64,000 bases of DNA, from assembly GCF_000731315.1 (NCBI RefSeq), contig NZ_HG938353.1, forward strand, positions 2,542,001 through 2,606,000. Direction: 5' to 3'. Made by a program: the position numbers and the translations under genes. This DNA comes from Neorhizobium galegae bv. orientalis str. HAMBI 540 (lineage in GTDB: Bacteria > Pseudomonadota > Alphaproteobacteria > Rhizobiales > Rhizobiaceae). Positions 1 to 64,000 of this stretch are shown here, piece after piece (position 1 is the stretch's first letter; every line of letters begins with the position of its first letter). The notes below the pieces were generated by a model. That model was not told the DNA's origin and did not search any database. It was given only the letters and a program-made list of their open reading frames with translations.

Positions 1-98
1 CGTCCATGGTGATTGCAGCCATCCGCCTGTCCCTCGCTTCGACGACACCTCCAGCCGGCTTTCACCGACCGATCCATCATCTGCTTAAAGGAAATGGC
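1..98. other. intergenic edge with a possible gene start
   Basis: No complete gene is visible. On the minus strand an ATG at 20-22 follows a GAGGGACA purine-rich stretch and reads M-A-A-I-T-M-D before the window ends, so a gene may run off the left edge. With only seven codons this is a guess. Confidence 0.25.
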
Positions 99-617
99 CT
101 ATCCGCGCCAGCCGATGACGCCCTTGAGCCGGGCATGCACGTCGGCTGCGATCGGCACGACCAGAACCCGGCCGGGATCGACAGGCCCCGGGAATTCCAG
201 GGCACCGTAGGCAACCTTCTCGAACCCGAGCGGGCCATAATAGGGCGGGTCGCCGACCAGGATCACCGCTTCCGAACCCTTGCGTCTTGCCGCCTCGATG
301 GCGATCCGCACCAGTTCGCGGCCGATGCCCCGGTTCTTGTGCGACGGCCGGACCGCAAGCGGCCCGAGCAGATGGCCCTTCACCGAACCGGCATAGACCG
401 GCGTCATCCTGACCGAAGCGATCGTTTCGCCATCGTCGGCGCAGACGAAGGAGAGCGTCCGGTCATGCGGCCCCTGCTCGCGGATGCGGGCGGCGGCGCG
501 GGTATGCCGGCCGGGGCCGAAGGCTTCCGCGTTGATCAGTTCGATGACCTCGTCGTGAGACGTATCTTCCGTGAGGTAAACGAGGTCGTGCTTGTAGAGA
601 ACGTTGTGCTGAGACAT
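99..617 (-). CDS. GNAT family N-acetyltransferase
   Basis: A 172-aa acetyl-CoA-dependent acyltransferase, read from the ATG at 617 (M-S-Q-H-N). The reading frame stays open upstream, but that part looks non-coding. The GNAT core is visible: a beta-4 strand ending LLGPLAVRPSHKNRGIG, which carries the R/Q-x-x-G-x-G/A acetyl-CoA loop, then ELVRIAIEAARRKG and the later YYGPLGFEKV that is typical of YhbS-like members of the family. The substrate cannot be told from sequence. It stands alone, divergent from the glutathionyl-hydroquinone reductase gene. Confidence 0.85.
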   Translation of the reverse strand: MSQHNVLYKHDLVYLTEDTSHDEVIELINAEAFGPGRHTRAAARIREQGPHDRTLSFVCADDGETIASVRMTPVYAGSVKGHLLGPLAVRPSHKNRGIGRELVRIAIEAARRKGSEAVILVGDPPYYGPLGFEKVAYGALEFPGPVDPGRVLVVPIAADVHARLKGVIGWRG

Positions 618-879
618 GGATGGACCGAAGCCGTAGGATAAAGAGCGGACAGGACAAGGGATATCGATGACGCTTGTTCTAGCGTCGTGGTCGATGATCA
701 GCGTCGTCGCAGTGTCCGCACTTCGGTCATAGAGGAAAGTATCCTTAAAATCCGGAAAGCGAATTAGCAGGAAAAATTTCCCGCGTCCAACGCAAAAACA
801 CACCGTTCATAAAATCCTGCCTCGCATTCGGCGGACAGTGCCGTATCTATCCCCTCAAGGAAAATCCAAGGAGATAACC

Positions 880-1869
880 ATGGGCAGGCTCGTCGAAGGA
901 AAATGGCAGGACGTCTGGTACGACACCAAGGAAAACAAGGGCCATTTCAAGCGCGCCGAATCGCAGTTCCGCAACTGGGTGACCGCGGATGCTTCCGCCG
1001 GTCTCACCGGCAAGCAAGGCTTCAAGGCTGAGGCCGGGCGTTATCACCTATACGTCTCCTATGCCTGTCCCTGGGCGCACCGCACCCTGATCTTCCGCAA
1101 GCTGAAGAAGCTCGAAGACCTGATCTCGGTCTCGGTCGTCGACTACCTGATGCTGGAGAACGGCTGGGAGTTCAAGAAACGCGACAGCGCCACCGGCGAC
1201 GACCTGTTCGGCTCGGACTATCTCTACCAGGTCTACCTGAAGGCCGATCCGAACTATTCCGGCCGCGTCACCGTGCCCGTCCTCTGGGACAAGCTTGAGA
1301 ACACCATCGTCTCGAACGAGAGTTCGGAAATCATCCGTATGTTCAACGGCGCCTTCGACGGCCTGACGGGCTCGACGGCGGATTTCTATCCGCAGGCGCT
1401 GCGCGGCGAAATCGATGAACTCAATGCGGTCGTCTACGACACCGTCAACAACGGCGTCTACAAGGCAGGTTTCGCAACTGCCCAGGACGCCTATGAGGGT
1501 GCCGTCGCCCGCCTGTTCGAGACGCTCGACATGCTGGAAAGGCGCCTCTCAGGCAGCCGCTACCTGTTCGGCGACACCACGACTGAAGCCGATTGGCGCC
1601 TGTTCACCACGCTGCTGCGCTTCGATCCGGTCTATGTCGGCCACTTCAAGTGCAACATCCGCCGCATCGCGGACTACCCGAACCTGTCCGGCTATCTCGC
1701 TGATCTCTATCAGCAACCCGGCATCGCAGAGACCTGCAACCTGTTCCACATCAAGCACCACTATTATGAGAGCCACAAGACCATCAACCCTACCGGCATC
1801 GTCCCCGTCGGCCCGGTAGTGGACCTCGACGCGCCGCATGGGCGGGAGAAGGTGAAGCGAGCGGCTTGA
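880..1869 (+). CDS. glutathionyl-hydroquinone reductase (Xi-class GST)
   Basis: A 329-aa cytosolic enzyme of the YqjG/PcpF/ECM4 group, which reduces glutathionyl-(hydro)quinones with glutathione. The start at 880 is fixed by AAGGAGATAACC directly upstream. The catalytic cysteine lies in Y-A-C-P-W-A-H (Cys63), the family signature. The N-terminal thioredoxin fold is followed by the all-helical GST C-terminal domain, with RYLFG and ADWRLFTTLLRFD as typical. Length fits the family. Likely role is detoxification of quinone adducts. It is monocistronic and converges on the Nudix gene across a palindromic repeat. Confidence 0.93.
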   Translation: MGRLVEGKWQDVWYDTKENKGHFKRAESQFRNWVTADASAGLTGKQGFKAEAGRYHLYVSYACPWAHRTLIFRKLKKLEDLISVSVVDYLMLENGWEFKKRDSATGDDLFGSDYLYQVYLKADPNYSGRVTVPVLWDKLENTIVSNESSEIIRMFNGAFDGLTGSTADFYPQALRGEIDELNAVVYDTVNNGVYKAGFATAQDAYEGAVARLFETLDMLERRLSGSRYLFGDTTTEADWRLFTTLLRFDPVYVGHFKCNIRRIADYPNLSGYLADLYQQPGIAETCNLFHIKHHYYESHKTINPTGIVPVGPVVDLDAPHGREKVKRAA

Positions 1870-1880
1870 CCGAGACGCAT

Positions 1881-2056
1881 CTGCCCCTCATCCGCCTGCC
1901 GGTACCTTCTCCCCGCAAAGCGGGGCGAAGGAGGCAAGCGGCAAGCTCCCCAGTCTCCCTCAAACCAAAGCGTTTAGGATAGGATGAGACGGTGCGGCAT
2001 CTGTCCTTCTCCCCGTCAGAACGGGGAGAAGGTGCCGGCAGGGCGGATGAGGGGCA
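1881..2056. repeat. RIME-like intergenic mosaic repeat, copy 1
   Basis: A 176-bp element bounded by 15-bp perfect terminal inverted repeats, TGCCCCTCATCCGCC and GGCGGATGAGGGGCA. Inside are two hairpins, CTTCTCCCCGCAAAGCGGGGCGAAG and CTTCTCCCCGTCAGAACGGGGAGAAG. It lies between two convergent genes and may act as a bidirectional terminator. A second copy at 49186-49329 shares the right half. The structure resembles the Rhizobium-specific intergenic mosaic elements (RIME) described in rhizobia. Confidence 0.85.
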
Positions 2057-2067
2057 CCCCACGACCC

Positions 2068-2556
2068 TCACCAATAATCCGCCCGCTTCACCTCGTCCTT
2101 CAACTCCCGCAACCGCCGCAGTGTCGCCGCGGTCGTCTCCTCCGGCAGCGCATCGAGCGTAAAGAACCCGCTCTCGGCAATCTCCCGATCCGGCGCACGC
2201 GGCTTCGTCTGCTCCACGGTCACCCGATAGAACAGCACATGGTCACGCCTGCTGGCATTGCGGTTGTAGTAGGCGTGGAAAAGCGCGATCTCTCCGCGGA
2301 TTTCCAGATTGCCCTCTTCGCGCAACTCCTTGCGTAGCGCATCGAGCACCGTCTCTCCGCGCTCAACGCCGCCGCCCGGCATGTACCAGCCGGGCACATA
2401 GGTATGGCGAACGAGGAAGATGCGGCCTTCTGCGTCGAAACAGGCGGCGCGTACGCCAAGCGTCATGCCGCGCGTCAGCATGAAGACGCGGTGGAGCAGC
2501 CAGACGACGATCCGGGTGCGCCAACTGCGGATTTCCGGCACCCCTTCGCCGCTCAT
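2068..2556 (-). CDS. Nudix hydrolase
   Basis: A 162-aa protein with a Nudix fold, expected to hydrolyse a nucleoside diphosphate linked to another moiety. The Nudix box spans about residues 62-84: G-x5-E-x7-K-E-L-x-E-E-G-N-L. Compared with the consensus G-x5-E-x7-R-E-U-x-E-E-x-G-U, the Arg is Lys and the late Gly is Asn, but the metal-binding glutamates (E77, E80, E81) are kept. PGWYMPGGGVERGE just before it is also characteristic. Residues 13-27 are hydrophobic and may associate with membrane. Substrate unknown. It is divergent from the phosphoesterase gene. Confidence 0.88.
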   Translation of the reverse strand: MSGEGVPEIRSWRTRIVVWLLHRVFMLTRGMTLGVRAACFDAEGRIFLVRHTYVPGWYMPGGGVERGETVLDALRKELREEGNLEIRGEIALFHAYYNRNASRRDHVLFYRVTVEQTKPRAPDREIAESGFFTLDALPEETTAATLRRLRELKDEVKRADYW

Positions 2557-2621
2557 TCATAACTCCGGGAGCGCCCAGAAAATCGATAACGATTTCTGCG
2601 CTCATGCGTTATGTGTGCGCC

Positions 2622-3575
2622 ATGTTCAAATTCGCGCATATTTCCGACATCCATCTGGGGCCGCTTCCAAACCTGACGCTTCGCGAGCTTTTCTCGAAGC
2701 GGATCACCGGTTTTGTGAACTGGCACCGCAATCGGCGCAAGCACCTTTTCGTCAACACGCTCGACCTGCTTTTGAGCGATTTGAAGACGCGCGAACCGGA
2801 CCAGTTGGTCATCACCGGCGATCTCGTCAACCTGGCGACGAAGATCGAGACGCGGCTTGCCGGCGAGTGGCTGCGCACCATCGGCGACCCCTATGATACG
2901 ACTGTGGTGCCCGGCAACCACGACGCCTATGTACCCGGCGCGCACGACAAGTCGGTCAACGAATGGTACCCCTTCATCAAGAGCGACGACGACCCGGCTG
3001 AATGGCCGGAGGAGGATCATATCTTCCCGACGCTGCGCCGGCGCGGACCGCTCGCCATCATCGGCTGCTCGACCTCCAATGCCACCCTGCCCTTTTCGGC
3101 GTCCGGTTATTACGGCTCGCGGCAGGCGCGCGAGACGGTCAATCTGTTGAAGAAAGCGGGAGATGAGGGTCTCTTCCGGGTCGTGCTGATCCACCACCCC
3201 CCGATCCGAGGCGCCGCCTCCTCGCACAAGCGCATGCTCGGCATCCGGCGGTTCGCAGCCGCGATCTCCACCGGCGGCGCCGAACTGGTGCTGCACGGGC
3301 ATACGCATCTCAACACGCTGTACTGGCTGCGAAGTCATAGCGGCAACGTGCCGGTGGTCGGCATCGCATCGGCCTCCCAGGGGCCCGGCGGACACAAGCC
3401 GCGCGCCGCCTATAACCTCTTCACGCTTTCCGGCGAAGCCGGCGCCTGGAACCTGCTCTGCGAACGCTACGGCCTGACGGAATGGGGCGACGGTGTCGCG
3501 CTCGACAACAGCCGCCTCCTCTATGGTGAAGAGCCGGCGACGATGTCGATTCCGCAAGTCGCGAGAATGTTGTAG
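2622..3575 (+). CDS. metallophosphoesterase (calcineurin-like, CpdA-type)
   Basis: A 317-aa dinuclear-metal phosphoesterase. All five motifs of the family are present in order: D-I-H near the start (FAHISDIHLG), G-D-L-V-N, G-N-H-D, H-H-P-P and G-H-T-H. I chose the ATG at 2622 because the motif I aspartate normally lies within about ten residues of the N terminus; an in-frame ATG at 2604 is possible. Relatives include cyclic-AMP phosphodiesterases and phosphodiesterases of unknown substrate, so the substrate is left open. It reads alone and ends just upstream of the sigma-factor operon. Confidence 0.88.
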   Translation: MFKFAHISDIHLGPLPNLTLRELFSKRITGFVNWHRNRRKHLFVNTLDLLLSDLKTREPDQLVITGDLVNLATKIETRLAGEWLRTIGDPYDTTVVPGNHDAYVPGAHDKSVNEWYPFIKSDDDPAEWPEEDHIFPTLRRRGPLAIIGCSTSNATLPFSASGYYGSRQARETVNLLKKAGDEGLFRVVLIHHPPIRGAASSHKRMLGIRRFAAAISTGGAELVLHGHTHLNTLYWLRSHSGNVPVVGIASASQGPGGHKPRAAYNLFTLSGEAGAWNLLCERYGLTEWGDGVALDNSRLLYGEEPATMSIPQVARML

Positions 3576-3673
3576 AATCAATGGCGCGATTGTTGCGGAA
3601 TCGCCACAATCTCGTCATAGCTATTACTTCGTTCCGGTTATTGCAGTAAATCACAGGTAAGCCGCTCCTATCC

Positions 3674-4153
3674 ATGACCCAATCGAGCCCATCGACCGAC
3701 ATTCGGCGCGATCTCGTAGCGCTCCTGCCGCGCCTGCGCCGTTTTGCGCTGACGCTGACAGGAAGTGCTGTCGAGGCCGATGACCTGGTTCGCGAAGCGG
3801 CTGGCCGGGCGATCCAGAAAAGCCATCACTGGAAGGGCGAAGGCCGGCTGGAAAGCTGGCTTTTCAGCATGATCCGCAGCACCTTCGTCGACGAATCCAA
3901 GAAGCGCCGGCGCGCCGAAATCCATGCTGTCGACGATACCTCCCCGGCCGAAAACTCCCGTCCGTCGACCGCCCTCGTCTGCCTGCCGGACGGCTTGGCA
4001 AGCGTTTTCCTGCTCGCCGACGTGGAGGGGTTCGCCTATGCCGAGGCGGCCGCCATCCTCGGCATCCAGCCGGATCTCTTCGCCACCCGTCTTTGCGCTG
4101 CACGTCTTAGCCTGGCGACCGCCGCCGCCCAGACGAGCGAGCGGAGAGCGTGA
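3674..4153 (+). CDS. ECF-type RNA polymerase sigma factor
   Basis: A 159-aa protein with the two sigma-70 domains of ECF factors. Region 2 covers about residues 10-75 (ADDLVREAAGRAIQ, then LESWLFSMIRSTFVDE, the region 2.2/2.3 pattern), and region 4 about 105-150, with the helix-turn-helix YAEAAAILGI..LFATRLCAAR. It is followed almost immediately by a membrane protein that looks like its cognate anti-sigma factor. The signal sensed is unknown. A convincing autoregulatory -35/-10 pair was not found upstream. Confidence 0.85.
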   Translation: MTQSSPSTDIRRDLVALLPRLRRFALTLTGSAVEADDLVREAAGRAIQKSHHWKGEGRLESWLFSMIRSTFVDESKKRRRAEIHAVDDTSPAENSRPSTALVCLPDGLASVFLLADVEGFAYAEAAAILGIQPDLFATRLCAARLSLATAAAQTSERRA

Positions 4154-4155
4154 GG

Positions 4156-5001
4156 ATGAACATCCCCCATCCGTCGTCGCTCGAACTGCGGCTTTCCGCC
4201 CATATCGATGGCCAGATCAACGAGCAGGACCGGCACGATGTCGAGGAACTGCTGGTCAACGATCCGCAGGCACGGTCCCTGCAAGATGCCCTGAAGCGCG
4301 GGGCCGATCTCGGCCGGCGCGCGTTTGACGATATGCTGAAGGAACCGGTTCCGCTCAATCTGGTGCGCACCATCAAGAATGCACCGCTGCCGCGCCGGGC
4401 CATACGCCTGCCGCAGGGGCCGCGCCCGACGCTTTCCTTCAAACCGTCCGGCCTGCAGGCGGTCGCCGCCTGCGCCCTGTTTTTCGTGTTCGGCGGCGGT
4501 ATCGGCTATATGGTCGGCGGCAACCCGGCGGCTCCGCAGTTTTCGATGATTTCCATTCCCGGCACCAGCAGCCGCGACTGGCTGGACGATATCATCGCCC
4601 ACTACCGCCTCTATGCGCGCCAGACCAATCATCTCGCCGAAATCCCCGCCGAAAGGCCAGCCGATATCCTCGAATGGCTGACCACCAATACCGGCGTCGG
4701 TTTTCGTATCCCCGATCTCAGCGACAGCGGCCTGACCTTCCAGGGTGCCCGCCTGTTTGCCGCTGGCGGCGCGCCGGTCGGCCAGCTTCTCTACCGGCGC
4801 ACCGACGGCGATGGAGACGGCGACGTGATCGCCATTTCCTTCACCAAGGCCCGGCCCGAGGGTAACCGCTCGATCGAGGAAATCCGCAACGATACCGGCC
4901 TCGTCTCCTGGGTCACGCCGCTCGCCACCTACATGGTCGTCGGCCCCTCGTCTGCGGCAGATCTGGATGATATCGCGGCAAAGGCGGCGGGGTTGATTTA
5001 G
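4156..5001 (+). CDS. putative membrane anti-sigma factor
   Basis: A 281-aa protein, translationally linked to the sigma factor: the ATG at 4156 lies 2 bp after its stop, with GGAG at 4143-4146 as ribosome site; a GTG at 4150 is an alternative. The N-terminal ~90 residues are cytosolic and contain an anti-sigma-like start (ELRLSAHIDGQINEQDRHDVEELL). A single hydrophobic span follows (LQAVAACALFFVFGGGIGYMV, around residues 100-120). The C-terminal ~150 residues would be periplasmic. No zinc-binding H-x3-C-x2-C motif is seen, so it is not a ZAS-type anti-sigma factor. The role is inferred from architecture and position. Confidence 0.78.
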   Translation: MNIPHPSSLELRLSAHIDGQINEQDRHDVEELLVNDPQARSLQDALKRGADLGRRAFDDMLKEPVPLNLVRTIKNAPLPRRAIRLPQGPRPTLSFKPSGLQAVAACALFFVFGGGIGYMVGGNPAAPQFSMISIPGTSSRDWLDDIIAHYRLYARQTNHLAEIPAERPADILEWLTTNTGVGFRIPDLSDSGLTFQGARLFAAGGAPVGQLLYRRTDGDGDGDVIAISFTKARPEGNRSIEEIRNDTGLVSWVTPLATYMVVGPSSAADLDDIAAKAAGLI

Positions 5002-5172
5002 GGCGGTTGTTAGCCGAAAGTGCATCCGACTATTCTGCTCAATTCAGGCTAAGCATTTGAGACTCGGAAAATGTGCCGCCCTTCGGGCGATCGAGTTGAC
5101 ACCTCCCTGACACCAGATTGGTGCCGGCAACCATTCGCGATGAATTGTTCTCCAATCAAAGGAGAACGAAGC

Positions 5173-5370
5173 ATGGATTTACCAATTCTCATCATCGTGA
5201 CTGTTCGATGTGAAGGCCGAGCAGGCTACCATATCGTGTATTGGTGCTCATCGACCTGGAGAGGCCCTATCAAACGCTTTCGAACACGTGACGATGCCGT
5301 GGAATATGCATCATCAATCTACGCAGCCTACGGGTATCCCCAACTCTATCGCGGCATCAGGTTGAGCTAG
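5173..5370 (+). CDS. small hypothetical protein (65 aa)
   Basis: A 65-aa protein starting at the ATG at 5173, which has a strong CAAAGGAGAACGAAGC ribosome site; the upstream part of the open frame lacks one. It opens with a short hydrophobic strand (MDLPILIIVTV), then a basic region (RGPIKRFRTRDDAVEYASSIYAAYGYP), a pattern seen in small alpha/beta proteins. I do not recognise a family. The gene is isolated, 171 bp from the anti-sigma gene. Confidence 0.6.
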   Translation: MDLPILIIVTVRCEGRAGYHIVYWCSSTWRGPIKRFRTRDDAVEYASSIYAAYGYPQLYRGIRLS

Positions 5371-5435
5371 GACGCAAAGGCATGCGCCACCTTTCGTCAC
5401 CTAAATGCTCAGCACCGAATGACCACCTTCCACAA

Positions 5436-5472
5436 TCAAAAAAGGCCGCTTGATTTCGGGCGGCCTGTTCTT
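5436..5472. terminator. bidirectional intrinsic terminator (leuA end)
   Basis: The inverted repeat AGGCCGC / GCGGCCT (5443-5449 and 5460-5466) has a run of A on the left, which gives T6 on the minus strand after leuA, and GTTCTTTT on the right. It can therefore terminate leuA and the small gene at 5173-5370. Confidence 0.8.
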
Positions 5473-5498
5473 TTGATACGCGGACTATGTCAAAGCGT

Positions 5499-7229
5499 TC
5501 ACCGCGCCGCCAGCACCCGGTTCGCCGCCGAGACGATCGCCTCCAGCGAAGCCGCGACGATGTTCTTGTTGATGCCGGCGCCGAACAGTTTTCCGTTCGG
5601 GTGCTCCATCTCCACATAGGCGATGGCGGACGCGTTCGAGCCGTGCTGCAGCGAATGTTCGGAATAGTCGGCGACCGACAGCTCGATGCCGAGATAGGTC
5701 GAGAGCGCGTTGATGAAGCCGTCGATCGGCCCCGTGCCCTTGCCTTCGATCCGCTTCACCTCGCCGCCGTCGATGATCTCGGCTGCAACGATGCGGATGC
5801 CTTTATGGTCGGCGCCTGCCGGATAGGTGTGGTGGTCGACGAATTTCAGCCGTGCGCCAGGTTGTTCCACGTAGCGCTCGATGAAGCTCTCGTAGATGCG
5901 CTTGGCGGGAAGCTCCACGCCCTCTTCGTCGGTGATCCGCTGGATTTCCTCACGAAACTCGACCTGCAGGTTACGCGGCAGGTTCAAGCCGTAATCCTCC
6001 GCCAGGATGTAGGCGATGCCGCCCTTGCCCGACTGCGAGTTGATGCGGATGATCGCCTCGTAGGAACGGCCGACATCGCGCGGGTCGATCGGCAGATAGG
6101 GCACTTCCCAGACCGGGTGATTGGCGACCTTGATCGCCTTCATGCCCTTGTTGATCGCATCCTGATGCGAGCCGGAAAAGGCCGTGTAGACCAGTTCGCC
6201 GACATAAGGATGGCGTTCGGGAATGACCATCTGGTTGGAATATTCGTAGACCGCCTTGATCCGCTCGATATCGGAGCAATCCAGTTCCGGATCGATACCC
6301 TGCGTGTACATGTTCAAAGCGAGTGTCACCACATCGACATTGCCGGTGCGTTCGCCATTGCCGAACAGCGTGCCCTCGACACGATCCGCACCTGCCATCA
6401 GGCCGAGTTCGGTCGCGGCAATGCCGGTGCCGCGGTCGTTATGCGGATGCAGCGAAATGATGATGTTTTCGCGGTTGTCGAGATTTCGGCACATCCATTC
6501 GATCTGATCCGCATAGATGTTCGGGGTCGCCATCTCGACCGTCGAGGGCAGGTTGAGGATCAGCTTGTCCTCGGCAGTCGGCTTGATCACCTCGGTGACC
6601 GCATTGCAGATCTCCAACGCCACTTCCAGTTCGGTGCCGGTGAAGCTTTCCGGCGAATACTGGAAACGAAACCCGCCATTTGCACCATTGGCAGCCTTGG
6701 CCGCCATGTCGGTGATCATCTTGGCCGCATCGACCGCGATCTGCTTGATGCCGGCGACGTCCTTGGCAAACACCACGCGACGCTGCAGTTCGGAGGTTGA
6801 ATTGTAGAAATGGATGATCGGCTTGTGGGCGCCTTCCAAAGATTCGAAAGTGCGAGTGATCAGCTCCGGCCGGCACTGGACCAGAACCTGCATCGACACG
6901 TCTTCCGGCACGCCGCCCTCTTCCACGCACCAGCGGGCAAAGTCGAAATCGGTCTGCGAGGCGGACGGGAAACCGATCTCGATCTCCTTGAAGCCCATGT
7001 CGAGCAGCATGCGGAACATGCGGGCCTTGCGGTCATGGCCCATCGGGTTGACCAGCGACTGGTTGCCATCGCGCAGATCGACCGAACACCAGATCGGCGC
7101 CTTGTCGATGACCTTCGAAGGCCAGGTGCGGTCGGGAATGTTGATGGTCGGGTAAGCGCGATACTTCACTGCCGCATCGGGCATTCCGGATTTCGGGCCG
7201 GATTTGGGGGAATGAGTCTTGGCGTCCAT
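5499..7229 (-). CDS. leuA: 2-isopropylmalate synthase
   Basis: A 576-aa enzyme that condenses 2-oxoisovalerate with acetyl-CoA, the first committed step of leucine synthesis. The HMGL-like TIM barrel begins at WCSVDLRDGNQSL, with the catalytic Arg-Asp of the R-D-G-N-Q motif, and continues with the metal ligands in SLHPHNDRGTG. The C-terminal ~130 residues form the LeuA allosteric domain expected to bind leucine. Start set at M-D-A-K, 8 codons inside the open frame. Length matches the long LeuA type of alphaproteobacteria. A Leu-rich leader peptide lies upstream, so control by attenuation is likely. Confidence 0.95.
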   Translation of the reverse strand: MDAKTHSPKSGPKSGMPDAAVKYRAYPTINIPDRTWPSKVIDKAPIWCSVDLRDGNQSLVNPMGHDRKARMFRMLLDMGFKEIEIGFPSASQTDFDFARWCVEEGGVPEDVSMQVLVQCRPELITRTFESLEGAHKPIIHFYNSTSELQRRVVFAKDVAGIKQIAVDAAKMITDMAAKAANGANGGFRFQYSPESFTGTELEVALEICNAVTEVIKPTAEDKLILNLPSTVEMATPNIYADQIEWMCRNLDNRENIIISLHPHNDRGTGIAATELGLMAGADRVEGTLFGNGERTGNVDVVTLALNMYTQGIDPELDCSDIERIKAVYEYSNQMVIPERHPYVGELVYTAFSGSHQDAINKGMKAIKVANHPVWEVPYLPIDPRDVGRSYEAIIRINSQSGKGGIAYILAEDYGLNLPRNLQVEFREEIQRITDEEGVELPAKRIYESFIERYVEQPGARLKFVDHHTYPAGADHKGIRIVAAEIIDGGEVKRIEGKGTGPIDGFINALSTYLGIELSVADYSEHSLQHGSNASAIAYVEMEHPNGKLFGAGINKNIVAASLEAIVSAANRVLAAR

Positions 7230-7340
7230 TGTCGTCGTCTCTTCTCGCTTCACGCGTCGCTCGGCATCCGTCTGGGGAATTGGCCGTCGTCGATGCGGAC
7301 CTTTAGCGGTCTTTTGTGGCTCGGTCTTGAATGTTCGTGA

Positions 7341-7386
7341 GAGGAGCTCTTATGCCGGGCGGGCTTTCGGCCGCCGGGCGCTCCTC
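7341..7386 (-). promoter_or_regulatory. leader hairpin between leuL and leuA
   Basis: On the minus strand, directly after the leuL stop, an outer 7-bp perfect stem GAGGAGC/GCTCCTC encloses a GC-rich inner stem around GGCCGAAAGCC. The leuL TGA overlaps the 5' arm, so a ribosome stalled on or released from leuL would change this structure. No U-run follows, so the hairpin may be an anti-terminator or a translational switch rather than the terminator itself. Confidence 0.5.
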
Positions 7387-7489
7387 AACGGACCCGGCAA
7401 CCGCGCGTAAGGTCGAGGCTAAGAAGCGAGGAAAGCGCAAAGACCATCGTCCCGGCCGCGGTGCGGCGGATAGACGAACGGTCGGACAT
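7385..7489 (-). CDS. leuL: leucine leader peptide (candidate)
   Basis: A 34-codon open frame (or 20 codons from an internal ATG) ending 155 bp upstream of the leuA start. It contains five leucine codons within nine positions (L-S-S-L-L-S-L-D-L), just before the stop, as expected for a leader peptide sensing leucyl-tRNA. Leader-peptide attenuation of leuA is a known regulatory class in proteobacteria. The peptide is assigned from codon content and position only. Confidence 0.7.
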   Translation of the reverse strand: MSDRSSIRRTAAGTMVFALSSLLSLDLTRGCRVR

Positions 7490-7554
7490 GATTGCGCCTG
7501 TCATGGTCATGGGCAGGATGTATAGCCGCGTGTCCCGAATGACGCAAGTGCCCT

Positions 7555-8739
7555 CTACTTTTTCAGAGTCTGGATAAAACGCTGCAGCGTCATCATCACG
7601 CCACCGGCGACGAGGCCCCAGAAGGCCCCGGAAATCCCGGCAAAGGAGAGGCCCGATGCCGTCACGAGAAAGGTGATCGCCGCAGCCTCCCGGGTCTCCG
7701 GGTCGCGATAGGCCGCAAACGCCGCATTGGCAAAGGCGCCGACGAGGCCGAGGCCCGCCACCGCCTGCAGCAGGATCGGCGGAGCCAGCGACACGAAGGC
7801 GATGATCCCCCCGGCGATCAGGCCGAACACGATATAACCGAAGCCGGCGACGATCGCCGCCCAGTAGCGTCTGGCCGGATCGGGATTGGCGTCCTCGCTG
7901 GCGCACATCGCCGCCGTGATCGCCGCCATGTTGACCGGAACACCGCCGACCAGCCCGCCGAGGATCGAGAAGATGCCGGTGCCGACAAACATCACACCCG
8001 GCGGCGGCTCGTAATGATGCACCCTCAGGATCGCCATGCCGGGTATGTTCTGCGAGGCCATGGTGACGATGAAGAGCGGCAGCGCCACCGAGATCACCCC
8101 ATGCAGGGTGAAGACCGGCGTGACGAAGGTGAGGCTCGGATGGATCGCCTGACCGATCTGCGCCATCGCGTCCGGGGGAAGATCGACACCGAAGACAAGC
8201 ACAAGGATCAGCGCGCCGAGCGAGGCCGGCACCGCCCAGAGGCGCCATCTGGAAACGACGACCATCCAGGTCAGCACGATCGGCAGGCCGAGCGCCGCAT
8301 TGAAGGCGACGGCCTTCACAGGTGCGAGGCAGAGGCTCAGGAGAATGCCGGCAAGCATGGCATTGGCAAGCGGCGCCGGGATCAGCCGGATCGCCCGGCT
8401 GAGCGGCCGGAACAGACCGGAAAGAATGATCAGCACGCCGCAGACCACGAAGGCGCCGACAACGGCCGGAAACCCGCCCTCGATCACGCTGATGCCGGAT
8501 AGAAGCGCTGCGCCCGGCGTCGACCAGGCGATGCTGACCGGCATCCGATACCAACTCGAGAACACGATCGCCAGCAAGCCCATCGAAATCGATTGAGCCA
8601 GGAGAGCCGAGGCGACCTCCGGCGCGGTCGCACCCATCGCCTGCAGCCCCTGCATGATGACGGCAAACGAGCTGATAAAGCCGACAAAGGCTGTGAGCAG
8701 CCCCATCATCAGGGCCGAGACGGAGAAATCCTTGATCAT
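7555..8739 (-). CDS. BenE-family benzoate/H+ symporter-like transporter
   Basis: A 394-aa inner-membrane protein starting at M-I-K-D-F-S. It has about 11-12 hydrophobic spans and typical BenE features: SAWSTPGAAL-like WSTPGAALLSG in the first third, IPAPLANAMLAGILL, and MASQNIPGMAIL in the middle. BenE proteins are proton-coupled importers of benzoate or similar aromatic acids. No aromatic catabolism genes lie nearby, so the substrate stays open. The open frame extends upstream to 9057, but that part runs against the divergent promoter region. Confidence 0.88.
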   Translation of the reverse strand: MIKDFSVSALMMGLLTAFVGFISSFAVIMQGLQAMGATAPEVASALLAQSISMGLLAIVFSSWYRMPVSIAWSTPGAALLSGISVIEGGFPAVVGAFVVCGVLIILSGLFRPLSRAIRLIPAPLANAMLAGILLSLCLAPVKAVAFNAALGLPIVLTWMVVVSRWRLWAVPASLGALILVLVFGVDLPPDAMAQIGQAIHPSLTFVTPVFTLHGVISVALPLFIVTMASQNIPGMAILRVHHYEPPPGVMFVGTGIFSILGGLVGGVPVNMAAITAAMCASEDANPDPARRYWAAIVAGFGYIVFGLIAGGIIAFVSLAPPILLQAVAGLGLVGAFANAAFAAYRDPETREAAAITFLVTASGLSFAGISGAFWGLVAGGVMMTLQRFIQTLKK

Positions 8740-8900
8740 GCAGGCGGGACTCGTGAGCTTGAAAGTCCGCAATCGAACATAAGCCTCCCCGCAAAGGCAA
8801 GGCGCGTTTGCCGCAAAAGGGTACGGCCGAGTGGGAAAGCCATGGCTGCAGTCAGCCATTCGGCTTTGCCGGGCCGCGAGCAACCGTCCTTTGTTCGTGC

Positions 8901-8916
8901 ATGCGAATATTCGCAT
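8901..8916. promoter_or_regulatory. perfect 16-bp palindrome in divergent promoter region
   Basis: ATGCGAATATTCGCAT is fully self-complementary. It lies in the 287-bp gap between the BenE-like gene (minus) and the diguanylate cyclase gene (plus), 111 bp upstream of the latter. It looks like an operator for a dimeric regulator. Which regulator is unknown. Nothing else convincing is seen in this gap. Confidence 0.45.
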
Positions 8917-9026
8917 CTGTTGATAATTTCGAAGGAGTTTGGCGATAGTCTCGGAACTGTGCGCCCGTTGCTTCCGGTCGATCCGGCCACGAAGCTCGGA
9001 TCGCATCGAACGCCCCCGGGAACTCA

Positions 9027-9977
9027 ATGACGGCATCGCCAGCTCACCAAGCGCCAAGTATCGAGATCGGACGGGAAACCGCCTTTTCCCGCGATCAGCT
9101 CTATTTCATTCTGTCGGCGCTCCCGGATCCCTGTTTCGTCCTCACCCGCAGCGGCCGTTATGCCGCGCTCTTCGGCGGCCAGGACACGCGCTATTATCAT
9201 GAGGGTAGCTATCTCGTCGGCAAGAGCCTCTACGACGTCCTCGTCGTCGAGAAGGCGCAACGCTTCGTGCGAGAGATCGAAAAGGCGCTCGCCTCGCGTG
9301 CCCTGCATATCATCGAATACAGCCTCTCCGGCAGCGACGTGAAGGGGCTGCAGAACGACGGCCCCGAACATCCGATCTGGTTCGAGGGTCGCCTGCAGGC
9401 GCTTGATTTCCAGGTCGACGGCGAGGATGCGATCGTCTGGGTCGCCAGCAACATCACGGAAAAGAACGCCGTCGAAAACCAGTTGCGTCATCAGAGCGAG
9501 ACCGACGCGCTGACCGGTTTCTTCAACCGCCGCAAGCTGATGGACGTGCTCGCCTTGAAGTTCGAGCTTTTCCGGGACGAGCATATCCCGACATCCGTTT
9601 TCATGTTCGACATCGACCACTTCAAGACCGTCAACGACGAGCTTGGACATGCGATGGGCGATGCGGTTCTGAAAGCAATTGCCGGCGTCTGTCGCCTGGA
9701 ATTGCGCAAGACCGACTTTCTCGCCCGCCTCGGCGGCGATGAGTTCGTCGTGGTCATGCCCGCCACCCGGCAGGAGCACGGCATCGTCATCGCCAACCGG
9801 CTGCGCCAGCGCGTCGCAACCGAGGTCCGGGAGACGCTTGGCCACCACGCCACGATCAGCGGCGGCTTGAGCGAATTTCTGTCGGCGGATGCCTCCTCCG
9901 AGGACATTCTGAAACGGGCCGACGACGGCCTCTACCGTTCCAAGCGTGCCGGCAGGAACCGGATCAGCCCCGCATAG
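9027..9977 (+). CDS. diguanylate cyclase with PAS domain
   Basis: A 316-aa soluble protein that should make cyclic di-GMP from two GTP. A PAS-like sensor covers about residues 20-145 and a GGDEF domain about 155-315. The active-site motif G-G-D-E-F is at 236-240 and is intact. An R-K-T-D motif at 227-230, five residues before it, forms the product-inhibition I-site (RxxD). The D-A-L-T-G-F-x-N-R-R start of the domain is also normal. No membrane span is seen. The ligand of the PAS domain is unknown. It precedes another cyclic-di-GMP gene by 136 bp. Confidence 0.93.
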   Translation: MTASPAHQAPSIEIGRETAFSRDQLYFILSALPDPCFVLTRSGRYAALFGGQDTRYYHEGSYLVGKSLYDVLVVEKAQRFVREIEKALASRALHIIEYSLSGSDVKGLQNDGPEHPIWFEGRLQALDFQVDGEDAIVWVASNITEKNAVENQLRHQSETDALTGFFNRRKLMDVLALKFELFRDEHIPTSVFMFDIDHFKTVNDELGHAMGDAVLKAIAGVCRLELRKTDFLARLGGDEFVVVMPATRQEHGIVIANRLRQRVATEVRETLGHHATISGGLSEFLSADASSEDILKRADDGLYRSKRAGRNRISPA

Positions 9978-10113
9978 GCACGGCCGAGGTCCCATTTCCG
10001 TACAAACGAAAAATTTGTGCCTCTTCAGCACATCGTTGCGTAGTTGATACGCAGGTAAATTAGACAATCTTAAATTTTGTCGGCGACAGTGGGGGACACC
10101 ATCGGAAATCTCC

Positions 10114-12810
10114 ATGACCTCGCTGCCATTTCTCTCGAAATCGAAATCATCTCGTCTTCAGTTCTTCGGCCTCGGCTATTTTTTCCCGGCCATCCTTGCG
10201 GTCGCCGGCCTGCTGGTCGGCGTGGTCCGTGCCGATATCGAGAAACGCGAACAGTACCATGTAGCGCAGCAGGTCAAGGCGGCTGAACAGCTCGCCAAAG
10301 TGGCCGCAGGCCTCGAGACCAATATTCATGGCAACGTCAATCTGATCTACGGACTGGTCGCCGCCATTGCCGCCAATCCGAACATCAACCAACCCCAATT
10401 CACGGCGCTTTCAGAGCGGGTTTTCGACGTTCCGTCACAGCTGCGCAATGTTGTCGCCGCCAAGGACCTGGTAGTCGGCCTGGTCTATCCCGAAGAGCCG
10501 AACAAAAAGGCCATCGGCCTCGACTACCGCACCAATGAGCTGCAGCGGGATGCCGTGATGAGAGCCGTCGAGCGACGGACACTCGTCATCACCGGCCCGG
10601 TTAATCTGGTGCAGGGCGGCCAGGGGCTGATTGCCCGCTATCCGGTCTTCTCGCTTGCCAATGGCCGGTTCTGGGGTGTCGTTTCGGCTGTCATCGATCT
10701 CGATCGGCTCTATACGGACAGCAATGTCAATACCCAGCGACAGACGCTGGACATCGCAATCTCGCAGCGGCCCATCCCCGCCGAGCGCGACATCTTCCTC
10801 GGAAACGTTGCGATATTTTCGCAAGACCCGGTCAAATCAAGGATCGAGCTCGGTTACGACACCTGGTATCTCGCAGCAGTCCCGAAGGGCGGATGGGAGG
10901 GCTCGCCGCTGGACATGTTCGGCTTCCGGGTCACCGCCCTTCTGATCGCCTTCTGCATCGCCGCGCCGCTCCTCTGGGCGGGCCTGTTGATGAAGCAGCG
11001 CCACGGTAACATTCTCACTCTGCAGCAGCGCGAGGAACAGCTGGAAACGCTATCCCAGCGCCTCGAACTGGCGCTCCAGGCCTCGGGCGTCGGCGTCTGG
11101 GAATATGAGCCTTCGACCGATACTCTGATCTGGGACGGGCGCATGCGCGAGCTCTACGACTCTGCCCCGGACCGCACGGCTCGCGAATACGCGGACTGGC
11201 GCAATGCGCTGCATCCCGACGACGTGGAAGCCGCCGAAGCGTACTTCCGCGACGCGCTCAAGAACGAAACGAGCTACCGCACCGAGTTCCGCGTCATGTC
11301 CGGCAACGGCCAGGTTCGCCACATCCGTGCACACGGCGCCACTTACCGGACCGCGAGCGGCGTCAAGCGGGTCGTCGGCGCCAATTGGGACGTTACCAGG
11401 GACGTCACGCTGCATTCCGAACTGCGGCAGGCCCAGACGAAGGCCGAGTTGCAGAACGACGAATTGCGTTCGGCAAGGCGCACGCTCGAACATCAGTCGC
11501 TGCACGACGCCTTGACGGGCCTGCCGAACCGGCGCTTCCTCGACCAGTTCATGACTGCCGGGGAGAAACAGGCTGCAGGTCACCGGCTGGCATTCATCCA
11601 CATCGATCTCGATCGCTTCAAGGAAGTCAACGACACGCTCGGCCATGCGGCGGGCGACGCGGTCCTGAAGGCCACCACGTCCCGCCTGCTCGAATTGATC
11701 GACCACGACGAGTTCGCCTCGCGTATAGGCGGTGACGAATTCGTCGTCGTGACCGGGGGCGCGGAGCCGCAACGCCGGGCCGAATATCTCGCCCAGTCGA
11801 TCGTCAGCACGCTTGCCCGCCCCATCGATATCGACGGGCATCAATGTCGCATCGGCTGCAGCGCCGGCATCGCATGCCAGACCGCAGCCGGCGAGGAACT
11901 GAGCCAGTTGCTGATCAATGCCGATATCGCGCTCTATGAGGCCAAGAAGCGCGGCCGCAACCGCGTCGAGCTGTTCTCCAAGGAACTGCGTTCGGCAGTG
12001 GTGCTGCGCAAGCGCATGTCCGACGAATTCTTGACAGCGCTCGAAGGCGACCAGATCATCCCCTTCTTCCAGCCGCAATTCGACGCGCATTCGCTCGCTA
12101 TCGTCGGCGTCGAGGCGCTGGCGCGCTGGCAGCATCCCAAACGCGGCCTGTTGGCGCCGGACAGTTTCCTGGCGATCGCCGAGAGCTTGCACCGGTCGGC
12201 CGATATCGATGCGATCATCCTTGAAAAGGCGCTCTTCCAGTCGGTGAGATGGCGTGCGCTAGGGCTCGACATCCCGCATCTCTCCGTCAACATCTCGGCG
12301 CAGCGCCTGAAGGACGAAAGGCTGTTCAAACGGCTGGCCGACCTGCCGATCATTCCTGGGACCCTGTCGTTCGAACTTCTTGAATCGATCTCCTTCGAAG
12401 ATCAGGACAAGGAGCTGAGGTCCGCCATCCTCAGCCTCAAGGCGCTTGGTATCGATATCGAGATCGACGATTTCGGCACCGGCCACGCTTCGATCGTCAG
12501 CCTTATCGAACTCGGGCCCAAGCGGCTGAAAATCGACCGCAAGCTGATTGCCCCGCTCGAAGCCGCCGGCTCGCAGCGCCGGCTGGTCGCCTCGATTATC
12601 GAGATCGGTCGCTCGCAGGGCATTGAGATCGTTGCCGAAGGAGTGGAGACGGCAGCCCATGTGGACATCCTGCGCAGCCTCGGCTGCCAGACCCTGCAGG
12701 GTTACGTCTTCGCCAAGCCGATGCCTGCCAACGAGTTCATCACGTTCGCGATCGATTGGGAGGCCGGCAACCATTCCCGGTTCGCGTCATCGGCGGCGCT
12801 GGTCGACTGA
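10114..12810 (+). CDS. CHASE-PAS-GGDEF-EAL cyclic-di-GMP protein
   Basis: An 898-aa membrane-bound bifunctional-type protein. One N-terminal span (about 18-38) and a second (about 270-290) flank a periplasmic CHASE-type sensor with the ANPNINQPQF and YRTNELQRDAVMRA patterns. PAS/PAC follows (about 320-430), then GGDEF with intact G-G-D-E-F at 539-543, then EAL with E-A-L at 667-669 and D-D-F-G-T-G further on. The position of the RxxD inhibition site before GGDEF is not conserved (D-H-D-E there). Both catalytic motifs look intact, so net synthesis or hydrolysis cannot be predicted. Confidence 0.93.
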   Translation: MTSLPFLSKSKSSRLQFFGLGYFFPAILAVAGLLVGVVRADIEKREQYHVAQQVKAAEQLAKVAAGLETNIHGNVNLIYGLVAAIAANPNINQPQFTALSERVFDVPSQLRNVVAAKDLVVGLVYPEEPNKKAIGLDYRTNELQRDAVMRAVERRTLVITGPVNLVQGGQGLIARYPVFSLANGRFWGVVSAVIDLDRLYTDSNVNTQRQTLDIAISQRPIPAERDIFLGNVAIFSQDPVKSRIELGYDTWYLAAVPKGGWEGSPLDMFGFRVTALLIAFCIAAPLLWAGLLMKQRHGNILTLQQREEQLETLSQRLELALQASGVGVWEYEPSTDTLIWDGRMRELYDSAPDRTAREYADWRNALHPDDVEAAEAYFRDALKNETSYRTEFRVMSGNGQVRHIRAHGATYRTASGVKRVVGANWDVTRDVTLHSELRQAQTKAELQNDELRSARRTLEHQSLHDALTGLPNRRFLDQFMTAGEKQAAGHRLAFIHIDLDRFKEVNDTLGHAAGDAVLKATTSRLLELIDHDEFASRIGGDEFVVVTGGAEPQRRAEYLAQSIVSTLARPIDIDGHQCRIGCSAGIACQTAAGEELSQLLINADIALYEAKKRGRNRVELFSKELRSAVVLRKRMSDEFLTALEGDQIIPFFQPQFDAHSLAIVGVEALARWQHPKRGLLAPDSFLAIAESLHRSADIDAIILEKALFQSVRWRALGLDIPHLSVNISAQRLKDERLFKRLADLPIIPGTLSFELLESISFEDQDKELRSAILSLKALGIDIEIDDFGTGHASIVSLIELGPKRLKIDRKLIAPLEAAGSQRRLVASIIEIGRSQGIEIVAEGVETAAHVDILRSLGCQTLQGYVFAKPMPANEFITFAIDWEAGNHSRFASSAALVD

Positions 12811-12853
12811 GCGAACTGCCGCCGGAAAAAATCGAAACCTCACAAAACACCTG

Positions 12854-12884
12854 TTGACCCGGCCCCTGGGGCTGCCCCGATAGG
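12854..12884 (+). promoter_or_regulatory. candidate MerR-type promoter with 19-bp spacer
   Basis: TTGACC (12854-12859) and GATAGG (12879-12884) are separated by exactly 19 bp, the over-long spacer typical of promoters activated by MerR-family regulators. The spacer holds the palindrome GCCCC-T-GGGGC. It lies 31 bp upstream of a MerR-type gene, so autoregulation is likely. Confidence 0.55.
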
Positions 12885-12915
12885 AGGAGCGGTCAACAAC
12901 CGACGAGGTGATTCC

Positions 12916-13950
12916 TTGAGTTCTTCCGCACGCTACCTCAATCCGTCCGACGCCGCCGAACGGCTCGGCATATCCCCGAAGGCGCTGCGCCTTTATGAAC
13001 AGCGCGGCCTGATCGCCCCGGTGCGCACCGCGGCCGGATGGCGAACATACGGGCCTGTCGAAATGGCCCGCGCCGGCGAGATCGCCGCATTGCGAGCCCT
13101 TGGCCTCAGCCTCGCACAGGTGGCGCGGGTGCTGAAACGTGAGGCGCAGGACCTTGCTACAGCGCTGGCCACCCATCAGGCGCGGCTTGAAACGGAAGCC
13201 CGCCGGATCGCCGAGACGGTCGAAAAAGTCCGCAACCTGCGCGCGGGCCTTGCCGCCGGCGAACCGCCGCGGCTGCATGAGCTGACGCGGCTGGCGCGGC
13301 CGGCGGCCGAGATCGTCGCGGCTTTCGACCTTCCCTGGCCCTGGTGCGGCGAACGCTTCGAGCTCAGGGATATAAGACCGCTCAACTACGTCATCGGCCC
13401 GCTCGGCAGCGGCAAGACCCGGTTCGCCCGGGCGATCGCCGAACATCTGCCGGGCGCGGTCTTCGTCGACCTCGATCGCGCCGCCAACGATGCCGCCGAG
13501 GCCCGGGCACCGATGGAAACCGATCCGGCGCTGAAGCAGCGCGTCGAGCAGGCGCTCGCCTGGCTCGTCGAGGAAGGCGCAGCCGTGACGCCTGCCCTCA
13601 TCGCCCTCCTCGTCGCGATCGAAGCTGACGCGGCCCGCATCCCGGTCGTCGACATGATCGAGCAGGGTCTGGACCAGCCATCGCAGGAGGCGATCTCGGC
13701 CTATCTGCGCAATCGCGGTCCCGGCGCCCGCCCGCTCTTCATCATGACCCGCTCCTCGGCGATCCTCGATCTCGGCGCCATCGGACCGGACGAGGCGATC
13801 ATCCTTTGCCCCGCCAACCACAACCCGCCGAGCCGCGTCGCGCCCATTCCGGGCGCCCCGGGTTACGAAGCCGTCGCCACCTGCCTTGCCGCGCCCGACG
13901 TCCGCGCCCGCACCGAAGGCGTCATCGCCTGGCGCCCGCAGGTCGCCTGA
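12916..13950 (+). CDS. MerR-family regulator fused to a P-loop domain
   Basis: A 344-aa protein starting at TTG (12916) behind GAGGTGATTCC. Residues about 10-75 are a MerR DNA-binding domain (AAERLGISPKALRLYEQRGLIAP, W-R-T-Y). A helical linker follows to about 115, with no effector cysteines. From about 155 there is a nucleotide-binding fold: G-P-L-G-S-G-K-T at 161-168 is a Walker A motif, then VFVDLD, and RIPVVDMIEQGLDQPSQEA and RPLFIMTRSS, which look like Walker B-type strands of an AAA-like ATPase. The combination suggests an ATP-dependent regulator. The ligand is unknown, and no target gene other than itself is adjacent. Confidence 0.78.
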   Translation: MSSSARYLNPSDAAERLGISPKALRLYEQRGLIAPVRTAAGWRTYGPVEMARAGEIAALRALGLSLAQVARVLKREAQDLATALATHQARLETEARRIAETVEKVRNLRAGLAAGEPPRLHELTRLARPAAEIVAAFDLPWPWCGERFELRDIRPLNYVIGPLGSGKTRFARAIAEHLPGAVFVDLDRAANDAAEARAPMETDPALKQRVEQALAWLVEEGAAVTPALIALLVAIEADAARIPVVDMIEQGLDQPSQEAISAYLRNRGPGARPLFIMTRSSAILDLGAIGPDEAIILCPANHNPPSRVAPIPGAPGYEAVATCLAAPDVRARTEGVIAWRPQVA

Positions 13951-14020
13951 ACCGCAGACGGGAAAGCGGCCGGATTGGTCCGGCGGACGCCATCTGCGGT
14001 AACGCAAGCCGCAAACAACA

Positions 14021-14054
14021 AAAAGCCCCGCCGGCGGCAACCGGCGGGGCTTTT
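14021..14054. terminator. bidirectional intrinsic terminator
   Basis: AAAAGCCCCGCCGG and CCGGCGGGGCTTTT form a long perfect stem between the convergent MerR-fusion gene and clpP-like gene. T-runs occur on both strands. Confidence 0.9.
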
Positions 14055-14077
14055 CAAATTCAAATGGCGCAGAGCGA

Positions 14078-14695
14078 TCAGATTTCGCTCTGCGACGTCA
14101 CGATCCTCGAAACCAGGCCGTAGACCTTGGCTTCTTCGGCGGACAGCCAGTAGTCGCGGTCCGTGTCGGCGGCGATCTTCTCGACCGACTGGCCAGTGGC
14201 TTCAGCCATGATCCTGTTCAGCCGCTCGTTCATCTTGATGATTTCGCGGGCCTGGATCTCGATATCGGATGCCATGCCGCGGGTGCCGCCGGACGGTTGA
14301 TGAAGCAGGAAGCGGGTGTTCGGCAAGCAGATGCGGCGCTCCTTCGGAACGGACACGTAGATCAGCGCGCCGGCCGATGCGACCCAGCCCGTACCGATCA
14401 TCCAGACCTTCGGCTTGATGAACTTGATCATGTCATGGATCGAGTCGCCCGATTCCACGTGGCCGCCGGGCGAGCTCACATAGACGCGGATGTCTTCGTC
14501 GCTGGCGGCGGCAAGCGCCACGAGCTGCGTGTTGACCTTCTGCGCCAGTTCCTGGGTAATCGTTCCATAAATGAAGATCGAACGCGACTTGAAAAGATTC
14601 GCTTCCGTTTCCTTGCCGAGCGGCAGTTCCTTGGTCTTGTCGTCCTTGTCGTCTTCGTCGTCGAGCACGCTGAGAGTCTCCTGCATCAGATTCAT
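14078..14695 (-). CDS. ClpP-like protease subunit
   Basis: A 205-aa serine protease of the ClpP family. The catalytic triad reads Ser108 (WVASAGA), His132 (LLHQPSGG) and Asp181 (TDRDYWLS), with spacing close to E. coli ClpP. Canonical ClpP has GQAASMGA; here it is GWVASAGA, and the first ~35 residues are acidic and lysine-rich ([13 protein letters not shown]), unlike housekeeping ClpP. It is therefore probably one of the extra ClpP paralogues of rhizobia, not the main one. No clpX or clpA is adjacent, so its ATPase partner must be encoded elsewhere. Confidence 0.9.
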
Positions 14696-14882
14696 ATACC
14701 GGACATAATGTGTTCGCCGCCGTAAAACAATGGAGCGTAGAGTCTAAGACGGTACCTTCCACGGACTAAGGTGAATGACGTAGTACCGAGCCTTCTGTCG
14801 CGGCAATTGCCGATGGACAGCCACAAAGCGCTTGCCTATCTTCGCAGTCATTCCGCATGCACATAATTTCCAGGGGAACCAA

Positions 14883-15467
14883 ATGCTGAAACGCCTTTCG
14901 CTCGCCGCTGCCATTCTTGCCGCCGCCACCGCACCTGCCTTCGCGCATCTCAATCCGGCAGAACACGGATCGCTCCTCGCCGGTTTCTCCCATCCGCTTT
15001 TCGGCGCCGACCATATCCTGGTCATGGTCGCCGTCGGCCTGTGGGCGGCACAGATCGCTAGCGACAGCAGCCGCAATGCGCTGTGGCAAATTCCCTTGGC
15101 CTTCGTCGGCACCATGGCCGCCGGCTTCCTGCTCGCACTCGGCGGCATCGGCCTCCCCTTCGTCGAACCGGCCATCCTCGCCTCGGTGATAGGCCTTGGC
15201 CTGCTCGTCGCAGCGGCCGTGAAGCTGCCGGTTTCGGCGGCAGCTGCCGTCGTCGGCGTGTTCGCGCTGTTCCACGGCCACGCCCATGGCGGCGAACTCG
15301 GCTCGGCAGGTGCCTTGCAGTTCGGCATCGGCTTCATGATCGCCACCGCCCTCCTGCATGCAGCCGGCATCGCGCTCGGCCTCGGCATTGCCCGCGTCAG
15401 CCCTTACATCGCCCGTATCCTCGGCGCCGCGACCGCGCTTCTCGGCCTGTCGCTGGCCTTCGCCTGA
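14883..15467 (+). CDS. HupE/UreJ family membrane protein
   Basis: A 194-aa inner-membrane protein. The ATG at 14883 follows CAGGGGAACCA. A cleavable signal is likely (LSLAAAILAAATAPAFA), leaving a mature N terminus H-L-N-P-A-E-H-G. HupE signatures are present: SHPLFGADHILVMVAVGLWAAQ and the His-rich FHGHAHGGEL. Five to six membrane spans are visible. Family members are metal (nickel or cobalt) transporters linked to hydrogenase or urease maturation. No such genes are nearby, so the metal is not determined. Confidence 0.88.
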   Translation: MLKRLSLAAAILAAATAPAFAHLNPAEHGSLLAGFSHPLFGADHILVMVAVGLWAAQIASDSSRNALWQIPLAFVGTMAAGFLLALGGIGLPFVEPAILASVIGLGLLVAAAVKLPVSAAAAVVGVFALFHGHAHGGELGSAGALQFGIGFMIATALLHAAGIALGLGIARVSPYIARILGAATALLGLSLAFA

Positions 15468-15500
15468 GCCCCGGTCACGAGCCAAGATTACCGAAATGTA

Positions 15501-15532
15501 AGGGATCCCGGCTTTGAAATGCCGGAATCCCT
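15501..15532. terminator. hairpin after the HupE-like gene
   Basis: AGGGATCCCGGC and GCCGGAATCCCT form a 12-bp stem with one mismatch and an 8-nt loop, between two co-directional genes. There is no T-run, so it may instead be a regulatory stem ahead of the DUF2076 gene. Confidence 0.45.
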
Positions 15533-15575
15533 GCCTACCTTCTTGTCCACGGCAAACGCCCCCAAGGAGGCAAGC

Positions 15576-16457
15576 ATGTCACCCGAAGAACGCCAGCTCC
15601 TGACCGCCCTTTTCGACCGCGTCCGCACCGCCGCAGCCACCCCGCGCGACCGCGACGCCGAAACCCTCATCGACCAGGCCACCCGCGAACAGCCCTACGC
15701 CACCTACTACCTGGCACAGGCCGTCATCGTGCAGGAAAAGGGCCTGGAAGCCGCCTCCAACCACATCAAGGAACTGGAAGACCGCGTCCGCCAGCTTGAA
15801 GCAGAGACGAGCGATCATCACCGTGCCGAACAGAGCGGCGGGTTCTTGAGTTCGATCTTCGGCACTGGCCAGGCCCAGCAATCCCCCGCCCCGCAGCCCG
15901 GTCTTCGAACCGGTCCCGGTCCGCAGCAAGCGCCCCAGGCAGGTCCCTCGTCCGGCCCATGGGGTAGCGCCCCACGCCAGAACTACCGCACCGGCAGCGA
16001 CTATGATGACGGTTATCGCGCGCCCCAGCCGCCTGCCGCCTCCTGGAGCGGCCAGACGTCGGTTCCGTCAGCCGGTGGTGGCAGCTTCTTGCGCGGCGCG
16101 CTCGGCACCGCAGCCGGCGTCGCGGGCGGCATGCTGCTCGCCAATTCGCTCTCCGGCATTTTCGGCAGCCACATGAACTCCCTCGGCTTGGGCTCGCCGC
16201 TTGCCGGCAGCAACCCTTTCGGCAGCGGCAACGGTCCCGTCGAGGAAACCGTCATCAACAACAACTATTTCGGGGATGATGCGGTGCGCCAAGCCTCCGG
16301 TAACGACAGCACAGCCGCCAACACCAATGACCCAGCCGACAATTCCGGATCTAATGCCGGCCTGCAGCAGGCCGATTACGGCAACGACGACTTTTCCGAC
16401 GACCAGCCGGATTTCGACAACAGCGACATGGGCAGCGACGATTCGATGGATGTGTGA
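15576..16457 (+). CDS. DUF2076 domain-containing protein
   Basis: A 293-aa protein with its start fixed by AAGGAGGCAAGC. The N-terminal ~80 residues (MSPEERQLLTALFDRVR...ATREQPYATYYLAQAVIVQE) are the DUF2076 signature, followed by a short coiled coil (HIKELEDRVRQLEAE). The middle is rich in Pro, Gln and Gly. A glycine-rich hydrophobic stretch (FLRGALGTAAGVAGGMLLANSL) follows, and the tail is strongly acidic (Asp/Asn/Ser-rich, ending DDSMDV). Function is unknown for the whole family. A surface or periplasmic role has been supposed. Confidence 0.85.
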   Translation: MSPEERQLLTALFDRVRTAAATPRDRDAETLIDQATREQPYATYYLAQAVIVQEKGLEAASNHIKELEDRVRQLEAETSDHHRAEQSGGFLSSIFGTGQAQQSPAPQPGLRTGPGPQQAPQAGPSSGPWGSAPRQNYRTGSDYDDGYRAPQPPAASWSGQTSVPSAGGGSFLRGALGTAAGVAGGMLLANSLSGIFGSHMNSLGLGSPLAGSNPFGSGNGPVEETVINNNYFGDDAVRQASGNDSTAANTNDPADNSGSNAGLQQADYGNDDFSDDQPDFDNSDMGSDDSMDV

Positions 16458-16542
16458 GTGGTCTACGGTGGCTAAGCCGCCGGGCCTTTCCTCGATGTGC
16501 GGGCGGAGGGCCGGTTTTCTACGCCGGAATGCGCTCGCCTGG

Positions 16543-16595
16543 CGCTCAAAACGCTCCACTGGAGCGTTTTGCCGGCAAGCCGTCGCGCCTCACCC
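16543..16595 (-). repeat. two-stem repeat overlapping the queF stop codon, copy 1
   Basis: CAAAACGCTCC and GGAGCGTTTTG form a strong stem, followed by CGGC/GCCG and CGTCGCGCCTCACCC. The minus-strand TGA of queF (16590-16592) is inside the element. A near-identical 54-bp copy at 31873-31926 holds the putA stop codon in the same place. A terminator-like role is likely. Confidence 0.8.
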
Positions 16596-17054
16596 ACGCC
16601 CGCGATACGTCGCGACCCCCTGCTCCGGCAGCCACACGCCTGCCGGCGCCTCGCCCGTCTGCCAGAACACGTCGATCGGAATGCCGCCGCGCGGATACCA
16701 GTAGGCGCCGATCCTCAGCCACTTCGGGGCGAGCAGATCGACGATCCGCTTGGCGATGTAGATCGAGCAGTCCTCATGGAACGCGCCGTGGTTCCGGAAC
16801 GAATGCAGGAATAGTTTCAGCGACTTCGACTCCACCAAAAAGCCGTCCGGAATATAGTCGATGACGATATGCGCGAAGTCCGGCTGGCCGGTCATCGGGC
16901 AGAGAGAGGTGAATTCCGGCGCGGTGAAGCGCACCACGTAATCGGTGCCCTGGTTGCCGTTCGGCACCTTTTCGAGAACCGCGGTTTCGGGGCTCTGCGG
17001 GGCTTCCACGTGAGATCCGAGCTGCGAGAGCCCTGTGACATCGGTCATCGTCAT
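16590..17054 (-). CDS. queF: NADPH-dependent preQ0 reductase
   Basis: A 154-aa enzyme that reduces the nitrile of 7-cyano-7-deazaguanine to preQ1 in queuosine tRNA modification. The active-site Cys52 and Asp59 are in [14 protein letters not shown], and the QueF motif E-S-K-S-L-K is present ([22 protein letters not shown]). Length matches the short, unimodular QueF type. Its ATG overlaps the stop of the upstream cation transporter (ATGA), so the two are probably co-translated; an in-frame ATG two codons later is possible. Confidence 0.95.
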
Positions 17055-17965
17055 TTGCCTGTTCCTTCAACGTCTACTTTCTGTCCATGGGCGCGCTCGC
17101 CTTCGGGCTCCACATGGATTGCCAATGTGGCGCCGGCAATACTCGCTTTGATCGCATCTTCCAAGCGGTCACAGATCGCATGCGCTTCTGCGACGCTCAT
17201 GCCAGCCGGCACGACCAGATGGAAATCGATGAAGACAGCCGCCCCCGCCCGGCGCGATTTCAAGTCGTGGACACCAAGCGCGCCGACCGAATGGGTGGCG
17301 ATCGCCTCGCGCACCGCCGCCTCCTCGTCCGGCTCCAGCGCCCGATCCATCAGCCCGCCGATGGAATGGGCGATCACCTTGTAGCCCTGCCAGAGGATGT
17401 TGATCGCGACCAGGATGGCGAGCACTGGGTCGAGTATCGCGTATCCCGTAGCAACAGCGAGGACGAGGCCGACGAAGACCCCGGCCGAAGTCACCACGTC
17501 GGACATGATGTGTTGGCCATCGGCTGCCATTGCAGGCGAATAATGGGCGGTGCCGATCCGGATCAGCGTCGTCGCCCAGACGGCATTGATGACCGCTGCC
17601 AGTCCGTTGATCGCAAGGCCCAGCACCGGCGCATCCGGCAGTTTCGGCGCGAGCAGCCCGTCCCAGGCCTCACTGATGATCAGGAATGCCGCGACGATGA
17701 TCAACCCGCCTTCAACGACCGCCGAGATATATTCCGCCTTGTGATGACCGAACTGATGGTCGTGGTCTGCCGGCCGCTGCGCATAGCGGATGACGAAATA
17801 GGCGATGAAGGCGGCGGCGACATTGACGAAGGATTCCAGCCCGTCCGAGAGCAGCGCGACGGAACCGGTCACCCACCAGGCCAGCATCTTCAAGGACATG
17901 ACGCCGAGCGACAGCGGCATGCCCCAGAAGGCCAGCCGCTCGACGATTTTGACTTCCCTCGCCAC
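17051..17965 (-). CDS. cation diffusion facilitator (CDF) transporter
   Basis: A 304-aa inner-membrane efflux protein of the CDF/FieF group, exporting Zn2+, Fe2+ or similar divalent metals against protons. Features: [15 protein letters not shown], where S-D-G-L-E replaces the usual D-x3-D metal site on TM2; [13 protein letters not shown] in the loop; [15 protein letters not shown] on TM5; and the cytoplasmic C-terminal domain ([21 protein letters not shown]). I chose the GTG at 17965, which has AAGGAAG upstream. A longer frame from 18073 would have to translate through a 19-bp perfect hairpin. Confidence 0.87.
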
Positions 17966-18020
17966 GATGTCTTCCTTTTTGCGCGTGCGAATGATTTGCA
18001 GGACCGAAGGCCCAAAACGG

Positions 18021-18061
18021 CGAAACCGCCGCAGCGAGATGGTCTCGCTGCGGCGGTTTCG
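18021..18061 (-). terminator. perfect 19-bp hairpin between MFS and CDF genes
   Basis: Arms 18021-18039 and 18043-18061 are perfect reverse complements (CGAAACCGCCGCAGCGAGA and its complement) with a 3-nt loop. On the minus strand it follows the MFS gene and is trailed by CCGTTTTGG. It probably ends the MFS transcript or insulates the CDF/queF operon. Confidence 0.75.
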
Positions 18062-18090
18062 GATGGCCTGCATATGGCGCAGATGAACCT

Positions 18091-18118
18091 GTTTGTCAAA
18101 GGGCGTTTGTCAAAGGGC
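18091..18118. repeat. 14-bp exact tandem duplication
   Basis: GTTTGTCAAAGGGC occurs twice in direct succession, just 3' of the MFS stop codon. It is a small slippage duplication or a paired binding site. Confidence 0.6.
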
Positions 18119-18130
18119 CGGCTGGCGTAG

Positions 18131-19690
18131 TCAGGTCTCGTCGGATCGCGTCGCGGCAACCGCGGCCAGTTCCGCCTCCTCCGCGATATCCTCCGCTGTC
18201 TCACCTCCCCGCCCGAGGAAGAGGAACACTACGACCGCCGTCAGTGCCGTGATCGCGGTCAGCAGCCACAGGAGCGAGGAGAACCCGTGGCTATAACCCT
18301 GCAGCAGGGCCGCCTGCCCCATCGACGGCACCAGTCCCGCCGCATCCCGCAGGTCGCCGGTCACCAGCCGTTGGGCAATCGCGCCCGCCTGGTCGCCGGC
18401 GCCACTGCCGAGGTTCGCGCTGGTGAGCGCCGAAAGTACCGCCGTCACCACCGCAAGCGCCACACCTTCGCCGGCAACCCGCGTGGTGCTGAAAATGCCG
18501 GTCGCCATGCCGGCTCTTTCTTTCGGCACGACGCTGACGGCGAGACCGTCCATCAGGCCCCAGGGCAGGCTGATGCCGACGCCGATCGTCAAGAGCGGCG
18601 CAATCAGCGCCACTGGCACGGAGCCCACCGGAAACTGGCTGAGCCAGAACAGGCCGACCGCCGAAATCGCAAGGCCGGCGCCACAAATCGTCGCCGGCGC
18701 GAACCAGCGCGTCAGCAGTCCGGCGGCGATCGGCAGGACGAGGAGCGGCCCGGACAGCGCGATCATCATCCGCCCGCCAGCGATCTCGTCCATGCCTTCG
18801 ATGCCGATGAACCGCACTGGCAGGAGGATGAGCAGCACCACGAACGCATAGGCCGGCGCCGCCGCCAGCAATTGCACGCCGACGAAACGCGGATAACGAA
18901 ACAACGTGAGGTCGAGCATCGGCCGTGCCACGGTCCGTTCGATCAGGCCGAAGGCGAGGAAAAGCAGGACTGCCGCCAGAAGCATGACGATGACAAGCGG
19001 ATCGCCCCAGCCGCTTTCCGGCGCCTGCAGCACGCCGAAGGTTAGGGCGGTCAGCGCCGCGGTGAAACTGAGCGCCCCTTTCCAGTCGAGACCGGACGCG
19101 TCCGGATCGCGCGATTCCCGCACGAAGATTGCACCGAGTATGAGCGCCACCGCCGCCAGCGCGACGACCAGCATGAAGATTGCCGGCCAGCCGAACATGG
19201 CGATCATCCATCCCGATGCGATCGGCCCGAAGGCGAGCCCGATGCCGAAACTGGCGCCGACGATGCTGAAAGCCCTGAGCCGCGCCGCGCCGTCGAATTC
19301 CTGGGCGAGCGACGCCATGCCGCCGGAAAAGGCGGCCGCCGCGCCGATGCCCTGCAGCGCCCGCAGCACGTCGAACCAGACGATATCGCCCGCGAAGGCG
19401 AGACCGATCGAAAATAGCGCGAAGATACCGAGGCCGCTCAGGAAAATTCGCTTGCGCCCATAACTGTCGGCGAGCGCGCCGGCGGCCATCAGCGTGCTGC
19501 CGAAGGTCAGCATGAAGGCATTGGTGGCCCAGTTGAGGGCAATCGGACTGCCACCGAGGGCCCGGCTGATGGCGGGCAGGCCGACGGCCGTGCCGGTGAA
19601 GGTGAGCGGCATGGCGGCCGCCGCGCAGCAGACTGCGAACAGAACGAACAGCCGTCCGGCTGGCGTTGCAGCATGTGTGTTGTCTCTCAT
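18131..19690 (-). CDS. MFS multidrug exporter (DHA2/EmrB type)
   Basis: A 519-aa transporter with about 14 membrane spans. It starts at M-R-D-N-T. Motif A is seen as G-A-L-A-D-S-Y-G-R-K-R after TM2 and the antiporter motif C region as GIGLAFGPIASGWMI. The conserved SFGIGLAFGP and GISLPWGLMDG stretches support the DHA2 group, which exports drugs and other hydrophobic compounds using proton motive force. It is divergent from a LysR regulator across 183 bp, the usual arrangement for a regulated exporter. Substrate unknown. Confidence 0.9.
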   Translation of the reverse strand: MRDNTHAATPAGRLFVLFAVCCAAAAMPLTFTGTAVGLPAISRALGGSPIALNWATNAFMLTFGSTLMAAGALADSYGRKRIFLSGLGIFALFSIGLAFAGDIVWFDVLRALQGIGAAAAFSGGMASLAQEFDGAARLRAFSIVGASFGIGLAFGPIASGWMIAMFGWPAIFMLVVALAAVALILGAIFVRESRDPDASGLDWKGALSFTAALTALTFGVLQAPESGWGDPLVIVMLLAAVLLFLAFGLIERTVARPMLDLTLFRYPRFVGVQLLAAAPAYAFVVLLILLPVRFIGIEGMDEIAGGRMMIALSGPLLVLPIAAGLLTRWFAPATICGAGLAISAVGLFWLSQFPVGSVPVALIAPLLTIGVGISLPWGLMDGLAVSVVPKERAGMATGIFSTTRVAGEGVALAVVTAVLSALTSANLGSGAGDQAGAIAQRLVTGDLRDAAGLVPSMGQAALLQGYSHGFSSLLWLLTAITALTAVVVFLFLGRGGETAEDIAEEAELAAVAATRSDET

Positions 19691-19873
19691 ATCGGAGATT
19701 CCGCTGTTTTGGAGCAAAAGGAAAGGCTGGCGGCCTGGGAGAAGCCGTCACCTAAACCGATCCGGCCGGAAGGGTATCGATTGACCAACACAAGATAGTT
19801 TTGACACAATGATTAGAAAATCCTCCGTCTGTTCCTTACATGACGGAAGAAAACGCTCGAATGGGAGATGGTT

Positions 19874-20785
19874 ATGGATCGCCTGGGTGGATTGACGGCC
19901 TTCGTGCGCACCGCTGATCTCGGCAGTTTCGTCGCAGCCGGCCGGGTGCTCGGTCTTTCGGCTTCGGCGGTCGGCAAGGCCGTCACCAATCTCGAAAAGG
20001 ATGTCGGCGTCCGGCTTTTCCAGCGCTCGACGCGCAGCCTGCGCCTGACCGAAGAAGGCCGGCTATTCCACGAACGCTGCCGCCGCGTGCTCGACGAGCT
20101 GAACGATGCCGAAGCCTCGCTGGCAAGCGCCATCGCCGTGCCGCGCGGAAAACTCAGGGTCAGCGTGCCGATCGTCACCTATCATCTTCTGCTGCCGGTG
20201 CTGCCGGAATTCGTCGAGCGCTACCCGGAGATCGAACTCGATCTCGATTTCAACGACCGGGTCGTCGACCTGATCGACGAAGAGGTCGACGTGGCGATCC
20301 GCAGCGGCAACCTGCCGGATTCGCGGCTGATGTCACGGACACTCAGGCCTTTCCAGATGCTTCTCTGCGCCGCGCCTTCCTACCTCGAACGCCACGGTAC
20401 TCCCGAATGCCCGCGCGAGCTCGATGGCCATCTGGCGATCCGTTTCCGCTATCCGAACAGCCGCAAGATCCAGGATTTGCCGATCACCCTGCCGCCCGAA
20501 GGCGCCGAGCCGCACCTGCACACGGCGCTCACCTGCAACAACATGGAGGCACTGCGCAGCACCGTCATCGCCGGCCTCGGCATCGGCTGCATGCCGGATT
20601 TCCTGGCAAGGGCACCCGTCGCCGACGGCCGGCTGCGGACGATCCTCGACGAACACCTCAACGCCCCTGGCCAGTTCCACCTCCTCTGGCCCTCCAGCCG
20701 GCACCTGTCGCCGAAAGTGCGGGTGCTGGTCGATTTTTTGAGCGAGAAACTGTTCACGGAGACGTGCGAGAAGCTTTCCTCGTAA
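19874..20785 (+). CDS. LysR-family transcriptional regulator
   Basis: A 303-aa regulator with an N-terminal winged helix (SFVAAGRVLGLSASAVGKAVTNLEKDVGVRLFQRSTRSLRLT) and a C-terminal substrate-binding domain from about residue 90. Start set at the ATG at 19874, with GGGAG 6 bp upstream. It is of the CrgA/DsdC-like subgroup that often controls a divergent exporter, which here is the MFS gene. The effector is unknown. Confidence 0.92.
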   Translation: MDRLGGLTAFVRTADLGSFVAAGRVLGLSASAVGKAVTNLEKDVGVRLFQRSTRSLRLTEEGRLFHERCRRVLDELNDAEASLASAIAVPRGKLRVSVPIVTYHLLLPVLPEFVERYPEIELDLDFNDRVVDLIDEEVDVAIRSGNLPDSRLMSRTLRPFQMLLCAAPSYLERHGTPECPRELDGHLAIRFRYPNSRKIQDLPITLPPEGAEPHLHTALTCNNMEALRSTVIAGLGIGCMPDFLARAPVADGRLRTILDEHLNAPGQFHLLWPSSRHLSPKVRVLVDFLSEKLFTETCEKLSS

Positions 20786-20869
20786 GTGGCTACCGTTTCG
20801 TACCAGTATGACACCCATTGTCAAAAAAAGGTCTCTGTTGATTTGCCTTGAGATTCGCTAAACTGAATT

Positions 20870-21454
20870 ATGGAACAAGAACAAGTTCAGATACCTGCAT
20901 TCAAAGCGGCGCGGCTTGACGCTATCGAAAATTATATAGCAATGGAGCACAATTATATTGCGATAATTTCAATATTACTGAAAATACCACATGAACAGGC
21001 CATTTCCATCGCATCTGGCATGTTAAATTCAAAATCTCGTTTAGTTTTAGTGGGAGATTTGATCCAGCCATTGGCCACCGAAGCCATGCCTTTTTGGCAA
21101 GAAGTCCGAGAGCGTATCGAGAGGCTCGATATTATGCGGAATAAAATTGTCCATTGGATAGAGGTATATCAAGAAGGTCCGCGCGATGACACTGGGAAAG
21201 TGATTTCTCCCACCGTCTCAAAGCTAGTGCCGTGGAAAACATTCGTTGGAACGGATAAATCAGCCCTCGATATTCATGCGCTGCGCGAGTTTTCAGCTAG
21301 AGTGAAATACACAAATCAATTGTTAGCTCATCTCGCAGCTTACTTTTTATACTCGCCTGAGATGAAACTCACGTTCAGGAGTATCTTTGTAAAGAAACCA
21401 GATGATAATACGCTAAATCAATTGTTTGCTTTGATTGAGAAAGCTGCGCGCTAA
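20870..21454 (+). CDS. orphan protein with HEPN-like RNxxxH motif
   Basis: A 194-aa, mostly helical protein of no family I can name. R90-N91-K-I-V-H95 in ERLDIMRNKIVHW matches the HEPN signature (R, polar residue, x3-5, H), which in many toxins and defence proteins is the RNase active site. Base composition is unlike its neighbours: a hand count of 20881-21360 gives about 43% GC, against well over 60% around it, which suggests recent transfer. There is no clear ribosome site; TTGATT and TAAACT lie just upstream, so the mRNA may be leaderless. No partner gene is adjacent. Nuclease activity is only inferred. Confidence 0.6.
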   Translation: MEQEQVQIPAFKAARLDAIENYIAMEHNYIAIISILLKIPHEQAISIASGMLNSKSRLVLVGDLIQPLATEAMPFWQEVRERIERLDIMRNKIVHWIEVYQEGPRDDTGKVISPTVSKLVPWKTFVGTDKSALDIHALREFSARVKYTNQLLAHLAAYFLYSPEMKLTFRSIFVKKPDDNTLNQLFALIEKAAR

Positions 21455-21458
21455 CCAT

Positions 21459-21962
21459 TCAACTCAATATCACCGCCATCCCGATGCTGTCGATGTACCG
21501 CCCGTCGATCCTCACCGCATCGCGCGCCACGCCCTCGCGCACGAAGCCGACCTTTTCATAGAGCGCGATGGCGCGCAGGTTGTCGGCGTGCACATGCAGT
21601 TCGACGCGGTGGAAGCCGCGGTCTCGGGCCTGCCCGACCGCGGCGCGGATCAGCCGCGTGCCGAGCCCCTTTTCGCGATAGCCGGGGATGATGCCCATGC
21701 CGAGCGTGCCGCAATGGGCATGCGTCGGCTGGGGATACCGGCGGATGTCGCACCAGCCGACTACGTCGCCGCCGGCAACGGCGACGACCTGCGGATGGCC
21801 GTTCTCGATCATGTCGAGCACGAATGTCCGCACGCTTTCGAGCGGCGGCGCCTCCAGGAAGGTCAGATATTTCCGCTCGCGCGAGACCGTGTCGAGCGCT
21901 TTGTGGAAGCTTTCGATATGGTCCTCGCGGATAGAGTCGATCGCGATGGCTTCGGCCGACAC
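21459..21962 (-). CDS. GNAT family N-acetyltransferase (RimI/MddA-like)
   Basis: A 167-aa acetyltransferase. The acetyl-CoA loop is in LGMGIIPGYREKGLGTRLI (R/Q-x-x-G-x-G), followed by ELHVHADNLRAIALYEKVGFVREGVARDAVRIDGRYIDSIGM, the typical RimJ/RimI-like C-terminal half. Substrate not determined. It starts 1 bp after the trpE(G) stop and is probably co-transcribed with it. Confidence 0.88.
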   Translation of the reverse strand: MSAEAIAIDSIREDHIESFHKALDTVSRERKYLTFLEAPPLESVRTFVLDMIENGHPQVVAVAGGDVVGWCDIRRYPQPTHAHCGTLGMGIIPGYREKGLGTRLIRAAVGQARDRGFHRVELHVHADNLRAIALYEKVGFVREGVARDAVRIDGRYIDSIGMAVILS

Positions 21963-21963
21963 C

Positions 21964-24153
21964 TTACGCCGCCTTGGTCTTTGCCCGCCGCGACAGATGT
22001 GCCACGACGTTTTCGATCATCCGCATGCCGGCATCGCCGCCGAGCGTCATGATCGATTCCGGGTGGAACTGCACCGCCGCAACCGGCTCCTTGACGTGCT
22101 CGATACCCATAATCGTGCCGTCCTCGCTTTCGGCGGTGATCATGAAATCCGGATGCAGCGTCTTCGGATCGGCGAAGATCGAGTGATAGCGCCCGACAGT
22201 GACTTCCTTGGCGAGCCCGGAGAAGACGATGCCCGGCTCCAGCACCCGGATGCGCGACGGCTTGCCGTGCATCGGCACCGCCAGGTGTCTCAGTTCCCCA
22301 CCATAGGCTTCGGCCAGCGCCTGCAGGCCGAGGCAGACGCCGAAGATCGGCAAGCCCTTCGAGCGCGCCAGCTTGATCGTCGCCTTGCAGTCGAAATCCT
22401 TCGGATTGCCGGGCCCGGGCGAGAGCACGACGAGGTCCGGATCGAAGCGGTCGAACACCTCCTCCGGCACCGGCGTGCGCACGGTCGAAACCATAGCCCC
22501 CGTCTGGCGGAAATAGTTGGCGAGCGTATGGACAAAACTGTCCTCGTGGTCGACGAGCAGGATCTTGACCCCTTGGCCTACCCGCGCCACGTCGCGGCCG
22601 GCCTTGGCCACATTGCCGGCCTTTGCATCACGGATCGCTGTCAGCATAGCCGACGCCTTCAGTTCGGTTTCTGCCTCTTCCTCGTTCGGATCGCTGTCGT
22701 TGAGCAGCGTCGCGCCGGCGCGCACCTCGGCAATGCCGTCCTTGATGCGGATGGTGCGCAGCGTCAGGCCGGTATTCATGTCGCCGTTAAAGCCGACCAT
22801 ACCGATCGCCCCGCCATACCAGGCGCGCGGGCTCTTTTCGTGGTTCTCGATGAACCGCATAGCCCACAGTTTCGGGGCACCGGTGACGGTGACGGCCCAG
22901 GCGTGGCTGAGAAAGCCGTCGAACGCGTCCATGTCCGGCCGCAGACGCCCTTCGATATGGTCGACCGTGTGGATGAGCCGCGAATACATTTCGATCTGCC
23001 GGCGGCCGATCACCTTCACCGAGCCCGGCTCGCAGACACGGGATTTGTCGTTGCGATCGACATCCGAGCACATGGTGAGTTCGGACTCGTCCTTCTTGGA
23101 ATTCAGGAGCTTGAGTATCTGTTCCGAGTCGGCAATCGGATCCTCGCCGCGCTTGATCGTGCCCGAAATCGGGCAGGTCTCGATGCGCCGGCCCGACACC
23201 CGCACGAACATTTCCGGCGAGGCGCCGACCAGATATTCCTGGTGGCCGAGATTGATGAAGAAGGAATAGGGCGACGGATTGATCGCCTTCAGCCGGTTGG
23301 AGATTTCCGAAGGCTTGCTGTCGCAGCGCTCCATGAACTTCTGCCCCGGCACCACCTCGAACAGGTCGCCGCGCCGGAAACTCTCCTTGGCCTTGGTGAC
23401 GAGGGCCGCATATTCGCCGGGCCGATGGTCGCCCTTCGGCGGTATCGTGTCATTGCGCTGGAACGGATCGGGCGCGATCTCCTGGTCCTTGCCTTGCGTC
23501 GTCACGCCATCCTTGGAAAAGTCGTAGCGGTCGATCCAGGCCTTGGCCGCATGATGGTCGACGACGAGGATTTCATCCGGCAGGAACAGAACCATGTCGC
23601 GCTGGTCTTCCGGCCGCTGCATCGAAAGCTTGATCGCGTCGAACTGGAAGGCGATGTCGTAACCGAAGGCACCGAACAGGCCGATCGCCGAATCCGCTTC
23701 CGAATGGAACAGGTCGACGATAGCCCGCAGCACGGAAAACACCGTCGGCATCTTCGAGCGCTCTTCCTCGGTGAACACGCGCGTCGGCTCGTTGACGGTG
23801 AGGTCGAGGCGCCGGTCCGTCCGCGCCCCGAGCGTCAACTCGGCCACCGTCTTCAGCTTGTCCGCGACAAAACCGAGCAGCACTTCGCCGCGGCCGTTGA
23901 AGGCTTCGATCCACACCCGGCGGCCATTCGAGGAGATCCCGAGCGGCGGATCGGCGATCGCCGTATCCCAACGGGTATAACGGCCCGGATATTCGTAGTT
24001 GGAGGAAAATACCGCGCCGCGCCGCTCGTCGAGCCTGTCGACATAGGAGGAGATCGCATCTGCATAAGGGGCTGCGCGCCGCTGGCGGCTGACCGCAATC
24101 CCGCCCCTCGTCTCGTAGACTTCCGAACCGTCATCCCGAATGATCGTTACCAT
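21964..24153 (-). CDS. trpE(G): fused anthranilate synthase TrpE-TrpG
   Basis: A 729-aa single-chain enzyme that makes anthranilate from chorismate and glutamine. The N-terminal ~520 residues are the TrpE domain ([53 protein letters not shown]). The C-terminal ~195 residues are the glutamine amidotransferase with the nucleophile in FGVCLGLQA and the His-Glu pair in VQFHPES. The TrpE(G) fusion is characteristic of rhizobia and relatives, and 729 aa matches the known form. The start at M-V-T-I-I is within 50 bp of an attenuator controlled by the trpL leader. Confidence 0.96.
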
Positions 24154-24200
24154 TGTCCTGCCTCTCCAATGTCTTTGCCCGGGTGCCTGCGGCGGATAAC

Positions 24201-24230
24201 AAAAAAGCCGCCTCGGGTTCCGGGCGGCTT
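24201..24230 (-). terminator. trp attenuator terminator
   Basis: On the minus strand AAGCCGCC and GGCGGCTT pair, followed by T6 (AAAAAA at 24201-24206 on plus). It lies between trpL and trpE(G) and is the expected transcription attenuator stem. Confidence 0.92.
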
Positions 24231-24256
24231 GTGGTCTTGTCGATGGACATGACTGG

Positions 24257-24313
24257 TCAAGGCCGCGTTGAGCGTGCCGGCCACCAGTTAGCAATGGTCA
24301 TCGAATTCATCAT
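24257..24313 (-). CDS. trpL: tryptophan leader peptide
   Basis: A peptide of 17-18 residues containing tandem tryptophans (T-I-A-N-W-W-P-A-R), 103 bp upstream of trpE(G). It senses charged tRNA-Trp for attenuation, as characterised in Sinorhizobium meliloti. Two ATG codons are adjacent at the start. No ribosome site precedes them, and the promoter places the transcript start at or within two bases of the first ATG, so the mRNA is probably leaderless. There are two Trp codons here; some relatives have three. Confidence 0.9.
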
Positions 24314-24321
24314 GGGCCGAA

Positions 24322-24350
24322 TTGTTAGCTGGGGTTTTCGAGCCGCGCAA
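24322..24350 (-). promoter_or_regulatory. trpL promoter
   Basis: On the minus strand TTGCGC (24350-24345), a 17-bp spacer and TAACAA (24327-24322) lead to an expected start about 8 bp downstream, which is the trpL ATG itself. The 310-bp gap 24154-24463 holds this promoter, trpL and its terminator, and the upstream region of the divergent extensin-like gene. Confidence 0.6.
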
Positions 24351-24463
24351 GCAAATTTCCACGAGCCGGAAACAGAATTCTGGCGCTGCGATGCGACCAA
24401 AACCGGAGAGAGGCGTTTAGCGTCCCGCAAGGATCGAAGAAACGCAGCCGAGAAGGATACGGC

Positions 24464-25678
24464 ATGCAGCATCCGTGGATCGCTATTCTGGCAGGCCTGC
24501 CCCTGATCATCGGAGCCGGGTTGCCGCCCGAAAGACCGATACCGCAACACTCCAACGTCCCGCCCGGCGTCGTGGAGGTGAACTTCCTGACCCGCCTCCT
24601 GCAGGACGGATCGCGCGATCGCGCGCCTCGCCGCCGCGCGTCCCCGCGATCACAGGGACGTGCTGCAATTCCCGAACCGCCGGCGCTAGCAAACGTTCCC
24701 CTGCCGATCCCGAAGCCTGTTGAAGAGGTGGAGAAGCCGACCGAGGCCCCTCAGCAGGCGGAGCGCCCCGCCGAAAAACCCGCCGTTCCCGAGGCACCGG
24801 CACCCGTGGCGCAGAACCGGCCGAGTGAAAATCCGGCCAAGCCCCCTGAAACGCCGCCCGTTGTCGAGCAGCCCGGCACCGCTTCCGAGCCGGCCCATGA
24901 AGCCGAAGTTCCGAAGCCCCTGCCAAAGCCAGGCACGACGGCCGCCGAGGCGCAGCCGACTGACAAACCTGGCCAGGCGGCGACGCCCAAAACGGATGCG
25001 GCAAAGCCGGAGGAGACCAAGCAGAGCGAAACCAAGCCTGACGGCCAAGAAGACGGCAAGCAACCGGACGAGCAGAAGGCCGAAGCCCCTCCACCACCTC
25101 CACCGCCACCGCTTGTCAAGGAAGATCCCGAAGAGCTGAAGGCCTGCCTTGCCGAACTCACCTCGCTCGGCGCGAAATTCGAAGCCACCGATCCGATCGA
25201 CGAAGGCAATGGCTGCGGCATCGAGAGCCCGATCGACGTTGCCACAGTGCTGCCGGGGGTCGAGGTCGGCGGCGCAACGATGCGCTGCAAGACGGCGGTC
25301 AGCCTGGCGCATTGGCTGAAGGACACCGTCCAGCCGGCGCTCAACATCGCCATGCCTGGCCGCAGAATCACCGGCCTCGTGCCCGGCTCCACCTACGCCT
25401 GCCGCCTGCGCAACAGCGCCTCGACCGGCAAGATTTCCGAACACGCCCGTGGCAACGCCTTCGACGTCGCCGCGTTCAAGCTCGATAACGGCGAGAAGCT
25501 GGAGATGAAGCCACGGACCGAGGACTCCACCATGGAAGGCGCCTTCCAGCGCACCGCCACTGCCGGCGCCTGCCTACACTTCACCACCGTCCTGTCACCA
25601 GGCAGCGACGCCGCCCACCAGAACCACCTGCATCTCGATGTGCTGGAGCGGAAGGGCGGATATCGGTATTGCCGTTGA
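24464..25678 (+). CDS. extensin-like family protein
   Basis: A 404-aa secreted or envelope protein. A short hydrophobic N terminus (WIAILAGLPLIIGAGL) acts as a signal or anchor. Residues about 65-225 are a Pro/Glu/Lys/Ala-rich low-complexity stretch with poly-proline (PPPPPPPPL). The C-terminal ~170 residues are the Extensin-like C domain (CGIESPIDV; SEHARGNAFDVAAF; HFTTVLSPGSDAAHQNHLHLDV), which has a D-Ala-D-Ala peptidase-like His/Asp pattern. Its function is not established, but a cell-wall role is plausible. GAGAAGGATACGGC supports the start. Confidence 0.88.
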   Translation: MQHPWIAILAGLPLIIGAGLPPERPIPQHSNVPPGVVEVNFLTRLLQDGSRDRAPRRRASPRSQGRAAIPEPPALANVPLPIPKPVEEVEKPTEAPQQAERPAEKPAVPEAPAPVAQNRPSENPAKPPETPPVVEQPGTASEPAHEAEVPKPLPKPGTTAAEAQPTDKPGQAATPKTDAAKPEETKQSETKPDGQEDGKQPDEQKAEAPPPPPPPPLVKEDPEELKACLAELTSLGAKFEATDPIDEGNGCGIESPIDVATVLPGVEVGGATMRCKTAVSLAHWLKDTVQPALNIAMPGRRITGLVPGSTYACRLRNSASTGKISEHARGNAFDVAAFKLDNGEKLEMKPRTEDSTMEGAFQRTATAGACLHFTTVLSPGSDAAHQNHLHLDVLERKGGYRYCR

Positions 25679-25698
25679 ATGCAGCGGCCCGAGCTAGA

Positions 25699-26082
25699 TC
25701 ATCCGAATTCCCGGTTAACAGCGGTCGCCTGCGACCAGACGGCGACCCAGCGGTCGTCCTGATACTCATAGCTGTCAGTGTGCCAGTAGCCGCTGAGGGG
25801 TACATGATGCCCACCGAAGATGACCTCTAGCTGCGAGCGATAGCGGATGACGGCCGCAGAACCATAAGCGCGTACCGCGATCTCCTCCGGCTCCCAGGAA
25901 AGGTATCTAAGTTGCCTGGCCGCAATCGCGCCGAGATATTGTTCTCGCGACAGGACAACGCCGATCGGCGTAATCAACTGGAAATCCGGCGCGTGATGGC
26001 GCTGCGCGGTAACGATATCGGCACTCACCAGGGCGCGCAGCCTGGCACGCTCGGCTTCACGAATACGCTCTTCTTCGATCAT
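25699..26082 (-). CDS. NTF2-like / DUF4440-type protein
   Basis: A 127-aa small cone-fold protein. The ATG at 26082 has AGGAGCCGAC upstream. The typical pattern is visible: an N-terminal helix (EEERIREAERARLRALVSADIVTAQRHHAPDFQLITPIG), then strands (VRAYGSAAVIRYRSQLEV) and a final DDRWVAVWSQATAV. Members are often enzymes or ligand binders of unknown substrate. It is divergent from a TetR gene, with a palindrome between them, so TetR probably represses both. Confidence 0.75.
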   Translation of the reverse strand: MIEEERIREAERARLRALVSADIVTAQRHHAPDFQLITPIGVVLSREQYLGAIAARQLRYLSWEPEEIAVRAYGSAAVIRYRSQLEVIFGGHHVPLSGYWHTDSYEYQDDRWVAVWSQATAVNREFG

Positions 26083-26108
26083 GTCGGCTCCTGGGAAACT
26101 TAAGTCAA

Positions 26109-26135
26109 TTAGACATATGGACAAAATATGTCTAA
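26109..26135. promoter_or_regulatory. TetR operator
   Basis: TTAGACATAT-N7-ATATGTCTAA is a perfect inverted repeat with 10-bp arms, in the 95-bp gap between the NTF2-like gene and the tetR gene. A second, weaker AGACA..TGTCT pair lies at about 26152-26175, ending at the tetR start. Confidence 0.8.
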
Positions 26136-26177
26136 TCGTCTTTTGACGAAAAAGACAAGAAATGTCAATGTGTCTAG

Positions 26178-26774
26178 ATGAACGAAATCGACTCCAAATC
26201 GGCCCAGATCCTGGATGCCGCACTTCCCGTGTTCATCCGTTTCGGTTTTCGAAAGACGACGATGGCCGATATTGCCCGTGCGGCAGGAATATCGCGCGCC
26301 TCGCTCTATCTCTGCTTCAACAGCAAGGAAGAGCTATTCCGCGCCGGGTCGATACGTGCCCATTCCCAGACCATGAATGACGTCGCGAAAACGCTTGGTC
26401 GGTCAGGAACCATTTTCGACCGCATTTCGACCGCCATACTCGCCTTTCAGGATGGATTGATCGCTCCGTTCGGCGGGAGCGACAATGCTGAAGAACTGTT
26501 TGCGGCCAATATGGAACTGGCTCAGGACATCACGGCTGACGCACGAACGACGCTGCTGGACTTGCTGACGAAAGCATTGGCCGAAGCGGACAAGAATCGA
26601 GAAATTGACCTGACCGCTGTGGGAAACCAGCCCGCAGCTCTGGCGGCCCTGATCGCCGCCGCGATGGACGGGATCAAGCACGCACATGGCGTCGGGCCGG
26701 AATTCGAGCGCGGCACTCATCTGTTCATAGCGCTTCTGAAGCTGGCAACCACCTCATCCCAACTGCGCGCATAA
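26178..26774 (+). CDS. TetR-family transcriptional repressor
   Basis: A 198-aa regulator. The N-terminal helix-turn-helix is clear (FIRFGFRKTTMADIARAAGISRASLYLCFNSKEELFRAG). The C-terminal ligand domain is unassigned. It is divergent from the NTF2-like gene, and the shared gap carries a perfect TTAGACATAT palindrome. It is followed by a hairpin at 26793-26817. Confidence 0.92.
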   Translation: MNEIDSKSAQILDAALPVFIRFGFRKTTMADIARAAGISRASLYLCFNSKEELFRAGSIRAHSQTMNDVAKTLGRSGTIFDRISTAILAFQDGLIAPFGGSDNAEELFAANMELAQDITADARTTLLDLLTKALAEADKNREIDLTAVGNQPAALAALIAAAMDGIKHAHGVGPEFERGTHLFIALLKLATTSSQLRA

Positions 26775-26792
26775 AACTCTTCGCAATGGAAA

Positions 26793-26817
26793 GCCCGCCC
26801 GGACAGTCCGGGCAGGC
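26793..26817. terminator. hairpin between convergent genes
   Basis: GCCCGCCCGGA and TCCGGGCAGGC pair with one mismatch in the short gap between tetR and the VOC gene. There is no clear T-run. Confidence 0.5.
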
Positions 26818-26824
26818 AATACCT

Positions 26825-27202
26825 TCATTCTCGCCACCCCACCTCGACCAACACCCGGCCGGGCGCTAGGCAGTAGAAGAGGTACCCGCCGCGCATCTCT
26901 CGCGGCTCCCCCACCAGTTCGGCATCGCCCTCCTTGAGTTCCCGGTAGAGCCTATCGACTTCGGCTCGCTCCCGCTGGATGAAACCGAGATGATAGGTGA
27001 CGACCCCGAGCGCCTGCTGCTCGGCCCCGCCGAATTTTTCGACCGGCCGGCTGATGACGATTTCGAGCCCGGCATCGTCGGTAAGGATGGCAAGGCCATT
27101 CCCACCGCGCGTCTCACGCAGAGTCAGGCCGAAATGCCGGACGAGGAAGGCAGTGGTTGCCGCAACGTCGGCCACGTGGATATCGATATGGTTCATACGC
27201 AT
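26825..27202 (-). CDS. VOC (glyoxalase/bleomycin resistance) family protein
   Basis: A 125-aa metalloprotein of the vicinal-oxygen-chelate fold: MNHIDIHVADVAATTAFLVRHFGL at the start, GLEIVIS in the middle and GRVLVEVGW at the end. The metal ligands are a His in IDIHV, one in TYHLGF and a Glu near the C terminus. Substrate unknown. The 216-bp gap to fhs (27203-27418) holds nothing I can identify. Confidence 0.85.
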   Translation of the reverse strand: MRMNHIDIHVADVAATTAFLVRHFGLTLRETRGGNGLAILTDDAGLEIVISRPVEKFGGAEQQALGVVTYHLGFIQRERAEVDRLYRELKEGDAELVGEPREMRGGYLFYCLAPGRVLVEVGWRE

Positions 27203-27418
27203 CGTTTTCTCGCAAGGTTACCCCGGCGGTACGCGACGTGAAAAAAGCCACGAGAATCCGCCGAGAGCGGCACGGGATGTGCCGTTTCTCGTCGCGGGTT
27301 CTCAACGGTGGACCGAAGGATCAGAGCTTCCTTGCGGAAGGGGCCGTGCTTACCATATCCGGCCCTGCCTTTTTCGACGGAAGAGCTTTAACACAAGGCG
27401 GCTCGGGCGCTCAAGCCC

Positions 27419-29098
27419 TCAGAAGAGCCCCTCCACGAACCCATCCTCGTTCAGAAAGATGCGTTCCGCAGACGGCACGCGCGGCAGTCCGGGCATGGTC
27501 ATGATTTCGCCGGTGATCGCGACGACAAAACCGGCGCCGGCCGAGAGCCGCACCTCGCGCACATGCACCACATGCCCCTCCGGCGCGCCGCGCAGGGCGG
27601 GGTCGGTCGAGAAGGAATACTGCGTCTTGGCGATGCAGATCGGCAGGTCGCCATAACCCTGCTCCTCCCAGGCCTTCAGCTGGTCGCGCACGCCCCGGTC
27701 GGTGGTGACTTCACCGGCGTGATAGATCTTCGAGGCGATGATCTCGATCTTTTCGAGGAGCGGCAGGTGATCGGGATAGAGCGGCTGGAATTTTGCCTGG
27801 CCGCCCTCGGCAAGCTCGACCACCTTGTTGGCAAGCTCCTCGATGCCCGCGGAACCCTCAGCCCAGTGCCGGCAGAGGATGGCATCTGCGCCGTGCCGCG
27901 CCACGTAATCCTTGACGGCGGCGATCTCATCCTCCGTATCCGAAGTGAAATGGTTGATGGCGACGACGACCGGCACGCCGAATTTCCGCACATTGGCGAT
28001 GTGGCGGCCGAGATTGGCCGCGCCGCGCTTCAGCGCCTCGACATTCTCCCGGCCCAGACCCTCTTTTTTCACCCCGCCGTTCATCTTCAATGCCCGCACC
28101 GTGGCGACGATGACGGCCGCATCCGGCTTCAGCCCCGCCTTGCGGCACTTGATGTCGAAGAACTTTTCGGCACCGAGATCGGCCCCGAAACCTGCTTCCG
28201 TCACCACATAGTCGCCGAGCTTCAGCGCCGTGCGCGTGGCGATCACCGAATTGCAGCCATGGGCGATATTGGCAAACGGCCCGCCATGCACGAAGGCCGG
28301 ATTGTTTTCCAGCGTCTGCACCAGGTTCGGCTGCATCGCGTCCTTCAGCAGCACCGTCATCGCCTTGTCGGCCTTGAGGTCGCGGGCAAACACCGGCGAG
28401 CGGTCGAACCGGTAACCAATGACGATGTCGCCGAGCCGCCTTTCGAGGTCCTTGAGGTCGGCCGCCAGGCACAGGATCGCCATCACCTCCGAGGCGACGG
28501 TGATGTCGAAACCGCTCTCGCGCGGAAAGCCGTTGGCGACGCCGCCGAGCGAGACGACCGTCTGGCGCAACGCCCGGTCGTTCATGTCCATCACCCGCCG
28601 CCAGCTGATCCGCCGCGTATCGATGTTCTCGGCATTGCCCCAGTAGATATGGTTGTCGATCATCGTCGACAGCAGGTTATGGGCGGACGTGATGGCGTGG
28701 AAATCGCCGGTGAAATGCAGGTTGATGTCTTCCATCGGAATGACCTGCGCATACCCGCCGCCGGCCGCCCCGCCCTTGACCCCGAAACAGGGGCCAAGCG
28801 ACGGCTCGCGCACGCAGATGACGGCCCTCTTTCCGATCCGGTTCAGCCCGTCGCCGAGGCCCACGGTAGTGGTTGTCTTCCCCTCACCCGCCGGCGTCGG
28901 GTTGATGGCGGTCACGAGGATGAGCTTCCCGTCCTTCTTTCCCGAAAGCGACGCGATGAACTCCGCCCCAACCTTCGCCTTGTCGTGGCCATAGGGAGCA
29001 AGCGCCTCGACGGGAATCCCCAGCTTCGCGCCGATCTCCGCGATCGGCTTCTTTTTCGCGGCACGGGCGATTTCGATGTCGGATCTGACCTCTGCCAT
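27419..29098 (-). CDS. fhs: formate-tetrahydrofolate ligase
   Basis: A 559-aa enzyme that makes 10-formyl-tetrahydrofolate from formate, ATP and tetrahydrofolate, feeding purine and formyl-Met synthesis. The P-loop [12 protein letters not shown] is at about 68-79. Other family patterns are [47 protein letters not shown] and [14 protein letters not shown]. Length is exactly typical. It is monocistronic, with no folD or formate dehydrogenase neighbour. Confidence 0.96.
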
Positions 29099-29216
29099 AG
29101 CTTCGCTCCCCGTTCATTGGACGAACCCAAATATGCCCGTTTGGTTATGATTAGCGGGGGAAAGGCAATGTGTGAATAGCGGCGGGGCGGCCAGCCACAA
29201 CTTCTCCCGGACAAAG

Positions 29217-29246
29217 AAAAGGGCGGCGCGATTTCTCGCACCACCC
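29217..29246 (-). terminator. terminator of the haem receptor gene
   Basis: On the minus strand GGGTGGTGCGA, loop GAAA and TCGCGCCGCCC pair (two G-U wobbles), followed by TTTTCTTTG. Confidence 0.85.
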
Positions 29247-29275
29247 TCCCCAGGCGCCCCCGCCGTTGGATTGGT

Positions 29276-31519
29276 TCAGAACCGCTGAGTCAGAGAGAGT
29301 TTGAACGACCGGCCAGGTTCGGAATAGAAGGCAACCGGCTGGTTGGTGCCGCTGGTGGTGTTGGGATTGATGCCGCGCACACCAACCGCGTTATAGTATC
29401 GCGTGTCGAAGATGTTGTAGACGCCAGCCTGAACCCGAAGCCCCTTGGCCTGTTCTGGCTCCCACCAGCCCGTCAGGTTGGCGATCCCGTAGCCGGGCGC
29501 CTCGAATGTGCTGCTCTGTCCGTCAGGACGCATACCGCTAGAGAAGATTCCGGTCAGCTCAGTGCCCCATGATTCCTGATTGTAACCAATACCGAGGATC
29601 GCCTTGAACGGCGCGACAGTCCGGATGTACTCATTTGTATCGGTATCTCTGCCGAAAGCGTAAGCCAGCGAGGCATGCGTGAAGAAGCCATTGGCAAATT
29701 CTTTGCGAATCTTGGCCTCTACGCCGGAAATCTCGACACTGGCGCGGTTACGATAGGTGAAGATCGATCCTGGCCCAAAAGGAGGGAACGGGCTTGCCCA
29801 CAGTGTCGTGGTTTCGGTGACCTGGTCGATGAAGTTTTTGTATCTGTTGTGGAATAACGTAAGCTTTCCAGTAAGGTCGGCATCCGTGTAAGTCGCGCCG
29901 ATTTCGAAGCCATTGCTGGTTTCCGCTTTCAGGGTGGGATTGCCCACCACCGCATAGCCTGCCGTCGCGATGTTCGGGAACATCAGATACAGTTCGTTCA
30001 TGGTCGGGGCGCGATACGCCATGGACCACTGCGCAAACAGCTGCACTTCCGGCGTCAGATCGTATGTTGCGAGCAGCTTCGGGGAGAACCGCGAGCCATC
30101 GTTGGCGGTCGGAATGCCAAGCGGACCGTAGCCGGTATTGCCCGCCAGAGACGCATCCGGGTCGTAGCTGTAGGCATCGAACCGGATACCTGGCGTCAGC
30201 GTGAAGCCGCTGTTGCCGAAAGCCATCTGGTCTTCGAGATAGATGCCGAGCGACTTGCCTGTGATATCCGGCATGTCGGATTCAGATGCCGCGGTCGAAC
30301 CGGCCGTGTTGGCAAAAAGATACTCGTTGAAATACTGTAGCGAAGCACTGCCACCGAAGCGAACGGTATGGCCGATGCCGTCGGTGGCGAAATCGGATTC
30401 CAGTCCGCCAGTGATACCATAGGCATTGTTCTGCATGCTGTCGTTGCGGATATAAGTGGTACCGTTGTTCCGGAGGCTGCCCGAACCGGATTCCTGCGCA
30501 AGGCGCTGCCAATAGAGCGAAAAATTGGCGCGACTGACTGGAGAACCGGCTTCCGGCGCCTCGTATTCGTAGTCGAGGGATACGCGGTCGCGCTCTCTGT
30601 TTTCGTCCCCGCTATATTCGCCCGTCAAGTAGGAGGTGGGTGTGGTGCCGCCCCACAGCGTCCTCAAGTCGGTCTCGCTTTTCGACAGGAACCTTTCCGC
30701 GGTGATGCCGATGCGGTGGCCGCCCTCGATGTCGTGGCGGATCTTGACCATCAGGTTGCTCTGATCCGTGTCGGAGGGATTGGGAACCGTCCGGGTGGAT
30801 CCGTCTATATCCCTGACGCCGCGGTTGTCACGTTCTTGTCCATGCTTGTAGGAACCCTGGAAGAGGATCGAGGTATTGCCGATGTTCTTGGCAACCGCCA
30901 CAGAGCCCCCGACGCTCTTGTCTTCGCTGTCGGCATTTGCCTTCGCGACACCGCCCCAATCCTTGTCGTCGCCGATCAAGTCTTCGGGCTCCAGCGTGCG
31001 CAGGACCAGCGCGCCGCCGAGGGCGCCGGAGCCAACGCGGCTCGAATCCGCGCCACGGACCACGTCGACAGTAGAAAGCGAGGAGAAGTCGAAGGTGGAA
31101 TTGGTGCTGCTGAGGCCGGTCGTCGCCTGGCCTTCACGGGCGAAGTTCTCGAAATACTGGATCGGAATGTTGTCGACGAGCGTGACGACGCGAGCGCCGC
31201 CGAGGCCGCGGATGAACAGGCCGCCGCGCTGGCCGGGCTTGGTGTCGACATAGTCCACGCCGGGCTCGGTCGTTCTGCCGAGATCTTGCAGGTTGCCGAT
31301 ATCTTTCTTCCTGATCTCCTCCGCCGTCGTCGTGCTCGCAAGCGGCGTGGCCGCGGCCAAATTCCCCGCCTTCACCCGTTTCCCCTTGAGCACGATCGGC
31401 TTCAGCGTCGTGTCCGCCTGTGGCGGTGCGGCCTGCTGGGCGGCCGCACCGTGGGCGAGGGAAAACACCGCGAGCGCGGTGCAGGTGGTGAGGGTGGATC
31501 GCAGGCGCCGGGTGACCAT
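29276..31519 (-). CDS. TonB-dependent haem/haemoglobin receptor
   Basis: A 747-aa outer-membrane receptor, starting at M-V-T-R-R-L-R-S. Signal peptide (ALAVFSLAHGAAAQ), then the plug domain (PGVDYVDTKPGQRGGLFIRGLGGARVVTLVDNIP) and a 22-strand barrel ending in aromatic F. The haem-receptor box is present as Y-R-A-P-T-M-N-E-L with N-P-T-L-K-A-E-T-S downstream (FRAP and NPNL boxes). Closest in kind to rhizobial ShmR/BhuR receptors. An IRO motif upstream indicates repression by RirA in iron-rich medium. No haem ABC transporter genes or hmuP are adjacent. Confidence 0.9.
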   Translation of the reverse strand: MVTRRLRSTLTTCTALAVFSLAHGAAAQQAAPPQADTTLKPIVLKGKRVKAGNLAAATPLASTTTAEEIRKKDIGNLQDLGRTTEPGVDYVDTKPGQRGGLFIRGLGGARVVTLVDNIPIQYFENFAREGQATTGLSSTNSTFDFSSLSTVDVVRGADSSRVGSGALGGALVLRTLEPEDLIGDDKDWGGVAKANADSEDKSVGGSVAVAKNIGNTSILFQGSYKHGQERDNRGVRDIDGSTRTVPNPSDTDQSNLMVKIRHDIEGGHRIGITAERFLSKSETDLRTLWGGTTPTSYLTGEYSGDENRERDRVSLDYEYEAPEAGSPVSRANFSLYWQRLAQESGSGSLRNNGTTYIRNDSMQNNAYGITGGLESDFATDGIGHTVRFGGSASLQYFNEYLFANTAGSTAASESDMPDITGKSLGIYLEDQMAFGNSGFTLTPGIRFDAYSYDPDASLAGNTGYGPLGIPTANDGSRFSPKLLATYDLTPEVQLFAQWSMAYRAPTMNELYLMFPNIATAGYAVVGNPTLKAETSNGFEIGATYTDADLTGKLTLFHNRYKNFIDQVTETTTLWASPFPPFGPGSIFTYRNRASVEISGVEAKIRKEFANGFFTHASLAYAFGRDTDTNEYIRTVAPFKAILGIGYNQESWGTELTGIFSSGMRPDGQSSTFEAPGYGIANLTGWWEPEQAKGLRVQAGVYNIFDTRYYNAVGVRGINPNTTSGTNQPVAFYSEPGRSFKLSLTQRF

Positions 31520-31651
31520 GACTGTCCTTTCAAACAGGGCACACGAAACCGTCGGCGCGCGCGAACGCACCGGAAGGCGGCGGCCCTTTTTCAATTCTGG
31601 CAAGAATGTGGCGGGAGGCAGAAGATGCCTTATTCATGCCATTAGAAAACA

Positions 31652-31666
31652 TGAGTATTATTGTCA
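31652..31666. promoter_or_regulatory. IRO (RirA) box
   Basis: TGA-GTATTATTG-TCA matches the TGA-N9-TCA iron-responsive operator of rhizobia. It lies 133 bp upstream of the receptor start in a notably AT-rich stretch (31635-31700). Confidence 0.65.
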
Positions 31667-31744
31667 ATTATTAAAACATGACTCTAATGATCATATTTAC
31701 GCGAGCCCGGTTCCATGGCAAAAATACAACAGGACCGAATGCAA

Positions 31745-31772
31745 AAAAGGCCCGGATCGCTCCGAGCCTTTT
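31745..31772. terminator. bidirectional terminator downstream of putA
   Basis: AAAAAGGCCCGGA and TCCGAGCCTTTT form a long stem with T-runs on both sides. It lies about 150 bp beyond the putA stop. The 401-bp gap 31520-31920 holds the receptor promoter and IRO box, this terminator and a two-stem repeat. Confidence 0.85.
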
Positions 31773-31872
31773 GGTTCTGGACAATCGCGCCATCTTCGGG
31801 GGCTAGAGATGGTCTGCCGCATCTGGCTCCAAAACCGCCCCCTGGCGCCTCGCTTGGGCTCGGCGCGTTCGA

Positions 31873-31926
31873 CGCTCAAAACGCTTCACTGGAGCGTTTT
31901 GACGGCTAAGCCGTCGCGTCTCACCC
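31873..31926 (-). repeat. two-stem repeat overlapping the putA stop codon, copy 2
   Basis: TCAAAACGCT-N7-AGCGTTTTGA is a perfect stem, followed by GACGGCT-A-AGCCGTC. The last part includes the minus-strand TGA of putA (31921-31923). It matches 16543-16595 with only a few differences. Confidence 0.8.
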
Positions 31927-34900
31927 TTCCCCGATCGCGATCAGGCTCGCATTCCCTCCAGCGGCAGCGGTGTTGACGGAGATCACCTGCTCTTCGGCAA
32001 ACCGCATCAGATAGGCAGGCCCGCCCGCCTTGAAGCCCGTGCCGGAAAGGCCGGAGCCGCCAAAGGGCTGGGTGCCGACCACGGCGCCGATCATGTTGCG
32101 GTTGACATAGACGTTGCCGGTGTCGAGCGCCTCCGTCACCTTGCGGATCGTCGCCTCGATGCGGCTGTGGATGCCGAGCGTCAGGCCGTAGCCAGTGGCA
32201 TCGATCGCCGAAAGCACCTTGTCGAACTCCTTTGCCTTCCAGCGCACCACGTGCAGGACCGGGCCGAACACTTCCTTGGTCAGCACAGCGGCACTGTCGA
32301 GTTCGATGATGTGAGGGGCGAAGAAATTGCCGGTCGCCGGCGCGCCTCCGGCATAACGTATCTTCTGTTTTTTGGCCCGCATGTCCGCGACATGATCGGT
32401 CAGCATCTTTGTCTGGTTCTCGTCGATGATCGGTCCGACATCGGTATTCTGTTTCGCTGGGTCGGCGAGATTGAGCTCGGCCGCCGCCCCCTCGATCATC
32501 TTCAGCATGCCGTCGGCGATATCCTCCTGCAGGAAGAGGATGCGCAGCGCCGAGCAGCGCTGGCCGGCGGAGCGGAAGGCGGAAACGACCACGTCGTCCG
32601 CCACCTGTTCCGAAAGTGCCGTCGCATCGACGATCATCGCGTTGATGCCGCCAGTCTCGGCGATAAAGGGCACGATCGGCCCATCCTTGGCGGCCAGCGC
32701 CCGGTTGATCGCATGCGCCGTCTTCGTGGAACCGGTGAAGGCGATGCCAGCGAGCTTGCTATGCGCGGTGATCGCCGAGCCGACATCCGGGCCGCCCGGC
32801 ACCAGCGCCAGTACCTCGGCCGGAACGCCTGCCTGATGGAACAACTTGATCGCCTCGTAGGCGATCAGCGGCGTTTGCGGAGCGGGCTTGGCGACGACCG
32901 TATTGCCGGCCACCAGCGCTGCCGAGATCTGCCCGAGGAAAATCGCCAGCGGGAAATTCCACGGCGAGATACAGCCGAACACGCCGCGGCCGCGCCAGAA
33001 ATGGCGGTTGTCCTCGCCGGTCGGCCCCGGCATCAGGCTCGGCATGGCGAACAGCTCGCGGCCCTTATCGGCGTAGTAGCGGCAGAAATCCACCGCCTCA
33101 CGGATTTCGGCAATCCCGTCGTCCAGCGTCTTGCCGGCCTCGGCGGCGAGAAGTGCCAGCAGCCGGTCGCGGTTTTCCTCCATCAGCCCGGCGGCCCGCT
33201 CCAGGCAGGCGGCGCGGATTTCCACCGGCTGGCGCGCCCAGGCCCGGAATGCCTTGGCCGCAGCCGTGAAGGCTGCGTCCACATCGGCCGGCGTCGCATC
33301 GCGCACGGTGCCGACGATCTTCGAGCGATCTGAGGGAGACCGAACCGGCTTTTCCTCCGCCCTGGAGGTGACGCCTGCTATCAGCGGCCCGGCCTTCACC
33401 TCGCCCCACGGCTTGGAAACGCTGGCCATCAGCCTTTCGAGCTCGACCCGGTGGCCGAATTCGAAACCGGCGCTGTTCTTGCGGCGGCCGTAGATGTCGG
33501 AGGGCAGCGGGATCTGTTTGTGCCGCGCGCTGATGCCGTCATCGAGACCGAGCCGCGCGGCCGGTCGTTCGAGCAGCTTTTCGACCGGCACCTGTTTGTC
33601 GCCGGCAACCGCCACGAAGGACGAGTTGGCACCGTTTTCGAGAAGCCGGCGCACGAGGTAGGCAAGCAGGTCGCGATAACCGCCGACCGGCGCATAGATG
33701 CGGCAGGCGATCCGGTCGTTGCTTTCGAGCAGGTCGTCGTAGAGCGCCTCGCCCATACCATGCAGCCGCTGGAATTCGAAGCCGGTGCGGTCGGGGCCGG
33801 CAAGTTCCAGAATGGTCGAGACGGTCAGCGCGTTATGGGTTGCAAATTGCGGAAAGATCCGCGCCCGCTTGGCGAGAAGCTGCTGGGCGCAGGCGAGATA
33901 GGCAAGGTCGGTCGCCGGCTTGCGGGTCCAGACCGGATAGTCCTCGATCCCCCGCTCCTGCGCCCGCTTCACCTCGGTGTCCCAATAGGCGCCCTTGACC
34001 AGCCGCACCATCATCCGCCGGCCATGGGTGGTGCAGAGCTGGTCGATATAGTCGATCACCTGGGGTGCCCGCTTCTGATAGGCCTGGATCGCCAGGCCAA
34101 ACCCGTCCCAGCCGGAAAGCGACGGGTCGGAGAAGGTAGCGGCGATCACGTCGAGCGACAGTTCCAGCCGGTCGGCCTCTTCCGCATCGACGGTGAAATT
34201 GAGCTGATGTTCCTTCGCCATCCGGGCAAGGTCGAGGAGATCCGGAACTAGCTCGGCCATCACCCGGTCATGGTGGGTGGCGAGGTAGCGCGGATGCAGC
34301 GCCGAAAGCTTGACGGAAATTCCCATCCGGTCGGGAAGTTGCCTACCCTTGCCGTGCTTTTTCATATGCGCGCCAATCGACTGGATCGCGTCTGCATAGG
34401 AGCGGAAATAACGCTTGGCGTCTTCGGCGGTGCGGGCGCCCTCGCCCAGCATGTCGAAGGAATGGCGGTAGCCTTTCTCCTCGCTCTTGGCGGCGCGCAC
34501 CAGCGCGTCCTTCATCGTCTCGCCGAGCACGAAATGGTGGCCGAGGAAACGCATCGCCTGCTTGGTGGCGGTGCGCACGGTCGGCAGGCCGACGCGCTTG
34601 ACGAGGCCGCGCAAAATTCCCTCCGGCGTCTCGCCTGGGCCGATGACGCGCGCCGAAACGGCAAGCGCCCAGGCGGATGCCGACACGAACCAGCTTTCGC
34701 CGGAGGCCTCATGGGTGCTCCAGCCACCTTCGCGCAGCTTGTCCTCGATCAGCCGGTCCTGGGTCAACGCATCGGGCACGCGGAGCAGCGCCTCGGCAAG
34801 CACCATCAGCGCCAGCCCTTCCCGCGTCGAAAGCCCGTATTCGCGCAAAAAGTCCTCGACGCCGCCGACCTTTCCGGCTCCGTCGCGGATGGCATTGATC

Positions 34901-35043
34901 ATCCGCCGCGTCCGCTGATCGATCGCCGCGTCCTGCGCCGAGGTGAAGCTGGTGCGGGCGGCGAACTGCCGGATCAGCCGGTCGTCGTCGCCGGCATAGG
35001 GCGCATTGAAGGGAATGAAGGGCTCGGTCAGAATCTGGCTCAT
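31921..35043 (-). CDS. putA: bifunctional proline dehydrogenase / P5C dehydrogenase
   Basis: A 1040-aa enzyme oxidising proline to glutamate. The FAD-dependent proline dehydrogenase barrel spans about 150-460 (FTVDAEEADRLELSLDV; RMMVRLVKGAYWDTEVKRAQ), and the aldehyde dehydrogenase domain about 540-1000 (PWNFPLAIFLGQISAALVAGN; GFTGSTKTA-like IAFTGSTKTA; the catalytic Cys in AGQRCSALR). The N-terminal ribbon-helix-helix repressor domain of E. coli PutA is absent, so regulation passes to the divergent Lrp-type gene. The second ATG (35043) is preferred since CGGAG lies 6 bp before it. Confidence 0.96.
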   Translation of the reverse strand: MSQILTEPFIPFNAPYAGDDDRLIRQFAARTSFTSAQDAAIDQRTRRMINAIRDGAGKVGGVEDFLREYGLSTREGLALMVLAEALLRVPDALTQDRLIEDKLREGGWSTHEASGESWFVSASAWALAVSARVIGPGETPEGILRGLVKRVGLPTVRTATKQAMRFLGHHFVLGETMKDALVRAAKSEEKGYRHSFDMLGEGARTAEDAKRYFRSYADAIQSIGAHMKKHGKGRQLPDRMGISVKLSALHPRYLATHHDRVMAELVPDLLDLARMAKEHQLNFTVDAEEADRLELSLDVIAATFSDPSLSGWDGFGLAIQAYQKRAPQVIDYIDQLCTTHGRRMMVRLVKGAYWDTEVKRAQERGIEDYPVWTRKPATDLAYLACAQQLLAKRARIFPQFATHNALTVSTILELAGPDRTGFEFQRLHGMGEALYDDLLESNDRIACRIYAPVGGYRDLLAYLVRRLLENGANSSFVAVAGDKQVPVEKLLERPAARLGLDDGISARHKQIPLPSDIYGRRKNSAGFEFGHRVELERLMASVSKPWGEVKAGPLIAGVTSRAEEKPVRSPSDRSKIVGTVRDATPADVDAAFTAAAKAFRAWARQPVEIRAACLERAAGLMEENRDRLLALLAAEAGKTLDDGIAEIREAVDFCRYYADKGRELFAMPSLMPGPTGEDNRHFWRGRGVFGCISPWNFPLAIFLGQISAALVAGNTVVAKPAPQTPLIAYEAIKLFHQAGVPAEVLALVPGGPDVGSAITAHSKLAGIAFTGSTKTAHAINRALAAKDGPIVPFIAETGGINAMIVDATALSEQVADDVVVSAFRSAGQRCSALRILFLQEDIADGMLKMIEGAAAELNLADPAKQNTDVGPIIDENQTKMLTDHVADMRAKKQKIRYAGGAPATGNFFAPHIIELDSAAVLTKEVFGPVLHVVRWKAKEFDKVLSAIDATGYGLTLGIHSRIEATIRKVTEALDTGNVYVNRNMIGAVVGTQPFGGSGLSGTGFKAGGPAYLMRFAEEQVISVNTAAAGGNASLIAIGEG

Positions 35044-35153
35044 ATGCATCTCCGTTGCATTCTCCCCATAGCTGGAATTTCGTGGTGATTTCGGCGGATT
35101 TTTATGGCATTAACGAGACATATCGCGGCAATTTCAGCAAAATGTAGCGAGAT

Positions 35154-35615
35154 ATGAAAGACATCGACCGTCTCGACCGAAAAATCCTCCGCGCGCTCCA
35201 GAAAGAAGGGCGCCTGAGCAATCTCGAACTAGCCGATCGCGTGTCGCTTTCACCCACGGCGACCGCCGAACGGGTCAAGCGGCTGACCCGCGAAGGATAC
35301 ATCACCGGTTATAGCGCTTTGCTGTCGCCGGAAAAGCTCGGACGCAATCTGCTCGTCTTCGTGCAGGTCAAGCTAGACCGCACCACGCCCGACGTTTTCG
35401 ACGCTTTCGCCGCCGCGGTGAAGCGCAGCGACGACGTGATGGAATGCCACATGGTGGCAGGCGGCTTCGATTATCTGGTGAAGGCGCGGGTCGCCGGAAT
35501 GGAAGCCTACCGGCAGTTCCTCTCGGAGGTGATTCTCCCGCTTCCGGGGGTCAGGGAGACCCACACTTATGCAGTCATGGAGGAAATTAAAGGGACCGGA
35601 TATATCCCCGTATAA
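35154..35615 (+). CDS. putR: Lrp/AsnC-family activator of putA
   Basis: A 153-aa regulator with an N-terminal winged helix (LDRKILRALQKEGRLSNLELADRVSLSPTATAERVKRL) and a RAM ligand-binding domain (VMECHMVAGGFDYLVKARV). The divergent position next to putA, 110 bp away, matches the characterised PutR activator of Agrobacterium and Rhizobium, which responds to proline. Confidence 0.9.
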   Translation: MKDIDRLDRKILRALQKEGRLSNLELADRVSLSPTATAERVKRLTREGYITGYSALLSPEKLGRNLLVFVQVKLDRTTPDVFDAFAAAVKRSDDVMECHMVAGGFDYLVKARVAGMEAYRQFLSEVILPLPGVRETHTYAVMEEIKGTGYIPV

Positions 35616-35631
35616 ATCTTGACCCCGTAAC

Positions 35632-35647
35632 TCCATGAATTCATGGA
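35632..35647. promoter_or_regulatory. 16-bp perfect palindrome upstream of the LuxR-type gene
   Basis: TCCATGAATTCATGGA lies 15 bp after putR and 124 bp upstream of the LuxR-type gene. It could be its operator. Confidence 0.45.
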
Positions 35648-35771
35648 AATAAAGTGAGCCTATATCGGAAACCGCGCCGGTTTCTGCTGCAGCGCAGGAA
35701 ATTTCGCTGGCTATTCAAACCGATTTGTATATTTGTTAACGATCACATAAATCACCTGTCTGCTCGCCCGC

Positions 35772-36497
35772 ATGATCACTTTGGAACGGCAATCGATTCT
35801 GAACAGCGAGATTTCCGCCGCGGATTCGCGATTGGAAATATTTGCTGCGATGAAGCGCGTTGCCCACGAGTTCGGGTTTCGCCACATCACGCTTTTCGCC
35901 GCCACCAGAGCGGATGAGACGCTTTTGTCGCGGATGATCGTCGAGACGACGCTGCCCGTAAGCTATGTCCAGGAATTCGATCGACGCCGGCTCTTGAAGC
36001 TTTGTCCGGTCGCGCCGATCATCTCGAAATCCGCCCTTCCCTACTGTTGGTCGATCGACGATCCGGAAAGCGTGCGCGGTTTCCCGGTGCCTGTCGAGAT
36101 GGACGAATTGCAGCGCCGCTACGACATCATCACCAGCGTCGCGATGGCGGTGCATTCGATCGATGGCGGCCGCTTCATGCTACGTTTCGACGGCGTCCGG
36201 CATCGGCTGAGCCAGGTGGAGCTCAACGAGATCGGCATGATCGTGCTGCATGCGTTCGATGTCTTCGACAAGATCCGCCGCAGCGCCAGGACCGGTACCG
36301 CCGGCCCCCTCACCACCCGCGAACTGGAGGTGGTCCGCTGGACGGCGCAGGGCAAGACATCCTCCGAAATCGGGCGGATTCTTTCCCTCTCGGACCACAC
36401 CGTTAACGCATATATGACCAATGCCATAAAGAAACTGGATTGCGTCAACCGCACCCAGTTGGTAGCTAAGGCTCTGAGATTGAGACTCATAGTGTGA
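35772..36497 (+). CDS. LuxR-family regulator (autoinducer-domain type)
   Basis: A 241-aa regulator. Residues about 15-160 resemble the acyl-homoserine-lactone binding domain. The C-terminal domain is a LuxR/GerE helix-turn-helix (LTTRELEVVRWTAQGKTSSEIGRILSLSDHTVNAYMTNAIKKLDCVNRTQLVAKAL). Key ligand residues differ: in ETTLPVSYVQEFDRRRLLKLCPVA the usual Trp, Tyr and Asp positions read Tyr, Phe and Cys. Binding of a homoserine lactone is therefore doubtful. No luxI-type synthase is in the window. Its stop overlaps the start of a PAS protein gene. Confidence 0.85.
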   Translation: MITLERQSILNSEISAADSRLEIFAAMKRVAHEFGFRHITLFAATRADETLLSRMIVETTLPVSYVQEFDRRRLLKLCPVAPIISKSALPYCWSIDDPESVRGFPVPVEMDELQRRYDIITSVAMAVHSIDGGRFMLRFDGVRHRLSQVELNEIGMIVLHAFDVFDKIRRSARTGTAGPLTTRELEVVRWTAQGKTSSEIGRILSLSDHTVNAYMTNAIKKLDCVNRTQLVAKALRLRLIV

Positions 36498-37006
36498 GGT
36501 TGGGGCGTTATCTCCCGGCCTATGGGAGAAAAAGATTGACGTTTTGGGTCGAACACACCGAAAAACGCGTCAATACTCAATACCGGGAAGTGGGACTTAC
36601 GACAGACGAGGTGGTTGAACTTGCCTCGGCCTTCCGTTTCTATGGTTATTGGCGAATCGACCTGGATACCGGCCACTTCTTCGCGACCGAAGACGTCTGC
36701 CGTATCTTCGGACTGGAGCCGAAGAACGGTCCTTTGAACTTGGTTGCCCTCACCGCGCGCATCCATCCCGACGACATGCCGCAACTGATGGAAACCTTCG
36801 AGCGCGCCAGCGGCGAGCGCCTGACCTACCACAATATCTATCGTATCCGAGCCGATGCGGAGGACTACAAATATGTCCGCAGCGTCGGCAAATTCCGCGA
36901 CAAGCCGGGCACGAGCGGCGAGGTCGTCGGCATGACCTACGAGTTCTTTGCCGAGCGTCCAGGCGTGACGTTCTTTCTCGACGAACCAAGTCTCCCGAAA
37001 ACCTGA
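36494..37006 (+). CDS. PAS-domain protein
   Basis: A protein of up to 170 aa, with a GTG start overlapping the LuxR stop (GTGA); a GTG nearer residue 33 is an alternative. A single PAS fold runs from about 45 to 155: FRFYGYWRIDLDTGHFFATEDVCRIFGLEP, then IHPDDMPQLMETFERA and YRIRADAEDYKYVRSVGKFRD. No output domain is present. Overlap with the regulator gene suggests the two act together, perhaps as sensor and regulator, but this is inference. Confidence 0.72.
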   Translation: MRLGRYLPAYGRKRLTFWVEHTEKRVNTQYREVGLTTDEVVELASAFRFYGYWRIDLDTGHFFATEDVCRIFGLEPKNGPLNLVALTARIHPDDMPQLMETFERASGERLTYHNIYRIRADAEDYKYVRSVGKFRDKPGTSGEVVGMTYEFFAERPGVTFFLDEPSLPKT

Positions 37007-37037
37007 CTCCCTAAAAACCCAACCGGCACCGGCCGGC

Positions 37038-38186
37038 TTACCGGTCGAGCACCGAGCGCAATTCCACCAGGTTCGAGCGAACCCTGAGAGTGTAGAAACC
37101 CATCACCGCCAGATGGCTCGGCATGATCCAGCCGTCTTCGCGGCCGTTGGAGATGATCGCCGGCTGGATGCGCAGCGCCGACTTGAACTGCGACAGTGTA
37201 TCGGTCCACAGCGACCCGATATTGCGCTCGCGGATCACCTGGGAAAAATCCGCTCCTGCCGCTGCAAGCACCGCATAATAGCCGTAGAGCTGGCCGTAGG
37301 CGAACCAGAAGCGATCGTCGGCGCGTGTATCGAACCAGCCGGCATTGTAGTTCTCCGAGCGCTCCCGCAGAATCGCCGACGTGCCGCCGAGATCGTTGGC
37401 GATCCGGTCGATGAACTGGATCAGGTTGTCGACGCGGCTGTCGAAGGTCGCGTTGCAGGAGGTCAGATCGGTATTGAACGCCCTCAGCTTGCTGATCGCC
37501 GCGCGATAATAGCTTGGGGTCGGGGTCTTCGGCCCAAAGGGGCTGAGCCCGAAATACCAGGAAAATTCATCGAACTGCAGGTTGCCACGGGCGTCCTGGA
37601 GGTTGTTGTTGATGCCCGACGTGCCGCGGACGCGCCCAAGCGAATCGACGAGTTCCGTCGAGGTGCGCCGCACCGCCTGGTTGACGCCGCGCTGGAAGGA
37701 GGCCTTGTTGTCGAGGAAAGGCGTGTGATCCCAGTCGATGCCGAAGAACCCGAGCCGGTAGAGCAGCATCGAAGAGATCCAGGCATTCTGGTTGACGTTC
37801 ATGTCGGTGAGATCGGCGGCCGCATCGACGATCGCCGACGACTGGCATTGTTTCGCGCCGGTCGCCGGAGCGGTCGCATTGGCGCTTGCGGGGGCCGTTG
37901 CGGGCAATTCCTGGCCGGCCGGCACGTTGCGCTCCGACCAGCGGTAGCTGTCGACGAAATTTGGGTTGAAATTGGTCCAGACCTGCGTCTGCCAGAAGAA
38001 ATAGCCGTAGAGCCCGATCATCAGCACCAGGAAGGCGAGGATCGGCCCCTTCACCATCCAGTGACGCTGGCGGTACCACCCATGCGCTGCCATGAACGGC
38101 CAGACGATCCAGGCGATCAACAGCCCTATGCCTCGCCCGACGGCCTGGCCGATTCCTTGAAAGAAGGCGGTAATCCGGTCGAGCAT
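37038..38186 (-). CDS. DUF2333 family membrane protein
   Basis: A 382-aa protein with CACGAGGAGACAGCG before the ATG at 38186. An amphipathic N terminus (MLDRITAFFQGIGQAVGRGIG) is followed by one or two spans (LLIAWIVWPFMAAHG and GPILAFLVLMIGLYGYFFWQ), and a large periplasmic domain (DMNVNQNAWISSMLLYRLGFFGIDWDHTPFLDNKASFQRGVNQ) that is the family signature. Function is unknown across proteobacteria. Confidence 0.85.
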   Translation of the reverse strand: MLDRITAFFQGIGQAVGRGIGLLIAWIVWPFMAAHGWYRQRHWMVKGPILAFLVLMIGLYGYFFWQTQVWTNFNPNFVDSYRWSERNVPAGQELPATAPASANATAPATGAKQCQSSAIVDAAADLTDMNVNQNAWISSMLLYRLGFFGIDWDHTPFLDNKASFQRGVNQAVRRTSTELVDSLGRVRGTSGINNNLQDARGNLQFDEFSWYFGLSPFGPKTPTPSYYRAAISKLRAFNTDLTSCNATFDSRVDNLIQFIDRIANDLGGTSAILRERSENYNAGWFDTRADDRFWFAYGQLYGYYAVLAAAGADFSQVIRERNIGSLWTDTLSQFKSALRIQPAIISNGREDGWIMPSHLAVMGFYTLRVRSNLVELRSVLDR

Positions 38187-38322
38187 CGCTGTCTCCTCGT
38201 GAGGCGGGGTGCATCCGATTGGGCTTGGCTCACACATATGTGCTCGGGCTCACAAGCACAACGGGGCGCAGCGTTTCGTCGCAACCGCAAGAAACGAATG
38301 CGTAGCCGGCCTCTCGAGAGCC

Positions 38323-39267
38323 CTACCGGGACCGGACAAGCTTGAAGCCGGCAATCGTCGGCAGTCGAAAGCCGCCTTGCCCGCCGCCGGATTTTGCCAC
38401 CTCCCCGGTGGCCTCGGCGGGAAATCGCTCGGCAAAGGCCTGGTCGGCGCGATGCCGCCGCCGGTCGAGCCCGTGCAATGTCAGCATGCCGTTTGCGAAA
38501 CGCTCGACCTCGGGCACCAGATGCGGGAAAAGTTCGGGCTTCAGGCCGGCATCGCCGCGCCCCCCGGCATCGGCAACCACCCGGTAGAGGATGAGCAGGT
38601 TTTCCGTATCGCCGATCAGCTTGTGCAGGAGGATGTTGCAGGTGCCCATCCGCGCGTTCAATCCTGCGACAAAGTCCTGAAAGACCTGGATCGCCGGCTC
38701 CGTGCGGCCGACCAGGTCCGTGCCTGTCTTCGCAACACCGTCCTCGCCGCGCAGCTTTTCGGTGATCTCCGGGCGGTGGTCGATGAACGTCACCAGGTCG
38801 CTTTCGCTCTCCCTGCGTTGTCCAATCAGGAAGTCCCGCTCCTGCCGCACCAGACCGGCAAGCAGGTCGGCGCGCCGCAGGAGCTCAGCCAGCCGGTTGA
38901 GCGGCGCCGGGCTGCGCCAGCGCGCCCGCTGCCGGCGGTGTTTGGCAGCCCCGGAAACGTAGCCTATCAGCGTTTCGAAGCGCGTCGGCACCTCCCGATC
39001 GTCGAATTCCTGGGCGCAGATGCCGATCTCTGCTGCCAAATCTGCGACCAGTCGGGCCGTTGCCAACTCGATCGCCTGCCGCTCGGGCCGCTCCGCCGTC
39101 AGCCGCTCGGCTTCCGCCGCCAGCGTCTCCTCATCCGGCAGTGCGAGATTCTGCGCGGTTTCGGCAAGCAGCTCACCAGTCGGGCCGAGCGCATCGCGCA
39201 TTGCAGCCAGCACGTTGCCGATCCGCTCGATCTCGCTGTCGAAATTCCCAGGTGCCGCCACGCGCAT
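38323..39267 (-). CDS. hypothetical protein (314 aa)
   Basis: A soluble, helix-rich protein without signal or membrane span. The start at M-R-V-A-A-P is favoured, because the frame upstream reads as non-coding. It is rich in Glu, Arg and Leu, with probable coiled-coil stretches (EETLAAEAERLTAERPERQAIELATARLVADLA; LNRLAELLRRADLLAGLVRQERDFLIGQRRE). I do not recognise a family. It is co-oriented with the DUF2333 gene, 136 bp apart, and may share a transcript. Confidence 0.65.
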   Translation of the reverse strand: MRVAAPGNFDSEIERIGNVLAAMRDALGPTGELLAETAQNLALPDEETLAAEAERLTAERPERQAIELATARLVADLAAEIGICAQEFDDREVPTRFETLIGYVSGAAKHRRQRARWRSPAPLNRLAELLRRADLLAGLVRQERDFLIGQRRESESDLVTFIDHRPEITEKLRGEDGVAKTGTDLVGRTEPAIQVFQDFVAGLNARMGTCNILLHKLIGDTENLLILYRVVADAGGRGDAGLKPELFPHLVPEVERFANGMLTLHGLDRRRHRADQAFAERFPAEATGEVAKSGGGQGGFRLPTIAGFKLVRSR

Positions 39268-39370
39268 TCTCCCACCGTCGGAGGACCAAGATAACGCCGC
39301 TGCAGAATTATGCCACGCCGTCCCGGCTCGATTGCCGGAAAATCGGAGGATGGCAAAAGTCCTGAAAAGA

Positions 39371-39817
39371 TCAGAGCTTGAGCTTGGCGATCTCCGCATC
39401 GAGGCGATCTTTTGCCTTTTTCGGCATCTTGGCAGCCTTCACCGCGTCGAGATTGGCCGGCGCGTCGCCGACGACGATCACCGCGACCATGCCCATGCCG
39501 AAATGCGGCGTGCATTTGAAGACGTAGACGCCCGGCTTGTCGGCGGTGAAAGAAACTTCCTGGCTGATCTTGCCTTTGATTTCGGCAACCCCTTCCGGCA
39601 CCAGGCCGGGCATCGAAACTACGTCATGCCCCTTGTCGACCGGCACGAACTTGATCGTATCGCCCGGCTGCGCCTTCACGGCCGCCGGCTCGAACACCAT
39701 GGCCTCGCCGTCGCTGCCCTTGTTGAGCATCTTCACCTCGATTTCGGCGCTGAAGGCCGGCAGAGCGAACAGGGCGAGGCTGGTGGCAAGGGTAAAGGTT
39801 TTGGTGGTCTTGCGCAT
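39371..39817 (-). CDS. pseudoazurin (type I copper protein)
   Basis: A 148-aa periplasmic electron carrier, which donates electrons to copper nitrite reductase or nitrous oxide reductase. Signal peptide residues 1-24 (cleavage after A-F-S-A). The four copper ligands are His64 (KGHDVV), Cys102, His105 and Met110 (KCTPHFGMGM), as in other pseudoazurins. AGGAGTTCCCCGC supports the ATG at 39817. An FNR-type box upstream indicates induction under low oxygen. No nir or nos genes lie in this window. Confidence 0.93.
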   Translation of the reverse strand: MRKTTKTFTLATSLALFALPAFSAEIEVKMLNKGSDGEAMVFEPAAVKAQPGDTIKFVPVDKGHDVVSMPGLVPEGVAEIKGKISQEVSFTADKPGVYVFKCTPHFGMGMVAVIVVGDAPANLDAVKAAKMPKKAKDRLDAEIAKLKL

Positions 39818-39902
39818 GCGGGGAACTCCTGCTGGGAACCACCGCCCCGTCAGGCCGGGACGTTTCGGATGTGATACATAAATATGTTTCCGGCCGCAGA
39901 CT

Positions 39903-39916
39903 TTGACCAGCATCAA
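39903..39916. promoter_or_regulatory. FNR/FixK/NnrR-type box
   Basis: TTGAC-CAGC-ATCAA matches TTGAT-N4-ATCAA with one base changed. It lies 86-99 bp upstream of the pseudoazurin ATG, which fits an activator site at about -41 with a 40-50-nt leader. Confidence 0.7.
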
Positions 39917-39977
39917 TTTTGCCGCGCCGCCGCCGTCTTCCGTTGCGTACGGTGAACGGAGGTTTAAATTCCGAGCA

Positions 39978-40559
39978 TCAATCGCAATGCATCTGATCTT
40001 CCCAATGCCGCCGGCAGAGCGAAACATATTTTTCGCTGCCGCCGACATCGACCTGGGCACCTTCGCGCACCAGCTTGCCGTCCTCGTCGAGCCTCACCAC
40101 CATCGTCGCCTTGCGCCCGCAATGGCAGATGGTGCGCACCTCGCGCAGCTCGTCGGCGATCGCCAGCAGCTCCAGCGAGCCGGGAAACAGCTTGCCCTGG
40201 AAATCGGTCCTCAAGCCATAGGTCATCACCGGGATGCCGACCCGGTCGGAAATCCGGGCGAGCTGCCAGACCTGCTCGGGCGACAGGAACTGCGCCTCGT
40301 CGACGAACACGCAGGCGATCGGCTCCTCCCGGTGCATCGCCTCGATGCCCATAAAGAGATCGTCGGACGGCTCGAAGGGAATGGCGTCGGAGGAGAGCCC
40401 GATCCGCGAGGCCACTCGGCCCCGGCCGGCGCGATCGTCCAGCGACGCCGTGAAGATCGCCGTGCGCATGCCGCGCTCTCGGTAGTTATAGGAAGCCTGC
40501 AGCAGCATGGTCGACTTGCCGGCGTTCATGGTCGCGTAGTGGAAATAAAGCTTGGCCAT
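39978..40559 (-). CDS. tdk: thymidine kinase
   Basis: A 193-aa type II thymidine kinase for salvage of thymidine. The P-loop M-N-A-G-K-S-T is at 11-17, the catalytic Glu lies in FVDEAQFL, the lasso-domain residues in YGLRTDFQGKLFPGS, and a zinc site is formed by CHCGRKA and SLCRRHW. Length is typical. It diverges from choX. Confidence 0.95.
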   Translation of the reverse strand: MAKLYFHYATMNAGKSTMLLQASYNYRERGMRTAIFTASLDDRAGRGRVASRIGLSSDAIPFEPSDDLFMGIEAMHREEPIACVFVDEAQFLSPEQVWQLARISDRVGIPVMTYGLRTDFQGKLFPGSLELLAIADELREVRTICHCGRKATMVVRLDEDGKLVREGAQVDVGGSEKYVSLCRRHWEDQMHCD

Positions 40560-40756
40560 ATCTGCCTTCTGATCGCGATCGGGATTCGAAAAAAGCGGGT
40601 TTTGCCGAAAACCACAGGAAACTGTAGACTGCGCAACGCTGGGCGAGAAAGTCACAAATGTCGCAAATGCACCCCATTGTCCGCCGCGAATGCGCGCGCT
40701 TGCCTCGTCGCAGCATATATTGATAATGGCGGGAACCAAAAAAACGGGAGCAGCCC

Positions 40757-41713
40757 ATGCGCATGACTACCTCACTGAAGACCACGCTCGTCGCTGCCGC
40801 ATCGATCCTCGCGATCGTCGGCACGGCATCTGCCGCCGAACCGGAAGCCTGCAAGACCGTCCGAATCTCGGATGTGGGCTGGACCGACCTCGCCTCGACC
40901 AACGCATCCTTCATCCAGGTCCTCGAGGCGCTCGGCTACAAGGCCGACGTCAAGACCCTCGGCGTCCCGGTCACCTATTCTTCGATGAAGAACAAGGATA
41001 TTGACCTCTTCCTCGGCAACTGGATGCCGGCGCAGAAGGACGCGCTGCAGCCTTATCTCGACGACAAGTCGATCGAGAGCGTCGCCGTCAATCTTGAAGG
41101 CGCCAAGTACACGCTTGGCACCAATGCCGCCGGCGCCAAGCTCGGCATCAAGGACTTCAAGGATATCGCCACCCACAAGAAAGAACTGGACGGCAAGATC
41201 TACGGCATCGAGCCGGGCAACGAAGGCAACGGCATGATCGTTTCGCTGATCGATGCCAACACATTCGGCCTCAAGGGTTTCCAAGTCGTCGAATCCTCCG
41301 AGCAGGGCATGCTGACCCAGGTCACCCGCGCCGACAAGGACAGCAAGCCGGTCGTCTTCCTCGCCTGGGCGCCGCATCCGATGAACGTCGCCCATGAGAT
41401 CACCTATCTCGCCGGCGGTGACGCCACCGTCTTCGGTCCGAACTACGGCGGCGCGACGGTCTATACCGTGGCGCGCGGCGGTTTTGTCGCCCAATGCCCG
41501 AATCTCGGCAAGCTGCTCAAGAACGTGAAGTTCTCGCTCGACATGGAAAACACCATCATGGGCAAGATCCTCAACGACAGCGAGGATGCCAACGCCGCGG
41601 CCAAGACTTGGCTGAAAGCCAATCCGAAGGTCATCGAGCCGTGGGTTGCCGGCGTCACCACCTATGACGGCAAGGATGGCCTTGCCGCTGTCAAGAAGGC
41701 GCTCGGCCTCTAA
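40757..41713 (+). CDS. choX: choline ABC transporter, periplasmic binding protein
   Basis: A 318-aa binding protein with a signal peptide (LVAAASILAIVGTASA). The aromatic cage that binds the trimethylammonium group in S. meliloti ChoX is kept: Trp in DVGWTDLAS, Trp in LGNWMPAQ, Tyr in GAKYTLG and Trp in FLAWAPHPM. The upstream GGGAGCAGCCC supports the start. It is first gene of choXWV. Choline feeds glycine betaine osmoprotection and phosphatidylcholine synthesis. Confidence 0.95.
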   Translation: MRMTTSLKTTLVAAASILAIVGTASAAEPEACKTVRISDVGWTDLASTNASFIQVLEALGYKADVKTLGVPVTYSSMKNKDIDLFLGNWMPAQKDALQPYLDDKSIESVAVNLEGAKYTLGTNAAGAKLGIKDFKDIATHKKELDGKIYGIEPGNEGNGMIVSLIDANTFGLKGFQVVESSEQGMLTQVTRADKDSKPVVFLAWAPHPMNVAHEITYLAGGDATVFGPNYGGATVYTVARGGFVAQCPNLGKLLKNVKFSLDMENTIMGKILNDSEDANAAAKTWLKANPKVIEPWVAGVTTYDGKDGLAAVKKALGL

Positions 41714-41776
41714 CAGTCCCGAAAATGTTTCCGGGGCGGCGCACCGCCTGCCCCGGAGCCCGCCCTTTCTCTCCTT

Positions 41777-42637
41777 ATGGACGGCAGTTTTCTCGTGGAT
41801 TGGATCGCAGACCATCGAATACCTATAGGTTCCTGGGCGAAGGCGGTCGTTGACTGGTTGACGGCGAATGCCGACTGGTTTTTCGACTGGCTTTCTTCCG
41901 TTCTCCTGGCCGTGATCGACGGGCTTTTGTGGTGTCTTGCGACACCGCATCCGCTGTTCGTCATGGCCGCCATGACCGGGCTTTCCTGGTGGCTGCGCCG
42001 TTCCCTCGTGCTCGCAGCCTTCACCTTCTTCGGCCTGCTCCTGATCTTCAACCAGGGCTACTGGAAAGAGACGACCGAAACGCTGGCTCTGGTGCTCGCA
42101 TCGACCGCCGTCAGCATGGTGGTCGGCGTGCCGCTCGGCATTGCCGCTGCCCGGCGCCAATGGTTCTACGAAGCCATGCGGCCGGTCCTCGACCTGATGC
42201 AGACGCTGCCGAGCTTCGTCTACCTGATCCCGGCGCTGATCCTCTTTGGCCTCGGTATGGTTCCGGGCCTGATCGCCACCGTCATCTTCGCGATCCCGGC
42301 GCCTATCCGCCTCACCCGCCTCGGTATCGTCTCGACCCCGAGCTCGCTTCGGGAAGCGGCGGTCGCCTTCGGCGCCACTCCGTCGCAGATCCTGCGCAAG
42401 GTGGAACTGCCCTACGCGATGCCGCAGATCATGGCCGGCCTCACTCAGACGATCATGCTGTCGCTCTCCATGGTCGTCATCGCCGCGCTGGTCGGCGCCA
42501 ACGGCCTCGGCGTGCCGGTGCTGCGGGCACTGAATACCGTCAACGTCGCCCGCGGCTTCGATTCAGGCCTGTGCATCGTCATCCTGGCGATCATTCTCGA
42601 CCGCATGTTCCGCACATCGACGGGAGACGGCCAATGA
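41777..42637 (+). CDS. choW: choline ABC transporter, permease
   Basis: A 286-aa permease with about six to seven spans. The EAA-type loop is clear (LREAAVAFGATPSQILRKVELPYAMPQIMAGLTQT), as is the ProW-like FNQGYWKETTETLALVLAS and MQTLPSFVYLIPALILFGLGMVPGL. It follows choX by 63 bp and overlaps choV by 4 bp (ATGA). Confidence 0.95.
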   Translation: MDGSFLVDWIADHRIPIGSWAKAVVDWLTANADWFFDWLSSVLLAVIDGLLWCLATPHPLFVMAAMTGLSWWLRRSLVLAAFTFFGLLLIFNQGYWKETTETLALVLASTAVSMVVGVPLGIAAARRQWFYEAMRPVLDLMQTLPSFVYLIPALILFGLGMVPGLIATVIFAIPAPIRLTRLGIVSTPSSLREAAVAFGATPSQILRKVELPYAMPQIMAGLTQTIMLSLSMVVIAALVGANGLGVPVLRALNTVNVARGFDSGLCIVILAIILDRMFRTSTGDGQ

Positions 42638-43698
42638 CAACCCAGAAAACCGATTGCGTCGTTTTCGACAATGTCGACATCGTCTTCGGCGACAAGCCGG
42701 AACGGGCGCTGGCGATGGTCGACCAGGGCAAGACCCGCGACGAGATCAGTGCCGCGACCGGCATCGTCCTGGGCGTCGCCAATGCGTCGCTCACCATCCA
42801 CGAGGGCGAAATCCTCGTCCTGATGGGCCTGTCCGGCTCGGGCAAGTCGACGCTGCTGCGCGCTGTCAACGGGCTGGCCCCGGTCGTGCGCGGCAATGTC
42901 AGCGTCGCCACATCCTCGGGCCCGGTCGATCCCTACAAGTCGAACCCCAAGGTTCTGCGGGATCTGCGCATGCACACGGTCTCGATGGTCTTCCAGCAGT
43001 TCGGCCTTCTCCCCTGGCGCACGGTCGCGGAAAATGTCGGCTTTGGGCTGGAACTTGCCGGCGTTGCGGATGCCGAGCGTGCCAAGCGGGTCAACGAGCA
43101 GCTTGAACTGGTCAACCTGACGAAATGGGCCGGCCGCAAAGTCGGCGAACTGTCCGGCGGCATGCAGCAGCGCGTCGGCCTTGCTCGCGCCTTTGCGACC
43201 GGTGCGCCGATCCTGCTCATGGACGAGCCCTTCTCAGCGCTCGATCCGCTAATCCGCACCCGCCTGCAGGACGAGCTTCTCGAATTCCAGCGCCGGCTGA
43301 AGAAGACTATCCTCTTCGTCAGCCACGATCTCGACGAAGCCTTCCGGATCGGCAATCGCATCGCCATCATGGAGGGCGGGCACATCATCCAATGCGGCAC
43401 GCCGCAGGAGATCGTCCGGGCGCCGGCCGACCAGTATGTCGCCGATTTCGTGCAGCACCTCAACCCGATCAGCATGCTGACCGCCGGCGACGTGATGCGG
43501 GCCGGCGTAAGCACCACGGCGGGCACCACGACTGTCGCTGGCACCGCGCTATCGACAACGCCGCTCGTCGATATCCTCGATGCGCTGTCGCGTCAGCCGG
43601 GCGCCATCGGGGTGGTCGACAACGGCGTGATCGTCGGCACCATTTCGTCCGATGACGTGATTGCCGGCCTGACCCGTCATCGCCGACGCGACAGCTGA
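42634..43698 (+). CDS. choV: choline ABC transporter, ATPase
   Basis: A 354-aa ATPase of the ProV/OpuA type. Walker A is G-L-S-G-S-G-K-S-T, the Q-loop VFQQFGLLPWR, signature L-S-G-G-M-Q-Q, Walker B ILLMDEPFSALD, and the switch His in FVSHDLDE. The C-terminal ~80 residues are a shortened CBS-like region (ALSRQPGAIGVVDNGVIVGTISSDDVI). Translational coupling to choW is shown by the ATGA overlap. Confidence 0.95.
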   Translation: MTTQKTDCVVFDNVDIVFGDKPERALAMVDQGKTRDEISAATGIVLGVANASLTIHEGEILVLMGLSGSGKSTLLRAVNGLAPVVRGNVSVATSSGPVDPYKSNPKVLRDLRMHTVSMVFQQFGLLPWRTVAENVGFGLELAGVADAERAKRVNEQLELVNLTKWAGRKVGELSGGMQQRVGLARAFATGAPILLMDEPFSALDPLIRTRLQDELLEFQRRLKKTILFVSHDLDEAFRIGNRIAIMEGGHIIQCGTPQEIVRAPADQYVADFVQHLNPISMLTAGDVMRAGVSTTAGTTTVAGTALSTTPLVDILDALSRQPGAIGVVDNGVIVGTISSDDVIAGLTRHRRRDS

Positions 43699-43800
43699 TA
43701 AGCTGAGCCGCAAAATCACCTTTCGTTTAGTGCCGCCGAATGGTATGCCGACGGCTGAGCCGGGTCGCTTTCCCGGCAACTGAACAAGGAGAGGGAAGCG

Positions 43801-44559
43801 TTGGCGGACGAACAGCAGACCGGGAAGACCGACAGGCCGCAGGTGCTGCGTGACACCGACGACGAGGCCCGCCGGCTTGCCCGCACGTTGGTCCGTGGAG
43901 CGCGTCACATGGCGCTGGCGGTCCTCGATCCGGAAACCGGTTTTCCCTTCGCCAGCCGGGCCCTCACTGGCACCGACGTCGACGGCGTGCCGGTCATTCT
44001 CGTGTCCGGCCTCTCCGGCCATACGAAAGGCCTCATCGCCGACCCGCGCTGCTCGCTTTTGGCCGGCGAGCCCGGCAAGGGCGATCCGCTCGCCCATCCG
44101 CGGATCACCGTTCAATGTCTCGCCGAGGGCGTCGCCCGCGACACGCCCGAACATGCACGCATACGCCGGCGTTTTCTGGATCGTCATCCCAAGGCTGCAT
44201 TGTATGCAGATTTCGGTGATTTTCGCTTTTTCCGAATCACTCCACAGGCAGCATCCCTGAATGGAGGATTCGGCCGTGCATACATGCTGACAGGATCTGA
44301 CCTTGTGATTCCCGAGCCGGGAATCACGGCGGAGTGGCTGGACCTCCAGGAAAATGTAAAAAATATGACCGAGCAGGCTCAGAAATTTGCTGCCCATATC
44401 GGCACGGAAAACGGGAAACTCTGGCGCTTCGGAGGCGTCGATCGAGCGGGAATCGACCTTATTGCGGGGGATTTTCAACTCAGGCACGAATTCGAAGTTC
44501 TTGCAAAGACTCCCGAAGCCGTTCTTGATTATGTTTTTGAGATCACTAAAATACGATAA
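43801..44559 (+). CDS. HugZ-family (haem-degrading/PNPOx-like) protein
   Basis: A 252-aa protein with a TTG start behind the very strong AAGGAGAGGGAAGCG. The N-terminal ~150 residues form a split-barrel flavin-reductase-like fold (RHMALAVLDPETGFPFASRALTGTDVDGVPVILVSGLSGHTKGL). The C-terminal part (EWLDLQENVKNMTEQAQKFAAHI; GVDRAGIDLI) is DUF2470-like. HugZ-type proteins degrade haem. The base composition drops in the C-terminal third, from about 44,200. The haem receptor is 12 kb away, so a link is only inferred. Confidence 0.85.
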   Translation: MADEQQTGKTDRPQVLRDTDDEARRLARTLVRGARHMALAVLDPETGFPFASRALTGTDVDGVPVILVSGLSGHTKGLIADPRCSLLAGEPGKGDPLAHPRITVQCLAEGVARDTPEHARIRRRFLDRHPKAALYADFGDFRFFRITPQAASLNGGFGRAYMLTGSDLVIPEPGITAEWLDLQENVKNMTEQAQKFAAHIGTENGKLWRFGGVDRAGIDLIAGDFQLRHEFEVLAKTPEAVLDYVFEITKIR

Positions 44560-44573
44560 CTGGTTACCTGAAA

Positions 44574-44589
44574 TTTAGGGATATACAAT
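44574..44589 (+). promoter_or_regulatory. candidate NolR-binding site
   Basis: TTTAG-N9-AT matches the published NolR consensus (A/T)TTAG-N9-A(T/A), 94 bp upstream of the nolR start. NolR is autoregulated in S. meliloti. The consensus is loose, so chance matches are common. Confidence 0.4.
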
Positions 44590-44682
44590 CCCTTTTGCTC
44601 CTTGCTAATTTTCACCCATAGGACGATGGGCCGGATTTTGAAGCCGGGGGCCGCTTTGGAATACGAGGGGAATTTAAAACGT

Positions 44683-45003
44683 ATGGATACGATGGCACTA
44701 TCTGAGCATTCCAACGCGGCCGCAGGCCTGCTGTCGGCCATGGCCAACCCGAAACGGTTGATGATCCTTTGCTGCTTGGTGAAGGGCGAAGTCGCCGTGG
44801 GTGCGCTCGCGTCGCAAGTTGGCCTCAGCCAATCTGCGCTGTCTCAGCACCTCTCCAAACTGCGGGCTCAGAAGCTGGTGAAGACCCGCCGCGATGCGCA
44901 GACCATTTATTACTCCAGCTCGTCCGAGTCGGTTCTCAAGGTCCTTGAAACGCTGGAAGAAATCTACTGTGCTCCGGTGCAGAAGAAATCCGCAGCCGCG
45001 TAG
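44683..45003 (+). CDS. nolR: ArsR-family regulator NolR
   Basis: A 106-aa winged-helix repressor. It is nearly the sequence of rhizobial NolR over its core: SAMANPKRLMILCCLVKGEVAVGALASQVGLSQSALSQHLSKLRAQKLVKTRRDAQTIYYSS. NolR represses nodulation and other genes and influences growth and plasmid transfer in rhizobia; it is also found in non-symbiotic relatives. No metal-binding Cys-x-Cys motif is seen. Start taken at M-D-T-M; the frame extends upstream without a ribosome site. Confidence 0.88.
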   Translation: MDTMALSEHSNAAAGLLSAMANPKRLMILCCLVKGEVAVGALASQVGLSQSALSQHLSKLRAQKLVKTRRDAQTIYYSSSSESVLKVLETLEEIYCAPVQKKSAAA

Positions 45004-45037
45004 GAATGACAGCGCTGACATGAGGTCACGCTGACCT

Positions 45038-45071
45038 GCCCCAGCCTCCGGCGTGACGCCGGGGATGGGGC
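45038..45071. terminator. hairpin between convergent nolR and response regulator
   Basis: GCCCCAGCCTCCGGCGT and ACGCCGGGGATGGGGC pair with a few mismatches. No long T-run is seen. Confidence 0.5.
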
Positions 45072-45126
45072 ATTTCCATGACCGCCTGCCGACCGGATAT
45101 GACGCTCCGGATTCGTGCGACCGCGC

Positions 45127-45507
45127 CTAATGCGAGGCCATGCGACGCAGCGTCGCGGTCACCTTCTGCCAATCATAGGGTTTGGAAAAGAACACGCTGC
45201 GATCGGGCAAGTCTTCCTCGCTCAAGCGGACCTGTCCCGAAACGATGATGATCTCGATCGGTGGCCAGCGGTCGCGCACGGCAGCCGCCAGCTTCATGCC
45301 GTTCATGCTGCCAGGCATGTCGATATCGGTAAAAACGATCCGGATATCCGTGCGCGTTTCCAGGATCGTCACCGCCTCATCGGCGTCGGCTGCCTCGACC
45401 GCCTCGAATCCTGCATCCTCCACGAGGTCGATTGCCATCATGCGCAGGATGGGCTCGTCCTCGACGACGAGGACAGCCTGTTTTTTTGGCGGTGCGGATC
45501 GTCCCAT
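45127..45507 (-). CDS. single-domain response regulator
   Basis: A 126-aa receiver domain with no output. Acidic pocket VVEDEP, phosphoacceptor Asp61 in F-T-D-I-D-M-P-G, and conserved Ser and Lys in IIVSGQ and FFSKPYDW. It follows the HWE-family kinase by 4 bp, in the same operon, so it is the likely phosphate acceptor. Confidence 0.92.
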   Translation of the reverse strand: MGRSAPPKKQAVLVVEDEPILRMMAIDLVEDAGFEAVEAADADEAVTILETRTDIRIVFTDIDMPGSMNGMKLAAAVRDRWPPIEIIIVSGQVRLSEEDLPDRSVFFSKPYDWQKVTATLRRMASH

Positions 45508-45511
45508 CCGG

Positions 45512-47593
45512 TCAGTCTGCCTGTGCTAGCTGAAGGAGCACAGCTGTCATCTCAGCGCTGAACCCCGGATGATCATAACTAACAAGAACACCGCCGGTTC
45601 CGATCAATCCCATGCGAATAAGTTTTGAGCCGAAACCTTTGCGCTCCGGCTGGCGTGGGGGCGGCCCGCCGGTTTCCCGCCAGGAGAGATAGAAGATCGC
45701 GCTGTCTCCCGTGCCTTCGATGCGCCAGTCGATTGCAACCCTCCCCGTATCGTTGGAGAGCGCGCCGTATTTCACCGCATTGGTCGTCAATTCGTGCAGC
45801 AGCAGGGAAAGCGAAAGCGAGCCCTTTGGCCCGAACCGAACGTTCGGACCCTGCGCGTCGATCCGGTCCCGCATGCCGATCCCGTTCATCGTCCGGTCGA
45901 CGACGGCATAGACCGAGGCGCTCGTCCAGTTCTGCTCGAACAGGATGTCATGGGCGGTGCTCAGCGCATGCAGCCGCTTTTCGAAAGCCTCCACATGGTC
46001 GCGCTCGGTCACCGGCCGGAGCGTCTGTGTCGCGATCGCCTGCACCATCGACAGGGTGTTCTTCAGCCGATGGCTCATTTCCCTGCTGAGCATCTGCTGC
46101 TCCAACTCGGCCTGAACCCGCGACATCGCGATCTGGATGCGATTGCCGAAGCTGCGGACGAAGGAAATCTCCTCGTCGATCCATGGATAAGGCTGGTCGT
46201 GATGGATGAAGGCGACGAGCTTGAAGCGCCCGAGCTCGAAGATCGGCACGTTGACGAGCACGCGGATGCCAAGCGACAGAAGCCTTTCGGCGTGGTCGCG
46301 GGTGCGCGGATCGGTAGCGACGTCGGCGACGACAACGGTTTCTCCGCGCTTCAGGTCGTCGACGAACGACCCGTAATCTCGGAAATGGTGCAGTCCCGCA
46401 AGGCTCTTCACGCCCGGCGCGCACCATTCGGGCGGCACCGACACCGTCTCGTCCGCCGCGTTGACGATGCCAAAACCGGCGCGCGTCGCGTCGAGTGCCC
46501 TGGCCATCAGGTCGCCCGCGGCGATCGCCATCGATTCCATGTCGCTGAGGTCGCGCAGCCGATCGCCGAGATCGAGCAGGGCCTGCACGCGGGCAGCCTC
46601 CCGCTTGGCGGCGGTCACATCCCTGACGGTGCCGATCATATTGATCGGGCGGCCTCTCTCATCATGGCGAAAGCTGGCATTGCGGGCGATCCAGCGCACG
46701 CCATAGCCCGGCACGCGAATGCGATATTCGACGTCGAGCGGGGCACTCCCCTTCCGTCTGGTCGCATCGTTGGACTGCAGATCCTTGTCCTGCGGCAGGA
46801 CCATCTCCTCGACCACTCGGGTAGGATAGGTATCGGCGATAGGCAGGTGAAAAATGCGGCAGAACTCCCGCGACACCCGCATCATTGAGGTCCCGATGTC
46901 AATTTCGAATGTCCCGACCCTTCCAGCCTCCTGCGCCGCCAGGCTCGCGTTGACGCTGGAGCGAATATTGGCGCTGATCGACTTCTGACGCCGGAACAGG
47001 TCGTCCTTGCGCTGCGAGATGCGCCGCATTTCGAGGAGCGCGATAACCTGCCGGGCAAGAGCCTGCAGCGCCGCCTTCTGCCCCTCCTCCAGGCCCTGCG
47101 GCCGCGGCTCGACATCGATGACGCAGAGCGTGCCGATTATCACCTCGTCTGGCGTGATCAGCGGTGCGCCGGCGTAGAAGCGGATATGCGGCTCCCCGGT
47201 GACGAGCGTATTCGTGCGGGTGCGCTGATCGAGCTGCAGGTCTGGGATGACGAGCACGTCGGAACTGCCGAGCGCATGGGCGCAGACCGACTGCCCGATC
47301 GGCGTCTCGCACGCCTCGAAACCGATGCGCGCCTTGAACCACTGCCGGTCTTTCTCGACCAGGCTGACGAGCGCCACGGGCGTGCCGCAGAGCGTGGAAG
47401 CGACAAGCACGATATCGTCGAACTCCGGCTCCGGCTCGGTGTCCATGATATTATAGGCATCGAGCGCTTCCAGCCGCTCAAGATGGATTTGTTCGTTCGG
47501 ATCGGGATCGGCCAATGAGGGTCTCGGAATAGAAGTTTCACGCGATATTGGCAGCTTTCTCCAAAAGACCAGAGAGACGCAATCAAATTTCAC
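45512..47593 (-). CDS. GAF-PAS-GAF sensor histidine kinase (HWE family)
   Basis: A soluble kinase of up to 693 aa; the start is uncertain (GTG at 47593 or a codon further in). The first GAF domain spans about 35-195, PAS about 230-330 (FEIDIGTSMMRVSREFCRIFHLP), a second GAF about 345-490, then the HWE kinase core: phosphoacceptor His in EMSHRLKNTLSMVQAIATQTLR, HELTTNAVKYGALS, and W-R-E in LSWRETGGPPP, the motif for which the family is named. HWE kinases are common in rhizobia. It precedes a single-domain receiver. Confidence 0.9.
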   Translation of the reverse strand: MKFDCVSLVFWRKLPISRETSIPRPSLADPDPNEQIHLERLEALDAYNIMDTEPEPEFDDIVLVASTLCGTPVALVSLVEKDRQWFKARIGFEACETPIGQSVCAHALGSSDVLVIPDLQLDQRTRTNTLVTGEPHIRFYAGAPLITPDEVIIGTLCVIDVEPRPQGLEEGQKAALQALARQVIALLEMRRISQRKDDLFRRQKSISANIRSSVNASLAAQEAGRVGTFEIDIGTSMMRVSREFCRIFHLPIADTYPTRVVEEMVLPQDKDLQSNDATRRKGSAPLDVEYRIRVPGYGVRWIARNASFRHDERGRPINMIGTVRDVTAAKREAARVQALLDLGDRLRDLSDMESMAIAAGDLMARALDATRAGFGIVNAADETVSVPPEWCAPGVKSLAGLHHFRDYGSFVDDLKRGETVVVADVATDPRTRDHAERLLSLGIRVLVNVPIFELGRFKLVAFIHHDQPYPWIDEEISFVRSFGNRIQIAMSRVQAELEQQMLSREMSHRLKNTLSMVQAIATQTLRPVTERDHVEAFEKRLHALSTAHDILFEQNWTSASVYAVVDRTMNGIGMRDRIDAQGPNVRFGPKGSLSLSLLLHELTTNAVKYGALSNDTGRVAIDWRIEGTGDSAIFYLSWRETGGPPPRQPERKGFGSKLIRMGLIGTGGVLVSYDHPGFSAEMTAVLLQLAQAD

Positions 47594-47749
47594 GACCGGT
47601 GGAAATCGCGTTGAAATCTTGAGCCTTTATCGAAATCCGTACCGATCGCCCCACCCAGCAACGCCAGCCCGAATCGATTTCGCTTCAACGCAGGAATTCG
47701 CAGCGGCCCTTTGCCCAAAGGCGGTTGACGCCTCCGATCCCCCTGATAA

Positions 47750-47767
47750 TTTGACCATGCAGTCAAA
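47750..47767. promoter_or_regulatory. candidate operator upstream of the aminotransferase
   Basis: TTTGAC-CATGCA-GTCAAA is an inverted repeat with perfect 6-bp arms, 67 bp upstream of the start. The rest of the 240-bp gap (47594-47833) shows nothing clear. Confidence 0.4.
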
Positions 47768-47833
47768 ACTTGGTGCAATGACGCCGACCGGGAAATGGCC
47801 ACCCGAAGAAACCGAATGGCCATGGAGAATGTC

Positions 47834-49162
47834 ATGTCCAACCGCCTGAATACCACGCCCAACGACCTGCGGGCGTTCTGGATGCCGTTTACGGCAAACC
47901 GCCAGTTCAAGCAGGAACCCCGCCTTTTCGTCGCTGCCAAGGATATGCATTACACGACCCATGACGGCCGCCAGGTGCTCGATGCCACCGCCGGCCTCTG
48001 GTGCGTCAATGCCGGCCACTGCCGCCCGAAGATCACCGAGGCGATCCGCGAACAGGCCGGCGAGCTGGATTATGCGCCCGCCTTCCAGCTGGGCCACCCC
48101 AAGGCTTTCGAACTCGCCAATCGTCTGGTCGATATCGCGCCAGAAGGCATGAACCACGTTCTCTACACCAATTCCGGCTCGGAATCGGTCGAGACGGCGC
48201 TGAAGGTGGCGCTCGCCTACCACCGCGTGAAGGGCAACGGCTCGCGCTTCCGCCTGATCGGCCGCGAGCGCGGTTATCACGGCGTCAATTTCGGCGGCAT
48301 CTCGGTCGGCGGCATCGTCTCCAACCGAAAGATGTTCGGCACGCTTCTGACCGGCGTCGACCACATGCCGCACACCCACCTGCCGGGCAAGAACGCCTTC
48401 ACCAAGGGTGAGCCGGAACATGGCGGCGACCTTGCGACTGAGCTGGAGCGCATCGTCACGCTACATGACGCCTCGACCGTCGCCGCCGTCATCGTCGAGC
48501 CTGTCGCCGGCTCCACCGGCGTGCTGATCCCGCCGAAGGGTTATCTGCAGAAGCTGCGCGAGATCTGCACCAAGCACGGCATCCTTCTGATCTTCGACGA
48601 AGTCATCACCGGTTTCGGCCGCCTCGGCGCGCCGTTCGCGGCCCAGTATTTCGACGTCAAGCCGGACATCATCACCACCGCCAAGGGCCTCACCAACGGC
48701 GTGATCCCGATGGGTGCCGTCTTCGTCACCTCCGAGATCCACGACGCGTTCATGACCGGCCCGGAGCACATGATCGAGTTCATGCACGGCTATACCTATT
48801 CCGGCAACCCGATCGCCTCGGCTGCCGCTCTCGCGACGCTCGAAACCTACAAGGAAGAAGGCCTTTTCGACCGCGCCCGCGACATCGCCCCCTATTGGGA
48901 AGCGGGCCTGCATTCGCTCAAAGACCTGCCGAATGTCATCGACATCAGAAACCTCGGCCTGATCGGCGCGATCGAACTCGATCCGATCGCCGGCGAACCC
49001 ACCAAACGCGCCTTCACCGCCTTCCTGAAGGCCTACGAAAACGGCCTGCTGATCCGCACCACCGGCGACACCATCGCCATGTCCCCGCCGCTGATCGTCG
49101 AAAAGCACCATATCGACGAGATATTCGGGAAGCTGCGCGAGATCTTGACGAGCAATATCTGA
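47834..49162 (+). CDS. omega-amino acid:pyruvate aminotransferase
   Basis: A 442-aa class III PLP enzyme. Start chosen at M-S-N-R-L, after GGAGAATGTC. Signature regions: LYTNSGSESVETALKVALAYHR, ERGYHGVNFGGISVGG, LIFDEVITGFGRLGAPFAAQYF and the PLP lysine in TTAKGLTNGVIPMGAV. The best match in kind is beta-alanine:pyruvate or related omega-aminotransferases of rhizobia. The exact amine donor cannot be fixed. It is monocistronic and ends at a RIME-like repeat. Confidence 0.9.
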   Translation: MSNRLNTTPNDLRAFWMPFTANRQFKQEPRLFVAAKDMHYTTHDGRQVLDATAGLWCVNAGHCRPKITEAIREQAGELDYAPAFQLGHPKAFELANRLVDIAPEGMNHVLYTNSGSESVETALKVALAYHRVKGNGSRFRLIGRERGYHGVNFGGISVGGIVSNRKMFGTLLTGVDHMPHTHLPGKNAFTKGEPEHGGDLATELERIVTLHDASTVAAVIVEPVAGSTGVLIPPKGYLQKLREICTKHGILLIFDEVITGFGRLGAPFAAQYFDVKPDIITTAKGLTNGVIPMGAVFVTSEIHDAFMTGPEHMIEFMHGYTYSGNPIASAAALATLETYKEEGLFDRARDIAPYWEAGLHSLKDLPNVIDIRNLGLIGAIELDPIAGEPTKRAFTAFLKAYENGLLIRTTGDTIAMSPPLIVEKHHIDEIFGKLREILTSNI

Positions 49163-49185
49163 GGCGAGGTCGAAGAGGACGGAAT

Positions 49186-49329
49186 CTGCCCCTCACCCTA
49201 ACCCTCTCCCCGCGCGCGGGGCGAGGGGACGTGCCCGTTTTAGGCCGCTGCGATTGGGGCAGACCGGTGCGGCATATCCCTTCTCCCCGTCAGAACGGGG
49301 AGAAGGTGGCGGTAGCCGGATGAGGGGCA
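49186..49329. repeat. RIME-like intergenic mosaic repeat, copy 2
   Basis: A 144-bp element. The right half, from CCGGTGCGGCAT through CTTCTCCCCGTCAGAACGGGGAGAAG to GGATGAGGGGCA, is nearly identical to copy 1 at 1881-2056. The left half is a different palindrome, CCTCTCCCCGCGCGCGGGGCGAGGGG. It again lies between two convergent genes. Confidence 0.85.
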
Positions 49330-49406
49330 TCGCCGAGCGAACGGCCTTTCAAAAAGGCGGCTTTAACGGTCGCCTCTTTTCACGTTTGAGCACTACCCCT
49401 AAAACC

Positions 49407-50246
49407 TCAGCCCTTGAAGAAAGCCAGAAGATCCGCATTGATCACGTCCGCATGCGTGGTCGCCATGCCGTGCGGAAAACCTTCATAGACCTTCAGCGTA
49501 CCGTTCTTGAGAAGCTTGGCCGCAAGCAGGGCCGAGTCGGCGATCGGGACGATCTGATCGTCGTCGCCATGCATGACGAGAACCGGCACGTCGATCGCCT
49601 TCAGGTCTTCGGTGAAGTCGGTTTCCGAAAAAGCCTTGATGCAATCATAATGGGCCTTGGTGCCGCCCATCATGCCCTGCCGCCACCAATTGGCGATGAC
49701 CCCTTCCGAAACGGTCGCGCCTTCCCGATTGAAGCCGTAGAACGGGCCGGCTGGTACGTCACGGAAGAACTGAGCACGATTGGCAGCAAGCGCTGCGCGA
49801 AAACCGTCGAAGACTTCGAGAGGCAGGCCGCCCGGATTATTTTCCGTCTTCAGCATGATCGGCGGCACGGCGCCCATCAGCACCGCCTTTGCCACCCGGC
49901 CACCGCCGCCATATTGCGCGACGTAGCGTGCGACCTCGCCGCCGCCGGTCGAATGGCCGACGTGGATGGCATTTTTCAGGTCGAGATGGGCCGCAAGCTC
50001 GGCGACATCGGCAGCATAAGTGTCCATTTCATTGCCGGTCTCGGTCTGGCTCGAACGGCCATGGCCGCGTCGGTCATGGGCGACGACGCGAAAACCCTGG
50101 TGCAGGAAAAACAGCATCTGGGCGTCCCAATCGTCGGCCGAGAGCGGCCAGCCGTGATGGAAAACAACCGGCTGGGCGTCCTTCGAACCCCAGTCCTTGT
50201 AGAATATCTGCGTGCCGTCCTTGGTGGTGATGAAATTGCTGGTCAT
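49407..50246 (-). CDS. alpha/beta hydrolase, non-haem chloroperoxidase-like
   Basis: A 279-aa hydrolase. Start at M-T-S-N-F. Catalytic Ser99 in G-H-S-T-G-G-G, the Asp in [11 protein letters not shown] and the His in [12 protein letters not shown]. Motifs [12 protein letters not shown] and [11 protein letters not shown] are typical of cofactor-free haloperoxidases/esterases. It is divergent from an OhrR-type repressor, with three repeated operator sequences between them, so expression is likely induced by organic peroxides. Confidence 0.92.
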
Positions 50247-50376
50247 GGTTCTCGTGTCCTTTCGAAACTGATTTTTCAATGACTGCGACATGAATGGCGG
50301 GCGCGGCGGAAAAAAATGGCCGACCAGACATTCATAGTACCGTTGCGTGTCGTTCCTTTGAACCGCACCCTTCGGA

Positions 50377-50472
50377 TTATCGCGATCTCCATACCTCGAT
50401 ATTTGTTATCGCGATAAACAGATGGGTAGCGGCATTCTCCGATCCTGTCTACAAAAATATTTATCGCGATAT
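50377..50472. promoter_or_regulatory. three TTATCGCGAT repeats (putative OhrR-type operators)
   Basis: TTATCGCGATCT (50377), TTATCGCGATAA (50406, a perfect 12-bp palindrome) and TTATCGCGATAT (50461) share the self-complementary core ATCGCGAT. All are in the 276-bp gap between the hydrolase and the MarR-type gene. Confidence 0.7.
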
Positions 50473-50522
50473 CAAAATTATGCTATACGTCGCGAAGAAC
50501 CTGGAACAGCACCGGAGCAAGC

Positions 50523-50963
50523 ATGCCCGCCTCCCCTCTTCCGCCGCTCCACGAGCAGCTCTGCTTCTCGCTCTATTCGGCCCATATCGCCATCAATCGC
50601 GTCTATAAGCCAATGCTCGACGATATGGGCATCACCTATCCGCAATACCTCGTCATGAGCGTGCTCGGCGAACAGGATGGCTCGACGATCGGCACGATCG
50701 CGGAAAGGCTGGGCCTGGAATCGAGCACCATCACCCCGCCCGTAAAGCGGCTCGAACAGGCCGGACTGCTGGAGCGCCGCCGCAGCAAGACCGACGAGCG
50801 CCAGGTGCATGTCTGGTTGACCGGCGCCGGCCGCATCCTGATCGCGAAGAGCACATGCCTCGGCGAAACGTTGATCGAACGGTCCGGCATGCCGCCGAAG
50901 GAATTCCAGGCTTTCAACCGTCAGGTCCGTACCTTCCTCGGCGCTCTGGAGCGCAAGGCCTAG
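50523..50963 (+). CDS. MarR/OhrR-type peroxide-sensing repressor
   Basis: A 146-aa winged-helix regulator of the OhrR subgroup. The N-terminal LHEQLCFSLYSA carries the reactive Cys14 that OhrR proteins use to sense organic hydroperoxides, and YKPMLDDMGITYPQYLVM is the subgroup pattern. The wing reads RRRSKTDERQVHVWLT. Here no ohr gene is adjacent; the divergent chloroperoxidase-like hydrolase is the probable target. Confidence 0.9.
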   Translation: MPASPLPPLHEQLCFSLYSAHIAINRVYKPMLDDMGITYPQYLVMSVLGEQDGSTIGTIAERLGLESSTITPPVKRLEQAGLLERRRSKTDERQVHVWLTGAGRILIAKSTCLGETLIERSGMPPKEFQAFNRQVRTFLGALERKA

Positions 50964-51242
50964 TTTCGCAAACGTCGCTGAATCTGGGCGAGATCCGGAA
51001 TTTTCGCGCATTCCTTGGTGAAAATCACAAAAATCCATCCCGTTTTGTTATCTTCTTGCGGAATCCCGGCGAAATTCATACAGAATTGGCTGCCGACCGC
51101 CGAAAGCCAAAAATGGCTCGGCACGGTATCGACCGCATCGCTTTCCGTCCTTGGCACGACCGCGCCCGGCGCGATATCGAAGACGGAAGGTAGGGGTGCG
51201 GCGTTCACCGCGGGGTTGAAGCCCCCATCCAAGGAGACCAAG

Positions 51243-52349
51243 ATGAACCTCAAGATGCTTCTGGGGGCAACAGCACTCGCCTCCCTGACTTTCGCTCCGC
51301 TTGCCCAGGCCGAGATCGTCATCGGCCTGATCGCCCCGCTCACCGGCCCCGTCGCGGCCTATGGCGATCAGGTCAAGAACGGCGCCGAGACCGCCGTTGC
51401 GGAAATCAACAAGAAGGGCGGCATTCTCGGCGAAAAGGTCGTCCTGAAGGCGGCCGACGACGCCGCAGAACCTAAACAGGGGGTTTCGGCCGCCAACCAG
51501 CTGGTCGGCGAAGGCATCCGCTTCGTGGTCGGCCCCGTGACGTCAGGCGTCGCCATGCCGGCTTCCGATGCGCTTGCCGAAAACGGCGTGCTGATGGTCA
51601 CCCCGACCGCGACCACACCGGCTCTCACCACGCGCGGCCTCACCAACGTGTTCCGCACCTGCGGCCGCGACGACCAGCAGGCCGTGGTCGCCGCCAACTA
51701 CGTCCTGAAGACCTTCAAGGACAAGAAGGTCGCGATCATCAACGACAAGGGCGCCTATGGTAAAGGCCTCGCCGACGCCTTCAAGGCAGCGCTGAACGCC
51801 GGCGGCGTCAAGGAAGTGCTCGACGACGCGGTCACTCCGGGCGACAAGGATTTCAGCGCGCTGACGACCCGCCTGAAATCGCAGAATGTCGATGTGATCT
51901 ATTTCGGCGGTTACCATCCGGAAGGCGGCCTGCTCGCCCGCCAGCTCGCCGATCTCGGCGTCAAGGCGACGATCGTCGGCGGTGACGGCCTGTCGAACAG
52001 CGAGTTCTGGAACATCGGCACCAAGGCCGCGGCCGGCACGGTGTTCACCAACGCCTCCAACGCGACCAAGAGCCCGGATTCCAAGGCTGCCGCCGAAGCG
52101 CTCGCCGCCCGCAAGATCCCCGCCGAAGCCTTCACGCTGAACGCCTATGCCGCCGTCGAAGTGATCAAGGCCGGCATCGAAAAGGCAAAGAGCGCCGAGG
52201 ATACGGAAGCGGTGGCCGCTGCCCTCAAGTCCGGCGAACCGATCGCCACCGCCATCGGCAAGCTCACCTATGGCAAGACGGGCGACCTCACCTCGCAGAG
52301 TTTTTCCTTGTTCAAATGGGAAGACGGCAAGATCGTCGCCGCCGAGTGA
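51243..52349 (+). CDS. branched-chain amino acid ABC transporter binding protein
   Basis: A 368-aa periplasmic binding protein of the LivK type. Start fixed by AAGGAGACCAAG. The signal peptide ends around LAQA; the mature protein begins [18 protein letters not shown], then the family pattern [40 protein letters not shown] and [16 protein letters not shown]. Substrate is likely Leu/Ile/Val or a related amino acid. No permease or ATPase genes follow, so it is an orphan binding protein here. The 279-bp gap upstream (50964-51242) shows no clear feature. Confidence 0.93.
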
Positions 52350-52372
52350 CATCATTCAAATCGCATGATCCG

Positions 52373-52400
52373 CGGGCGCCTTCGGGCGCCCGTATGTTTT
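52373..52400 (+). terminator. intrinsic terminator of the binding-protein gene
   Basis: CGGGCGCC-TTCG-GGCGCCCG followed by TATGTTTT. Confidence 0.9.
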
Positions 52401-52428
52401 GAGCCTCGTTCGCGGACGCCGGCTGGGC

Positions 52429-52890
52429 TCATTCGACATGCACCGCCAGCGTCCGCTTCAACGTCTTCAGCACGACGCTCGTCGTGAATTTGCGGATATT
52501 CGGGTTCATCTCCATCATCCGGTCCGCCAGCACATCGAAATGCTCGACGGACTGGACGAGGATCACCAGCGTGAAATCGCCACGGCCCGACGTCCCCCAG
52601 GCCTCCTGCACCTCCGGCGTATCCGCCAGCCACCTCAGGAAAGGCGGCATGAGCTCCGGCCGGTCGCGCTCCAGCTCCACCTCGACCAGCATGGAAACGG
52701 CCGTGCCGACCTTTTTCGGATCGACGATCGAAACGTCCCGCAGGATCACCCTGTCCTCCCGAAGCTTCTGCAGCCGCCGCTGTGCCGAGGACGGCGAGAG
52801 GCCCACACGCTCGGCAAGCTCGTTCAAGGTGATGGTCGCATCCTGCTGCATCAGCTTGAGGATTTCACGATCGGCTTTCGTCAATGCCAT
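52429..52890 (-). CDS. Lrp/AsnC-family regulator
   Basis: A 153-aa regulator with an N-terminal helix-turn-helix (LTKADREILKLMQQDATITLNELAERVGLSPSSAQRRLQKL) and a RAM domain (VQEAWGTSGRGDFTLVILV). It is divergent from the PLP-dependent dehydratase gene, 100 bp away, and probably controls it in response to an amino acid. Confidence 0.9.
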   Translation of the reverse strand: MALTKADREILKLMQQDATITLNELAERVGLSPSSAQRRLQKLREDRVILRDVSIVDPKKVGTAVSMLVEVELERDRPELMPPFLRWLADTPEVQEAWGTSGRGDFTLVILVQSVEHFDVLADRMMEMNPNIRKFTTSVVLKTLKRTLAVHVE

Positions 52891-52990
52891 TGAGAGGATT
52901 TCCCGGCTTCAAAACAAACTCCGGGAAATATTCCTGGTCATGAGCACAATTTCAGGAATCCTACCGGCTTTTCGTTGGCATCTTAACGCC

Positions 52991-53950
52991 ATGACACAGA
53001 ACCAGCCACACCCCTCCGCCGATGGTATTCTCGCTGCTTCGAAAAGCATCGATCCCGTCTTCACCAACAGCCCGCTGATCGAGCAACAGACGGCCAATAC
53101 GGCCCTCGGCCTTCGCCTCCTTGCGAAGGTGGAGACGCTCAATCCGATCCGTTCCTTCAAGGGACGCGGCACCGACTGGTGGATGCAGAACGAACCGGCC
53201 GGCGACCACCCCGTCGTCTCCGCCTCCGCCGGCAATTTCGGCCAGGGGCTCGCCTATGCCGGTCGGGCGCACGGACGCAGGGTGGTGATCTTTTCCGCCA
53301 CCACCGCCAATCCCGGCAAGATCGAGGCGATGCGCCGCCTCGGCGCCGACGTGCGGCTGGAAGGCAGCGATTTCGACGCCGCCAAGGCCGCCGCGCGTGC
53401 CTATGCCGAAGCGAATGGCTGCCCCTTTGTTGAAGACGGCGCTTTGCGGACGATCGCCGAGGGCGCTGGCACGATCGCGCTCGAAATCACCGAGCGCCTC
53501 TCCCGCCAAACCGTCGAACTCGACGCCATCCTCGTGCCGCTCGGCAACGGCGCGCTGCTGACCGGGATCGGCGCCTGGATGCGTGCCAAGGCACCGAACT
53601 GCAAGGTCATCGGTGTGGTCGCCGCCAATGCGCCCGCCATGAAACACTCTCATGAAACCGGCCGGCTCATCTCCACGAAAACCACAGCAACCGCCGCCGA
53701 TGGCATCGCGGTTCGGGAATGCGTTCCTTACGCATTGGACTGCATGAGGACGACCGTCGACGACGTCTGGGAAGCCAGCGAAGCGGCAATCCGCGCGGCG
53801 CGAGATTTCTGCCGCATCCATTACGGCCTCGTCGTCGAGGAAGCCGGCGCCGCCGGCATTGCAGGTCTGCTGGAAAACGGCACGAACCTCAAAGGCCGAA
53901 CAGTCGCCACCATCCTTTGCGGCGGCAATGTCCGCACGGACATCGCATGA
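52991..53950 (+). CDS. PLP-dependent threonine dehydratase-like enzyme
   Basis: A 319-aa fold-type II PLP enzyme. The PLP lysine is in NPIRSFKGRG, the phosphate loop in SASAGNFGQGLAYA, and the glycine-rich loop in LVPLGNGALLTG. It matches threonine/serine dehydratases without the C-terminal regulatory domain, so it would be catabolic. An ATG at 52940, with GGGAAATATTCC before it, is an alternative start. Exact substrate (Thr, Ser or a hydroxyamino acid) is not certain. Confidence 0.87.
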   Translation: MTQNQPHPSADGILAASKSIDPVFTNSPLIEQQTANTALGLRLLAKVETLNPIRSFKGRGTDWWMQNEPAGDHPVVSASAGNFGQGLAYAGRAHGRRVVIFSATTANPGKIEAMRRLGADVRLEGSDFDAAKAAARAYAEANGCPFVEDGALRTIAEGAGTIALEITERLSRQTVELDAILVPLGNGALLTGIGAWMRAKAPNCKVIGVVAANAPAMKHSHETGRLISTKTTATAADGIAVRECVPYALDCMRTTVDDVWEASEAAIRAARDFCRIHYGLVVEEAGAAGIAGLLENGTNLKGRTVATILCGGNVRTDIA

Positions 53951-54033
53951 CGTCTCGCCTGCATCGATCGCCTCTCCCCGTTTCCCCGTTGAACGGTTAG
54001 GTTAGGCGACCGATTCAGCGCGAGGAGCCTGCC

Positions 54034-55731
54034 ATGACCACCCGTCTCGAAAGCCTCATCGACCAGGGCACCGGCCGCGAGCCTGCCGATATCGTGCTGA
54101 AAGGCGGAAAGTTCTTCGATCTCGTCACCGGCGAGCTCGTCGCCTCCGACATCGCCATCTGCGGTGACCGTATCGTCGGCACCTGCGGCGACTATACCGG
54201 CAAGATTGAAATCGACGTTTCCGGCAAGATCGTCGTCCCAGGCTTCATCGACACGCATCTCCACATCGAATCGTCGCTGGTAACCCCGCACGAGTTCGAC
54301 CGCTGCGTCCTGCCCTACGGCGTCACCACCGCGATCTGCGATCCGCACGAGATCGCCAACGTGCTCGGCACCGAGGGCATACAATTCTTCCTGGATTCCT
54401 CGCTGGAAACGATCATGGACATCCGCGTCCAGCTCTCTTCCTGCGTGCCGGCGACCCACCTGGAGACGGCCGGCGCCGACCTGCCGATCGAAAAGCTGCT
54501 GCCCTTCCGCGACCACCCGAAGGTCATCGGCCTTGCCGAATTCATGAATTTCCCGGGCGTCATCTACAAGGACCCGATGTGCCTCGCCAAGCTCGACGCC
54601 TTCTACGGCGACCACATCGACGGCCACGCCCCGTTGCTGCGGGGCAACGACCTGAATGGCTACCTCTCCGCCGGCATCCGCACCGAGCACGAATGTACCA
54701 CCGCCGAGGAGGCGCTCGAAAAGATCCGCAAGGGCATGCACATCCTGGTGCGCGAAGGCTCGGTCTCGAAGGACCTGCACGCCCTGATGCCACTCCTCAC
54801 CGAGCGCCTGTCACCCTACCTGGCGCTCTGCACCGACGACCGCAATCCGCTCGACATCGCCGAACAGGGCCATCTCGACTACATGATCCGAACCGCGATC
54901 GCCCATGGCGTCGAACCACTCGCCGTCTACCGCGCGGCCTCGATTTCTGCGGCCAAAGCGTTCGGCTTGCGCGACCGGGGCCTTGTCGCACCCGGCTGGC
55001 GAGCCGATCTCGTCGTCGTCGACAGCCTCGAAAACTGCAAGGCCGAGATCGTCTTTTCCGCCGGGCGCAAGGTTACGGACGAACTTTTTGCCACCCGCAG
55101 ACCCGTCGCCCCAGTCGGCCTCGACAGCGTCAAGGCGCGTCCCGTCCAGGCGATGCATTTCGGCGTTCCGGTGAGCGAAGGCGAGACGCCTGTCATCGGC
55201 GTGATGCCAGGCAAGATCATCACCGAACATCGCCGCTACCGCCTGCCATCGGCGGGCAACCAGACCGGCATCGATCTCGACCGCGATATCATCAAGGTCG
55301 CGGTCATCGAGCGGCATGGCAAGAACGGCAACCATGCCAATGGTTTCGTTCAGGGTTTCGGATTGAAGAAAGGGGCGATCGCCTCGACCGTCGGGCATGA
55401 CAGCCACAATATCTGCGTCGTCGGCGTCAGCGAGGACGACATGGCGATGGCCGCCAACCGCCTCGGCGAAATCCACGGTGGCTTCGTGGTGGTCGAGGAC
55501 GGCAAAGTCACCGGCGAGATCGCCCTGCCGATCGCGGGCCTGATGAGCCTCGAACCCTACGAAACCGTCCGCGACACCCTCCACCACCTCCGCCAGACCG
55601 CTTACGCGCTCGGCACCACCCTCCAGGAACCCTTCCTCCAGGTCGCATTCCTGCCATTGCCCGTCATTCCGCACCTGAAGATTTCGGATAAGGGCATGGT
55701 CGATGTGGATAGGTTTGCGCTGATTGGGTGA
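54034..55731 (+). CDS. ade: adenine deaminase
   Basis: A 565-aa amidohydrolase converting adenine to hypoxanthine. N-terminal metal site [30 protein letters not shown], then EFMNFPGV and [16 protein letters not shown], and [12 protein letters not shown]. The C-terminal domain ([29 protein letters not shown]) is characteristic of Ade. Length is typical of the two-domain family. Confidence 0.95.
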
Positions 55732-55810
55732 CTTCGAAGGCCACGCGTTGGTGGTAACAACCATTGGCGAATTATTCTGTCCTCAAGAAAATTGGTTGAA
55801 AGAGGACCCA

Positions 55811-56056
55811 ATGCCCATCGTCTTCCGTTCTGGCGCCCTGAAATTCTATTTCTATTCCAATGAAGGCGACCCGCGGGAGCCCGTACATATTCACGTCCGG
55901 GGCGGTAGCGCAAATGCGAAGATCTGGTTGGAGCCGACCATAGGAGTGGCGGAAAGCGACGGCTTCAACAGCCGTGACCTGTCTGCTATTATCCGGCTCG
56001 TCATCGACAATCGTTCTCTGATCAAGCGGGCATGGCATGAGCATTTTGGCAACTGA
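55811..56056 (+). CDS. DUF4160 domain protein
   Basis: An 81-aa protein. The ATG at 55811 has AGAGGACCC upstream. MPIVFRSGALKFYFYSNEGDPREPVHIHVRGGSANAKIWLEP is the DUF4160 signature. It overlaps the following DUF2442 gene by 20 bp. DUF4160 and DUF2442 genes occur as pairs in many bacteria and have been suspected of forming a toxin-antitoxin-like module, but no activity is established to my knowledge. Confidence 0.85.
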   Translation: MPIVFRSGALKFYFYSNEGDPREPVHIHVRGGSANAKIWLEPTIGVAESDGFNSRDLSAIIRLVIDNRSLIKRAWHEHFGN

Positions 56057-56282
56057 GGTGAAATTCGACGACGACACCATGTGGGTCTCGCTCAACGACG
56101 GCCGCACATTGGGCGTGCCGCTTGCCTGGTTTCCTCGTCTGCTTCTTGCGAAGCCGGCCGATCGCCAAAAATTCGAACTGAGCCCGGGTGGCATTCACTG
56201 GGATGATCTCGACGAAGACATCTCCATCGCCGGCCTTCTGGAAGGGCGCGGCGACAGGACGGTGAAACGTCCTGCCGCATAA
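56037..56282 (+). CDS. DUF2442 domain protein
   Basis: An 81-aa protein, starting inside the DUF4160 gene. It has the family pattern VKFDDDTMWVSLNDGRTLGVPLAWFPRLLLAKPADRQKFELSPGGIHWDDLDEDISIAGLL. Tight overlap implies co-translation with DUF4160. Confidence 0.87.
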   Translation: MSILATEVKFDDDTMWVSLNDGRTLGVPLAWFPRLLLAKPADRQKFELSPGGIHWDDLDEDISIAGLLEGRGDRTVKRPAA

Positions 56283-56300
56283 ATCCTGTTAGGATCGTCC

Positions 56301-56501
56301 ATGAGCAAGCTGGAGCAGATCGAGAAAGCCGTTGCCCAACTGGACCGACAAGAGCTGGAAGCATTCTCGCTCTGGTTCGAAGAATTTCAGGCTGAACGCT
56401 GGGATCGCCAGATCGAGAAAGACGATGCGGAAAGCGAATTCGACCGTCTCACAGAGGATGCCTTGACCGAATTCCGTGCGGGAAAGACAAGGTCGCTTTG
56501 A
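56301..56501 (+). CDS. antitoxin-like protein without toxin
   Basis: A 66-aa acidic helical protein, MSKLEQIEKAVAQLDRQELEAFSLWFEEFQAERWDRQIEKD..., very like the antitoxins that precede RelE/ParE-type toxins with the ending RAGKTR(E/S)L. Here the next gene is on the other strand and is not a toxin, so the toxin has been lost or sits elsewhere. It is 18 bp after the DUF2442 gene. Confidence 0.7.
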   Translation: MSKLEQIEKAVAQLDRQELEAFSLWFEEFQAERWDRQIEKDDAESEFDRLTEDALTEFRAGKTRSL

Positions 56502-56517
56502 TGCGCGCCGCCTCCCC

Positions 56518-56886
56518 TCACCTCCGCCTCAACACCATCCCCGCATGATAAAGCACGCCGTCGCGAAAATCGCCGTCGGCGGTGAAGCCGGTGTCGTCCT
56601 TGTAGTCGATATGGTCGCCGGTCACCCAGTAGCGGCCCTCATAGGCCTTTTCGCGGGTGCCGCGCGCTTCCACATAACGGCCGTTCGGCAGCAGTTCGTG
56701 GCGGATGTGGTTGTCCTCGGTCACCCACATTCCGGCATAGGGATGTTCGGTCATGGTTTTCTCCTCTTCCTTGATGTCGTGCGCAAGCGCCGTAAACGTC
56801 GCGATGAAGGCGAAAGCCGCGGCAACGGCGACAAACGCCAGCGGGGCTCGGAAACCCGAGTGGGCTCGAAAAAACCGTTCAGCCAT
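56518..56886 (-). CDS. Atu4866-domain protein
   Basis: A 122-aa protein with one N-terminal membrane span (APLAFVAVAAAFAFIATFTALA), then a soluble domain: TEHPYAGMWVTEDNHIRHELLPNGRYVEARGTREKAYEGRYWVTGDHIDYKDDTGFTADGDF. This matches the Agro_Atu4866 domain, known mostly from rhizobia, with unknown function. The ATG at 56886 follows AGGAGGGAATATCTCA. It is divergent from an AraC regulator. Confidence 0.82.
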   Translation of the reverse strand: MAERFFRAHSGFRAPLAFVAVAAAFAFIATFTALAHDIKEEEKTMTEHPYAGMWVTEDNHIRHELLPNGRYVEARGTREKAYEGRYWVTGDHIDYKDDTGFTADGDFRDGVLYHAGMVLRRR

Positions 56887-57016
56887 TGAGATATTCCCTC
56901 CTGAGTATCCGTTCGCGGCGGCGTCTTTGCGTGCCGCGGGAGCGTTTGAGGAAGCCGCCGGCAAAATCGGCGACCCAATGGATGGGGCTTTCAAGTAAGT
57001 GCTGAAAATTGCTCAT
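56879..57016 (-). CDS. possible small basic protein (45 aa)
   Basis: An open frame of 45 codons starting at the ATG at 57016, with GGAG 6 bp upstream, and overlapping the start of the Atu4866 gene by 8 bp. It begins with a mixed helix (MSNFQHLLESPIHWVADFAGGFL) and ends strongly basic (KRSRGTQRRRRERILRREYL). Position, ribosome site and overlap suggest it is real and co-translated, but no family is known to me. The rest of the 339-bp gap (57017-57225) shows no clear feature. Confidence 0.4.
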   Translation of the reverse strand: MSNFQHLLESPIHWVADFAGGFLKRSRGTQRRRRERILRREYLNG

Positions 57017-57225
57017 CACCATCTCCATTTGCGTCCGGGCTGGTTCGATCGGACGAGCCGAATATGGTGGAAAGTGGGGAATGTGCGGTAGACCAGTCCT
57101 CCGGCATGATTGCACAATCCTCCGAAGCTCATTTGAAATGACCGGCAACGCCACCATATGATGTCCACACCAAACCGCAGGAATGCCGCACTTCAAGGCA
57201 TTCCCACCTTCGAACGAGATCCAGG

Positions 57226-58128
57226 ATGGAAAAACTCGACCAAATCGCCCGGCTGATTGCACAAAACACCGATGACGATGGCGTGCTCGACACGGCGATC
57301 CCACGCCTGTCGGTGATCCGCATGTCGAAGCCGACCGAGCCGCTGCATGCCATCCATCAGCCGGCGGTGTGTATCATCGCGCAAGGGGCGAAACAGGTCA
57401 TGCTGGCCGACGAAATCTTTCGCTACAGTCCCGGCCAGTATCTGGTCGTCTCGGTCGACATGCCCGTCACCGGCCAGGTCATCGAGGCGACGCAGGACAA
57501 GCCCTATCTCTGCCTGCGCCTCGATCTCGACCTGAAGCTGCTAAGCGAGATGCTGGTGGACATGCCGGCGGCGCTCGCCACGCCGACCATGCGTAAAAAA
57601 TGCATCGGCCTCAGCCATACCACCCCGGAATTCCTGGATGCCGCACTCCGCCTCACCCAGCTTCTCGACCGCCCGGACGAGATCGCCTATCTCGCGCCGC
57701 TGATCGAGCGGGAACTGATGTTCCGGCTGCTGCGTGGCGATCAGGCCGAGATGATCCGCCAGATTCTCGCCCCTGAAAACCGGCTGCAGCAGGTCAACCG
57801 GGCGATTTCCTGGATCCGCCAGAACTTCTCCGCCCCCTTTTCGATCGAGCAGGTCGCGGTCGAAGCGCGCATGAGCACGTCCTCGCTGCACCAGCATTTT
57901 CGCGAGGTGACGGCGATGAGCCCACTGCAATATCAGAAGCAGCTGCGCCTGCAGGAGGCCCGCCGCCTCATCCTCGGCAACGCCATGGATGCCGCCACCG
58001 CCGCCCATCAGGTCGGCTACGACAGCCCCTCGCAGTTCAGCCGAGAATACCGCCGCCTGTTCGGCGCCCCGCCGATCCAGGACATATCGAGGCTGCGCAG
58101 CGAACCTTCCCGTTACGCCGAGGCCTGA
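57226..58128 (+). CDS. AraC-family transcriptional regulator
   Basis: A 300-aa regulator with an N-terminal AraC_N cupin-type domain (VCIIAQGAKQVMLADEIFRYSPGQYLVVSVDMPVTGQV) and a C-terminal double helix-turn-helix (FSIEQVAVEARMSTSSLHQHFREVTAMSPLQYQKQLRLQEARRLIL...AAHQVGYDSPSQFSREYRRLFGAPP). It is divergent from the Atu4866 gene, a likely target. Confidence 0.92.
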   Translation: MEKLDQIARLIAQNTDDDGVLDTAIPRLSVIRMSKPTEPLHAIHQPAVCIIAQGAKQVMLADEIFRYSPGQYLVVSVDMPVTGQVIEATQDKPYLCLRLDLDLKLLSEMLVDMPAALATPTMRKKCIGLSHTTPEFLDAALRLTQLLDRPDEIAYLAPLIERELMFRLLRGDQAEMIRQILAPENRLQQVNRAISWIRQNFSAPFSIEQVAVEARMSTSSLHQHFREVTAMSPLQYQKQLRLQEARRLILGNAMDAATAAHQVGYDSPSQFSREYRRLFGAPPIQDISRLRSEPSRYAEA

Positions 58129-58158
58129 TCCGCTCGATTCCCTCGTTTCGAAAATTAT

Positions 58159-58174
58159 TCAACCGAACGGTTGA
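58159..58174. promoter_or_regulatory. ArsR operator 1
   Basis: TCAACCG-AA-CGGTTGA, perfect inverted repeat 33 bp upstream of the arsR-type start. Confidence 0.78.
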
Positions 58175-58197
58175 CAATAAAATCGCATGCGCGCATA

Positions 58198-58215
58198 TTC
58201 AACCACATGGTTGAA
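58198..58215. promoter_or_regulatory. ArsR operator 2, covering the start codon
   Basis: TTCAACCA-CA-TGGTTGAA, perfect inverted repeat that contains the ATG at 58207. It shares the half-site TCAACC with operator 1, 39 bp away. Confidence 0.78.
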
Positions 58216-58632
58216 TTAAGCACATATCCGATCGATACGGTCTTTCACGCCCTCAGCGACGGCACGCGCCGCCGCATGCTCCGCGAGCTGGCGCAGGGCG
58301 AGCGCACCGTCAGCCAATTGGCCGAGCCGCACGACATGTCGCTCGCGGCGGCCTCGAAACACATCAAGGTGCTGGAAGGCGCCGGACTAATCCGCCGTGA
58401 AATTCACGGCCGCACCCATCTTTGCCGCCTCGAACCCGGCCCGCTTGCGACCGCCCATGAATGGCTCACTTTCTATGAGCGCTTCTGGACCAACAGGCTC
58501 GATATCCTGGAACGCCTTCTCAGGGAGGAGGACGCTCAAAAGAGCGCCCGCGACGAGATCCGGAAGAATCCGTTGAAATCCTCTGCCCCACAGAACTCTG
58601 AAACTGAACCTGAAACGGGAGAAGACCAATGA
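58207..58632 (+). CDS. ArsR-family repressor
   Basis: A 141-aa winged-helix regulator: VFHALSDGTRRRMLRELAQGERTVSQLAEPHDMSLAAASKHIKVLEGAGLIRREIHGRTHLCRLEP. No metal-binding cysteines. It overlaps the SRPBCC gene by 4 bp (ATGA). The pair ArsR-SRPBCC is widespread, with the repressor controlling its own operon; two palindromes here support that. Confidence 0.93.
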   Translation: MVELSTYPIDTVFHALSDGTRRRMLRELAQGERTVSQLAEPHDMSLAAASKHIKVLEGAGLIRREIHGRTHLCRLEPGPLATAHEWLTFYERFWTNRLDILERLLREEDAQKSARDEIRKNPLKSSAPQNSETEPETGEDQ

Positions 58633-59162
58633 GCGACATGACATCGTTGAACAAATACGGCGCTGTGGCCGAACCTTTCGCCTTCAGCATCCAGCGCCGG
58701 TTGCCAGGCCCCATCGAGAGAATCTGGGCCTACCTCACCGACAGCGATCTTCGCCGCCAGTGGCTCGCATCGGGCATCATACCGGCACAGGCGGGCAGTT
58801 CCTTCGAACTCACCTGGCGCAACGACGAACTGGCCGGCTCGGCCGACGGCAGGCCGGAAGGCTTTCCCGCCGAACACAGCATTCAGAGCGAAGTGATCGC
58901 CTTCGAGCCTCCGCATCGCCTCGTCTTCTCCTGGCCGCCACGCGGCGAGGTCAGCTTTGAACTTCAGCCGGCCGGCAGCGAAATCCTGCTCACCGTCACG
59001 CATCGGCGGATTTCCGATCGCCGCAACATGGTCATGGTCGGCGCCGGCTGGCACATGCATCTCGACATCCTGGTCGCCCGGGCGACCGGCGCCAAGCCTG
59101 AACCGTTCTGGGAAGGCTGGAGCCGCCTCAAGGAAGAATACGACCGCCGCATCCCGGCCTGA
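58629..59162 (+). CDS. SRPBCC / AHSA1-like protein
   Basis: A 177-aa START-like fold protein: FSIQRRLPGPIERIWAYLTDSDLRRQWLASGIIPAQAGSSFELTWRNDE, then VIAFEPPHRLVFSWPPRGEVSFEL and a C-terminal helix (HMHLDILVARATGAKPEPFWEGWSRLKEEYDRR). Binds an unknown hydrophobic ligand. Co-translated with the ArsR repressor. Confidence 0.9.
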   Translation: MSDMTSLNKYGAVAEPFAFSIQRRLPGPIERIWAYLTDSDLRRQWLASGIIPAQAGSSFELTWRNDELAGSADGRPEGFPAEHSIQSEVIAFEPPHRLVFSWPPRGEVSFELQPAGSEILLTVTHRRISDRRNMVMVGAGWHMHLDILVARATGAKPEPFWEGWSRLKEEYDRRIPA

Positions 59163-59271
59163 AGCACCGTTGTCGCCTCCGCCCCATGGTCCAGGGACGC
59201 CCCGGAGAGTCGGGGCGGAGGTTTCGCCAACGCCCACCGCCCGTGACTGGGCCATCCCATGGAGACAAGAT

Positions 59272-59685
59272 ATGAGCACCCGTTTTACGGGCGGATGCGC
59301 CTGCGGCGCACTTCGCTATGAAATCTCCGCCGAACCGGCGGTCATGGTCGATTGCCAGTGCCGCCAGTGCCAGCGCGAAAGCGGCACCGGCCACGCCTCT
59401 CACCTCACCTTCCCAAGCGCTGCCGCCAAGGTCGAGGGCAATGCGACCCATTGGGAGGCGACTGGCGATGGCGGAACCGTCAAAAGGCGGGCCTTCTGCC
59501 CCACCTGCGGTTCGCCGGTCTACATGACGTTCCCTGCCATGCCGGACTACTTCGTCGTCCGCGCCGGCAGCCTCGACGATCCGAGCCGGTACAAGCCGCA
59601 ATTCGTGACCTGGCACGCCGCCGGCCACGCGTGGGACCACCTCGATCCGGCCCTGCCGAAATTCGAGAACATGCCGCCGGCTTGA
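59272..59685 (+). CDS. GFA family (glutathione-dependent formaldehyde-activating-like) protein
   Basis: A 137-aa zinc protein starting at the ATG at 59272 after GGAGACAAG. Zinc cysteines: C-A-C-G at 9-11, C-Q-C-R-Q-C at 28-33, and CPTCGSPVY near residue 80. Function beyond metal binding is unproven for most members. It ends 7 bp from the convergent alpha-glucosidase gene. Confidence 0.88.
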   Translation: MSTRFTGGCACGALRYEISAEPAVMVDCQCRQCQRESGTGHASHLTFPSAAAKVEGNATHWEATGDGGTVKRRAFCPTCGSPVYMTFPAMPDYFVVRAGSLDDPSRYKPQFVTWHAAGHAWDHLDPALPKFENMPPA

Positions 59686-59692
59686 AGCAGCT

Positions 59693-61342
59693 TCACACCC
59701 GGGCGCAGAACACGTCGAGGGCGTCGAGCTTCACCACGCCCTTGTCGAGCCGCGATAGGAAGCCCGGCAGGTTGACCGGCAGGATTTCGCCGAGCCGTTT
59801 CGGCAGGGTGAAATCCTGGGCCCCGCGGGTCAGGTTGAAGATGAACAGCAGTTTTTCGCCACCCTTTTCGCGCACGAAGGCGAGCAGGTCCTGGTTGGTG
59901 TCGAGGAAGGTCATGTCGCCGTCAACAAGCGGCGGATGCGCCTTGCGGAAGGCGAGTGCCGCCCGGTAATGGTGCAGCACCGAATCCGGAAGCGCCTCCT
60001 GTGCGTCGACGGCTCGGGCCGCGTGTTCGCCCGGCACCGGCAGCCAGGTCTTCGAACCGGTGGTGAAGCCCGCATGCGGCTCGCTTGTCTCCCAGGCCAT
60101 CGGCGTGCGGCATCCGTCGCGGCCCTTGAAGGCCGGCCAGAAGCGGATGCCATAGGGGTCGCGCAGATCCTCGAAGGAGAGTTCCGCTTCGGTCAGTCCC
60201 AGTTCCTCGCCCTGATAGAGGCAGATCGAGCCGCGCAATACCGAAAGCAGCGTGATCGACAGTTTTGCGACCCGGTCCTGCTCGGCTGGAGACTCGGCGA
60301 AGCGGGTCACGTGGCGGATGACGTCATGGTTGGAAAACGCCCAGCAGACCCAGCCGTTGCTGACCGTGTCCGCCACCGTCGTCATCACCTTGCGGATATA
60401 GGCCGCATCGAAGGCGGGGCCGAGGAAATCGAAGGTGTAGCACATGTGCAGCTTGTCATTGCCCGTCGTGTAGAGCGCCAGCGTCGAGAGCGAACGCGGC
60501 CCGTCTCCCACCTCGCCCACCGTCGCGCGCCCCTGGTAACTGTCGAGCAGTGCACGCAGCCGCTTCAGGAAGTCGATATTTTCCGGCTGCGTCTTGTCAT
60601 AAAGGTGATTCTGCATGGAATAGGGATTGGTATCCGTCTCCATGCCGGCGCCGTCCGTGTCGTAGACCATCGGCGGGTTGTTGCGCAGTTGCTTGTCGTG
60701 GAAATAGTAGTTGACCGTATCGAGCCGGAACCCGTGCACGCCGCGATCGAGCCAGAAGCGCACCGTATCCAGCATGGCGTTCTGGACGTCGGGATTGTGG
60801 AAGTTGAGGTCCGGCTGGGCGATCAGGAAGTTGTGCATGTAATATTGCTTGCGCACCCCGTCCCATTCCCAACCCGGCCCGCCGAAGATCGACAGCCAGT
60901 TGGTGGGCGCCGTGCCGTCCGGCTTCGGATCGGCCCAGACATACCAGTCCGCCTTCGGATTGGTGCGGCTCGATCGGCTTTCGACGAACCACGGATGCCG
61001 GTCGGAGGTGTGGGAAATCACCTGGTCGATGATCACCTTCAGCCCCAGGCGTTCGGCCTCCGCCATCATCTCGTCGAAATCGGCAAGCGCGCCGAACATC
61101 GGATCGACATTGCAGTAGTCAGAGACGTCGTAGCCCATGTCGGCCATCGGCGAGGTGAAGAAGGGCGAAAGCCAGATCGCGTCGACGCCGAGCGAGGCGA
61201 CATGCGGCAGGCGTGCGGTGATGCCCTTGATGTCGCCGATCCCGTCGCCGGTCGTGTCCTGAAAGGAGCGTGGATAGATCTGGTAGATCACCGCGCCGCG
61301 CCACCAATTTGCATCGACTGCCTTCACCGCCTGTGTCGCCAT
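59693..61342 (-). CDS. aglA: alpha-glucosidase (GH13)
   Basis: A 549-aa cytosolic glycosidase cleaving alpha-glucosides or isomaltose-type sugars. Start at M-A-T-Q-A after GAAGGAGAG. GH13 motifs: IIDQVISHTS (region I), GFRLDTVN (nucleophile Asp), TVGEVGD (acid Glu) and FSNHD (stabilising Asp). QIYPRSFQDTTGDGIGDI is the start of the oligo-1,6-glucosidase group. In rhizobia such genes usually lie beside an aglEFG transporter, which is not here. Divergent from a sugar kinase. Confidence 0.93.
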   Translation of the reverse strand: MATQAVKAVDANWWRGAVIYQIYPRSFQDTTGDGIGDIKGITARLPHVASLGVDAIWLSPFFTSPMADMGYDVSDYCNVDPMFGALADFDEMMAEAERLGLKVIIDQVISHTSDRHPWFVESRSSRTNPKADWYVWADPKPDGTAPTNWLSIFGGPGWEWDGVRKQYYMHNFLIAQPDLNFHNPDVQNAMLDTVRFWLDRGVHGFRLDTVNYYFHDKQLRNNPPMVYDTDGAGMETDTNPYSMQNHLYDKTQPENIDFLKRLRALLDSYQGRATVGEVGDGPRSLSTLALYTTGNDKLHMCYTFDFLGPAFDAAYIRKVMTTVADTVSNGWVCWAFSNHDVIRHVTRFAESPAEQDRVAKLSITLLSVLRGSICLYQGEELGLTEAELSFEDLRDPYGIRFWPAFKGRDGCRTPMAWETSEPHAGFTTGSKTWLPVPGEHAARAVDAQEALPDSVLHHYRAALAFRKAHPPLVDGDMTFLDTNQDLLAFVREKGGEKLLFIFNLTRGAQDFTLPKRLGEILPVNLPGFLSRLDKGVVKLDALDVFCARV

Positions 61343-61491
61343 CGTCCGACTCTCCTTCCTCAAATGTTCCAGCCCAACCTAGTGCCCCCCGTTCAAAAGA
61401 CAACGCATAAGCAAGGCTCTGCGAAGTTCCCGAACCACTCTCTTGCCACGGCTGAAACTTCGGCCTATGCGAGTTTAAAAATGCGGGAGGG

Positions 61492-62412
61492 ATGCAATTG
61501 GGCGGACGGCTTCTTTCGATCGGCGAGTGCATGGTGGAGCTGTCGCAGGCGGGCGAAGGCCTGCTGCGCAAGGGCTTTGCCGGCGATACGTTCAACACCG
61601 CCTGGTATGCGCGCGCCTGCCTGCCGGCCGAATGGTCGGTGGACTATTTCACCGCGGTCGGCGACGATCCCCTGTCGACCGAAATGCTGTCGATGATGAG
61701 GGATGCCGGCATCGGCACCGGCTTCATCCGCCGCATCGAAGGCAAGACGCCCGGCCTCTACCTGATCACGCTGAAGAACGGCGAACGCACCTTCAGCTAC
61801 TGGCGCGACACCGCCGCCGCAAAAAAGCTCGCCGACGATCCCGACCATCTGCGCAGCGCCATCGAGGCTGCCGACATCCTCTATTTCTCCGGCATCACGC
61901 TGGGCATCCTTAGCCCCGAAGCGATCGAGACGCTGCTGTCGGAACTGCGCCGCGCAAAGGCTTCCGGCAAGACCGTCGCCTTCGATCCCAACATCCGCCC
62001 CCGCCTCTGGCCGAACAGGGACTATATGCTGCAGACGATCGAGGCTGGCGCCCGCGCGGCCTCGCTGGTCCTGCCGAGCTTCGACGACGAGACAACCCAT
62101 TTCGGCGACGCAACGGTGGCCGACACCATCGCCCACTATCATCGGCTCGGCGTCGAGAACGTCGTGGTCAAGAACGGCGCGGATGGCGCGACGCTCAGCT
62201 TTGCCGGCACCGCATCCATCCATGTCCCTTCGGTCAAGGCGGCCCAACTCGTCGATACCACCAGCGCCGGCGACAGTTTTAACGGCGCTTTCCTCTCCCG
62301 CCTCGTCCGCGGCATCCCGCCGGCGCAGGCCGCCGCCTACGGCGCCTCGGTCGCGTCCGTCGTCATCGGCCACCACGGCGCGCTGATCAGCCCGGCGTTG
62401 CTGCCGGGGTGA
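61492..62412 (+). CDS. kdgK: 2-dehydro-3-deoxygluconokinase (PfkB family)
   Basis: A 306-aa sugar kinase. Start follows GCGGGAGGG. PfkB features: GECMVELSQ at the N terminus, GFAGDTFNTAWYARAC, TAVGDDPLSTEML, AFDPNIRPRLWP, and the ATP/catalytic motif DTTSAGDSFNGAFL. The pattern fits KdgK, which phosphorylates KDG in the Entner-Doudoroff and uronate pathways. No KDPG aldolase is adjacent. Confidence 0.88.
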   Translation: MQLGGRLLSIGECMVELSQAGEGLLRKGFAGDTFNTAWYARACLPAEWSVDYFTAVGDDPLSTEMLSMMRDAGIGTGFIRRIEGKTPGLYLITLKNGERTFSYWRDTAAAKKLADDPDHLRSAIEAADILYFSGITLGILSPEAIETLLSELRRAKASGKTVAFDPNIRPRLWPNRDYMLQTIEAGARAASLVLPSFDDETTHFGDATVADTIAHYHRLGVENVVVKNGADGATLSFAGTASIHVPSVKAAQLVDTTSAGDSFNGAFLSRLVRGIPPAQAAAYGASVASVVIGHHGALISPALLPG

Positions 62413-62570
62413 AACACCGACAGGGACCGGACTGCCGACCACCGACGATAGAGACCGAGATCGGCGCCAGTTGCCCGTCGGCTTTCCGCATTGCGTCATA
62501 AATCAATTTTCAGTCATTATGTGAAAGGGTCGGCAGCGATGAAACGATCGCTCCCAACGAGGAAATGAAA

Positions 62571-63089
62571 ATGCGTATCGCTCTTGCCTTCCTGACCGTG
62601 CTGGCCCTGTCCCCGGCTGCACACTCCGCTCCGATCGACGCCCTGACCAAGGCCGAAACGAAGACCTACGAGGCATGGGGAAAGCTCGGCCTGACGGAAC
62701 GGCTGGTGACTTTCGTCACCGCGCCCTCCACCGGCTACGGCATCTACCAGGAAAAGCAGTCCAGCATTTTCAAGCCGGGTGAAAAGGTCATCACCTATGT
62801 CGAACCAATCGGATTTGGGTGGAAAGAGCTTCCCCACGACATGTACGAACTCAACTTCGTGTCGGACCTGAAGATCAAGGCTGCGAACGGCGAGGTCATG
62901 CTCGACCAGAAGGCGTTCTCCACCAATGTCCTCCAGAGCCACAACGCCAACATGGAATTCTCGATGGATTTCACCCTGACGCTGACGGGCGCGCCGGCAG
63001 GCAAATACACGCTAACCTACACGATCCACGACATGAGCGGCGACCAGACCTCGACTTTCGATCAGGAATTCACCATCGCCGCCAACTAA
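62571..63089 (+). CDS. hypothetical periplasmic protein
   Basis: A 172-aa protein with a signal peptide (MRIALAFLTVLALSPAAHS); the mature form starts at A-P-I-D-A. The ATG at 62571 is preferred since GAGGAA lies about 9 bp upstream; an ATG at 62565 is an alternative. It is a mostly beta domain (KSSIFKPGEKVITYVEPIGFGWKEL-like; FSMDFTLTLTGAPAGKYTLTYTIHDMSGDQTSTFDQEFTI), resembling a beta-sandwich. No named family recognised. Confidence 0.7.
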   Translation: MRIALAFLTVLALSPAAHSAPIDALTKAETKTYEAWGKLGLTERLVTFVTAPSTGYGIYQEKQSSIFKPGEKVITYVEPIGFGWKELPHDMYELNFVSDLKIKAANGEVMLDQKAFSTNVLQSHNANMEFSMDFTLTLTGAPAGKYTLTYTIHDMSGDQTSTFDQEFTIAAN

Positions 63090-63275
63090 CCACCCCGGCG
63101 CCGGCTGCCTCGCTTAGAGGTCAGCCGGCGATCCGGAACGACACCGGATCCGGTCGAGTTCGGGAAAACCCACCGCGCGCCTTCATCAGCCTGTAACAAA
63201 CTTTTCCGATAGAGGGCTGAAAACGTGTCCGTTGGCGCGAGTCGTGGACGGATCGGCAACCGGGCTCGACCTTCC

Positions 63276-64000
63276 ATGACAAGAATAACCATCGTGACGG
63301 ATGCCTGGTACCCTCAGGTGAACGGCGTCGTCCGTTCGATCGAGAATACCAACCGGGAACTCGCCCAGATGGGCGTCGACGTGACGATGGTGACGCCGCA
63401 GGACTTTACCAGCGTTCCCTGCCCCACCTATCCGGAAATCCGCCTTTCGGTCGCCACCTGCTGGCAGATCGCCAGCGCCATTCAGGCGTCGATGCCGACT
63501 GCCGTTCACATCGCCACCGAAGGTCCGCTCGGACTGCTCGCACGCCGCTGGTGCCTGAAGAACAACATACCCTTCTCGACCAGCTACCATACCCGTTTTC
63601 CGGAATATGTGGCGGCGCGGTTCCCCATCCCGGTCCGCTGGCTGCACGGCTTCGTGCGCTGGTTCCACAATGCCGGCAATGGCTGCATGGTGGCGACCGC
63701 CAGCCTTGAGCGCGAACTCGCCAAGCTCGGCCTCAAAAACCTGCTGCGCTGGAGCCGCGGCATCGACCAGACGATGTTCCACCCGATGGATCTCGACGAG
63801 CGTCCCTTCGACCTGCCGCGCCCGATCTTCATGACCGTCGGCCGCGTCGCGGTGGAAAAGAACCTGCCGGCCTTCCTCGATCTCGACCTGCCCGGCTCCA
63901 AGGTCGTGGTCGGCGACGGCCCGGCCCGCGCTGACCTGCAAAAGCGGTATCCGAACGTGCTGTTCACCGGCATGAAGACCGGCGAGGATCTCGCCCGCGC
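63276..64000 (+). CDS. glycosyltransferase family 4 (partial)
   Basis: The first 241 codons of a GT-B glycosyltransferase; the gene runs off the right end. The N-terminal half reads MTRITIVTDAWYPQVNGVVRSI, then VHIATEGPLGLLARRWCLKNNIPFSTSYHTRFPEYV and SRGIDQTMFHP, then the nucleotide-sugar domain begins with FMTVGRVAVEKNLPAFLDLDLPGSKVVVGDGP. This pattern is typical of MgtA/SqdX/PimB-type enzymes, which glycosylate diacylglycerol or phospho-inositol lipids. In rhizobia related enzymes make glycolipids under phosphate shortage. The acceptor here is not known. Confidence 0.88.
   Translation, partial: MTRITIVTDAWYPQVNGVVRSIENTNRELAQMGVDVTMVTPQDFTSVPCPTYPEIRLSVATCWQIASAIQASMPTAVHIATEGPLGLLARRWCLKNNIPFSTSYHTRFPEYVAARFPIPVRWLHGFVRWFHNAGNGCMVATASLERELAKLGLKNLLRWSRGIDQTMFHPMDLDERPFDLPRPIFMTVGRVAVEKNLPAFLDLDLPGSKVVVGDGPARADLQKRYPNVLFTGMKTGEDLAR

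Follow-up and report, generated by a model that had tools for sequence, protein, structure and literature searches.

The gene at 20870-21454 of the window (the whole stretch of DNA that was analysed, 64 kb long) is a member of an uncatalogued, divergent HEPN family that has no recurring partner gene, and in this genome it is an exchangeable one-gene insert. The protein is very probably a HEPN-type ribonuclease, as judged from a conserved motif and a structure model. Ribonucleases of this kind play a central part in phage defence, toxin-antitoxin systems, and CRISPR effectors. What is new here is not the superfamily, which is well known, but the apparent spread of a single gene, partly by IS1595 elements, in a family that none of the searched libraries models. 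The gene and its key codons are:

20870-21454, + strand: gene of the 194-aa HEPN-type protein (ORF list, with ATG; 42% GC; profile family; structure model)
20945-20947, + strand: codon of E26, a conserved acidic residue upstream of the motif (alignments)
21137-21154, + strand: codons of R90-N91-K-I-V-H95 (RNKIVH), the Rx4H motif of HEPN proteins, in which R is followed by a polar residue (sequence and alignments)

The original prediction described a low-GC orphan gene. Translation of the ORF contains R90-N-K-I-V-H95 in a protein of 194 aa, as claimed, and the GC content, put at about 43%, was computed as 0.42 for the gene versus 0.62 for the 64-kb window, with a fall to 0.49 in the 1-kb bin 20501-21500. 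The statement that the protein has no recognised family also stood: Pfam, PADLOC 2.0.0, NCBIfam, and PHROGs gave zero family matches at E ≤ 10, a threshold at which the HMMER filters remove most matches above E ~0.1. Assignment to a defence system known to PADLOC 2.0.0 was rejected, with zero matches of the window protein at E ≤ 10; among 22 family members there was one weak match, to LmuB (E 0.043).

AlphaFold2 run with an alignment predicted a helical bundle (pLDDT 81.5, pTM 0.76) with helices at 10-37, 41-49/54-68, 70-95, and 135-160, in which the motif at 90-95 ends helix 70-95, ahead of the loop to helix 135-160; the single-sequence prediction was useless (pLDDT 42). According to PMC3710099, the HEPN domain is an all-helical up-down four-helix bundle whose third helix is closed by the motif; the motif reads Rx4-6H with a polar N, D, or H following the R, and many families have a second conserved acidic residue in helix 2, typically as Ex3[KR]. 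E26 of the window protein lies in the first helix of the model, and position 30 carries I instead of K or R. A structure without the HEPN bundle had been named as evidence against the original prediction; the modelled helical bundle places the motif where HEPN domains have it, and together with the conservation of the motif this supports the HEPN-type reading.

Comparisons with known structures and models were less informative. Foldseek against the PDB gave zero significant hits of the model, HEPN structures tied with unrelated bundles in the structure comparison, and a sequence search of solved structures returned unrelated weak hits only. The BFVD fold search had one stand-out hit, A0A4Y5TZQ9 (E 2.1e-3, TM 0.55/0.65). 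Among Pfam's HEPN models, only PF18735 gave any match with the aligned family, in 2 of its 22 members (best E 0.042). Membership in PF18735 was rejected, as neither the window protein at E ≤ 10 nor its own genome (G000) had a match, and a profile comparison with four of its sequences was not significant. PF18734 (HEPN_AbiU2) was rejected likewise, with the window protein and G000 both lacking a match and a comparison with two sequences that was not significant. The three PF05168 (HEPN) matches of G000 lie on contig C2, outside the window.

R90 and H95 were the sole invariant residues of the 22 aligned proteins (alignment A3), and N91 was kept in 21 of these rows, P0021 having S. In the profile alignment of 30 loci, E26, R90, and N91 were present in all 30 and H95 in 29; the exception was L087, with an alignment that ends too soon and an ORF that has RNKYNH just beyond. 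These 30 loci were found by profile without use of the motif, yet 21 of them form a single branch (RNKY) and one is the window itself. E26 was also present in 26 of 26 rows of alignment A4, several of which were picked with the motif. Loci L056-L062 and several A4 rows were not counted for conservation because they had been chosen or displayed by the motif. Loss of R90 or H95 in homologues was the other outcome named against the prediction; both residues hold throughout the 22 proteins, and in the 30-locus set R90 aligns everywhere and H95 everywhere but in L087.

A direct search of ~5.8 billion proteins found two matches, the protein itself and P0002 (79%). At E ≤ 0.001 the window protein occurred in 1 of 150 genomes, its own, and plasmids and phages gave zero matches to it at E ≤ 1. 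Among 397 genomes of the order, searched at E ≤ 0.1, there were 15 foreign matches; L032 (match over residues 9-109) and L040 (12-100), both with RNxxxH, were taken as relatives, and four of the 13 dropped matches were displayed. Another search gave six foreign matches, three of them displayed and zero taken as relatives. L040 used as query led to L054 (E 2.4e-6), and L055, from the same search, was dropped. The five-row profile A2 reached 21 proteins (weakest E 2.7e-13), including the window protein, P0002, and two of its own query rows (P0003 and P0004). The profile of the 22-row alignment A3 matched 68 of the 297 genomes of the taxonomic family, the own genome included, and the 30 loci stored from that search are those analysed above. 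Scans with the two-sequence alignment found zero relatives, and A3 found zero in viral contigs; P0010 and the L061 HEPN protein had zero matches in plasmids, and the L066 and L065 proteins had zero matches in phages. The description of the gene as an orphan thus fits the direct searches and fails for profiles, which reach many distant homologues. A literature search for phrases of the kind 'solitary HEPN' came back empty.

HEPN-type genes of the RNKY branch are common in the taxonomic family of the window. The own genome carries one, a second HEPN-type gene with RNKYNH at L104:7989-8522 (contig C1, ~3528588), and the start of its ORF overlaps the end of a LuxR-like regulator ORF. In the tree, the clade of 11 that holds the window gene combines Burkholderia and several alphaproteobacteria, with unsettled bootstrap; the branches are long, 14 of 23 inner forks are weak, and the grouping of L064 with the window gene may be spurious.

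The gene occupies a variable slot:

19868-20785, + strand: gene of a regulator that we take, by eye from its sequence, to be of the LysR type; left flank, outside the system, with a 3' end that differs from relatives at the slot boundary
20776-21470, no strand: inserted or replaced stretch (the variable slot) between the conserved LysR and GNAT parts, ends approximate
21459-21962, - strand: GNAT acetyltransferase gene (PF00583, E 4.7e-21); right flank, outside the system, last codons at the slot boundary

Beyond the GNAT gene lies a trpE(G)-like gene (21964-24294, recognised by eye). The right flank was present in all 57 genomes of the genus, the own genome included. Five of the 29 stored relative loci also had the left flank (L003, L004, L005, L006, and L026, where the match is of 42 bases only, at the edge of the stored locus). 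Homology to these five relatives ends at 20771-20779 and restarts at 21466-21471. The HEPN gene was absent from all five comparable intervals, whose contents are:

L003: a HigA-like HTH gene (Pfam)
L004: 84 bp only
L005: a GFA-domain gene (Pfam)
L026: the GFA-domain kind as in L005, by sequence
L006: a HigB gene (Pfam) and a HigA-like gene

The left edge of the insert (105 bases, searched as DNA) matched only itself below E 0.18 in the 57 genomes. A candidate inverted repeat, 20766-20778 / 21439-21451, was seen near the slot ends. Between the LysR and GNAT genes there was no further ORF of at least 50 aa lying wholly inside; the small ORFs there have 27-49 aa and are antisense. A consensus scan gave neither a promoter-like site on the + strand nor a terminator.

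The absence of an adjacent partner, predicted from the sequence, was borne out by these flanks, and a survey of homologue neighbourhoods for a linked nucleotidyltransferase or antitoxin gave no recurring partner in the loci examined, where neighbours were mostly judged by eye from ORF lists and domains were searched for 20 proteins; L061 and L062 share one element. The GC content of the gene was below that of its locus in 16 of 16 tabulated HEPN loci, by 0.04 to 0.27 (the window, L056-L062, L093-L095, and L105-L109; the own-genome paralogue L104 is missing from the table). The RNKY branch showed no such deficit (e.g., L070 and L077).

IS1595 elements with passenger genes are known. In L061 (~3127-5239) and L062 (~879-2991), a 2.1-kb IS1595-type transposon, 95% identical between the two and located at different sites, consists of an IS1595 transposase gene (PF12762 in L061) and one HEPN gene, with no second passenger. 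It ends in terminal inverted repeats of type GGGATTACGTAGTTGACACCACA, and 8-bp duplications, GAATTTTA and GAAAGAAT, were read by eye in the flanks. The two contigs are titled Xanthobacteraceae and Acidobacteriaceae; they seemingly come from one dataset, and a binning error is possible. The two HEPN copies have 20 nucleotide differences, with a dN/dS of 0.24 (Fisher p 0.0017). Searched as DNA, the L061 element matched seven plasmid records; the matches fell in its transposase part and covered 4-7% of the element.

Two IS1595 transposases served as tblastn queries for a search of the window together with 23 loci, of which 19 are distinct and four are repeats. Transposases or pieces of them occurred near relatives in 7 of the 19 distinct loci at E ≤ 1e-5 (L057, L058, L061, L062, L071, L090, and L094), two of which are the query loci. 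In L058, L090, and L094 the match covers only a C-terminal piece of the transposase, which lies upstream of an intact HEPN gene and is co-oriented with it; in L071 the stored locus ends within the transposase. In L057 a second HEPN-like ORF separates the transposase from the matched HEPN gene, 1.3 kb away, so that two HEPN-type ORFs (RNKVVH and RNYYAH) adjoin the transposase gene at L057:9899-12860. L071 has, downstream of one IS1595 transposase, a HEPN-type gene on each strand, and a similar leader precedes both. The window had no IS1595 hit in the tblastn search and no transposase remnant at E ≤ 1 in 20001-22500, and its likeness to IS1595 end repeats was weak (P 0.02/0.05 on the left and 0.12/0.23 on the right, for two backgrounds, uncorrected). 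We do not claim that the window gene itself is an IS1595 remnant.

Three relatives lie among phage genes identified with PHROGs: L106 near tail sheath and tape-measure genes, L107 near portal, protease, and head genes, and L108 near a terminase gene, its closer neighbour having no match. In L059, RusA-like, HEPN, and TIR-domain genes stand in a row (9545-11763), the RusA-like gene 3 bp upstream of the HEPN gene and the TIR gene downstream; this is possibly a small defence cluster.

A small divergent ORF with a KGDEVLRRLLKTPPDP motif overlaps the 5' end of HEPN genes in L071 (1365-1441 and 2958-3022), L090 (1366-1442), and L105 (9679-9724), the last being the gene also stored as L064. As a candidate antitoxin it was rejected: the window lacks it, and on plasmids it also stands beside other genes. 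Three plasmid regions with this ORF (of four hits) contained zero HEPN relatives; there the ORF lies close to transposase genes or adjoins a gene that is not of the HEPN type (L130-L132). It looks like a mark of transposon cargo.

The best explanation of the window gene, in a broad form that we hold to be rather probable, is a stand-alone HEPN ribonuclease of an uncatalogued family that acts in abortive infection or dormancy; that such defence is its main role we put at an even chance. A dimer with a shared cleft is known for HEPN ribonucleases. In the window protein, each subunit would contribute R90 and H95, along with N91 and perhaps E26, to such a site, and the shared site would cut RNA without metal, leaving 2',3'-cyclic phosphate ends. 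Until an infection or stress signal switched it on, the protein would hold itself in check, or low expression or an unlinked factor would do so; the active ribonuclease would bring the infected cell to dormancy or death, as in abortive infection. The mobile unit seems to be one gene, and therefore a linked antitoxin is unlikely and probably not needed. The dimer, the ribonuclease activity, the trigger, and the defence role are what we infer for the window protein.

Alternatively, the gene could supply the toxin of a toxin-antitoxin system in which a small RNA or an unlinked protein serves as antitoxin. Toxins are frequent among HEPN proteins (PMC3710099), an ncRNA next to AbiF of C. difficile neutralises that protein (PMC12373285), and the slot does take toxin-antitoxin cargo, the HigB-HigA pair of L006. 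We consider this unlikely, however: the RNA upstream of the HEPN-type gene folds no better than its shuffles (z 0.17), Rfam gave zero matches at E ≤ 1 over 19500-22500 and, at gathering scores, tRNA as the sole match in six stored loci, and the direct repeats around the gene are short, with two copies each. The ORF lists hold no recurring partner, and the transposon-borne relative travels without a second passenger gene. A housekeeping or regulatory HEPN protein of RNA processing, with incidental mobility, appears somewhat less likely still. The abundance of the RNKY branch and its member in the own genome speak for this role, whereas the low GC of the window gene, its presence in 1 of 150 genomes, and the spread of its clade of 11 over Burkholderia and several alphaproteobacteria (bootstrap unsettled) speak against it.

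Irregular distribution and mobile contexts would also suit selfish or decaying cargo that is kept by transfer alone and is possibly inactive in this genome, and the simple consensus scan found no promoter-like site on the + strand. Against this, the active-site residues are the best conserved positions and the transposon-borne relative is under purifying selection, and we judge the reading improbable. Most improbable of all is that RNxxxH is a chance match in an unrelated, non-HEPN helical protein. The lack of a significant match to curated HEPN models and the Foldseek result, with HEPN structures tied with unrelated bundles, are what one would then expect; but whole-profile search found a family in which no stretch is better conserved than the motif, and in the model the motif stands in the right structural position.

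Returning to the stand-alone HEPN ribonuclease, a wider reading is conceivable, and we hold it tentatively, as doubtful. A large uncatalogued HEPN family, mostly alphaproteobacterial, would be a portable, antitoxin-free, one-gene immune module, taken as cargo by IS1595-type transposons and prophages to protect themselves or the host against competing mobile DNA; the gene would outlive the transposon, and one branch would now be a common resident of the window's taxonomic family. The transposon-borne form would then be an insertion element with a candidate one-gene immune effector. The fast divergence of HEPN proteins hides families from curated models; four libraries were empty for the window protein, yet a profile found the wider family in 68 of 297 genomes. 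As a single small gene, it is amenable to direct functional testing.

HEPN-MNT pairs are type VII toxin-antitoxin systems. The window gene shares the HEPN motif with them, but it adjoins LysR and GNAT genes rather than a nucleotidyltransferase gene; membership was rejected, with no adjacent minimal nucleotidyltransferase and no other ORF of at least 50 aa in the slot. The HEPN_RiboL-PSP proteins (PF18735) that were read carry an Rx4H motif. In two sampled cases the PF18735 gene comes directly after one that we take by eye to be DUF262-like, whereas there is no such gene at the window.

AbiF/AbiD and AbiV are also HEPN proteins tied to phage resistance (PMC3710099 and PMC12373285); neither PADLOC nor Pfam matched the window protein. 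The C. difficile AbiF has an RNQCAH motif and is paired with an ncRNA (PMC12373285); it represents the alternative of control by RNA, of which the fold and Rfam scans gave no sign. AbiV typically lacks the motif histidine, according to PMC3710099, whereas the window protein has H95. An integron-associated HEPN protein (PDB 3jrt; PMC3710099) resembles the window family in its spread by a mobile element, an integron in that case, versus the IS1595-type transposons and prophages seen as carriers here.

Tha, a tail-activated HEPN anti-phage protein of S. aureus prophages, is described in PMC11087260 as having R265NSIMH270, being activated by phage tail proteins, and losing protection with H270A. 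It is likewise a HEPN ribonuclease with RNxxxH (RNSIMH) on mobile DNA, and relatives of the window protein lie among phage genes. According to the same source, Tha-1 has 301 aa and a C-terminal HEPN domain (184-296), whereas the window protein has 194 aa and a bundle nearer the N-terminus; the Tha prophage encodes an inhibitor. Tha was set apart here by its description. A Tha-like combination of sensor and effector in one protein is the best working analogy for the window protein.
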